Source: Epinephelus fuscoguttatus (lineage: Eukaryota; Chordata; Actinopteri; Perciformes; Serranidae). Taken from it: a DNA stretch of 64,000 nt. This document shows positions 1 to 64,000 of this stretch, one piece after another (position 1 is the first letter of the stretch; the number at the start of each line of letters is the position of its first letter). The DNA is taken from the NCBI RefSeq assembly GCF_011397635.1, contig NC_064761.1:30049643-30113642 (forward strand), in the 5' to 3' direction. A program made the position numbers and the translations under genes. The notes below the pieces were generated by a model. It worked only from the letters and a program-made list of their open reading frames with translations. It was not told the origin of the DNA and searched no databases.

Positions 1-540
1 CACTGGATTTTCTTTAACTATACATTTTGTGTGTATCCTTTAAGCTGTTGGGGGGAATTGTATAACTGCATTGTTATATTTCTTTCTTCAACAGGTACAA
101 TAGACTGTTCATGTATTTTCTTGCACAATAACTCAATTTACACCCAGGAGCAGTAAATTACAGGCTTCAACAATCATCGTCTGTATGTTTGTATTTATGG
201 TTTTGTTGTCTTCGATCCTCACAATCTGCCAGTTGAAAGCAAAACTCAAAAGCTATAATTAAAACCATTTTGACTTTAACTGTGAAAAGCCAAACAAAGA
301 AGACATTTTCTGTTAGTATTTCCAAACTTTATTGCAGTCTCCTCAAAACAGTCTGATATGGAGGGAGTAAGTGCTTTCACAAGATAGAGGTCAACAGCAA
401 CACCTGTGATATTACCACGCAGACAACCTGCAAAAAAAAAATATGTAATACAAAATAATGTGTATAAAACAGAAAAATAATTGGGGGATTGGTTGAAAGA
501 GTATGCTTCAAATGGATTGGTTCTTTTTGTAGTGTTATTG
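1..540. other. Left edge, no confident gene
   Basis: No gene can be assigned. Two splice-like signals are visible. On the plus strand a pyrimidine-rich acceptor ends near 95 and opens a short frame that stops at about 158. On the minus strand a strong T-rich acceptor near 429-440 precedes about 100 bases and then an AATAAA signal (reverse complement at 328-333), as a small terminal exon would look. Neither matches a protein I recognise. The position could be the 3' end of a plus-strand neighbour converging on olfml2b (ATF6 is that neighbour in human), but the visible residues do not resemble ATF6. Confidence 0.3.
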
Positions 541-587
541 TATGGAAGCGCATTGCATTCACTGAATAAATCCAAAAATCGACACAT

Positions 588-1425
588 TATCTTGTAATTA
601 CAAGATAAGATCTCGTAGTTATGACATCAGGATCTCGTAATTAAGAGATAAGATATTGTAGTTATGACATTAGGATCTCATAATTACAAGATGAGATCTC
701 ATAGTTATGACATCAGGATCTTGTAATTAAGAGATAAGATCTCGTAGTTATGACATCAGGATACCGTTATAAGATCTCGTAGTTATGACATCAGGATCTC
801 GTAATTATAAGATCTCGTAGTTATGACATCAGGATCTCGTAATTAAGAGATAAGATCTCGTAGTTATGACATCAGGATACCGTTATAAGATCTCGTAGTT
901 ATGACATCAGGATCTCGCAATTAAGAGATAAGATCTCGTAGTTATGACATCAGGATCTCATAATTAAGAGATAAGATATTGTAGTTATGACATCAGGATC
1001 TCATAATTAAGAAATAAGATATTGTAGTTATGACATCAGGATCTCGTAATTAAGAGATAAGATCTTGTAGTTATGACATCAGGATCTCGTAATTCTAAGA
1101 TAAGATCTCGTAGTTATGACATCAGGATCTCGTAATTAAGAGATAAGATCTCATAGTTATGACATCAGGATCTCATAATTACAAGATAAGATCTCGTAGT
1201 TATGACATCAGGATCTGGTAATTACAAGGTAAGATCTTGTAGTTATGACATCAGGATCTTGTAATTAAGAGATTACGTCTCGTGGTTATGACATCAGGAT
1301 CTGGTAATTACAAAATAAGATCTCGTAGTTATGACATCAGGATCTCGTAATTGCGAGATAGGAACCCACAATTACAACACAAAATCTCGTACTTACAACG
1401 TAAGATCTCGTAATTATGAGATCCT
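588..1425. repeat. 43-bp tandem satellite array
   Basis: A unit of about 43 bases built around GTTATGACATCAGG and GATCTCGTAATTAAGAGATA repeats roughly 18-20 times; the GTTATGAC motif recurs at 618, 661 and 704, for example. Units differ by scattered substitutions and a few shortened copies. Each unit contains a near-palindrome (ATCTCGTAATTACGAGAT type), so either strand can fold. The array sits wholly between the inverted ends of the element at 541-1682. Confidence 0.85.
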
Positions 1426-1432
1426 GGTGTCG

Positions 1433-1592
1433 TACTACAATAAGGCCTTTCGCTGATAGTGTAATAACATTAACGTTAGCTAATTTGTAAAGTGAGTCCA
1501 CCAAGAAACACAAGGACAGTACTTCTGGTCAACGTTTTTCAGATTAAAAGCATTGTCAGCTAACGTTAACGTTAGGCCTTATTGTAGTACAT
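1433..1592. repeat. Nested palindrome inside the element
   Basis: GTACTACAATAAGGCC at about 1433-1448 is repeated in inverse orientation as GGCCTTATTGTAGTAC at about 1575-1590, with TTAACGTTAGC-type inner arms (about 1470-1480 and 1558-1572). This gives a roughly 160-bp stem-loop inside the larger inverted-repeat element and may be an independent small insertion. Confidence 0.65.
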
Positions 1593-2000
1593 CAGGATCT
1601 CGTAATAACAAGATCTTATCTTGTAATTATGAGATAAGGTGTCCGTTTTTTCATTTATTCATGAATGCAATGTGCTTCCGTATTATTGTACCCAAGATAT
1701 GAACCGGTTCTGACACCCATCTACATTCATTTATCTCATAGGGTTTCTTTTTTTTTTTTTCCTTCAGTATTGCAATATATACAGTACAACTTGATGTGTT
1801 GACTGAGGAATCAGGCTCATTATTTCTTTTATAAAAATTAAAAAATTCTTGATAAGAACCAAACAATTTAGTCACAATACATTTAGTATATTTGTACATT
1901 TGGCCCCCATTTGTCTCCACACTGAAGGCCATGTGGACTGATCTACAATCCATTCAAACCATAGATTTAACTTTTTAAAATAACTACTATCAAACCCTTA

Positions 2001-11373
<9,373 letters not shown>

Positions 11374-12349
11374 GTTGTGAGGCTCACAGAGCGCCGAGAA
11401 GAAAAATAATGTTGCAATAATACAAGCAGGCACAGCCTGTCACAAATTAATTTAGCTGCCAAGAAAATGTCATAGCCTGCTTCTGGCTCCAGAATCAGAG
11501 AGGTGTATCCAGAAGAGGCATCAGATAGCGAGGCTAAGCTTTATGGCGCGATGTCATCTTGTTCATTGTCACAGTGAAGGCAGGCTAATTTAGAGTGCAG
11601 AGAAACTGTGCACTGTGTGAGAGAGCATCCGGCATCTGCAGCTGGAGCAGCGCTGACAGGAGGCGGACCTGATCACACTGGCGAGGAGGAGTTGAACTGC
11701 TTCAAATGACTCTCCAAACTTGATGTGCATCAAAATCATCATGAGTAACAATTAAAAAAAACATTAAAAGCTACACCCTAACTTGATTTTTCTTTGAGAT
11801 TCTACTTGCACTTTATGGATCCAAAGCATATTTCCACTTTAAATCCAAAGTAGCCTGTTGCATGTTGATTTGATGCCTCTCAGCAGCCCGGTTTCAGCTG
11901 TGGGTTTGCTGCCCTCTAGCGACAACAGTGTTCACTACAATGACAGCAAATACATTTGAATTTACATGTTTATTTGTACTTTAAGGCACATTCAATGTAT
12001 GCACTTATTTCCATCAAACCCTGCCTGTAGTGTAATACATGTATGTAAAAAGAAACACAGGAAGTTCTGTTAAGGCATGTGGTGCCGTGTGGGTTTGAGA
12101 ATCGCAGAAAAGACATTTGTCATAAAAGTAATAAACCCTGTGCTGTGATACCAAAAGAAAAGCTGTCTTGTTGCTCTGTGATGTAAAACCCACAATGCCC
12201 CGAGTCGCATCACTTTACATCTTGCAGTTATCCACAATTACATTTGATCAGGGTGCTTCAACAATAAAGCACCACAGGCAAAGTTTTTTCATAATGAATA
12301 TCCACAATTTTTTTTTTTTTTTTTTTTTACAAACATCCCATAGCATAAC
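11374..12349. other. olfml2b upstream region, no gene
   Basis: This is the space upstream of the olfml2b start, so it should hold its promoter and 5' UTR (minus strand). No TATA box or other element was confidently picked. A T-run of about 20 lies at 12309-12328. No convincing exon was seen on either strand. Confidence 0.5.
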
Positions 12350-13087
12350 CTTAAATGAATACTTCACCCCCCAAATGACCATTTGTATATCAGCTACTCA
12401 GCCCATGTTATGTTGAATTTGTGAGGAAAACTTAGTAGCTCGGACTTTGTTGAAGCTGAACTAACCCTTTAAAACAGTGGTTCCAACCGGTCCAGCCACG
12501 GGATCCAGATTTCTCCAAAGTCATTAGTTCATGGTCCACACAGTTTAATCTATTCAGCGTCATACTGGCGTCTGGCCATGTCTGCGAGCTACTCTGTCTC
12601 TGTCAAGTAGCTGTCCATCAGTCAATCACTTTACAGCAGGAAACAACATTTCAAAATAAAATCTCTGCGCTTGAAATTCACTGTAAGTCAGAATAAAGTG
12701 TGTTTTATATAAACTTGATACTTGCGGTCCACTCAGAATGGACCCACGACCCACTTTTGGATCTTGGAGCCAAGATTATGTTTTGTTTTTGGAGTCTGGC
12801 TTTGACGAGAGCACGGATAAGTTTGACTTCAGTTTTAAATAGTAAGGTTTTAGCGAAAATGCATGTGTTAAGGAAGCAGTGAGCACATGACTCGATGAAT
12901 GAGACTTGGATTATACTGCACAAGTTGTGTGAGAGTTTGCAAATTGATGTTTTAATATAGTTTTACTGTTGTTTAATGTGGCCCTAGAATTTTCCCCAGT
13001 TTTAGATTCTGTTCCCTAATAAGGCATGCAAGAAAAGCAAAGTTTTCTTCACAAATGGTCTTATGAGGGGTGAAGTGTTCCTTTAAA
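12350..13087. mobile_element. MITE-like element with a nested hAT-like fragment
   Basis: The left end (TTAAATGAATACTTCACCCC, then AATGACCATTTGT) is mirrored by the right end, which in reverse complement reads TTAAAGGAACACTTCACCCC, then AAGACCATTTGTGAAGAAAA. The interior is non-coding and contains a second repeat at about 12475-12766. It lies between olfml2b and tor1aip2. Confidence 0.65.
12475..12766. mobile_element. hAT-like non-autonomous fragment, nested
   Basis: It begins with CAGTGGTTCCAACC, a typical hAT terminal motif. At 12727-12766 it has an inverted copy of the GGGTCCATTCTGAATGGACC-type block also found at 32378-32450. The right terminus is not recognisable. It sits inside the inverted-repeat element at 12350-13087. 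Confidence 0.5.
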
Positions 13088-13265
13088 AGTCTAATTTCTA
13101 CATGATACCTTCATTTGCAGAGAGCTTCATTACAGTGCATGTAAGAAACCTTTGGGTCTTTAAAAACCACTGCTACAAGCCCCAGAATGACTTAAGTCAC
13201 CAAATAAAAAATCTGATAGACAGCCAGTAGTTTAGTGCTTAAGCTAAAAGTTCAACAGTGATTAT

Positions 13266-16200
13266 TTATATCCCCGAGCACCCTTCATGTTCTATCCTTC
13301 CGTCTGCTGCCACAGGCAGGATGAGGTGAGAAATACGACTCCACAGTCCACCGTACTTGTCAATGTCCATCTTGTCAAAAGATACTGGATATTCATCAGA
13401 GAGGAACTTCTTCTGAAGATGGTCGTCCACCATCTCCTCCACAGTACTCAAACGAGTCTCGGCAGGAATCTCCTCCTCCTCCCCCAGCAGTACTGTGAAG
13501 ATCAGACAAGTTTTCTTATAGGCAGCATTCTCATGGTCACAGTAGCGGTAAAAAATAAGGGTGGAGCCCGGAGGCAGCTCCTCGAAGCGGTTAATGACAG
13601 CCACAGGTTTATCTCCTTCGAAAGCTCCCTGCAACTTGCTGTCGATGTCCAGTTTGACCTGGTCGCTGTCCTGGCTGGCTTTGCTGGCCCCATCGATGTG
13701 GAGGACGGAGGCGTTGAGGGCAGAAGAGAAGGCGGAGGCCAGGCTCTGAGCCAGGCAGTGCAGTGTCTTCTCGGCTCTGTGGCCTGCAGTCAGGATCAGA
13801 CTGACTGGCTCTGTGGGATGGGCTGTCTGGAGGTGCCTCAGCAGGTGAATCTTGCTCCTGTTCCAGAGCTCAGCACGCTGGTTAGGAAACTGAGTCTTAA
13901 CTTTTTCCAGCTGCCTGAGGAAGATGTCTATTTGCCGCACGTCGTCCTTCTGAGGTGGAGACTCGGGTTGGAAGAGAGGTGACATCAGGATGGCAACTAA
14001 TACCAGTACACCTGCTAGCAGGTACATACCATTTCCTATGGAGAGAAAGCACATGTGTTGTCTCAACCTGTATTTTATCAGTACTATATAATGCCCAGTT
14101 TACACTGACTCCTGATCACAAGACAGCAAGCTGCGTAGTGTGAACAGTATGGCGATCTGACAACTTTGAACATCTGCAGTGTGAACTTAGCGTAAGTCAT
14201 TTATGACTGTGTATTAAGTAACACAACACTCAGTGTTAGAGATCAGCCTTTTTAAATGACCATCACTGAGCCGCTTTGGTCATTTGTTTAGCTAGTAACT
14301 ATCATGACACAAAAAAGAAACAACAGAAGACAAACCAGACTAAAAGAACAACATTACCTCCAAGAGCTCTTTGAACCACTGGAACTGCAGGTTCGGCATC
14401 AGCGGCCTCCTGAATGGTAGGGCCAATTGTTTCAACACGTGTCTGTGCCTGTGGGAAGGATATTCTCTCCTCTTCTTCCTCAGGAGCTACAACCTCCTCT
14501 GGACAGCTTCCATCTTCTGATCATTGGGAGAGAAAAACAGGTTAACTCAAACTAATCTAAAGAGACACTCCAACCACTGGAAGCCACTTGTGCAGCTGCA
14601 TGTTCGTGCTCCCTCACTGGCTTCCCACTACGGCTGTCAAAATGGGTCAAAAATAATCTTCATATATGTTAGAGTATATTTAAATACCTATTCTTACACA
14701 TTATGTCCATATGTGTGTGGATGGAGTAGGTGGATGGTGTTGTCATGGAAACGTAATGGCCCTCCTGTTTCGCCTCCCCCAGGCCAACAACATTGGCTCT
14801 GTCAGCACTGTTTGCGCTGTTAGCACTGTTAGCTGCTAGCCACTGGCACCTCCATGCTGAGGGAAGCATCTAATCCCGGCTCAGACTCTGAATCATAGAT
14901 TGGTCTGAATGTGATACATACCATCTTCAGTTTAATTTTACTGTATAAAGAACTACATTCAATGCTGAGTGAACTGCGCTGTGTGTACTGTTTATAGCTT
15001 CAAAAAGCATGTTCTTTTTTGTCCACAAAGGGGCACTCTTAGTTTCTTGTTATAGTATGGGGCACTGTTGGTTTTGCGGTTGCATGCATGCTGCTTAGGG
15101 GAAAGGTGACTGTGGTACTCTGAAGTTCAGTAGACCACTAAACTCCAGAGGTTGACAGCAACAGTAGTGTGTTTTTTTTAACACAATAAAATAATAATTT
15201 TCATAATCTAATTTTCTACTTTTTTGTACTATTCGAATACATTTTCGAATTTTGAATAATTGTTGACAGCGCTACTTTTCCACCAGTGGACACTACTTAA
15301 GACTGAAACTCGAAAAAAAATTCCAGTCATTGAAATTTCAGAAAAGTCACACTCACCCTCTTCAGCCTCAGCATTTGTGTTGTCAGTGTCTGGGATTTCT
15401 TTATCAGGTCCATCTACTCGGTCACTTCTGTCACCCAGGGTTGGTGAGCTGGTTGTTTCTGGTTCTTTCTCCTCCCCAGTGCGATGCCCTCCTGAAAACA
15501 ATACAACAGTTTAACTTCCACAGCAGCTCAAGCATCACTGTCTCTACAGTTACATTTTAGATGGGATTTAAAAATTTCCAGTGCAATAAGAGTTGCCTTT
15601 ATAATCTCACAGAATTAAAGGATAGGTTCACGATTTTTAAGTCCATTTTATAACAATACTAACGTATGTCCACATGTACATAGAAACAGTTGTTGGTCAA
15701 GCTAATTCTTCCTCCATTTCATACTAGAAATGGAGAGATTCCTTTTTAAAATTATTCCAGTGTAAGTGATCGGGGAGTGTTTGGAGTAAAAATGACTTCT
15801 CAAGTCTGGCTAAAGCTAAAACGAGGCTTCAGCAGTCTTGAGTTGGCCAAATTAAGAAAGTATTAAGAAAGTTGCGTTTCCTTGCTGAGCTGCAGTGGAG
15901 GGATAGCAACACAGAGAGGGAATTTTGCACTAAAAAAAGGGCACAAGAGCATTATTCTACAACAGACTTGAAAAAATTTGAACCTACGCTTTGACAAAAA
16001 ACTGTGCGCTTGTACAAGGCAAAAAGGAATTTCTGCAACTGAGCAGTATTTGTGGTGTTGATGGCAACATTTCTATATAGAGATGATATTTTACAGTGAA
16101 TGCAATGACATGATGGAAGCCTCATCTCATTGCACAGAACCAACACATCACACACACAACATAAAGTATGCAGTAAATCGACTTTTACACAACACAGTAA

Positions 16201-18534
16201 AGTGGGCCACGACCCAGTGAGAGAGACAAGTTACACAACTTTTACATTACTTATAATTGCAACAAATGACGAATATAGACGTCTGAAGCAAGCTTTACAA
16301 ATGTGAGTCGATATATGTGCCCTGGCTCTTTGACACAGGTGAAAACAATGAATAATAATGTGTGAATCGATTGTTATAACACTCAGATAGGAACACTCAC
16401 TGGAAATCTTCTCAGCTGCCATGTTCGGTTGCTCATTTCTTGGTTTCCCTGTGCTGTAATCACCATGACTTCTTTCATCAGCCTGGAGCGGGGTGCTGTT
16501 CTCCTTCATATTCGGCTTTGTGTCCTCAATTGGAGCTGAAGGTTCTTCTGTAGTAAACAGAAATCAAGTGTCATTGAAGTTAAGTCTGATTGATTGGTTG
16601 GCTACTGTTTGGTTTTCATTTTCCGAACCATCTACTTTCTCATCAACACACCTTTTGCCTTACAAATTCATTTACAATAACATTATGTTGGTTTGGTGTG
16701 AAATTCCTTCTGTATTTTCAATTGAATATGACTCCTTGCTGAGCTGCAGTGGAGAGACATTAACACAAACAGGGAATGCCTGAATCACCTGTTATACCAC
16801 TTAGAAAGGAATAGGAACACTCACCAGAAATCTCAGCTGTCACGGTTGGTTGCTCATTTCTTGGTTTCTCTGTGCTATAATCACCATGACTTTCTTCATC
16901 AGCCTGAAGTGCGGGGCTGTTCTCCTTCACATTCAGCACTGTGTTCACATCTGGAGCTGAAGAGTCTTCTGTAATAAAAACAGAAATTAAGTGTCATCTA
17001 AGCAGGGTTCCCACAGTCATGGAAAATCTGGAAAAGTCATGGAAGTTGTAAAATCTATAAAGGCTTTGGGGAAGTCATTGAATTTTGTTGTGTGTAATGA
17101 GGTTAACTGTTAGAGTAATCTTCTGTGGATTACCTTACCTAGGATTTTGTTTACCATCACATACGTTTCTTTATTCCTTCCCTACGTTTGGTTTCTCCCT
17201 ACGTGTATGCCAGCTAGCTTGAATTACGTTTGAACAGAGTTTGAATTTGATATTTTTAAGTAAAGCCCGGCAGGTGTGGCAAGAAAAATAATGTTGTCAC
17301 AGTGTGATTTAGCATGTTGGGTCATGAATCCCATATCCATACCAATGCCCCACTACTACTTCTAAATTGTACTGCATTTTTGAGACTGTCCATTTGACAT
17401 GGGCAGCTGAGGGTGTTCATTTGTGATTCAGAGGGCCACTACACACTTAAGTTTCATTCTAACTGCTCAGAAAATGACCTGGCTCTTTAACAAAGGTGGA
17501 AGCAATGAAAAGTAATGTCTCAATCAATTGTTATAACACTTAGACAGGAACAGGAACACTCACTAGAAATCTCCTCAGCTGTCATGTTGAGTTGCTCATT
17601 TCTTCGTTTCTCTGTGCTGTAATCACCATGACTTTCTTCATCAGCCTGTGGCAGGATGCTTTTCTCCTTAATGTTCAGCATCGTGTCCTCATCTGAAGGT
17701 GAGGATTCTTCTGTAGTAAAAACAGAAATCAAGTTAAGTCTGACAGACTAGCTAATATTTAATTTTTATCTTCTAAGACACTTAATTTTATAATTCACTC
17801 ATGTGGTATATGCTGAGAACCATTTGCTTTCTCTTCAACATACCTTTGTCCTTACAAGTTCAATTACTCCACGTGGATTATTGTGGATGACGCATTACAA
17901 AATAGATAACAAGACTGATAAACTACTCTGAGAGCACTACTCTGGGTTAAGTGCAGGGACAAGAATAAACAGAACAAACAACAAATGTCTTTTTGGCCAT
18001 GAATGTTTGTGTATGAAAGACTACTTGATAGAAATGAAACACTGACATAATGAAATGCTGGAAACGAAACACTGATATAATACTATATACTTGCTTTTAA
18101 CATCATGCTGCTCCATGTCTTTACCACTGTCGTTGTTTGTCTCACTGCCCATGGGTGCAGATGATGCAGCTGAATCTTGTTGGGTGAGACAGAGACCAAA
18201 TTTAATTAGTACAGGCGATGCAGAAACACATTTGTTAAGACAGTAAATGGATTAATACTGGCCCTGCTTGCATATCTTACCATCTGAGAGCTGCTGCTTT
18301 AGATTCAGAGCAATATCAGTCTCCTCCTGTTTGCTCTCATCAAATGGTGAGACACGATCCATGTTTGTGGGCTGTGTTTCTTCTTCCTTGCCTTCCGATA
18401 AAAAGGTTGACATACATAATTTAAACCACTGCTGTAAATGTTTAGTGAATGTACTAGTCCAATATATATATGGACTTTGTTATTTGTGTTTTAGTACCTG
18501 CTTTGTGGTGGTGATCTGTGTCTTGCTCTGCCAT
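13266..18534 (-). CDS. tor1aip2: Torsin-1A-interacting protein 2 (LULL1-like)
   Basis: Membrane cofactor that activates the ATPase torsin in the endoplasmic reticulum and nuclear-envelope lumen. Nine coding exons agree in phase: 18498-18534, 18281-18391, 18125-18175, 17564-17710, 16825-16968, 16401-16547, 15357-15491, 14358-14516 and 13266-14035; 1701 nt, 566 aa. Residues 1 to about 310 are acidic and probably disordered; one membrane segment follows (about 313-333, YLLAGVLVLVAILMSPLF), then the luminal torsin-activator domain with LHIDGASKASQDSDQVKLDI, RFEELPPGSTLIFYRYCDHE and YGGLWSRISHLILPV. The Arg in LWSRISHL is the activating arginine of the family; the Cys of YCDHE and that near the C terminus (EGC) are the conserved pair. 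The acidic N terminus and the head-to-head partner support LULL1. The start is the first in-frame ATG of its exon (18534); a non-coding exon with donor near 19122 probably precedes it. Confidence 0.9.
15612..15860 (+). repeat. Dispersed repeat fragment in a tor1aip2 intron
   Basis: The block starting AAAGGATAGGTTCACGATTT and running through TCCATTTCATACTAGAAATGG and TGTAAGTGATCGGGGAGTG to CGAGGCTTCAGCAGTC resembles a non-autonomous DNA repeat common in fish. There is no coding content and only the left end looks intact. Identified from memory of the family, not by a second copy in this window. Confidence 0.4.
16401..17710 (-). repeat. Three tandemly duplicated coding exons of tor1aip2
   Basis: Exons 17564-17710 (147 nt), 16825-16968 (144 nt) and 16401-16547 (147 nt) encode homologous 48-49 aa segments. 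All share the core QADEESHGDYSTEKPRNEQ, or QADERSHGDYSTGKPRNEQ in the last. Flanking intron bases just past each donor are also alike, so the duplication unit included intron. All are phase 1-1, so each can be skipped or included without a frameshift. Confidence 0.88.
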
Positions 18535-19411
18535 GTCTTTGGATGGGGACACGTCACTCAGGAGGTGGTTCAAGGCTGCATGGACAGACTCTCGTCACAT
18601 GGTCAAAGTCTCAAGTGATCTTAACCTGCTAATGTATCTTCTCTGTATAACAGTCTCAACTCCCCATGGTTTCAATTAACAGTGGTTTGAAACAAATAAC
18701 ATGCTAGGTCTGAGATTATTGAAGGTGTCAGCACATAACACAATAACGCTAATTAACTTACTATTCAAACTCAAAGTAGGAAACAATGAATTGTCTGTTG
18801 ACTGCCCTGAATAATATTTAGGGGCTAACCCACAGTTATATTTCCTGTGTGAGCAGACACCGTAGTAATCATTTAGCTAGTTAGTAACTAACGTTAGCGC
18901 TGCTAGCAAAACTCACTCAGCAGGAACGACGGTAATGGAAATAAGTAACGTGTTTGTTGACGTTAGCTTACTAGCTAACGAGTTAACTGACAGACAAGTG
19001 ACAGAGATGCTGGTAACAGTTAGCAACATAATGCATGGCTTTAGTCTGTAAGAACTACCTTCCTGTGACTTAAATAAAATACATATAGGTTTAATAGTTA
19101 CTTCTAATGAGCAGGTCTTACCCAACGCACCGTCGTTCACATCGCCGTGGAAGGTTGCCGGTTTAATGCTTCCTTATCGTATTCCTTAGCTTACGTTACG
19201 TGTGTCGCAATGACAGATCACCAGGCGGAACGTTCAGCGGTGTCCGTGTTTCCACCCGGGCGTCTAAAAGTGATAAAACGTTTCCGGCGTCCTGTCACAA
19301 AATGGTTCCCCTACAGCTATAGGGAAGTCAGTAGCTTGTCTGTTTGTAGACACGATGTTTCGTCGTATTGTTTGATTGATGTTTTTGGCATCTGTCGATT
19401 TTTAATCATAA
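18535..19411. promoter_or_regulatory. Shared 5' region of tor1aip2 and tor1aip1
   Basis: The two coding starts diverge and are 877 bases apart. A minus-strand donor (GTAAGACC read on minus, near 19122) suggests a non-coding first exon of tor1aip2 at about 19122-19160, leaving about 250 bases to the tor1aip1 start as a probable bidirectional promoter. No TATA box was picked out; a short spacer without TATA is usual for housekeeping pairs. Transcription starts are inferred, not seen. Confidence 0.5.
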
Positions 19412-22400
19412 ATGGATTCCAGGGTTTCTGAAAAAGAGGCGTCTCGCCCGTTGAGACGATCAGCAAGGCATTCTTCCGGTAATGTTAAAGGTGAGCAAAG
19501 TGACTATGGCTAAATTAAATTAGCTTAGCTATTGTAGCCCTCGAAGCTAGCTGACTGAAGCTCACTCAGAGTTTAACGACAAAGCTCCTTCAGTTTCAGT
19601 TTTAACTTACTTTGGCTGATTTTATCCGTGTTGACTAGAAAATTACAAATGAGCAAATGCGATTTAACGTTACGTCCTTGAAGGAGTTCTTTGGCATTTT
19701 ATTCATTATCAAAAGTTGATGACATAAAACCACCAACTTGATAACCGTTACGTTACCTCTGCTTGTCTCAGTATTGAGTTATGAACCGACCCCCAGGGGT
19801 CCCCTAAAGAGGACCAGAAAGAGGACAGAAAACCAAGCTCCTGCTGCAGCTGTCAATGGTTCCAGAGACGTGGAGGATGGCTCAGAGGATGAAGGTGGGC
19901 TGCTTAAAGGTACCATATTATTTTTATTTTCAGTTTCAAATTCATTTAGTTTTAAACTAGAAGTATTCATGCTTTAATGTTTAACAAATACTTTTTTTCT
20001 ATTGCTGTTTGCCTGAATATACCCGTATTGACCCCCTGTCGTAAAAACAACCTTTTAGCGGCTGTTTCTTTAAACCTATTTCCCCCCAAATAAACCCAAT
20101 CTGCTCTGACATGACAGTGTTTCAGAGTCTTCCACATCTGCGCTTTCAGTGTCTCTACAGTGTCACTGCAGCGATACTGTAGTGGCTATAGACATATATA
20201 CGTAGACACCGCATCGAGTGGGTTTGCCCGCTGCTGCGATACGTCAACGTCGCCGCCATATTAGATGTGGCAAGGCTGCGCTGTAAACTAATAAAAGTGG
20301 ATGGACTTAATTTCATAAAGCGCCTTTCTACAAAGAAATTTACGTTAATGCCTCTCGTTTATTCATTCACACACACACTAATATACTTGGGAAACAGGCA
20401 GCAAAAACAATGTATTTGATCTTCTCAGATGGCTAAGAACTTTATTGATCCCACACAGGAGTAATTCACCTTACATCAGCTATAGAGAACAATGTAGTGC
20501 CGAAAAACAATACACAGTATATACTGTGTTATATACTGTGTATTTTTTCGGCACTACATATATATATATATGTATATATATTTATATACCATCTGTACCC
20601 GCTCTATATGGAGAAAAAAAACAACCCTGGAAATCTGACTTTTTACAACATAGGACCGTTAAATTAACAGTATATACCTAGTTAACCCTCAGACTGTACT
20701 ATTCAGGTGTAAAAATACTTTTTATCTCTCACTTAACAGAGTCCCCTAGCAAGAAGAGTCGGCTGGGGACTGGAGGAGCAGCGGGCGACAGTGGGGATGA
20801 GAATGACATGGAATCAGTTGGAGATTTGGAGGAAAATGAAGATCAGGAAATGGATTTTATACAGGATTCCTCTCATGGCACTGAGCAACCAGAAATATGC
20901 CAAGGTTAGGGTTGCAAGTAATTAATATTTTGGATATTCGTTAGCGCCTTGCCCATTTTATTTCTATCATTCATCTAATGAATTCTTTAAAAACTGTCAG
21001 TTGTTCACAATATAGATGTATATCATTGAAAATTATATAAAATTCAAACAGGCAGCAAAGTCTCACACTTACGAAGATGTAATAGCCGAATGTGGCTTTT
21101 TTGCTTGACAAATGGCTTATAAGATTAACTGGTTATCAAAATTGTTGATACATGTTTGCATGATCAACTAACCAGTTAATTGCCTTATTGTTTCAGCATG
21201 AGCCAAAATGTTATCAGTGATGTGTATGTCCACCAAAGCAGATGCTATTAAATGAATGATTACTTAACTAATAATTATCTATGCATGCAAGTGCTTTCTA
21301 ATGTGGCATCTCTGTGTAGTCTGATCATTTAACTGTGAGTTAACTTATCTTTGATTGATTGGATTTCTTGCTGCCATTAGATCTGATCACAGGCAGTTTA
21401 GTGGTTTTATTTAAATCAAGGTTTTCCCTCTGTATAAATCAGGCGCCCTTGGAGATGTGAATTTATCCCCACGAGTCGTCCTCGGTGAGCGCTGCAGACC
21501 CTGTCATGCTGTAAATGAAGATGCAGACTGGATGAAAACAGTGAGAGGTAGGAGAAGGCTCTATCTTTTGTCTGCATGGGAGTGATTACATCAAGAGAGG
21601 ATAACACAGTCGTTCTAATCTGGTTTGCTTGTTTTCAGTAAAACCATTAACAAAAGGACCAGTAGCCCCCACCAAGACTGCCACACAAATCAGACCTCCG
21701 GCAAACAGACATGACATGCCGATCCCTAAGGTCACCAGCATGGCTGACTTCAAGAAAACAATGGAGGCCAAAGCCAGGAGCACTGGTATTGTTTTTTCAT
21801 TTTGGCAGATTTCTAGCGCCCCCACTTTTGTCAAGAAAATTGCACTGGGCATCTTCACCCTCAGTGGATTTACATTTCTAAAAATGATCATATCTTTACA
21901 TCAGTAAATTCTGCCTCACTTTTAGGTATACCGTCATTTAACCACTATGTCCCAAGTGCGTATCCAGCCTCGGAGAAACCCTACACAACGCGACAACGTG
22001 TGAATAACATTCCAACAGAAAAAGAAACTGTTAAGCCCAAAAAACAAGGTATTCCAGCTTCAACTGAATAATTCAGTCATTAGCAACATCTAATGTAGCT
22101 GTGACGTGTTTGACATTGATTTAATGAGATTTTTTTCTTTTGCAAGGGGTAAAGAAAACGCCAGTTGCAAAGACAAGCTCTGGGTATTCCTGTAGAGGTA
22201 AGCTATAGTATTTTAATTACATTATCTTTGAACCCAAAGATGCTTATTCTACATGTGTTGCAATTCTACATTTGAATATCGCCTTGTGTCTTTCCAGGAG
22301 TCATATGGTGTTTATGGCGTTTGATTCTCCTGGTGCTGTTCTGTTCTGCCGTGTTGCTGGCATACAAGATAAAAAAGACTGCAGACAGTAGAAAGTTTCC

Positions 22401-23070
22401 ATCCGGGGCTGTAAAATCTGAAAGGTTTGCAGATCAGTTGTCTCTTCTTGAGGCCCAGTTCCCAAATCAGCGGCCTGTTTTGTGGAAGAGGAGCAGGATC
22501 CACCTGGAGAAGCACCTCCAGACAGCCCAGCCCTCAGAGCCAGTCAGTCTGATCTTTACTGCAGGGCGGGGGGCTGAGAGGACGCTGCGCTGCCTGGCTC
22601 GGGGGCTGGCCTCCTCCTTCTCCGCTGCCCTCAACGCCTCTGTCCTCCACATCGATGGAGCCAGTAAAGCCAGCCAGGGCAGCGATGAGGTGAAGCTGGA
22701 CATCGACAGCCAGTTGCGAGCGGCTTTTGACGGTGACAAACCCGTGGCTGTTATTCATCGCTTCGAAGAGCTGCCTCCAGGCTCCACCCTCATTTTTTAT
22801 CGCTACTGTGACCACGAGAACGCCGCATACAAGCAGGTGTTTTTGTTGTTTACTGTGCTACTTCCTCAAGATGAGATCAAGGTTGATCAGAATCTGAAGC
22901 AAGTGGAGGAGTTGGTGCAAGACTATCTCAAGGAAAGGCTGGTGGACTCCAGCAGCCAGATTGCCTTCAATGAGATGGACATTGACAAGTTTGGTGGACT
23001 GTGGAGCCGCATCTCCCATCTTATTTTACCTGTGGTGTTGGAGAAGGAAGTAGAGCATAAAGGATGCTGA
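19412..23070 (+). CDS. tor1aip1: Torsin-1A-interacting protein 1 (LAP1-like)
   Basis: Inner-nuclear-membrane protein, torsin activator and lamina-associated polypeptide. Eight coding exons agree in phase: 19412-19490, 19772-19894 (a second donor at 19909 would add 5 aa), 20740-20904, 21443-21547, 21639-21785, 21926-22048, 22147-22197 and 22298-23070; about 1566 nt, 521 aa, near human LAP1 (583). The start MDSRVSEKEASRPLRRSARH gives an Arg-rich nucleoplasmic N terminus, followed by acidic and basic low-complexity stretches, one membrane segment (about 267-290, WCLWRLILLVLFCSAVLLAY) and the luminal activator domain with FPNQRPVLWKRSRIHLEKHL, LHIDGASKASQGSDEVKLDI, LPPGSTLIFYRYCDHENAAY and FGGLWSRISHLILPVV. 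The LWSR arginine and both conserved Cys (YCDHE and the terminal GC) are present. All internal introns are phase 1. The luminal domain, encoded by one exon, is clearly paralogous to that of the divergent neighbour. Confidence 0.92.
20494..20557. repeat. Near-perfect short palindrome
   Basis: GTAGTGCCGAAAAACAATAC at 20494 is mirrored by GTATTTTTTCGGCACTAC ending at 20557, with ACAGTATATA-type inner arms. The arms are about 28-30 bases with one small indel and a loop of a few bases. It lies in intron 2 of tor1aip1 next to a short TA run. Confidence 0.7.
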
Positions 23071-23843
23071 TGACATCAGAATACCACTTTGGACCAGGCT
23101 GATCCTGCTTGGGAAGAACATGTAAATATAACGTGTGTGTGCTGTTACATTTCACATGTAGACTTGAGTGAAAATGTTTGAAGGTTGTGTTAATCTCTCT
23201 CTGTCTGAGATGAGATTGTTCTCATGCTGCAGTCCATTGTTGATGATTCAGTTTAACTGCTCACAAAATGTCCAGCACTGACTTTTTTTTTTTTTATACA
23301 TGCATACATGTACAGGATTTTGCATAAGGATGCCCCACTTTCATTCCACTTCCAAAGAAGGATATGAAATCCATGTTCTCATGCACATTTATCATACGAT
23401 CTATAGCTTAATTTGTTGTATCCTTGTTTTGTGTCATGAATCTGTATTGACAGCACTTTGTTCAACTGATTTTAACCCTTCTAAAAGGCTAAATAATTAG
23501 CATCGACTACACTGGCTCAAAATAAAACAAAAAAGTTTTGTTTTCTGACGACAGCTTTTGTTTTAGGTGTTCACGTTTCTTGGTCTGTATCAAACCTTGC
23601 AGACAACTGATGGCTTATATATTTCTGTTTAATGTCCCCATGGAGATGTGCTTCCCTTCATTTAATTCTCTGGTGTACACATTTGGATTTGCACTAAAGT
23701 TTGCTTTAACTATCCATCTTATCCAGAGTGCTGGCTTTTATGAGGTATATTTTATAAATATTTTATATTCTTTGTTTTTTTTCTGAATGTGTATATTTGT
23801 GTTGTCTTTCCTAGATTGGAATATTTTTGAATGCCTTGTATAC
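23071..23843 (+). other. tor1aip1 3' UTR
   Basis: Non-coding sequence after the stop codon. A polyadenylation signal AATAAA lies at 23521-23526, about 450 bases past the stop, and is the best candidate for the transcript end. Other AATAAA motifs occur further on (near 24037). Confidence 0.55.
23521..23526 (+). terminator. Polyadenylation signal candidate, tor1aip1
   Basis: Canonical AATAAA followed by an A-rich then TG-rich stretch. It is the first canonical signal after the tor1aip1 stop. The cleavage site is not known. Confidence 0.5.
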
Positions 23844-23859
23844 ATATATATATATATAT

Positions 23860-23926
<67 letters not shown>
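23843..23926. repeat. (TA)n microsatellite
   Basis: About 84 bases of nearly pure TA with a single G interruption near 23861. It yields long artefactual YIYIYI frames on both strands, which are not genes. Confidence 0.95.
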
Positions 23927-23927
<1 letters not shown>

Positions 23928-24600
23928 AATATAAAAAGCTTTGTTTTTTTGCACCTGTTGTCAAGAAAGCACTGAGATGTACTTACAGTGTCAGACCTTG
24001 GAAACATGCAGGTTCTTATCAGGTGATTTGAATTTGTAATAAATGAATATTACTAAATGTTTGGCAGCAAGTCACAAAATGTGCCTTAAACACTCCTATG
24101 GAAAAGATTAGACTATTTGAGCCAAAACATTCATCAGTCACTTGATATTGTATGTTGACGACAACAGAAGTCAAACAAGGTTTCTTGTAGAAAGATTTGT
24201 GCAAAAAAAAAAAAAAAAAATCAAAATACAGGTAAGTATTTTTTCCTATGATACCATTCATTCCTCCTTTTCTTATGAGATGAAATTTGTTTTGCTCACA
24301 TGAATGTGTGTATATTTTCAATAAAGATTATTTTGATAACTAGAAGAGTTAATAATTAATGTAACACACAGTTGTACTTCCTCTTGGTGCTCAGTTGCAG
24401 AGAAAACTCCACTGATGACAGCTGACTTCATATTCATGTAGAGCACTACTGCTGTTAATAAGTAGTAGTAGTTTAGGTGATAGTGACGGACCCACATGTG
24501 TACAGCATCCAGCCTTGGAACCAGGTTATAACTGTACAAAAGCAACAGAAGTTAAACGATTTACTAAGAGGTTAGCAAGTATGTTTCAGTACCAGACCAT

Positions 24601-27600
24601 TTATTTGTAGATTAACTAGTCCATACCCATTGAGTGCACAGTTGCCCACATACAGTTTCACATGGTGTGTGTTTGGGAAACAAGTCATAGGAAATTGCAG
24701 ATTAAATAGTCAACTGAACCCATAAAGAAGAGCAATGTATTCAGACAGAGTTTTTGTGAATTTGATAGTATGATTGTTTTATTGAGAGTACAGCAGTACC
24801 ATTACCAATAGTGGGATAGTTAGTGCGCTAAAACTGTACATTAGTAGTTGAGGTAGCACATTGAAAGGCAGATAGTTAAAGTGTTTATATGTTGTATTGA
24901 CTTAAAAGTGGGGTGCACTGGTGGTTCACATGGAAAAGGTGTGGCTAGCCCTTGTTGCAGCAGCATACCATACCATGACTTAGTCATACCAAAAATTAGG
25001 GGAAAAAAACAGCAATCGGTCGCATTTTAGCCATTTGTAAGCATTTTTCTGTTGTTATAGCGCCACCCAGTTGCCAATTAGAGATAAATTTCTCCAGTCA
25101 CCTTGAGGCGTCCTGTTCTCTATCTACCAAGTTTACTAAAAATCGATATGGCGGTTAGGCCTAGATAAGAAATTAGCTCTTTAGCGCCCCCATTTTGTTT
25201 GATCGGGTTAGTAATGGAGGGGTCCCCTCAGATTATGTGTGGTTATATGCCTACAAATTTGCGTGGTGAACAGTGAAACCCTTGAGATGTTGTACACCTT
25301 AATGTGATGAGCCACACCCTCCACAATATTCATTGCCTTATAGAAGCTCAGTTTTAGTAAGTTTTCAACTTTTGCCAAGAGGGAACTTTAGATATTGGTC
25401 CCTAGATTATGTTCACTGAGTTTCATGCAGATCGGTCAAACTTCCTAGGAAGAGATTGATTTTAAGTGTTTTTCAAAAAATTCTAAATGGCAGAAAATCT
25501 ATATAGCCGGAAGTTATGGGTTCTTGAGGTAAATTTGTTCCTCATGAAGAGAGGCATCTCTGTGCAAAGTTTCATGTCTCTACGACATACGGGGCATGAG
25601 ATATGCCCATTCAAAGTTTGCAATTTCAATCAGTTGCTATAGCGCCCCCCTTTGGCCAATTGATGTAATATTGCTTCATTTTTTAATAAACTAATAATCA
25701 TTTATGAAGCACGCCTTGTGGACACTAACCGATTTATTTTTACAGTCAGAGGTATTTGTTTATATAGTAAACAACTGCAGTTTACATATTAGAATTAATA
25801 AGTCAGTCTCAACCACTCACAAGGATTTGACTTGTGTATGAATGTTTGTTTATTTGTAAATGTCTCTTTTTGAACTCTGTAGATTTGCAAGCATTGCTAT
25901 TGCAAATAAAATCTTAGTGGCCCCCACCTGCTGCATTCTTAGACCTCTCTGTGTAGAGGTCATATAAGGTCAATCCTTGTGCTAAAATCTTGAAGTTGGA
26001 TTTCTGTAACTTGAGTGATCTGCAACACTTTAAATCAAGCTAGTCCATGAAGTTATCATATAGTTTTTCAGTCCAGAACAAAAAGGAGATAAAGGTGTAA
26101 TAAAGATAAAGGATGTATTGTAGGCATCATTAACGTCTCGTGTACAGTGTGGTTCTCACAAGAATTGCAAGGACTAATAAACAGACACAGCTGCTATTTA
26201 CTGAATTGCCTATCGTGGTATCTTGATTGTTTTCTTTGTGGAATAATTCTGATATGATTATATAAAGTCAACTTGTAATAAAACTTTGTATCTAAATTAT
26301 TTCACATCATGACACAATTTATATAACCTTACTGAATTACTCACTGCTCACTACTCACCAATGAACTAATCATTTCCATGACCTCAGATACTCCTGGCGT
26401 GAGCAACAACAGGTTGAGTCATGAGGTCAGCAGACCGACACAGACTTTATCATCCGTATTACGTACTGCAGTGGACTTTGTTTAACTTACCTTTGCCCTT
26501 AAACACAAGGGGAGATCCACATCATGAGCGAGGGCCTCATATCCTTCTTACACCATTCATGAATACAGTATTTCACTTACATGAAGTAAAGCTGGGCTTG
26601 TTTTTCATAAGGGAAGCACATGCCATACAGTTACTCACTGTGGGCATTATCACACCACTAAAATATTCTGGATGTGCCTGGTACAAGGAGATACATAACT
26701 ATAAGAGAGCGAATCTTCAGCAAATACTTGCAGACTGACCCTGTTGACAGGCATAACTGTGTTAAGAAGTGGCGCGACCTAATTTTTTAAACTTCTTTGG
26801 AAAGTAAAAAAACAAAATTGCAATGTAATATGTGTAAACACTGAAACATTACCCAGTCTGTTTAGTCTAACTGGTATGAGCTGGTATGAAATTCAACAGT
26901 CCAGCAAAATATGTAGCTTTATTGATATTGTTTGATTGGAATCATCAGCATGTGTGATATTTACAGCTCATGAGGTACCAAACAGGCAAACACAGTTTTA
27001 CAATAACATACATTTTATCACAGGTGTACATTTTGGGGGAGATGCAAGGGACACATCCCGCCGCAATATTTAGAATATAGACATTTGTAGCCACCAAAGA
27101 CATGAAAGCAGAGGGCTTTTGTTTTGAAGAAATCAAAGACATTTCCATCATAAATTGATGTAGAAAATATTCACATGTGCACAAAAAAATTACCAGAATG
27201 CAGGAAATTAAGTTTCAAAATCGTATAACTTGCTTAAAATTTGCTGGGGGACAACCTCCAAATCCCCTGTTCCATATGTGTCCCCCAAATGTTGAAACAA
27301 AACCTACACCCTTGAATTTTAATGACTTTAAAGAAGCTGCTATTTAGTTAAAGTTAAACAGATATTTATCCCGACAGAGGGGGAATTTTCAGGTCATTGC
27401 ATCAGTAAACGAATAAACAACAGAGTACAGAGAATAGTGCAACAAGTGTCAAACACAACTACTCATATAAAAATAAAAGTATGCTCTTTTAAGCATGTGC
27501 ATGCATACAAGTGTGCAAACTGCAGTAAGGAATCTGTGATTTTAATTAAATTCATATTTGTCAATAACTTAAAAATACAAAATGCAAAAACTACATGAAA

Positions 27601-27659
27601 CTGATAAACATCTATAACTTACATGCAAACAAAGTACCAGCACACCTTCATGCAAAGGC
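24601..27659. other. Intergenic stretch with repeats, no gene seen
   Basis: Apart from the dispersed repeat at 24967-25681, nothing recognisable was found here. Short frames (for example 26421-26738 plus and 26945-27184 minus) have no family resemblance or good splice context. A reverse AATAAA (26918-26923) may end the minus-strand Reeler gene. Confidence 0.45.
24967..25681 (+). repeat. Unnamed dispersed repeat, copy 1
   Basis: Shares long, near-identical blocks with 28541-29575 and 36097-36706, including TACCATGACTTAGTCATACC, TTATAGCGCCACCCAGTTGC, AAAAATCGATATGGCGGTTA and GTTCACTGAGTTTCATGCAG. It ends after TATAGCGCCCCCCTTTGGCC, earlier than copy 2. There is no conserved reading frame among copies. 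Probably a non-autonomous DNA element; class not assigned. Confidence 0.8.
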
Positions 27660-30600
27660 CTAATTTTCCTGACACCAAAATATCCCGACAGTGACAGCGA
27701 CAGCGAAACATGTGGCTCCAAAGAAGAAGAGGGCAGAAGCAGCAGAAAAAATCTTTTCGGCTGCACTGGGCTTCTTCTGAAATTCAGAGGTGCAGTGGAG
27801 ATGAAACACATTTTTACTGTAGCGCATGAATTGCGCATGAAATAAAACATTTATTTATTAATGTTATGTCATGTCGTGTTATGTCATGATGTGGACAGAC
27901 TCACCTTTTTTCTTTGTTGCCTCCAGCTCTCACTGCTTTTTAGACTCCCTGCAACAGGAAATGGTGACAAATATTGTTTTGTTCTTCATAAGAATCTATA
28001 CTGTATTATATTATCATTTATGTTCACACAGTGCTATACAAGTCATTCACCTGTTTTGTTTCTTCCCAGTATTGTGTTTCTGAGAATACATCTTATGATA
28101 ACCCAAATTACAAACAGGACCATCCACACTGTGAAGGCGATCGTCACTTTCACAAGCCAGGAATCTTTCCTCTTCTTTCCACAGCTGTCATTGTCCAAAA
28201 CACTAACAACGATGACAGCAACTGTGTGTGAAACAGATTTAGAAATGAGAGCACTGAAGTGGCAACAGCAGTTTGCCTATTTGAAGAGATGTTGCCAGCT
28301 GTGACATCGATTAGCTTGACCTATTTTAAGGCAGTAGTTCAACATTTTGGGCGATGTGCATCTTTGCATTCTTGTTGAGATTTAAATGAGAAGAAACCAC
28401 TCTCATATCTGTCTGGTAAATATGTGGCTACAGCCAGCAGCTGGTTAGCTTAGCATTAGCCTAAAGAGTGAAAAGTGAGGGAGTTCTGTCCATGCGCTAG
28501 CACTAATTAACATGTTATATCGGATTTGCTTAATTCATATAAAACTAGTCCATACCAATTGGCAGCTTTGTCACCTTCTACCTATGCCAATCCTCAATCC
28601 CTATGTGCAGTTTCACATAGATTGACCACGTCAGTGAGTAGAAAAACGTGGGACAGACAGAATGACTGACTGACAGAATGATACACTGACAGTTTCCGTG
28701 ATTATACCATGACTTAGTCATACCAAAAATTAGAAAAAAACAACAACATTTGGCCACAGGGGGAGCCACAGCGATCGATCGCATTTTAGCCATTTGTAAG
28801 CATTTTTCTGTTGTTATAGCGCCACCCAGTTGCCAATTAGAGTTACATTTCTCCAGTCACCTTGAGGCGTCCTGTTCTACATATCTACCAAGTTTAGTAA
28901 AAATCGATATGGCGGTTAGGCCTAGGTAAGAAATTAGCTCTCTAGCGCCCCCATTTTGTTTGATGGGGTCAATAATGGAGGGGTCCCCTCAGATTATGTG
29001 TGGTCATATGCCTACAAGGTTGCGTGGTGATGGGTGAAACCCTTGAGATGTTATACACCTTTATGTGATGAGCCACGCCCTCCGCAATATTCATTGGCTT
29101 ATAGAAGCTTAGTTTCAGTAAGTTTTCCAACTTTTGCCAAGAGGGAACTTTAGATATTGGTCCCTAGATTACGTTCACTGAGTTTCATGCAGATCGGTCA
29201 AACTTCCTAGGAAGAGATCGATTTTAAGTTTTTTTTCCAAAATTTCAAAATGGCGGAAAATCTATATAACCAGAAGTTATGGGTTCTTGAGGCAAATTTG
29301 TTCCTCATGAGGAGAGGCATCTCTGTGCAAAGTTTCATGTCTCTACGACATACGGGGCATGGGATATGCCCATTCAAAGTTTGCAATTTCAATCAGTTGC
29401 TATAGCGCCCCCCTTTGGCCAATTGATGTAATATTGCTTCATTCGCATCCTCCCATGGCCCTCTACCACTGTGCCAAATTTCACATGGATTGACCAAGTC
29501 AGTGAGGAGAAAAACGTGGAACACACACACAGACACACACACACACAGACAGAGTTTTCGTCATTATATAGTAAGATAAAATTACAAAGCAAAAGAGTTC
29601 ATAACTGATGTTTAAAGCCACTTGTTATATATCTTGTCAACATGGCATTAAAATGAATTTAGAAGTCAGCCGTGCAAAATAACTCAAAATATTTCCCGGA
29701 GCATCAAAGTGAAAATGAATGTGGAAATACTGCAACATCATCAGTGCTGTGCTGATAAACAAGGAACTTACAGCGAGTTTAACGAGTAGCTAAATGACCG
29801 ATAGATGTGCTTCAGTAACTTGGCGGAGGTTTGGTAACTGGGTGAGTCATCGACCTGAATGTGGACATAGCTGAAGGTTGCTCCTTTCCAAGGAATCATA
29901 AAACTAATAATCATTTATGAAGCATGCCTTGTGGACACTAACATGACTGTACAGACAGAGTTTTCATCATTATATAGTAAGATCAGCAGTGTTTAACAAC
30001 AAACTGTTAATAAATAAGTTTCAGGGGTGCTGGTAGGATGATTCTGTTACCTTCGGACAGAGCCAGGCTAACTGCTTCCCACTATTTCCTGTCTTTGTGC
30101 TAAGCTAAGCTAACTGGCTGCTGGCTGTAGCCATTAGACAGAAGGCAGTGAGAAGGAGAGCGCATGTCCACGCAAACTATGAAATGTCCTTAACTCTCAG
30201 CAAGAATGCAAATAAGTGTATTTCTCAAAATGTCAAACTATTCCTTCAAAGACTTTGAGTCTTCTCACAGAGAGAAGTCAGGAGTTAAGTTTACTCAAAT
30301 GCTTAAAATCAATTTCCTTACTTGTAAAAATGCTATGGATGACAGAGCACGCTTCGACTATAATGTCTGAGATCTCCTTCCTTGAACAGTACAAAAGAGA
30401 AATAAAAACAGTTCTGTGAAAAGTGCTGATGTAAGGGTCACTTCAAATGTTCAAGCAGAGGAAGAGGAGGGTTTTTTGTGATCAGTTGTTTATTGTTTGT
30501 ATATAGGAAGGAAAGCACCATACAAGTGACAAAAGGTGAAGCGTAATACCACAGTTCCCCACCATTTCCCCTGTTCTTCTTCAACTAACCCACTCCACCC

Positions 30601-33600
30601 TCACGCTCTATGCCAGGGGTGTCAAACATATTGCTCGTGGCCCAGAACCAGCCCGCCAAAGGGTCCAATCCGGCTACTAGATGACTAGACTAAGAGGTGC
30701 CAGGTTTCAGCAGCAAGTTCAACAATGTGTTGCCTGCTTCATGTGAAATTCTGCTTCAGAGGCTTTTCCACTCCTACCAGAACACAGCTCTCTGATGTAA
30801 CAATGAATACTTACTGTGACCATATTTAAAGATTTTAAACATTGTGCAAAATATTGTCAATCAGCAGCTTCAGTTTAAAACAATCTGTATCAGGAAATGT
30901 ATGGCCATGTAATGACAGTGAGAAGTGGACTCACTGAATGTGGAAAAACTGAGACACACTGTTGAAATTGCACATATTTTTCTTAAGACATCTCAGACTG
31001 TTCGTCTGTTGTGTAATATACTTGTAATTCTTTACACAAAAAAGGGAAAACATTAGAGCTGATGTTACTTATACTGTGGGTTATTGTGCGGTGGTTTTTA
31101 TTGGTCAGTCCCATCTAAGAGATGAACTAGAATGAGTTTGACACACCTGCTCTATGCCCTGCTATGGTGAACCAAAGTACACATGAAGCAGAAGAAAAGT
31201 GTGTGCACACAAAAACACACACAAAAAACCCTCCACCAAAACAAAACAGTACAACCCACCCATTCCTTACAACCCCCCCTCTGTGCTGCTGCAGAAAGCC
31301 CATGACCACTATCGACATAAACCAACAGCATTTAGACACAAAAGATTCACATTGAGGCGGCACGATGGTGTGGTGGTTAGCACTCTCGCCTCACAGCAAG
31401 AGGGTTGCCGGTTCGATCCCGGGCGTGGGAGCCCTTCTGTGCGGAGTTTGCATGTTCTCCCCGTGTCAGCGTGGGTTCTCCCCGGGCACTCCGGCTTCCT
31501 CCCACAGTCCAAAGACATGCAGATTGGGGACTAGGTTAATTGGTGACTCTAAATTGTCCGTAGGTGTGAATGTGAGTGTGAATGGTTGTTTGTCTCTGTG
31601 TGTCAGCCCTGCGATAGTCTGGCGACCTGTCCAGGGTGTACCCTGCCTCTCGCCCGATGTAGCTGGGATAGGCTCCAGCCCCCCCGCGACCCTCAAGAGG
31701 ATGAAGCGGTTAGAAGAAGAAGAAGATTCACATTGTTGTGCTGATTTCCTCCTTAATCCCTACTGCACGTATTAAAGTATGTATAAATATTTCAATCGAG
31801 TAAACAGCAAAGCAAGCAAGTGAAAATGCATAAGAGCATGACTGAAAAAGCCAGTTAACCACAAATATTTACAGTAAAACACTTCTTTCACATTTTCTCT
31901 GGTATCTTCTAGGTATTGGTCAAAGCTACAAGACGGAGAAGAAGTTGTACTTACAGTTCATGACTGGGTCCAATTGGCAGACAGACGATTACCAGCTCCA
32001 CGAAATTTATCACTATCGTCACACACACAAGAACAAGGAGAATGACCTAAACATGCCCACACACACACACACACACACACAGTTATTTCACACACACATC
32101 GAATATAACCTCTTGTAATACAAACATTTGGATAGAAATACAGATTTGTACACTACCTATTTACTTACTTTAATGGGCTCAGCCAAACAAAACAAGACCA
32201 GGGCCGATATCTCAATTGCTGTACAAAGCAGACAGGATGATATCTTTAACCCCTACAAAACAAATAAAGTGTCAGCCATCTTAATAACTCCAAATAATTA
32301 GTATTGATTTTGTGTTTTTGATTTTAAAGGCACAGACACATAAGCAAATGACACTGACTGAGCCTATGAATGCCTTAGAGCAGTGGTTCCCAACTGGTGG
32401 GTCGCGGTCCAAAAGTGGGTTGTGGGTCCATTCTGAATGGACCCTCTTTACACTAAAGAAACCCTATTTATTATATCTAATTTCTTTTAATATATCCACT
32501 GAAATCTCACACACTTTTTAATTCTGTAATTACCTCTCCATATAATTTTAATTGTTAGTAGCGGGGTCTGCCATTTCAGCACCAGATTCAAATTACCTTC
32601 CTATGCATGAGGGAGTCACAGGAAACATTACGAGACTGCGGGATGATGACAACCAAAAACAGTCACAACAGCAGCACAAGTTCTCCAACTCATGCCTTAC
32701 CTTATTTGGATGAGAACAGAGGCTGTTAACGAGGGTGGTCATGGTCATTAACATAGTAGGTAGTTCCTGATAAGAGAGAGAGAAATGAAAATGAATAATC
32801 TGGCTTTTTTTTTTTGGCAGGACTATGTGTAATGACATCTACTGGGTGTGACATGAGTTTTTAAATACCGTACCATTCTGAGTAGCACCAGCACGCTTCT
32901 GAAATTCATCACTGAAGTACCTACTCCCTGAAGAAGTTAAGAGACACATTAAAGAGTTGTGTAAATAAAGATGTTGAAGTTTATATATTAATGCATAGAT
33001 TTGGCGCAATGTCAAAAATAAATCAATCAAGTTCGCTTTTGCGTCCGTCCTTACCTTAAATAGGTCTAAAAGTCCGGGCCTTTGAGTGGTCGTGCTTGGT
33101 CCTGCAGTAGTTAGATTTATAGTATTAGAATCAGGCTCACTTGTACTACTTGATGTTGTAGTACTTACAGCAGTACTTGGCATTGTAGTACCTCTTGTAG
33201 TACTTGGCTTTGTAGTCTCTGTTGTAGTACTTGGTGTTGTAGTCTCTTTTGTAGTACTTGGCATTGTAGTCTCTTTTGTAGTACTTGGCGTTGTAGTCTC
33301 TGTTGTAGTACTTGGTGTTGTAGTCTCTTTTGTAGTACTTGGCATTGTAGTCTCTGTTGTAGTACCTGGTGTTGTATTTTTTATTGTAGTCATTGGTGTT
33401 GTGTCATCCGGTAAGGGTGTGGTGGGTGAAGGTAAAGTGACATTAAATATCGCCACATTCCAGAATCTGCTGAAAGACTCAACAAATGTGACTCTGAAAC
33501 ATATCAGACAGGCACAGATGTTAATGTCAATCATTTTGCTCTGGAGAGTATAGTAATTTTGACTTTTGGAGGTCAGTCAAAGCGTATGAATACCTAAAAT

Positions 33601-34781
33601 CGATATCTGTGATGTCTTGTCCGCCTGCCGTCCAGTTAACTTGAATCGAAGTCTTTCTTTGATTGTTTCTTTGAGAAACAGCCTGGCCCTGAGGAGAGAG
33701 ACACAAGTAAAGAAACATCCACATGAGGGCTCGATAAGGCTTTAATCTTCAATTTCCACTTCATGTTCGTTTCAAGAGTTTGAAAAATGAAGCCAGTACG
33801 GAAGTGCCGAAAACTGCAGTTTTTTGAATGCTTGCTAGAGGCAAGTTTATCCCCATAGACACCCATGTTATTAAAATGCCCAACTTTACAGCAGAAATAA
33901 ACACGTTTACAGCCTGATACAAAAGATTATGGTCTCTACATGTCATTTCACCCCATTTTATTAAGACTTAAAGCTATGCGTAATTAAAGGTAGACCACTT
34001 TTGATAACAGGCTGTGTGCCAATAGTTTCCTCAATTTCTCAGTCAGATCCACCCCTTGCTCATCCACAGCTCAATCCTTTTGCCCAGATATGGTCACCTC
34101 TGGCTCCCAAAACTAACCAAGATGGCGACGGCCAGATTGTCAAACTCGAGGCTTCAAAATGGGTGTCCACAAACCAATGGGTGACGTCAATTAAAATCGT
34201 TGATTAAAATAGAAATGAGAAATGTGAATCTTCAACTAATCAATTCAATGCGCATTTATTACCTCTAATCATTTTGAAATGGAATGGTTACTTACTGGTA
34301 TATTATGGCATTTCAGGAGTCGAGTCTTATCAGATTCAAGCAAGATGAAATTTCCAACAGGATGTTCTGTGCCGTACGTCCAAGCCTCCAACATAAACCC
34401 CCTGAACTCTGCAGATTGATTTCTTTTGAGAGTCACTGGACAATGGTTTTAAGGTTCATTAGTGCGACACGATGGGACAGAAAATAAAGACAGATATTAG
34501 TAATAACCTTGCACTTGGTGAATAACCACCGCAACAAAGACTGATAAACAAGCTTTCAAGAAAAGGGATCCAGTAGTCTCTTTACCTTTGATAGGGTCTC
34601 CCTTTTGGCTGTAGGTTAAAGTCATCGTAAAGGGCAGTTCAGTGTTCTGAGGCACATATTGCACCCCATCTCTACTCCTGTGGTTAACGAACATATTTCC
34701 ACATGAATCTGGGAAGAAACCACTTGCGTACCCATGCACTTTTGTGACGACGTTAAGACCAATCAAAATCCACAACCACAT
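27660..34781 (-). CDS. Reeler-domain, mucin-stalk, multi-pass membrane protein
   Basis: Twelve coding exons join with matching phases: 34586-34781, 34296-34435, 33594-33688, 33055-33493, 32874-32927, 32701-32766, 32169-32252, 31955-32046, 30322-30380, 28051-28221, 27905-27948 and 27660-27776; about 518 aa. Residues 1-17 are a signal peptide; 18 to about 160 a Reeler domain (YASGFFPDSCGNMF, EFRGFMLEAWTYG, KTRLLKCHNIP, SIQVNWTAGG, FRVTFVESFSRFWN; Cys27 and Cys108 are likely paired). About 165-285 is a Thr/Pro/Ser stalk of 9-residue repeats (ETTTPSTTT) plus NXT sites. From 290 to the end there are about five hydrophobic segments (near 333-354, 359-384, 394-416, 428-449, 488-512) and a basic loop near 470-485. 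A 5' UTR acceptor (TTTTACAG) abuts the ATG, so an upstream non-coding exon is expected. The Reeler part resembles ferric-chelate reductase 1 (FRRS1) proteins, but DOMON and cytochrome b561 with its haem histidines are absent. Function unknown. Confidence 0.8.
28541..29575 (+). repeat. Unnamed dispersed repeat, copy 2 (longest)
   Basis: Starts AAAACTAGTCCATACC and ends near a (CA)n run and GTCATTATATAGTAAGAT. It contains all blocks of the copies at 24967 and 36097. The TATAGCGCC motif occurs twice and the TTTCACATGGATTGACCA block appears near each end, so the element has internal direct-repeat structure. A shorter frame seen on the minus strand in copies 2 and 3 is not conserved well enough to be a gene. 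Confidence 0.8.
29890..29984. repeat. Repeat block shared with 25.7 kb
   Basis: AAACTAATAATCATTTATGAAGC followed by GCCTTGTGGACACTAAC occurs here and at about 25687-25732. It ends with the TCATTATATAGTAAGATCA block that also ends copy 2 of the dispersed repeat. It is probably part of the same mobile family. Confidence 0.55.
31355..31722 (+). mobile_element. tRNA-derived SINE with target-site duplication
   Basis: tRNA-like head with an A-box-like GTGGTTAGCACTCTCGCC and a B-box GGTTCGATCCC, then a conserved body (GGAGTTTGCATGTTCTCCCC, CTTCCTCCCACAGTCCAAAG) and a 3' end (GATAGGCTCCAGCC, GAAGCGGTTAGAAGAAG). The 13-base AAGATTCACATTG flanks it at 31342-31354 and 31723-31735, proving insertion by target-primed retroposition. 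It lies in intron 8 of the Reeler gene, opposite in orientation to that gene. It looks whole and fairly young. Confidence 0.88.
32054..32082. repeat. (CA)n microsatellite
   Basis: Short CA dinucleotide run in intron 7 of the Reeler gene, just upstream of exon 8 on the minus strand. Confidence 0.8.
32378..32450 (+). mobile_element. hAT-like terminal fragment
   Basis: CAGTGGTTCCCAACTGGTGG followed by GTCGCGGTCCAAAAGTGGG and GGGTCCATTCTGAATGGACC. It matches, partly in inverse orientation, the fragment at 12475-12766. Only one end is clear. Confidence 0.5.
33160..33390 (-). repeat. 27-bp coding minisatellite (mucin stalk)
   Basis: Within exon 4 of the Reeler gene, a unit of about 27 bases (plus-strand core TTGTAGTACTTGG then TGTAGTCTCT) repeats about eight times and encodes a 9-residue Thr-rich unit such as ETTTPSTTT. 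It is a likely site of length variation between individuals. Confidence 0.85.
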
Positions 34782-36096
34782 CTGTAAAACAAAATGTCTT
34801 TCTTCATTAACATGCAGTCACTGGGGATTAATACCTGGGGATGGTGACATCATAATATATACTGAAGTCTCCCAATTTTTAAACAATGCAGTACAGAGCA
34901 ACAATCCCCATACTCTTCATCCAATATACATGTAAACACTGTAAGATTAAAGTCAGCTCTTCAACCTTGTAGCCATTGTGCAATTGCAAATGCAGTTTGC
35001 TAGAATAAAGAGTCAACAATTCATTTCTTTTTGAAATAAAAAAAAACATTTAAACAGTATGAGGCCTAAAGTTAGTTTAGCATTTAGAGATCTCTCTCAC
35101 TGTTTTGATCAAATTCACACTTGGCTTTATGGTGCTGTAAGACCTCACTGGTAAATAATTAACAATATACCCATAGTGACAACTCCTTTTCTCTTACCTT
35201 AAAATATTTGTATACAGTGTCCCATATCATGAAACCACAAGTTAAGATGTCATACAACCAAAGACGCTCAGAACTTTCTGGTTAAGTCTCTAGAAAAGTA
35301 AAGAAATCTTAGGAATGTCTCTGAAGAAAGGGATCCTGCCTCCTGGACAGTCCGGCATGTAGTGTGTGTTAGAGAGAGCAACATAACACCTCAGCAGAAA
35401 GAAGGAGGAAGTTAGAAAGGGCAATCTAAGTGCACGGCTTGAACCCACCCACTGGACAGCTAAATTATAAAGAAAATACAGCTTCCCTTTGCTGCGGCTT
35501 AGACCTGTGTCTCAGAATATTCTCAGGGTTTGAGGGTTTCCCAACAGCATCCAGGTTCTTCAAATGCTCTGGTCTAAAACTACTGCAATCACTCCACACA
35601 GCACAGATCCGAGTCTGCAGTGCTGGGGGAACAGCTGTTGCTTGATGAATGCATCAAATCAAAATAACTGTGAATTCAAAATCAATCCATAATGACACAG
35701 AGAAGTGCTGTTAGCTTCTTTCCTTGGAACGTAATGTAGAATATGCATGTGCTTTGAATTTAAATGTCTATTTAAACAGCCAGGACGTTTTTGTATTTTT
35801 AAGATTTCATCTGTATTTTGCAGTATTGTTTCAGTCAGTCAATCAGTCGATCAGACTTAATTCAACACAAAGTGCTTCACACAATAATACAATAAAACGC
35901 TAGGGGAAGGGGACAGGAAAGGGAAGAAGCTACAGGGCCCTGAAATGCAGCACCTCCAGACTGAGGAACAGTTTTTAACCTACAGCTAATCCTTTTTATA
36001 GCACCTTATTTATCATATTTATCGCATTTTAATGTGTGGGTATGTGAGTGTGTGTTTGGGCAGAGTGAATGGAACAGTTTTTTCTTTTATTAGAGT
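34782..36096. other. Reeler-gene upstream region, no further gene
   Basis: Should contain a non-coding first exon and the promoter of the minus-strand Reeler gene, because the coding start directly follows a splice acceptor. A weak repeat tail is seen at about 35838-35930 (CAATCAGTCGATCAGACTTA then CAAAGTGCTTCACACAATAA). No other coding exon was recognised. Confidence 0.45.
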
Positions 36097-36706
36097 AAAC
36101 TAGTCCATACCCATGGGCAGCTTTGTCACCTTCTACCTATGCCAATCCTCAATCCCTATGTGCAGTTTCACATAGATTGACCACGTCAGTGAGTAGAAAA
36201 ACATGGGGCAGACAGAATGACTGACTGACAGAATGACAAACTGACAGTTTCCATGATTATACCATGACTTAGTCATAACAAAAATTAGAAAAAACAACAA
36301 CATTGGGCCACAGGGGGAGCCACAGCGATCAGTCACATTTTAGCCATTTTTAAGCATTTTTCTGTTGTTATAGCGCCATCCAGTTGCCAATTAGAGTTAC
36401 ATTTCTCCAGCCACCTTGAGGCGTCCTGTTCTACATATCTACCAAGTTTAGTAAAAATCGATATGGCGGTTAGGCCTAGGTAAGAAATTAGCTCTCTAGC
36501 GCCCCCATTTTGTTTGATGGGGTCAATAATGGAGGGGTCCCCTCAGGTTATGTGTGGTCATATGCCTACAAAGTTGCGTGGTGATCCGTGAAACCCTTGA
36601 GATGTTATACACCTTTATGTGATGAGCCACACCCTCCACAATATTCATTGCCTTATAGAAGCTTAGTTTCAGTAAGTTTTCCAACTTTTGCCAAGAGGGA
36701 ACTTAA
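36097..36706 (+). repeat. Unnamed dispersed repeat, copy 3
   Basis: Begins AAACTAGTCCATACCCATGGG and follows copy 2 (28541-29575) block for block up to CCAAGAGGGAACTTA, then stops, so it is 3'-truncated. It lies between the Reeler gene and the chemokine receptor. Confidence 0.8.
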
Positions 36707-36806
36707 TTCAGATTCAATTTACTATTCATTGACATCTCAACCATTTGGCAGTGGCTCATAATAGAAAAACAAAACATGTCGTCAGTTGAAAAAAGTCAAT
36801 GTCGTC

Positions 36807-36812
36807 TTTATT
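36807..36812 (-). terminator. Polyadenylation signal candidate, xcr1
   Basis: AATAAA on the minus strand (TTTATT on plus), about 370 bases past the receptor stop. It is the first canonical signal downstream of that gene that I noticed. Confidence 0.45.
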
Positions 36813-37183
36813 GCACAGAGGGAATAAGAAATGCAAATACATAAGAGAAAACTTACTCTCACAAAAACGAGTGTGTATAATATTAAATGAACTTCATAAT
36901 AAATCATTTTGCACTGTGGACATATATTTACTAAAATGGCTACACGTCCACTGTGACTGATGATATTATTTTACATGGCCATAAAAAACATAGCATCCTT
37001 TCAAAGTGCCGATAAATAAACATATGGAACAATTCAAGTTGCATTGCATGTAAACAAATGATGAAATTTAACACACACAGACACAGCCGTAAACACAAAA
37101 AGTCAGAGTTGAATATTGAGTGCAGCTTGCTACAAATTTTACCAAATGCACACTGGAATTTTGCAGTGCAGCAGGAAATGCAA

Positions 37184-38194
37184 CTAGTACAATGATCCAC
37201 GTGAGAAGTTTTGCATTTTAACCTGCTGTTCTTCAACTGCACTTTGGCGAATGAACATTCGCTGCAGCAGAGACTTCAAATGACTCCTAAACTTCACACC
37301 AACAAATGCATAAAAGACAGGATTCAGACAGCAGTGGGAGAAAGCAATGAGCCGGCACACATAGAACGCATAGTCGAGGTCTATACTTGCATCACAGTCA
37401 TCAAATGGTGCAACCAAATTGTCAGCCATGATCCTCAGAAAGATGACCACATTGTACGGCACCCAGCCGAGGAAGAACACAGCAACGATGCAGAAGACCA
37501 ACTTCACTGCTCTGTTCTTTGTGTGAGATCTTGTTCTTGTGATTCTCCTTAGTATTTGAATGTAGCAGAAAGCCATCACTGTAAAAGCAACCAAGAAGAA
37601 AATATTCTGTTGGGAGATACTGATGTTTTTCCACAGGGTAGAATCATATTCACAGCCCAGGGACTGTGAACCATTGTGGGGAATTGAGACCAGAGAGCTG
37701 TGGAGCAGGGAAGGCATGGCTGCTCCAATGCTGATTATCCACAGTAGGAAAGACACAAAAATCCCAGTGCTGAGTTTTGGTGTGCTCAGGTCAGACAGAG
37801 GGTGGACTACGGCCAGATACCTGTAGATGGTCATGATGGTCAGGAAGAGGATGCTGCTGTAAAATCCAGTGAAGAAGACAAAAGTGACAACTTTGCAGAG
37901 GGCCTCTGAAAACAGCCATCCCCAGATGTGGTAAATTGCCCAGAAGGGGAGACCGATGGTGAAGACGAGGTCAGAGATGGCCAGGTTTAGGATGAAAGTG
38001 TTGGTGAGAGACTTGAGGTTTTCATACATAGCCAGGATTACAAGGACGAGGATGTTTCCCATGAGACTTAGCATGATCACAACAAAGAAGAACACAGGAA
38101 TGAAAATGGATCCAAATTTGACCACCTCAGCTTTTTCGCAGACTTCATCCTCATAGTCAGTGTCATACTGGCTTTCATTGAAAGAGTAATTCAT
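37184..38194 (-). CDS. xcr1: Chemokine receptor, XCR1-like (class A GPCR)
   Basis: Single-exon coding region, 336 aa, the usual size for the family; couples extracellular chemokine binding to G proteins at the plasma membrane. Seven membrane segments are visible. Acidic, Tyr-containing N terminus (YDTDYEDE, possible sulfation) with Cys19; TM1 with GN (MGNILVLVIL); TM2 NLAISDLVF; ECL1 WGWLF; Cys100 and Cys181 for the TM3-ECL2 disulfide; TM6 FFLGWVPYNVV; TM7 NPVFY at 291-295; Ser-rich tail. The DRY position reads YRY (124-126). A changed first residue (HRY) is a trait of mammalian XCR1, and together with fyco1 as neighbour this supports XCR1 rather than CCR or CXCR. The acceptor just upstream of the ATG and a donor at about 38379 show the usual two-exon layout with a non-coding first exon. 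Teleosts have several xcr1 copies; which one is unclear. Confidence 0.85.
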   Translation of the reverse strand: MNYSFNESQYDTDYEDEVCEKAEVVKFGSIFIPVFFFVVIMLSLMGNILVLVILAMYENLKSLTNTFILNLAISDLVFTIGLPFWAIYHIWGWLFSEALCKVVTFVFFTGFYSSILFLTIMTIYRYLAVVHPLSDLSTPKLSTGIFVSFLLWIISIGAAMPSLLHSSLVSIPHNGSQSLGCEYDSTLWKNISISQQNIFFLVAFTVMAFCYIQILRRITRTRSHTKNRAVKLVFCIVAVFFLGWVPYNVVIFLRIMADNLVAPFDDCDASIDLDYAFYVCRLIAFSHCCLNPVFYAFVGVKFRSHLKSLLQRMFIRQSAVEEQQVKMQNFSRGSLY

Positions 38195-39070
38195 TGCTGT
38201 TTAACTGGATCCTAGAAAAGGAAAATGGGATTAGTATATGCATTACTGTAGGTCACTTCTATTCATTTCATTGTTTTAGGCAAATCAACAGAGGAAAAAA
38301 AGAGTTATAACAATGAAAGTATTTTTCCAGAGAGGTTGCACTTAATGTGGAAAAAAAAAACGTAAAAAATGGACCTACCTCTTGCTTGATGGGACTGATA
38401 TGCTGCTGGATGTGACACCTTCTGTTAACTTAAGAGAGAGCTCGACAAGGAGTGGCTTTCATAACCCTGTGACAGATAATGATTTCTGTTCCTATTTCTG
38501 TTCCAATAGCCTGACCTTTCTGTCACAGCTCAGCTGAATTTGTTGATGTGGCTGTTTTTGTGGTCTGAGAACGGAAATTTTCAACTTTCTCATCAAAGAA
38601 AAAAAAAAGTTTAGATCAAGCAAAATATCAGGGTGTGTTCTGCCTTTTAGATTTCATGTTCACTTGAAGAACTTCGCCTAAATCAAATTCTTAATGGAAG
38701 ACACATTTGACATGACGGACTTTGGGGTCCTCCATCAGAAGATTTTGAGCATCAGACACTTAATTTTTTTGTGAATTTAAATGCACCAATTTGTGCCTTT
38801 TCTGCATCAAGGTGTTAAATGTCTTTAATTTTGTCAAAATAAAAATGCACAAGTTTTAAATACTAAGAGGGACATGTCTCAAAAAATGGGGAAGTTTAAG
38901 CAAACCACCTGCATGGCTGTATACCACTAGAGGTAAGGACAAGGATGGGTGTTTTGGTCTGTAGGATGAATCCACACACTTTAAGCGATGCATAATGAAA
39001 CATAAGAAATTAGATTTAAAAGGGGTACTCTAGCATCCCACATTTACCATAATGCAACCAATAGCATATT
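38195..39070. other. xcr1 5' UTR, intron and upstream region
   Basis: On the minus strand an acceptor (TTTTCTAG) lies a few bases before the ATG, and a GTAGGT donor abuts 38379, so the 5' UTR is split by an intron of about 165 bases. The region beyond holds the presumed promoter. No other gene was seen. Confidence 0.5.
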
Positions 39071-39074
39071 TTTT

Positions 39075-39242
39075 CCCCCGTTAAAGGTTTTTTTGGGGGG
39101 AGTTTTTCCTTATCCGCGAGGGTCCAAAGGACAGAGGGATGTCGTATGCTGTAAAGCCCTGTGACGCAAATTGTGATTTGTGATATTGGGCTTTTCAGTT
39201 TCAATCAATCTTATTTATAAAGCCCAATATCACAAATCACAA
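39075..39242. repeat. Dispersed repeat ending in a 24-bp perfect hairpin
   Basis: TTTTTCCTTATCCGCGAGGG to GTAAAGCCCTGTGACGCAAA is a sequence widespread in fish. It runs into TTGTGATTTGTGATATTGGG (arm 39171-39194), which is perfectly mirrored at 39219-39242 by AAAGCCCAATATCACAAATC and two more bases. The loop is 24 bases. Confidence 0.65.
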
Positions 39243-41448
39243 CTTGTCCATGCTGATCACGTAGCATCTTTTCATCAGACCCTCCTTGCATGTTAAATGC
39301 TTGTGTCTTTTAAAATCCAGGCCCAGCCCTAATTAGATTTTTAATAAATGTTTTAATAATTGTTTGAATTAATTATCTATAAATACAGTTTTAAATTATT
39401 ATTGAAAATTAATTTTAATCTTTTAGTCTAAAATCAGTTGTGTTCCCCTTTAAGAAATCAAGCCTCAGTAAAACTAATCAATGATCAAGGGTTGTTCAAT
39501 GTACCACATTAAATGTCAGGGTATTTCACTTGTATTTGTCACACATAACGTTTACAAATCATTAAAGGCAAAAAATGTTTTTAAAGAATTCTTTTGTGGT
39601 GTTTGGGGGTGCAATTGCATTAAATACACTTCAAAGACCTGCAACAAACAACAAAACCACAGGAAAGTAGGACAAGCATTTCTGACTGTCAGTGATCACA
39701 TGACACCTCTGTTTACCCTGGTGCGACAATCAAACTTCAGCTCCAGAATCCCGCCTACCAACCTCATAGCCATTGGCCGGAGGGCTACATGTCGTCCTGT
39801 GATTGGATACTACAACATCAATCACGTCACTTTAAACAAGTTTGTATGCATACATAAACGATTTGGATTGTTATGGACTTGAGTCATATCTGTAGAAGTA
39901 TGTCAAAGTTATTATTCTTTTTTTCTTATTTCACCAGAAACTACCTGGAAACATACTACATCATTTAAATTATCGTTTCTCGGTGATGTCACGGTTATTT
40001 TGAAAATGTCTGTCAGTCACAGCTAAATATAAGGTTACGGCGACAGGTTCAAAAAGCACTTAAGTCGTCTGGAGTAGCTTTAGCTTTAGCCGTGAGCTAT
40101 GTGTTATTGTCTTTGGTTTTTTGATATTATAAAGTAATATTAGCGCTGTAAGAGCATGTAGCTAGTGTTGTAAAACTGTTTTCAAACTGTCGAAACCCAA
40201 CTGACGTTAACTTGGTTAAGTTAGCCGTTAGCTAACAAAACTAATGCTAAACAAAACGTAGAGTGGTTGTTAGCTAACTTTACTACTGTGTGGATGCGTG
40301 TGTACTCAAATACAGGTTGTTCCTGTGCTTTGTCAAAGTGTAACCGCTTTCTTAATCATTATAGTTAGATGTCATGCAACATACTCATGCATGCTTTGTG
40401 TGCTTCCTCAGTTTACCCGGAGTGAGCACCTGTACAGTATTCACTTACCAGAAATACCTGCATTAAATACTTCCTCTGTGAATTTTATAATGTTCAGTTT
40501 AGATGGATGTTTATCAGAGAGATATTGCCTCAACTTCATGTTAAAAATGATGGCCATAATTTAGGGGGGTTGGTGTTTATGGACACCGTGGTTGAAGCAG
40601 CATCTCTCACAACAGATTTTGTGCACACCACATGCAAACCAGTAATCTAATATACAGCATTTTATAATGACTGTTACAGGAATGCATTGACTAAGTTTTG
40701 CACACTGCATGGTTATAGAAAAGCATGGGAATTGTACATTTTTCAACTACAGTATATGTGTCTTTCCTCATGGGTAAACAAAGTAGATTTTAGTGAAGGA
40801 TAACTCTCACTCGAGAGATAATACTTGATAAGATTGGCATTTAGGTTGGTCTGTTTTTACCAGTATCCAGCCAGGTAATTTTCCAGGACACCATTCTTAT
40901 TTGCCTTCAAATATGGATGGTTTAATGATGCGTTACCAACCTGCAAACCAAAAGCTGTGTCCTGATCCACAGTTCAAGAAGTAGGATGTTTGCCTCGTTT
41001 GTTGCTGCTACATTGATTAAATTGCTATGCAACCCCCTGCCCTTTTGGACCATTACTCTTCAGTGACTGAAAAAACTCACAAATACGCATCCCTGTTCAT
41101 AGCTTCATCCATAAATTGTTAAAGTTCTTAATGAGCATTACGAAAACCAACATGCATTGTTCTACAGTAGAATAATAGATGGTCATCAGGAGATCAGAAT
41201 GTGTAAACTGACTTAATTTATTATACAGATCATACACTATCAGATGCAAGTTACTCACCATGAGATCTCTCATTAATGTGACACACATTTGTGTGTATCG
41301 AGTGTGCCCATGTGTAGCCATGAGAGAGTACAGTATGTTGGAGCATTCGTGTCAATCTTTTGTTCCTGACTGCTTCTGATTCTCTGATTCAGCAGACTGG
41401 ATGTGACCCTGTGACCCCTGGTTGCCAGGGAGAGAGAGCGGTGGGGCC
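39243..41448. other. fyco1 upstream region
   Basis: No coding exon is recognised. The fyco1 start codon exon opens at an acceptor (CTCTGATTCAG, ending 41392), so a non-coding first exon must lie upstream, plausibly in the GC-richer stretch around 39.7-40.1 kb. Short frames such as 39481-39882 have no recognisable similarity. Confidence 0.4.
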
Positions 41449-44400
41449 ATGGCTGCTGGGGCTTCGGTCGGGGAGAGCCAACTCCAGAGGATTATCCGAG
41501 ATCTGCATGGTACGCCAGCTTTATGTGTGTGTGCCTGCCTGTGTGAGTGTGTGTGAATAGATTGGCTGCAGGCGGCTGTTGGCTGACATTGTGTGACTGG
41601 AGAGAGGAGAAAGAAGAGACTCGATGTCATGACCTGAGTCTCAGCGTCAAGTCTAAATACAATCTTTACACCTGGAATTATTTGACCTCTCTTTGTCGTC
41701 AAATCATTTGGGAAAACGTGTACCTGACCTCATGTGGCTGTAGAAAGGGTGTGGTGGCAGCCTCTGTCAGCATGCAGCGAGACAGAGAGTGCGTACTGAG
41801 GGTGCACCCGTCACGGGTGTCCTTCCAGTTTTTACGATGGATACGAGGCAAGTGGTTGAGAGTGGAAATGGAAAAAAATATGTTTAGAGATTGAGGCACC
41901 AGGGCTGTTTGTGTGTGTAACCAGAATGCACCAAGAGGTTAAAGTATTATAGCAATGCAATTTTCCATTTCCTTTGATTCCTTTTAGTCCATTTGACTTT
42001 GGGTCATTTCTAAGAAGATAACAATTTTCTGCCTTTTTCCTCCCAGCTTCTTCCCTTAATATTTACTAAATGGAAACTTGCTGTTATTTTTTACCGAAAG
42101 CACATTTTTATATCATGTATGTATTAGTAAGAAACATGTCTTTGCCATATAAATGTGTTTTTCCAATGTAAATATATGCACCACATTTGTATAAACCCTG
42201 TGTCATTTATGAGGGATATTTTTTCACTTTTAAACTTTGTGAATTTCAGAGGCTGTTGCAGAGCTTGCAAAGGAGTACAGAGAAAGTGGAGAGCCAATCA
42301 CCGATGACAGTACCAACCTGCACAAATTCTCCTACAAACTGGAGTACCTGCTACAGGTATGATTTAGCTCATATTGGCACACATGATGCAGTGAATCTCA
42401 GTTACTCAAGGATGATGTTATTAATGACATCACCAAAAAGAATCCATGTTCAACATTTTTATTGGTCCAACTGTATCTATATCTATCTTACAGTTTGATC
42501 AGAAGGAGAAGACAACATTTCTCGGTACAAAGAAGGACTATTGGGAATACTTCACTGAATGTCTGGCTAAAATCAAGGGTGCCAATGATGGTATCCGCTT
42601 TGTCAAATCCATCACTGAGGTATGAAGATGTTTTTATTGTTGTTATTTACAGTGACACCACTAATATAGCACTAATTACGTACTGATCATTGATAACATC
42701 AGATAACTCCTTAAACCATTAGACAGTAATTGTATCTGTCTGTCTCAACCTACAATGACTCAGCAGGGTTTTTACTTCATTATTTTTCTCATCTCTTGTA
42801 GTGCAGATGTAACACACATGAACTCAGAGAACTTGCAGTGTAACTTTGTTATATTGCTGCTTAGAAATCAGAGCATCAAAAATGTGAGACCCAAGTCATG
42901 TCCAAGAAATCAATTTAATTTTTGAAACTGATGTGTTACATCCTTGTAAATGTAACATATAAGAAACGTGATTGTAACATATTTTTTGTTGATATTCTTT
43001 CTTCTTTTAATTTAAAAACAAAAAACAAAATAGTGTTTGTTGCATTTACAATGGCCCCCAACTGCATCTTCATAGTGTTAGTTCTTAGTTAATTTGTTAC
43101 ATGTTACTTCTTACTTCATTTAGGTTAAATAATGAAGTTTACACTGTCTAAAGGCTTTGTTTAAAACAATGTTTTCTTTTGCTTTGATAGCTGAAGACAT
43201 CTCTGGGGAAAGGACGAGCATTTATCCGATACTCCCTCGTACATCAGCGACTGGCTGACACCCTGCAGCAGTGTCTGATGAACCAGAGAGTCACCAGGTA
43301 AAACTGTCAGAACACAGTGATGCCTCGCTGGAATGTGTGTTTTTTATTTAGATATGTAGAATGATGGGCTTTTGTTGAAGTGCAAGTAAATTGGTAACAA
43401 AAATAGAACAGCAGTTGTTTTGGGATTACAAAGAAACACTTTCAGAAATAGGCATTTCATTTCCCCATTGCAACGAACTGAATGTTGAGATGTTCTTTTT
43501 ATGCTGTTACTGTTTAACTTTCCCTTTCTATGAAAGTATCGGTCAGTAGTATCAGTCTCAGTCAGGTATGAGCAGTCTAAGTAAGAGGAATTCATTGACT
43601 GATTCCACTGACTTACCACAGGTCAAAATGGGTGTGTATGTAGAGTCCTGCAGCAGTATGGGACAAAACACAGAAACACACAACTACATGGCAGAATCTT
43701 AATCTTAAAGACATACATTTGTCATTTGGTATCATAAAGCCTTCTCTGGTTTAGATGTCAATTGTGTCTTATGAGTGTCAAAATATGGGGCAGAACTTCC
43801 TTTTTAGCCACTATTATTGTTTCTTGTTGTTCTGCTGTGTCCTACTGTGACATCTCCTTCATCTCTCTTCCTGTAGTGACTGGTACTATGCAAGAAGCCC
43901 CTTCTTGAAGCCCCACCTTAGTGTTGACATAATCAGTCACCTGTACGAACTCAATGAGGTCCAGTTTGATGTGGCTTCCAGAGGTCATGATCTTGATGCA
44001 TCTTGGCCCACTTTTGCAAGGTAACAAATAAGACAAATCATGAAAACAGCATGTAGAGCAAATAAAAACTACAAAAATATCTAGGAATTATTACAGGAAG
44101 CAAGTGTCTGAATTCAACCATTCCTTAGCACCTTCTTTGGAGTACAGTATTAAATGTCTTTTCTGATTAACAGGAGGACACTGGGAAACTCACCTGGCCA
44201 CATGTGGAAACCACCCAGTCGCAGTTCCAGTATTAATAGTCTGGCCAGCACCTACTCCCAGGTAACACACCAATAACATCCTGTCATTTTATCATAATTT
44301 TAAAATGATTGCACAATGTTCATCACTCATCCTCTCTTCCTTTCCTTCTCTGGTTTCCCTTGTTACCATCTAGCAAGCACATGAGTTCCCCGCCAGCCCT

Positions 44401-47400
44401 GACTATGGTCAGGGTCTGCTGAATGACCTGAACGAGTCTCTGCCTCCCTGCACCGAAGATGTCAGCACAGTTGAAGACCTTCGCCTGGAGCTGGACCAGT
44501 CAGAGCTGAAGCAGCGAGAGCTCCTAGATAAGGTGCAGCAGATGGGCGATGAAGCTGCTGAGCTCAGGGGTGTAGTGGTGCAGCTCCAGAGGCAGCTTGA
44601 TATGTCCCTTGCAGCCCAAGAGAAGCAACAGGGCTTACAGGGAGATCTCAAGACTCTGCAGGAAAGAGAAGGCGCCCTGTCCAGAGAGGTGGAGGCACTC
44701 AGGACTGGGGAAAAAGCCAGGGAGGCTGAACAACAGCTGCTTCAGGAAAAGCTGGCAACCGCTGAGGGGAAGAACATAGAGCTCCTGGCCAAGTTGGACG
44801 GGGTTCTAAATGAAAAGGGCCAGCAGGCAGCCAGTTACTTTGATTCAGCTCAAAAGATACACGAGCTGCTGGACAGATTGAAAGAGGCAGAGAGGGGAAA
44901 GATGGAAGCGGTAGCTGAGGCAGAGGAGAAGAAGAGAGAGGCAGAGAGGCTAGAGGACGAGCTGAGAGTCAAGGAGGCAGCCGCAAAGCAAGGTGAAACA
45001 AAACTTGAAGCATTAGTTACATCTGCGTCTGAGGAGAAGGCCAAGTTGGAGACAAAAGTGGAGGAACAGAGCAGTGCCCTTGATAAGCTGCAGGGGGCCT
45101 TGACAGTGAGAGAGAAGGAGGCGAGCAACCTACAGAGGCAACTGCAAGACCTCCAAAGATCTCTAGAGGACAAGGAGAAAGAGGTGGAAGAGATAAAGAG
45201 GAGGGCTCAACAAGATAAAGATGAAATGCAGAAGAATGTTGGTAGTTTAAAAGAGTCTTTAGAAGCAGAAATCACTGCCATTAAGGAGCAGCTCGAGAGG
45301 AAAGAGGCAGAGCTTGCCTCCAGCTGCGAGACACTACAACAGCTAGAAGCCAAGAACCAAAGCCTAAACACAGAGAGGGACAAACTGACCACTAACCTTG
45401 TGGAGCTGGAGGGTAACGTCAAAGAACAAGCCACAAAGATAGAAGACTACAAGACGCAGTGCGCCAATCTGATGGAGCTGAATAAGAAGCTGCTGACCAC
45501 GGTGAAGAGAAACGAGGAGGTGAAGAAAGAGATGGCAGAAAACAGAACAGCCCTTGAAGCTGAATTAGCAGCTCTAAGAGCTTCTGAGAAACAGCTTCGC
45601 GGCCAGCTGGATGATACCAAGATGACGGTGGATGAAAAAGAGAAGAACTTGCGTGAGGAGAATCGCAAGCTGGATGAGAGTCTGCAGCGGGCCACAATGG
45701 CAGCAACAGTCTCAGAGGCAACTTCAAAGCGTTTGGAGCAGGAAAACCAAAGTCTTAGAGAGGAGCAGGACACTGTGAAAGCAGCTCTTAGCCGCATGCA
45801 AGCTGACCTGAAGAGTGTTCACGGCCAGATCGGAGAGTTGGAGAAGAACTTAGGAGCCTCTCGCAAGAATGAAGCAAGCCTTCAAGAGCAGCTCCAAGCC
45901 AAAGAGGCCCAGCTAGAGAGTAAAGAGAAGAACCTTGTTGAACTGGAGTCCAGGTTAAAAGATCTGGAGGCCAGGGAGAAGGAGCTTGAGATTGCCAAAG
46001 CTGATGCAGAGGCAACTTGTGCTAAACAGACAGAAGTGATTGAGAGGGTTACTTCTGAGAAACAGGTGATGGAGAAATCTCAGCTGGAGAGGAGCGCGGC
46101 TCAAGCAAAGGAGAACCAGGAAGTGACGGGCAAACTTGAAGGCCAGTTAGAGGTGTGTATGAAAGAAGTGTCCAGGCTCCAAGCAGAGATCCTCGACCTC
46201 AGGGTGCGGGTACAGAGGTCTGAGGAGGAAAAGTTAAAAGCACAAGCACAGCTGGAGGTGATGGAGACCCAAAGAGATGAGCTCAGGACTCTGACTGAGC
46301 AGCTGAAAGCCCAGACAGAGGCACTGAATCAGAGGCATGTAACAGAGCTTATGGAGTGCAAGAAGAAAGAAGAGGCTCTGACTGAACAGCGTGATAGAGA
46401 GGTAGCCGCCCATGCCGAGTTGTCCATCTCTGCTGCGGCCATCCGAGAAGAGCTGTCCACCCTCAAGGCAGAACATAGCAGGCTAGTCTCAGAGAACAAT
46501 GAGACACGTGAGGGTCTACACAGGGCAAACACAGAGATGGCAGAGCTTGGGATGACCATCTGTAAGTTAGGTGCAGAGAAGCAGGAGGCCAGAGAGCACT
46601 GGGAAAAGGATGCCACCAGGATTGAAGAGATGGAGAAAGAGGTGGAGCGGCTAGGAGAAAGCATGGCAGAGCTACAGCTGGAGAATACCAAACTAAGGGA
46701 GGAGCTGCTACAGAAAGAGAAACTTCCAGAGACTGTCTTGGAGCTCCAGGAGCAGCTGGACAAGGCCAGGAAGCAAATGCAGAGCGTCAGGGTCTCTAGC
46801 CGAGAGGAGGCAGAGGCCGTCAAGTTCCAAATGAGCTCGGAGAGCATGACTCACCAGGTCCAGATGAAGGTGAGTTAGTTAATCGTGACTTGTATTACAC
46901 ACAAGATTTGATTTTTGTTGTACTTATTCCGTGCACCATAGTTTTGAGTTTAGTTGAGTGATCTGAATCTGCAGATGTTATCTGGATCATGACATTTGAT
47001 CCATGGGTCATGGCTCTTATACTAGGGCTGCAACTAACAATTAAATTTATTGATTCATTTATCTGTCACTTATTTTCCCTTTAATCAGTTAGTTGTTTGG
47101 TCTATAAGATGTCAGAAAATGGTGAAAATGTCCTTAGATGTCTTGTTTTTCTTCCCACAACCCAAAGATATTCAGTTTACTGTTTTAAAGGAGTGAAAAA
47201 ACAGGAAATATTTGCATTTATGAAGTTGGAATTAAAGAATTTGGACTTTTGTTTTTCTTAAAAAATTATCAAACTGATTATTGGATGAATTGCTGAAAAG
47301 ATAAGTCATTCAATTGGACAGTCGTGGTCCCCTTGTACTTTGGTGATTCTCTGACTTCATCTAGCACCATCATCAGGTCACAATTTTCATTTCACCACTA

Positions 47401-50400
47401 CTTTATTAATACTTTGGTTTATAACCTGCAAAACTAATGACACCCCCATTAGTCTCAGCTTTACTTGTGTTTAGTGTTAATTAGCAAAATGTTAGCATGC
47501 TAACATACTAAATTAAAGTAAACATATGTAATAAGCAACACCATGTTAGCATTATCATTGTAAGTATATTAACATGTAGTAAAAAGCTCCACTTTGTCTA
47601 CTGTAAGTGCAGCTGTAGACTCCCATCTTTGATGTTTCTCTCACATTTCAGAGTGTCAATGAACAGCTGAACAAGGTGAAGGCCCAGCTGCAGGAGGAGC
47701 TGAAGAATGTGTCCAGCTTGCAGGCTAAAGTCTCTGAACTAGAGGTCTGTGTCTCTGAACCAGAGGTCTGTGTCTCTGAACTAGAGGTCTGTGTCTTTCA
47801 AGTTTTGAATCCAGTGACTCCTGGTTACATCATACCTAGATGCATGGTGGTGGTAGCATGTGTTCTATTGTCTATATATAAAAATAGACCATCAACAGAA
47901 AAATGTGTGATGTATTCACTTTCAAGTATAAGGAAACCCATATATGATCAAGAGTAGACTGTAGATAGATTGCAGTCAAAAGTGCAACACCTGACATATA
48001 CATAGCCTGAAACAGGCACCAGCACGTTTGTCATTAGTGGATTTGCTAGGATGGAGAAAAGGAAGCTACACACCACATGGGACATAATAACAGGATGATT
48101 GTTTGATTAGTACTCATTAACAGTAGGTAATTATATGAGATAATTTTTCAGGTCTCTGGTTTTTTTTTTTTTTAATTAGACACCTTGATTGCTTGAGCAA
48201 TTTTCTTTGATTGCAGAAGGTAGATTAGATGTGAAATCACTGCAGTGTAATGGTCCTAATCCGATTGATAGCTCAATGAAATTGCTTTGAAGTCATCTTT
48301 CAAATCATTTTTCCAATTTTGGTTTGACATGTTTATTATTCTAAATACTAGGCTTTGATTGTGAGGGGTGTTTTTAAGATTTAATTTTGGCTGCGTTACT
48401 CCAAATGTTGTCATTGGATTTTACTAAATGAAATGACTCTGATACAAGATGCATCTGCAAGAATGTTTTATTTAGGTTATCCAGCAAAAAACTTCATCAG
48501 AACTGATTGTAATTAATGTCAGAATCTTTTGTACTAATGAGTATTTTTTATAAATGCTCTTTTCTTGTTTAATAAAGGCTGTGAATGAGCACTACTTGCA
48601 GCTAACCGGGGAGAAGGATGCTTACATCACAGACACCGAAAAAAACATTCGTGAGAGTGAGAGCGAGATTCAGCAACTGAGAGATGCAGTAACGAGGTGC
48701 GTTTATGACCACTGATACCTGTGAATGTCACCTTTTTGGTGCCAAAAAGGAGCCACTGACTCTTTTCTTTGCACCTTTCTCTCTACAGTGCTGAAGAAGC
48801 ACACTCGTCTGTGCAAAAGCTCTGTGAAGAACTGAAGCAGAAACTTGACACAATGCAAGCTGAAAAGGAAAGCCAGTACCTGAAGATGACTGCAGAGATC
48901 GATGACCTCAACAGAACCAAGACCAACCTTGAAGAGCGGCTCATCGAGCTTATAAAGTGAGAGCTGTCTCTATTACAGCTGCCAGCAGCATCAAGGCTGT
49001 CTGTTGCCACAGGCATCGCATTTCTTAACGAAGAAAGGGGTTAAAGTTCTTTTTCACAATGGATGTCTGCCACCTCGTTATGTTTGGTTGCTGCGGGCTC
49101 TTTGAAAGACCCACTGGGGAATGTGTGCTTGGTTCTTCCAGTAAGAGCACTCCTCTGATGTTGTCGTACTTGACATAGATGGGGGAAATTAGGTCTGAGG
49201 ATCAGGAGCGGGGGAAAAGGCTTCTTTAAATGCTGATAATTTACTGAGAACAGATCTGAGAGAGAGTTTTTGACAGAGAAGGGATCTGGAAAAGTAGAGC
49301 TAAGAGGCCAGCATGACAGGTGAAGTGTGGTAAAGAGACACTACTGAATAGAAGGCTGGCTTTTTATCCATCATTCTTCACTGGATTCAGTAACCACTAA
49401 TGCCTTGAAAGGTTTCATATTCTATAAGGAATGAAACATACTCATTCAGTCAACTCCTTTGGGATGTGCCCACATGATTTCAATCCTTTATTCTTTTGCA
49501 TTATATATGCCTTCATTATTTTTCTCTGTTGCATCAGCTGGGGTAATGATGCTACTCTTGGTGTTGAGTATGTACAACGTTGTGTAAAATTATAGGTCAG
49601 TGTAAATATATGACTATGTGAAAAAACCTGAATGCATGTGTGTTCTTTTGTGTGTCACATCAGGGACAAAGATGCTCTGTGGCAGAAATCAGACGCTCTA
49701 GAGTTTGAGCAGAAGCTGCGAGCAGAGGAGCAATGGTGGTTGGTGGATAAGGAGGCCACGCACTGCCTCGGCTGCCAGGGCCAGTTCACTTGGTGGCTGC
49801 GCAGACATCACTGCAGGTGGGCTTTTAGTGGGCACTGGGGCCTTCTGCACACTGCTGCTCCTGTCACTGTGTGTACCTACCCTGTTTGATATCCAGACTA
49901 CATACAGTATCACTTCTCAAAATGCAAGCCATCAAAAATATGTTCTAGTAACAACATCAAAGGTGTAACATGGATGGAAACCTATTTATTTTCATGTGTA
50001 TTTTTAGGCTCTGTGGTCGCATCTTCTGCTATTACTGCAGCAACAACTTTGCGATGACTAAGCACAGTGGGAAGAAGGAGCGCTGCTGCAGGGATTGTTA
50101 CACCCAACACAGCGCAGTGGTGGAGAGGTTCACAGAGGCAGAGCTGAGTCCCTCAGACATTCAGCCTCCTCCACCAGGAGTTGGACCTCAGCCACCTCCT
50201 GAACCAGCCCCATATAAACCCACTCCTAGGGTAACAGGTGAGAGGCAAGCTGGGAAGACAAACACATGCTAACTACTACAGGCTAACCTAACAACTGCAT
50301 GCTTGTCCCAAAAGGTAATCACTGTGGTTCATAGGTTCGGTACTGTAAGGTAACTAGGAACTTTTAAGCGGAAGTGAAAGGGCTGACTTTGTCATATTGA

Positions 50401-53400
50401 GGAACAAGGACAGAAACCTTTTCCATTGAATTCTTGTTCATTAGACCAAAGGGGAAGAAGGTGACATTTCCATTCAAAGAAGAAGCTGTTTTTCTTATAT
50501 TGTACAAAAAAGGAAGAGCTGACGGGCATGATGAATAAATGACGTATAATTTGCTCCATAACTATTTATACCAGCAGTGATGTGAATCTGTGGCAGTTGC
50601 AACAGGTCTGCCATTGCTGTGACATTATGAGGTGACTCATCTTGATACCTTCATTTGTGGTGCAAAATCTCAGATAAAACTTGAAATTAATCCCCATTAG
50701 AGGATGCGTTGGCGACCGCTAGTCTTCCTGGGGTTCATAAAAGACATAAAACATAACAGACATAAATATAATGGATAAAAACATAATACTGTCATGTCAC
50801 TGTCATGTAATCTGTCAGAGTACTCATGGCAAAAACAACACTTTGAAAGAGTATATTGACATGCGGAAAAAAACAAACACCTCAGTGTGCAAAGGCCTTT
50901 AGTCTCAAACAGGAATTTCTAGTTTTTCTTGGTCTATACGGTACATGCTATATGTTTTTGTATACTGTTCAATCACAAAACTATATCATAAGAACATGCA
51001 GTCCTCCAAGTAATCCAATAGTTTGATTCAGATTCTTGTTGCTCCCAGTTTCAGACCCCAGCAACAGATCTGAAGATGGAGCTTTTGACATAATCACAGA
51101 AGAGGAAGTGAATGGAGTCTACGACAGCGACACCACCTCGCAGACCACAGGAGGCTCCCTGGAGGGAGAGCAAGAGCGACGGCCTCCAGGATCACTGGAT
51201 ATGTGAGTGTACTGTAACATAAATGTGGTCTGTCCTTTGGTTTGATTCCTCAGTTGAAAGTCAAACAGTCACAACACGAGACACTGCAGCAGCTTAATAC
51301 CTAGCTCCTGAAATTTGGGTTACACTCACACATTGACATCCAGGCCTCCATTATTGCTCAATGAAGAGTGACAACTACATACTGTACAGTAATGAACTGC
51401 ACTGGTGTCATGTTTGCTTATCAAAACACCTCCCAAGGCAAAAGTAAAGTCCTACATACTGTATAAAGTGCTAGATGATTTAAAATACAAAAACTACAGT
51501 GATCTGATGAGTTTATAAATGTTTCAAATCTCATTTTGTTCATAAATCTGCCAAACAGGTAGGCCTTCCTCATGTGTTGCCATGTTGTTTTCATCTAGTG
51601 CCTTGAACTTTAAAAGCAGGGAAGAATAAAATTGGGAAGTGAACTAGTTCTGTATTATAAATAATACACCATCAGTAGGTCAGAGGAAATTAAAAAAGGA
51701 CAATGTGCCGTTATACTGACCTACAGTATTTCATTTAGTGTTGTAAACAACAACCGCTTGCTGGAAACGCTCATCATGGCCCATTCTCTAGCTGACACAT
51801 ACCTGCTGTGAATGTCCCAGCTGAGCTCTTAAAAATTACCGTAAATACAGAATCGCTACTGCTTGAGTGCAGGAATCTCTGGAGAAGATGCAAATCCAAT
51901 GTATAGCACCTTTAGGGGATTCAGCACACATGTCTCTGCCCCTAGCGGGTGTCAAATAGTAATTAGGGATACACTTCCTCTCTTTTTCATCGATAAGCGA
52001 GAACTCAAATTGCAAGAAATGAGAAGTGCTGCAGTTTCATGGCGCTGAAGTGGATAGGGTGGTGGAGAGAAGCTGAAGCATTCATGTGGTACCATTAAGT
52101 TGTAATTTTTAAGGAAACGTGTGCCTGTCCAGAAATACTAGTTATCTGAGTATTTCATTTAATGGATGATAGATGGACTTGCTCAGCACCTTTCAAGGCT
52201 TCTGACCACTCAAAGTGCTTTCACACTGCATGTCACAGTGACTTACCATACAAGGTAGTACTGCTACTCAGTTTAACATTCACACACACCTATGGAACAG
52301 TCATCTGGAGCATTCGGGGTTCGGTATCTTACCTAAGGAGACTTAGACAAGCACACATGAATCCTCCAAATAGTGGACGACCCACTCCACCTTCAGAGCC
52401 ACAGCTGCCCCTGTTAACTTGTGCTTATATTTAACTTAAAGGTCCAGTGTGTGGAATTTAAGAGGACATATTGGCAGGAATGGAATATGATATAAGTATT
52501 TCTCTTTTGTTATCACCTGAGAATAATAAGAATCTTTGTGTTTTCCTTCCCTTAGAATGAGCTGTTTATATCTACGTAGGGAGCACGTCCATATTTATAG
52601 ATATCACCATGTTCACTGTCATGTTTCTACAGTAGCCTAGAATGGACAAATCAAACAGTGGCTCCAGATAGGGCCATTCGCATTTTTTAGTCAGCCACCA
52701 CAGAGAAGCCCATCTGCAACGAACAGCGTCAGAAAAACTCTGAATTGTAACATGAACCTGCTTTATTCAATGTTTTTACTGGTTTAAATCACTGGGTCTG
52801 TTTGTTTTGGAGAGGAGGAGACCTCTACAGATAATTCAGCTCAAAGTAAAAACACCTTGAACAAAAAACACTGAAGGAATTCTATTCAAGAGACGTTTCA
52901 GCTGGTTGCAGTCTCCAGTCCTCGCAACAAGATTCTGCAAAATTGCCCTAAATCTTACACACTTCACCGTAAATGTCACAGTGAATGTTAAGCACAATGT
53001 ATTTCAAATTAAATAATATGGATAAAACCTTCCAAGACATGGGTCTTTGAAAATGCATGGCCCATGAAATTCATATTCCACTTCTGATACATCATGAATG
53101 AATCATTATGCCACTGATACGTGCATTTAAATCAAAATACTACTCTGTGTCTTGTGTTTTGCAGAGGCACGGGAGATGTGACCCCTGATGACCCTGAGGA
53201 GCAAGTTCCCACTGTTCAGGATTCAGAAATCAACCTTCTAAAATCAGGAGAAGTCACGTGAGTCTTGACCTTTGTATACTTACTCCTTCCTTACGCCAAA
53301 TGACTTTTCAAGTGATGTCACTGTCCCTGGCCAATGTTGTAATAAAAGTTTTACCTCAGGTGGTGCATGCTCTCGTTATCTTGATCGTTTGGTGTATGGT

Positions 53401-56400
53401 GGTCATAAAAGTCTGAACTCTCTTAAGTCAGTCATTTTCTTGTCTTGGCATTCTGATATAATTGAACATGTTAAACATTATCCAAAGTTTTATGCCTTGG
53501 CATCGTGCAAATACTGTGGTTCTATGATGTGAACATTGTGAACACCCAACAGGTGCGTTCTCTACAGGATTAAACATTAAGTGGCAAACCAGGTAGACAG
53601 TAAACATAAAGGGGACGCCAGGGAGGCACAAGAATGTGAACAAGTCTGGGTTCTCTTTGACTGTGGAAAAGGAGGAGAAAGTGGTGGAGTTGTGGAGTGA
53701 AGAAGAGTCCCTGTTTAATTTGGGTGTCGGATCCAATAACTGGCACTTATTTTAGTGAGAAATGTGAATTTTTGAAACAGGTCATCTCTCATTCCTACAA
53801 CAGATAACCAGTGGAGGCTGGCAGCGAGTTGAGGCAACAAAATTCAAAATAGAAAGCTTGTACACAAATATAGTTTAAAGTTATGGACTATATTGATACT
53901 GAATTGACAAGAATGATGTCGACATATGGTGCCTTTTATCTTGTGTTTCTAGAGTTATGTGTTTTTGCGGACATGGAAGGAATTGTTAATAGGTTGTATT
54001 TCTGAAAGGGCTCTTGGCTTGATATTTTTCACGAGGAGCAGGATGGGAAATAATCTCCAAAGGAATTTAGTTGTAGTCTTGCGAATAAGGACCCTGCAGG
54101 ATCCCTAGTCTGTGCAAAATGTTATACTGTGTGAAGACAGTGTGAAAACTCACACAGTCTTCATGTAAAAGTATTTCCAAAGTCTTCTCCAAGTCTTGTA
54201 GTGTATGGTAGGCATTAATATGTAAAACTGATGAGCCACTTTGTATAAACCACTCTTAACGTTAATGTGTTCTCATTGCAGGATGGCTGTCCCTCTCAGC
54301 ATTGATGATATTTTTCACTTTGGCGACGGTTCCAGAGAGCTCTTCATCAAGTCCAGCTGTTACAGTGTGATAACCGTGGCTGTGGTTGACTGTGGGCTAA
54401 CCATCAGCTGGGTGTTTTCCTCAGAGCCTAAGAGCATCTCCTTTAGTGTGGTTTACAGGGAATCCACTGACACGACTGTGGAACAGTCGAAGGTAGACAC
54501 ACTCGCTGTGTGTATTTTCATTATTGTGCACTATGACTGATGTGTTGTGAGACTCAGCCCTTACACGCCTGCCACAGGAAATGTCAAGAAAGGCAGTTTC
54601 AAATTAAAGTACATCAAAAGGCTGATGGCAATGCTGTTCAATTTTTAGAGGTTACTGTCACTTCAAAACTGAAACACAGAAGTTATGACCAGACACAATG
54701 GACTGACCCTGTGCGTGCTGTCGTGGGCGCCCCCTACAGAGAGCAGGGTTGTTTGCTTGATCTTTCAAATATCACTGCCAGAGGAAAACCACTGCAGGTT
54801 GCCAGTGTTGCGCAGCAGGGTTAGCTACACATCCTGCAGTTAAAATGTCAGGGGTTGTAAATGAGTTTGGACGTGTCATCTTGTAGTACCATAACTTCGC
54901 TCTCTTGCCAATATTCCCTAGTGTGTGCTGTTTTATTTATTCATTAGCTTTTTAATTCAGGGTGTGTTGGAATTTACAATGTATTGCAGTTATTATGATA
55001 CTGATGATTATATTCTTGCCGTTTCCACTGAAGCATTATTTTTCCTGAGGCCAGCGTATTTTTTTAATTCTTTGCAATGGGAGCGTCACATATTTGCACT
55101 ATGCTACAAATGGCAACAGTCAGATGAAGCGTTGAGTGAAACGTTGCGCTTGTCAGTGTCATTTTTACCCAGCTGTCCAATCACAGTGGAGGAGGGTGCT
55201 AAAAAACAACAACAGTAGAGGAGAAATCTGGTAATATACTATAAATATAGATATTGAATATATGTTTTCTCTCATGAGCCAACACAGCCCCGCAGGTTTG
55301 TCCTTATGCAGAACAAGTACTCTACCTTGCGCCAACATTTTACTTCTGTTGATATTCCATATAGCAATTAGACACAACCAAAGTGTCTCAGCTGAAAAAT
55401 CCCTGCGCCTCCAAAAAATTCTCACGTGCTCCCAGCTGGACATGGCCTGAGGAGCGCCTAATGTTTTAAGCTGGGAAAAAAAACAGTTGTAGTGGACACA
55501 GCATCTTAGACTATCTCTGGCAGAGTTTTCCACCTGCACATTCAGTTTCACTCCAGACCAATGTTTCTGTTCTTCTCTCAGGTACTGATTCCTCTGACTC
55601 GCTGCAATTCCCACAAAGAGACAATTCAGGGACAGCTGAAAGTCCGAAACCCCGGCCTCTACACACTCGTCTTTGACAACTCCTTCTCACGGTATGGAAC
55701 TCCTGACATCCAGCATCTTTCCTCTGACTCTTCCTCTCAGTGGGAGAGCTTGTTCACTACAGAATCGTTTTCATTCTTATTCTCTCCTTCAGGCATAAGC
55801 ATGGAGGAGACCATGCATTTGGTTGTGTGTGTGCCTGTGTGTATTTGACTATCCTCAAGTAAAAAAAAACAAGCCCTAGCATTTGTTGCTGGTCACATTT
55901 TGGCGTCTCTTGTGGCTCAAAAACTGACATCCATAGAAGAACAAGATGAATTGGGTCAGTAATTCTGAGGTGTAATTCCCTACTTCCAATCTAAATAAAC
56001 CTGCTCAGGAAAACATGGCCGCCAGCAGCAAACTGATCTTTGTGTATCAAGTCTCTGAGCTTCACGAACAGCTACAAAGGACCGACATTAATTACCTTAG
56101 CATCTTAACAAAGCAAAACTGCGCATGAAATAAGTCAATTGTCTTGCTCGTCTTTGCTCATAAAGTAACTCAAAATTGTGTAAACAGGAGTGAAGCATAA
56201 TAGGAAGAACCACCACAGCCAGCAGCAGAAAGTTGTTGTGTGCATTTGCTTTGTGAGATATGCATGCTCATAAAGCTACGACATTGTTACATCACGTATC
56301 ACAAAATTAACGCTGCATGAAACCCAAAATAAACACTGCGCTGCGGTGCGTCTGCTGCAAATACGAGAACTGACTAGAGTCGCTGTAATCAGCTCAGGAG

Positions 56401-56693
56401 GCGGCATCACAGCTGGAACGCGGTCGCCTGGCAGAGATCTTTATTCCACTGAGTGCACTTTTCTAGTTGTCTCTTCTATGATTTCCTGCCACTGTTGGGC
56501 ATGTGTGTGTGTATATGTGTGCACATTTAGCCTCTTATCCAGCACTCTATTGTGCCTCAGCGTCTGGTTTCAGTTAATCGGATTGCTGCCCTTTGATCAG
56601 AAACCCTCTCCCAACAGGTTTATCTCCAAGAAGGTCTTCTACCATCTGACCATGGAGAGGCCCATAATCTACGATGGAAGCGATTTTCCCTGA
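41449..56693 (+). CDS. fyco1: FYVE and coiled-coil domain autophagy adaptor 1
   Basis: Adaptor linking autophagosomes and late endosomes (LC3, PI3P, Rab7) to kinesin for plus-end transport. Seventeen coding exons agree in phase: 41449-41509, 42250-42356, 42494-42619, 43191-43297, 43877-44020, 44174-44261, 44374-46869, 47652-47744, 48578-48696, 48789-48956, 49664-49816, 50008-50237, 51049-51202, 53165-53257, 54282-54492, 55582-55691 and 56618-56693; 4536 nt, 1511 aa (human 1478). RUN domain about 20-180 ([36 protein letters not shown]). Heptad-rich coiled coil about 220-1170, mostly from one 2496-nt exon. FYVE about 1187-1250 with [20 protein letters not shown] and the paired Cys. LIR near 1309 (AFDIITEEE). 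GOLD domain from about 1381 ([33 protein letters not shown]), ending [20 protein letters not shown]. Nothing is broken. The exon 8 donor has three candidate positions. Confidence 0.95.
47325..47590 (+). repeat. Dispersed repeat rich in GCTAAC motifs, copy 2
   Basis: In fyco1 intron 7. Blocks ACTTTGGTGATTCTCTGACTT, CAATACTTTGGTT-like and GTTAGCATGCTAACA parallel those at 3610-3995. No coding content. Confidence 0.55.
47733..47786 (+). repeat. 21-bp tandem repeat across a splice donor
   Basis: GTCTGTGTCTCTGAACCAGAG and its near copies (period 21) extend exon 8 of fyco1. Each copy ends GAG|GT, so donors are possible at 47744, 47765 and 47786. Using a later one adds 7 or 14 in-frame residues ([14 protein letters not shown]). 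Confidence 0.75.
52172..52420. repeat. Dispersed fish repeat in fyco1 intron 13
   Basis: Blocks TTCTGACCACTCAAAGTGCT, CATTCACACACACCTATGGA, CTAAGGAGACTTAGACAAGC and CAGAGCCACAGCTGCCCC are in the order found in a short repeat common in fish genomes. It ends 17 bases before another element. Class not assigned. Confidence 0.45.
52437..52968. mobile_element. GGTCCAGTGTG-type MITE, copy 1
   Basis: The left end AAAGGTCCAGTGTGTGGAAT and the right end (reverse complement GGTGAAGTGTGTAAGATTTAGGG) are imperfect inverted repeats. The length of about 532 matches the second copy at 58994-59530. The interior is non-coding, with GCAGCC and GCCACC motifs. It lies in fyco1 intron 13. Confidence 0.7.
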
Positions 56694-58395
56694 AGCCGGA
56701 TGACTCCCACAGAGGCATCAGCATGATGTTACAAAGACATCAGCATGATGTCCTTGTGGCAGCTGAAGGGAGACTGAAGATATGACAAATTCACTGACTC
56801 ACTCATTCACTTGATGTGACTTTTTTTTTTTTTATCTTTTCTTACCAGAAATCTGTTTTTACCCAAGTATTTTTGTTTCTATTTGTTTTTTGGTGTTATT
56901 TAATGTCTCGAGGTGTGCTCATGGTTTCACTGTGGCCTAAATGAAGTGTTGTCAACAGGATGAAAAAGGTTTTTAGAAAGAAACACATTTATTTAAGTTT
57001 TATTGTGTTTTTTAAATATACACCAAGTAATACACGTACTTTACTTCAGTTAGGTTTAATTTAGAAAGCTCAGTTTAGATATTGTGTGATTTTGTTATTC
57101 CTTTTTAAAAGATTTTCAGTCTTAGTTTAGCTTTGATCTCCCTTTTCCAAAGTATGCTGTTATGTTAGGGACAAGTATTTATTTGCAAAATTTGTCTTTT
57201 AAGAATTTTATGATTTACTAAACCTCGGTCAGTCGTGCAATCTTTTAAATCAGAGCTTTCAAACCTTTGAAGCAGAAAAGTGCAGATTTGAATTTGCTCC
57301 CAGCTTGTTAATGAACTGACTTGTCTGTGCACTATGTTTGCACTTTGCCAGCACAGGAAGGAAAACAGGCAGGAACTTGTAACTGGTTTCTGTTTGATGA
57401 CAAAGCAAATGAACTTTGTGCAAATCTCAGGAGTGGGACTTAAAATTGTCCTCCAGTGGTAGAATGTCCTAATTTTTATGTTTTTGGAAAACTTAAAAAA
57501 TAAGAGCAAAGTAAAACTGCCGTCTTACTTTCTGTGGAAGGAAACTACGATACAAACCAGCTTTCTTTGTTCAGGTCATAGAATCTAATGAAGCAGAGGG
57601 CCTGTACGTACACAGGCTGACTTGTGTCATCACATTGACATTTACTCAAAGTATATTAATGACTGAGCTACTGTGCTTCAAGTGCCTATAAACTCTGATT
57701 GCCAGGGATTAGTTTGCTTTTGTATCCGTATATTTTACTCCTTGTTATCTGCACAGATCATGACACTTGGTTTGAGTTGTTACTTTTCTGTAAAACTTAA
57801 TTCAAGTGGCATTTAAATCACATTATGCACAATATCACATGTTTCAGTTATAGCAGTTGAAATGATTTTTCAGTTTGGGTTTCATTTGAATCTCTGGAAA
57901 CTTTTTGTTATATGTTTAGTTAACTTTTAGCACTGTGCTCTCAGTGATCACATGGGAGTTGAATTTTGTGCTGTTTTTTCTATATATAGCAAAGCAATAA
58001 GGAAAAAAACGGGCTTGCTCACTTTGGACACAACCAGACACTACTTAATGAAACAAGGGCTTATTATCTCTGTGCTGCTTTTATAGAGATCTGTGTGTGC
58101 GCCTCACAGTCAGATCTCATATTTTTGATGGGTGTAAATTGGTGCAATTTCTATGCAAAGGCTCATATTTTCTCCACAGAGCTGCTTTGTGATAATTATT
58201 TTATAAATTGTTACAAACAATATTAAATCTGTTAAATTTACATTATCTTTGTATTCATGCAGGGACAGATTTTTCTACTTGCTTGTTTTTTTTGAAGGAT
58301 AATTTTGGAGGAGTAGAATGTGCATGAATCATCACTACAAGCACTCAGTGTAACTTGTAATGGACCTGTCAAACAGCCAGTAATCATGAATAAAA
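56694..58395 (+). other. fyco1 3' UTR and downstream
   Basis: Non-coding AT-rich sequence after the stop. AATAAA at 58389-58394, about 1.7 kb past the stop, is a candidate transcript end; nearer non-canonical signals may also be used. A minus-strand frame at 57165-57509 has no recognisable family. Confidence 0.45.
58389..58394 (+). terminator. Polyadenylation signal candidate, fyco1
   Basis: AATAAA followed by ACGTGAGAGTGATG, a TG-containing downstream stretch. It gives a 3' UTR of about 1.7 kb. Confidence 0.4.
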
Positions 58396-58993
58396 CGTGA
58401 GAGTGATGATGCCTCCAACTTCCACTAATCTGTGTCTGGTTTTAATGTTTGACAGCTTCGAACGACAGAACAACAAGATCAACACATTAACTCTGCGTGC
58501 TGCCTCGCTCATTCAGAAAGCTGATGTGAACAAAGACGCCAACACAAACAAGTTTGTTTCCTGTCTAACAACAACTGCCACATGATTTACGTCAGACGGG
58601 ATGTAGATCCCTCCATCAGTACAGACCACAACCCATGAAGTTTTGAAAACAGTGTTGTAACTAACATTTCAAAATCAGGTGTTAAAACAGCCTGTCAGAT
58701 AACACTCAGTGAATTTCTTTTTTTATTGTACTCATTGTTCTTGTCTCGCACCTGTTGTGTTTTAGATCTTAAACGATTCGCTGATTTATCACTTAGTTGA
58801 CTGACTTAAAATTCATCTTTGCTCGTTACAGTTGCTCAGATGTGACAATTTGCTGTTTTTGAATAACTTCTGGTGTTTTAAGACATCAGCATGGGGACTA
58901 TGATGAACATTTTTCACCTTATACTGATGTTTTATAGATTTCCTTGTGTCACAGAAATTAACTGCCCCATCTGCTTTTGAATAAGCTTTTATT

Positions 58994-59530
58994 TAAAGGT
59001 CCACTGCGCTAGATTCAGTTGCATCCAGAGGTGAGATTGCAGGTTGCATGTAGGAGAACTACGGTGGCCAATGTGTGGTTTGTCTGTTCTGGGCTACTGT
59101 AGAACAACATGGTGGACTCAGTGGAAGAGGTTCATGGATGTATGAAGAGAACGGGACATAGTGTTGTAGGCAGGGCCCCATTCATCCCTATGAAGGCTGA
59201 TCAGTGGCCCATGAAGCCAAAAAATTATACATTTATGCATATATAATTATCTGGATGATCAGCACTGTTCCTGCATAGTGCAGGTGCATAGAGAGTTCCG
59301 CTACTTCCAATTTAACACTGCTAATTTGGCTCTTTTTAATTGTGTGGCTCTTGTTACTGGCTCACCCTTTTTCCCCTTCAAGGGCTGGTGGCTTTGTGGG
59401 TAACCTGTGAGGGTGTGACGCGTGCTTCATGGTGTGTATGGAGGGAAGCAGCTGTCTCGGGGTGTTGGGGTAAAGATGGCAGGCAGCAATGAGTGAAAAA
59501 TGAGTGTAAATCCTACACACTGGACCTTTA
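58994..59530. mobile_element. GGTCCAGTGTG-type MITE, copy 2
   Basis: The left end TAAAGGTCCACTGCGCTAGA and the right end (reverse complement AAAGGTCCAGTGTGTAGGAT) are inverted repeats of about 25-30 bases. Interior blocks (TTCTGGGCTACTGTAGAACA, GATCAGTGGCC-like) are related in layout to copy 1 at 52437-52968. No coding content. Confidence 0.75.
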
Positions 59531-60159
59531 AAAAAATCTCAAGTACACAAAATTAATAAAATGAGCAATCTGAAAAGAATAAATTAGTCAAGGATTAAAA
59601 AAAAGTGGAAATATTAAGAAAAACAAAGCAAACAAACCACCAAAGCCTGATCTGAGACTCTTAAGCTCAGTATTTCAATTCGAGTCTGAAGTGTAAATCC
59701 ATATTTCCATATCACAAATTGTGTGTGTGTGTGTGGCGACACATTCAGGCTCCGGAGAGCAGAAGCACGAAATCTGAGCATCCCCAACACCCGCTCAGCC
59801 ACATCTGTAAAGCTTGCTGGCTGAACTGGGAGCTGCCTTTTGCCTTCAAAATAAAAGAAAAACGCATCACATTCCTGCAGCACATGATAAATTAAACTTT
59901 CATCCTTCCTCATGGTGTTGTAGGCAGCTCTCAGTAAAGCATTAGAAATCTGTGCTTAAAACACTGCTCAGAGCCATTTCTTACCGACAGCTTGTGAGTG
60001 AGGTTTTTATTCTGAAAATACACACAGGAATCTCCACATTTTTTATCATTGCATGCTTGACATGTGTTGTATTTACAGCTGGGGGAGAGTGAGGGTCTCA
60101 GCAGCATCTCGTCCTGCACGAGTGTGCACCGGTCTCAGTGAGGAAAGCGCCACGTTGGA
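59531..60159. other. Intergenic, no gene seen
   Basis: Two minus-strand frames (59614-59913, 59931-60119) show no motif, signal peptide or splice context that supports a gene. A short (GT)n run lies at about 59719-59734. A plus-strand acceptor-like TTGTATTTACAG lies near 60068-60079. Confidence 0.4.
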
Positions 60160-60234
60160 ATGAACAGAGGAACAGACACCATGTCCTGTCTCCACATCAG
60201 AGGGGTTTTCCTCACTCTGTGTTTGGCTCCAACT
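60160..60234 (+). CDS. Possible signal-peptide first exon of an unknown gene
   Basis: Two in-frame ATGs (60160, 60181) open a 25- or 18-codon frame ending at a strong donor (AACT|GTGAGT). The residues MSCLHIRGVFLTLCLAPT have the basic-then-hydrophobic form of a signal peptide. No downstream exon was found before the window ends, so the rest of the gene, if real, lies to the right. It may equally be chance. Confidence 0.3.
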
Positions 60235-60694
60235 GTGAGTGATCTACTTTACCTTCATTTGTGGCAAAGAAAAAAAAAACAGAAATTGATATTTTTGCCA
60301 CAGAGAAAACTTGAAGCTCTCTCTTTTGTAGGAAAGTTATTCTAAGAATTAAAAAACTATTAATAAGAGATGATTAAACATCTTAATCTGCAGGTTTGAG
60401 ACTGTATCTCTCTTGTTTCCTCCCCTTCTGTCTGGACATGCATTTTATTGACATATTAATGCCTTGTGGCGTTTAATGAGCTTTAATTAAAACAAGGCAG
60501 TGACGGATGCTGTGCGTGTGCGTGCACCCGTGCGTGAGAGGGCGCGCGCCTTGCATCAGGCACCTGATATAAAGCTGTTTGGCTCTAAAAAGTCGAAAGT
60601 AATTTACTTATTTTCAGCATACTGCATCGTAAAACACACAGCAGGAGTAGACTCAGATATACTGAGTGAATGTGAAGTGAGTGTGTAAGTGTTT

Positions 60695-60726
<32 letters not shown>

Positions 60727-62440
60727 AATTTTGTGTAAGTATATGTATATTATGTGGTAAAAATGCCCACAATTCAATGGCTTTAGCCTCTATTTTGGTT
60801 CCATGTTAAGATTTTGTGGTGTTGTTCATCTTCTGACAATAAACTCAATATTTTTTTATAGTTATGGACTATCATCACATTTTAGAGATGTTTGTGTGTG
60901 AGTGTGTGTGTACTCTATGAAGATGATAGTAGCCTTTGGATACAAGTTAAAGATAGTGTGTGGTGTGACAGGTGAGATTCAGGTATGTAGGTATGATTAG
61001 ACATGATATATCGCGTTGCATTCAAGTGTAAAGTGTTGAACTGTCGTGAAGTAGCGCAGGTGGACCACAGCACACGACACTGACACAGAGGTAGGAGGTA
61101 GGGCGAGTTTTAGGAGGTTTATTGTGGGAGAGGGCATGCAGGTGGAGTGGAGGAGAGAAGATGGCTGGCTGAGGCAGATGGTGGATGGCAGGTTGGGCAG
61201 GATGAGGGTGAGTGGTGTGGGCAGGCTGAAGTTGCATGAAGGTAAGCTGATGAGGCTGGGACACGGGGGAAAAGACGGTTAATCTCAGGCTTGAGATCAA
61301 CATGATGACTAGCTCTCAGGAAATACAGACCCACAGAGGCTGAAAGCGAGTGACTACCATGATACCTGAGACAGCAATCTGAGAGTGGAGCCGGGGTTGG
61401 TATACTGGGGAAGTGATGAGCTGTTTGCAGGCAGGTGTGTTGGAGGAGAAGGGACTCAGGAATCAGAGATGAGAGAGAGCACCGGACACAGACAGTGGAG
61501 CATAGAAAACACAGAGATGATAAACACAAAAGAAGATACAGGGACATGCTTGTGGGGTGAGATCATTTGATTTAAATTCATAAAAATTTGAATATTTTCC
61601 ATTAGACCATGATGCACAAACAAACAAATTGGAATTTGTTACCTGAACTCAACTGACTGAAATCAGGAAAGTGAAAACGACTGAATGACTTGTGTTTGCT
61701 GATATTACCACATTATTTACTATCCGTGTTTGTGCAATTCTTCTTGGCAAATCGACTGTGAAGACGCAAGACGGGGGAACAAGCTGTACACACATTCACA
61801 CACCGGCAGCCTTTTTTTAGCAACAGCTTTATGAGGTTATTATTACAAGGCCATCTTGCTAATTTCCATAACAGAATAGAAATGTGACAAGCAGGCAAAC
61901 AGGTGGTATGATGATCTGCGTGACAGAGAGAGAATAGGAGCAGGGCAGACACTCATCACTGTGTTCCACTTCAGTCTATTCACTTTCACTGCTCAGGACT
62001 GCAGAGAATTATAATGAACTCCCGGGGTCCACACACACACACACACACACACGCACACACACGCACACACACATTTTAAAAGAAAACACATCACTACAAA
62101 CAAGTCCAACAGTGGTCTCTTTTGAATGTTCAGATGATTGAAATTTTGCTCTTTCAACAGCATCTGAGGGGATGAACAAAAACAAAACAAAAAAGAGAGA
62201 AGATGAAAATTATCTGGTCATCTTTTTGGCTGCATGGTGAAAACCACCTCATACAGTAGCTGTATACCTCCTTACATCCATGTCTGTCCAGACTCATATC
62301 TAGCCGTGAGAGTAACGCTTCAAACATGGATGTGGCTGCAAAGAAGCTTCCCTCTGGCAGCACAGGCAATCTATACAATCAGCACAGATTAGTGTCACCA
62401 ATTCAGTATCTGACCAGATGTCTCCCCCTCTGCTCCTGAA
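60235..62440. other. Intergenic, microsatellites only
   Basis: Contains (TG)n at about 60699-60724, a GC-rich GTGCGTGTGCGTGC patch near 60513-60550, and (CA)n with CGCACA interruptions at about 62031-62072. The Pro/His-rich minus-strand frames at 61022-61547 come from a G/A-rich plus strand and have no recognisable domain. Confidence 0.45.
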
Positions 62441-62745
62441 GTATGGTGCTGAATAATGACCAGAAAAGCATTTCTACAGAGCATCATGATGTCACAGTGA
62501 AGTTTTGACCTTTTGGTTTTATAATGTCATCACGTCATTATTTTGTTCTGTTAGACATTTGTGTAAAATTTTGTCATAATTAGCATATGAACTTTTGAGT
62601 TATGGCCAAAAACCTTTTTTGTGAGGTCACAGTGACCTTGACCATCAAATCCTAATCAGACGTTTGTGCCAAACTTTAGGAAAATGTCCTCAAAGCCTTC
62701 TTGAGATATCACGTTCAAGGTCATTGTAATGCACTGCTCATAAAA
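62440..62745 (+). repeat. Dispersed fish repeat
   Basis: Blocks GTGAGGTCACAGTGACCTTG, ACGTTTGTGCCAAACTTTAG and CTTCTTGAGATATCACGTTC are in the order of a very common fish interspersed repeat. There is no coding capacity and the ends are unclear. Confidence 0.5.
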
Positions 62746-62959
62746 GTAATGCACCATAAAAAGTAATTTGTGCATGACCCACATATTTTGGGAAACTGCA
62801 ATCATGTGACCAATGCACTCACGGTAGTAAAGAAGGTGGTCTCAATAGGACGCGGGTTGGGGTGGTAGATGGGTCACAAAACACAGGACTTTCCCTAGAA
62901 GAATGGTGTTCGGAACCATGTGACCTTTTAGTTATTTTAAGGTACATCATCACCATGTG

Positions 62960-63960
62960 TTTTTTCCCTAAATCTAACCACGGTAACTTAACTTGCCTAA
63001 CCTCTGTAACTTTATGTCAATTGATCTTTCACTAAGCCCCGCCCCTTTGTGATGGAGCCCACACTATAACTAACTGCACTCCCTGAAGAAATATTATCAT
63101 ATTTTTGGGAAAATGAAAGAGTGATTCCAGAGAGAAGCAGACAGAGGGGTCTACAGTCTGTGTTTGAAGGATATATCCAGGATGTCAAACTGACTCAGCA
63201 GCAACAACAGGTTAAAACGACAAAGATAGTTAGAAGCTAAAGCTGAACTATAGGCTACAGATCACAGTGTAAAAGTGAACCACCACATCTCTGCTGATCG
63301 CCACACAAGACAATGAATATAAAGGGAAACTTTGCTGATATTGAACCAGCTGTGTGACATCATAGTGTGTGCAGATGAACAGTGTTTAGCTTCGCCCTCG
63401 TGCCGCTACCAGCACCTGGACCTCTGCCACCAGACAGGCAGGGATCTCCAGGGGAGGTCAAACGTTCATCTGCACACACTGTGATGACACATAGCTGGTT
63501 GAATATCAGCAAAGTTTCCCTGCTTCCCTTCACTGGTTCCTGTACAGCAGGTCAGTCTTTTTTCACTGTTATACTCATTACAAAGCAAAAGCAGCATGTG
63601 TATACATTCAGTAGGCTATAGCTTCAGTAGCTAGCTAGCTAACCCTACACTTTTCAGGGTTTGATTTTGGTTTTGGAACAGGGAAGAAACGTTTATCTTT
63701 TTCCAACCTCTCCAGGTAACGAGTATCATTAATACACGACGTGCCCCAGGCACAACATTTAGCTCCAAATCCACAAAACCAGCCTGAAAATGAAGGAAAT
63801 CTGAAACGATTGCATTAGAGTCAATGGAGCACAGCTGTGTTGTTGTTGAACCCTGGTCTGAGCCGGCCCGATGCTACGTTATGATCAGCCAGTCTGCGTC
63901 CGGGGGTGGGACTTAGCGAGGGGTCAATTATGTAACTTTACTTTTAGGATGTAACATCAT
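62960..63960. mobile_element. Foldback (large inverted-repeat) element
   Basis: Outer arms: GTAACTTTATGTCAATTGAT then CTAAGCCCCGCCCC on the left (about 63008-63054) mirrors GGGGTGGGACTTAGCGAGGG then GTCAATTATGTAACTTTAC on the right (about 63903-63942). Inner arms: about 57 bases at 63324-63382 and 63462-63519 (GGGAAACTTTGCTGATATT, TGTGTGCAGATGAAC), inverted with only a few mismatches. The loop is about 80 bases. Intermediate blocks (AACTATAGGCTAC) are also mirrored. No coding content. Confidence 0.7.
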
Positions 63961-64000
63961 TGATGGGGCGCTGATTTGTAGGATATCATATAAGCTGATG

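Follow-up and report, generated by a model that had tools for sequence, protein, structure and literature searches.

A putative redox-inactive, mucin-stalked Reeler surface protein of fishes and its probable descent from an FRRS1-type gene

The window analysed here, a stretch of 64,000 nucleotides of the grouper Epinephelus fuscoguttatus (NC_064761.1, positions 30,049,643 to 30,113,642), carries on its minus strand a gene at 34781..27660, which was rebuilt independently from the sequence as 12 exons joining in frame into 518 codons and a stop, with GT-AG boundaries at 11/11 introns and intron phases 1,0,2,0,0,0,0,2,1,1,0. This bears out the first-pass annotation, which had proposed twelve exons without phase conflict and a protein of about 518 residues; the gene extent that it gave also stood, except that coding begins at 35230 in isoform X1 of the annotated gene. 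That gene is LOC125896339 ('uncharacterized protein'), and its isoform X1 (P0001, 499 aa) is 100% identical to our model across the membrane part, while differing from it by an extra 11-residue upstream exon and by the removal of 90 nt of the stalk. The features are as follows, with the counterparts in an FRRS1-type gene on grouper contig C15, to which the gene is compared below.

35198..35230, minus strand: upstream coding exon of isoform X1 (peptide MIWDTVYKYFK, 11 residues), placed by locating the P0001 N terminus in the window; GT donor
34586..34781, minus strand: exon 1, a signal peptide judged by eye, then the beginning of the Reeler domain (Pfam), end phase 1; C15 exon of 205 nt, phase identical
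34296..34435, minus strand: exon 2, Reeler domain (Pfam), 140 nt, end phase 0; C15 exon of 143 nt, phase 0
33594..33688, minus strand: exon 3, Reeler domain (Pfam), 95 nt, end phase 2; C15 exon of 95 nt, phase 2
33055..33493, minus strand: exon 4, Reeler end and Thr-rich stalk of 9-residue repeats, 439 nt, end phase 0; C15 Thr/Pro-rich linker exon of 151 nt, phase 2-0
33102..33191, minus strand: optional intron inside exon 4, 90 nt (30 stalk residues), spliced out in isoform X1 (P0001 against the window model)
32874..32927, minus strand: exon 5, N-terminal half of the first membrane-module helix, phase 0-0; no C15 counterpart in length or first phase
32701..32766, minus strand: exon 6, C-terminal half of helix 1, phase 0-0 (gene rebuild and the structure model of a relative)
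32169..32252, minus strand: exon 7, TM2 of the putative pseudo-b561, 84 nt, phase 0-0; C15 exon of 87 nt, 0-0
31955..32046, minus strand: exon 8, TM3 and a loop with the conserved sequence GPSHEL, 92 nt, phase 0-2; C15 exon of 98 nt, 0-2
30322..30380, minus strand: exon 9, beginning of TM4, 59 nt, phase 2-1; C15 exon of 59 nt, 2-1
28051..28221, minus strand: exon 10, remainder of TM4 and TM5, 171 nt, phase 1-1; C15 exon of 144 nt, 1-1, with a weak donor
27905..27948, minus strand: exon 11, part of the Lys/Arg-rich TM5-TM6 loop (gene rebuild)
27660..27776, minus strand: exon 12, TM6, the C terminus and the stop codon (gene rebuild and the structure model of a relative)

The same strand carries, immediately upstream, a receptor open reading frame (37184-38200) which we take to encode an XCR1-like receptor. 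Records from Clinocottus (P0019), Lucifuga (P0044) and Lates japonicus (P0064) show a GPCR annotated as fused with a relative of the window gene, and a record from Echeneis (P0087) carries the xcr1 name; thus, the two genes seem to remain neighbours. Two further open reading frames, similar to each other and in opposite orientation (13266-14099, minus strand; 22276-23070, plus strand), presumably resemble LAP1/LULL1-type torsin cofactors and are likely duplicates. Isoform X2 (P0029) departs from the model after exon 8 and draws its last 74 residues from a minus-strand repeat at 31469-31690, which to our eye resembles a SINE, so that the tail is apparently an exonised mobile element cutting the protein short after TM3. 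E. lanceolatus (P0008) and Channa argus (P0059) each have an annotated isoform that skips the 84-nt TM2 exon 7, and this skipping, if translated, would alter the membrane topology. A copy-number search of the grouper genome, which scores its best candidates only, listed 14 matches, of which 12 were the gene's own exons and the others had E values of 0.17 and 0.29; the gene is apparently single copy.

The N-terminal Reeler domain was recognised by Pfam at residues 27-155 (PF02014, E 2.5e-24), as had been proposed. It is followed by the Thr-rich repeats that had also been noticed, now measured as a 27-base tandem repeat (9 residues) in 8.6 copies with 87% matches, giving a stalk of 130 residues with 54 Thr, 15 Ser and 16 Pro that, judged by its composition, is probably O-glycosylated. 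Such a Thr/Ser/Pro-rich tandem-repeat stalk is a trait of transmembrane mucins; in contrast, neither SEA or EGF domains nor a single-pass topology were found, the Reeler domain being the only Pfam match above cut-off and the model of a relative showing six helices. Across 57 aligned sequences the length of the stalk varies between 0, in records that are partial, and 293 residues, and the mean identity to P0001 is 0.458 for the membrane module (n=54) and 0.446 for the Reeler domain (n=47). In the Dissostichus eleginoides record (P0091) the annotated stalk is rich in Asn and Tyr, with NYYKYYN repeats like those expected from an out-of-frame reading of the Thr repeats, and this record may contain a frameshift or a prediction error.

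Three protein searches returned 47, 67 and 78 proteins, 102 distinct ones overall, and a hand count of the three listings gave 56 named species in which the module was matched; since the search needs shared 5-residue words, more distant fishes could be missed. The recognised species with the module, of which Centroberyx (Beryciformes) is the farthest, are all acanthomorphs as far as we can place them. Setting aside P0065 and P0072, which are unnamed, all records are labelled as fish except one from a snail (P0101, Reeler and DOMON) and one from a metagenome (P0102, Reeler), both of which match through the Reeler domain. The fish relatives listed contain PF02014 alone, PF02014 with a GPCR domain, or no domain, and none has a DOMON. 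Names such as 'ferric-chelate reductase 1' and 'reelin domain-containing protein 1-like' were kept out of the evidence, and none of the papers listed in our literature searches dealt with this fish gene family. The architecture that the first-pass annotation had suggested looking for in other teleosts was present in other fishes, most listed relatives having the Reeler domain and the module within one protein, which contradicts the proposal, raised as a way in which the gene model could fail, that two genes had been fused in the model, one for a secreted Reeler-mucin and one for a membrane protein. We consider such a fusion very improbable. It could account for the 9/102 listed proteins without a Reeler domain (P0011, P0016, P0060, P0063, P0065, P0075, P0093, P0098 and P0099) and for P0077 and P0100, in which Reeler and stalk occur without the module, yet all exons lie on one strand with compatible phases, only 127 nt separate the stalk exon from the first module exon, and the FRRS1-type gene has the identical order of parts.

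The membrane part had been described as a multi-pass module of about five hydrophobic segments. Its multi-pass nature stood, while the number rises to six helices in the predicted structure of a relative, a single model on which the fold evidence is based. Among the structures in the VIA list, to which this model was compared, human duodenal cytochrome b (Dcytb, 5zle) and cytochrome b561 (4o7g and 4o6y) have a similar predicted helix arrangement over 162-166 residues, although the top match was a designed bundle. The aligned ranges suggest that the window protein lacks the first helix of these cytochromes and has one extra helix at the C terminus; it further differs from them by its extracellular head and stalk and by the missing haem ligands. 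No Pfam family exceeded its cut-off over the membrane part, whether the whole protein, the module or 11 stalk-cut family sequences were searched, and neither the window protein nor the 11 sequences matched PF03188 (b561). Matches of MARVEL (E 0.0057, 1/11) and DUF6350 (E 0.0084, 1/11), and others that were weaker, were taken as chance, and neither a MARVEL nor a tetraspan module was considered further once the model gave six helices. Sequence searches of the PDB returned no b561, only weak matches to the Spondin-1 Reeler domain and one integrase piece.

The gene on contig C15, taken without its last exons, was used as the one comparison gene. When its pieces are joined, Pfam gives matches to Reeler (E 2.5e-35), DOMON (E 4.3e-19) and b561 (E 1.6e-4), an architecture from which we would name it FRRS1; NCBIfam returned nothing for its membrane part. 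As even this intact b561 falls just short, scoring 22.4 bits against a Pfam cut-off of 23, a degenerate b561 would be missed. The exon ends of the C15 gene were called from splice signals and frame with the window gene known beforehand, so the comparison was not blind. The three Reeler exons measure 205 (from the ATG), 143 and 95 nt there and 196, 140 and 95 nt in the window gene, ending in phases 1, 0 and 2 in both, and the fourth exon, of 151 nt with a short Thr/Pro linker in the C15 gene versus the long repeat stalk here, ends in phase 0 in both. DOMON exons follow the linker in the C15 gene and were not found in the window gene. The exons for TM2, TM3, TM4a and TM4b-TM5 (87, 98, 59 and 144 nt against 84, 92, 59 and 171 nt) have phases 0-0, 0-2, 2-1 and 1-1 in both genes, whereas the two exons of helix 1 are not accounted for by the C15 gene. 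A Reeler gene on another contig (L001, G000:C23:1724998-1725312) seems to be continuous across the site of the second Reeler intron, and this layout may therefore not be common to every Reeler gene.

Weak sequence likeness to the C15 b561, above the level of the controls, was also detected. The family module profile, built on 57 rows, scored 15.4 bits against TM1-TM5 of the C15 gene, a score reached by none of the 1,827 shuffles that were scored out of 2,000 (best 6.5), while the reversed C15 sequence, the XCR1-like receptor and its reversal gave -0.1, -0.2 and 2.7, respectively. Four grouper b561 pieces of CYB561 type did not match the profile, scoring -1.0 to -2.4 (scored reversals -2.4 to 0.7), so that the link is confined to the FRRS1-type gene. 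The local hhalign alignment covered 86 columns at 13% identity (score 33.3, P 1.4e-4, probability 52%) and its score was reached by 0/200 shuffles (best 19.9); the global alignment gave a probability of 32% and P 3.4e-4. Two introns fall inside the local alignment, which was built without intron information, and both 8|9 (phase 2) and 9|10 (phase 1) are found at the identical codon and in the identical phase in the two genes, a coincidence expected by random placement about once in 33,000. Introns 6|7 and 7|8 agree in phase and lie 2-3 codons apart in the global alignment. In exon-anchored permutations, P was 0.016 for the TM4a exon alone and 0.00065 for TM3, and for TM4a with 10 added residues 0/20,000 permutations were as good.

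These results bear on the alternative that an unrelated multi-pass module was exon-shuffled to the Reeler head and resembles b561 only as a generic helical bundle. The lack of any b561 match in sequence searches of Pfam or the PDB, the designed bundle as best VIA match, the hhalign probability of only 52% and the misfit of the helix 1 exons would all agree with it, but HMM and hhalign scores beyond every scored shuffle, the two introns shared in codon and phase in an alignment made from sequence only, and the 59-nt exon of phase 2-1 common to both genes make it improbable. Taking the intron phases, the profile match and the modelled fold together, we consider an origin from an FRRS1-type gene very probable. 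The contrast with the FRRS1 group that the first-pass annotation had drawn thus does not stand, the membrane part apparently being derived from a cytochrome b561 of FRRS1 type. A b561 match of the C terminus, which had been named as a result that would count against the annotation, failed to appear in Pfam and emerged from the family profile against the C15 gene and from the gene structure.

While the C15 gene retains the motifs MKMHG, VHRG, GVHPY and NWGHWG, His occupied the anchored haem-ligand positions 2, 3 and 4 in 0/49, 0/55-57 and 0/57 aligned relatives, in agreement with the earlier observation that paired haem-ligand histidines are missing. The first haem-ligand motif of the C15 gene lies in an exon without counterpart in the window gene, and in helix 1 at most 3/56 sequences have His at any listed column, so that a set of four haem-ligand histidines is not present. 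Pfam recognised no DOMON either in the window protein or in the 11 sequences of the family, and a search of the window with C15 DOMON peptides gave no credible remnant (best E 0.17, 14 residues). It could be argued that the protein still binds haem or a metal in an unusual manner through H385 in TM4, perhaps together with C381 or a cytosolic His, and retains some electron transfer, as H385 (48/57), H368 (47/57) and C381 (47/57) are conserved and the loop ahead of TM2 has His in 19/54 and 14/55 sequences. His also occurs two residues ahead of the anchored fourth-ligand position in 7/57 sequences. However, H385 sits 7 residues beyond that position, which makes a haem role for it unlikely, no widely conserved His pair across two helices was seen by inspection, and with ligand positions 2-4 devoid of His in every aligned sequence and the DOMON haem site absent, we regard retained haem binding as rather improbable. 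Loss of b561 redox activity is, by comparison, a confident expectation.

Our preferred reading, to which we assign a probability of about 0.75, is that the gene is an FRRS1 paralogue turned into a redox-dead, mucin-stalked Reeler surface protein. A copy of FRRS1 (CYBDOM: Reeler-DOMON-cytochrome b561) would have kept the Reeler head and the membrane part and lost the electron-carrying pieces, namely DOMON and the haem histidines, while the short Thr/Pro linker exon expanded into the Thr-rich repeat stalk. The protein would cross the membrane six times with both ends extracellular, as CYBDOM proteins do, and, lacking haem, would have no ferric reductase activity. The presumably O-glycosylated stalk may hold the Reeler head off the membrane for binding partners or microbes, and an intracellular partner may dock on two conserved loops on the cytosolic side, GPSHELKE and the Lys/Arg-rich one ahead of TM6. 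Compared with FRRS1/SDR2, as represented by the C15 gene, the Reeler head, the intron phases of Reeler, linker and TM2-TM5, and six predicted helices with an inferred CYBDOM topology are shared. In contrast, the window gene has no DOMON, no His at anchored ligands 2-4, no common His in TM1, a long repeat stalk for a linker, and a helix 1 encoded by two exons. The likeness to REELD1 consists of the NCBI name 'reelin domain-containing protein 1-like' on one E. moara and one Pungitius relative, which may be a best-Reeler label.

The suggestion that this is a cell-surface sensor or mucin of fish survives in part; the stalk is mucin-like, and a surface role is still the best guess. A role in adhesion or recognition can be put forward tentatively, at somewhat less than even odds. 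In shrimp, LvReelers inhibit vibrios and LvReeler3 binds them, and in the abstract of that study these proteins, which share the Reeler domain, are not described as membrane or stalk proteins (PMC12113285); by analogy, microbe recognition by the window protein is a fair guess and no more. A b561-type protein without conserved haem histidines has a parallel in Drosophila CG6479, which is reported to have been found by a b561 domain search although these histidines are missing from it (PMC10691727).

More speculatively, and with a good deal less confidence, a ferric reductase gene may have become a conserved non-enzymatic receptor before the radiation of spiny-rayed fishes, with the haem-free b561 as signalling or docking scaffold and a fast-changing mucin stalk, and it may regulate FRRS1 or serve as a mucosal pattern receptor next to xcr1, a chemokine receptor gene. 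The preferred reading would account for a widespread nameless fish family whose members bear misleading labels such as mucin-3A-like, ferric-chelate reductase 1 or cell wall protein DAN4-like, and the 'ferric reductase' label on these fish genes is probably wrong. It would also provide a clear case of a b561 fold retained after apparent loss of haem, which lets a non-electron role of the fold be tested.
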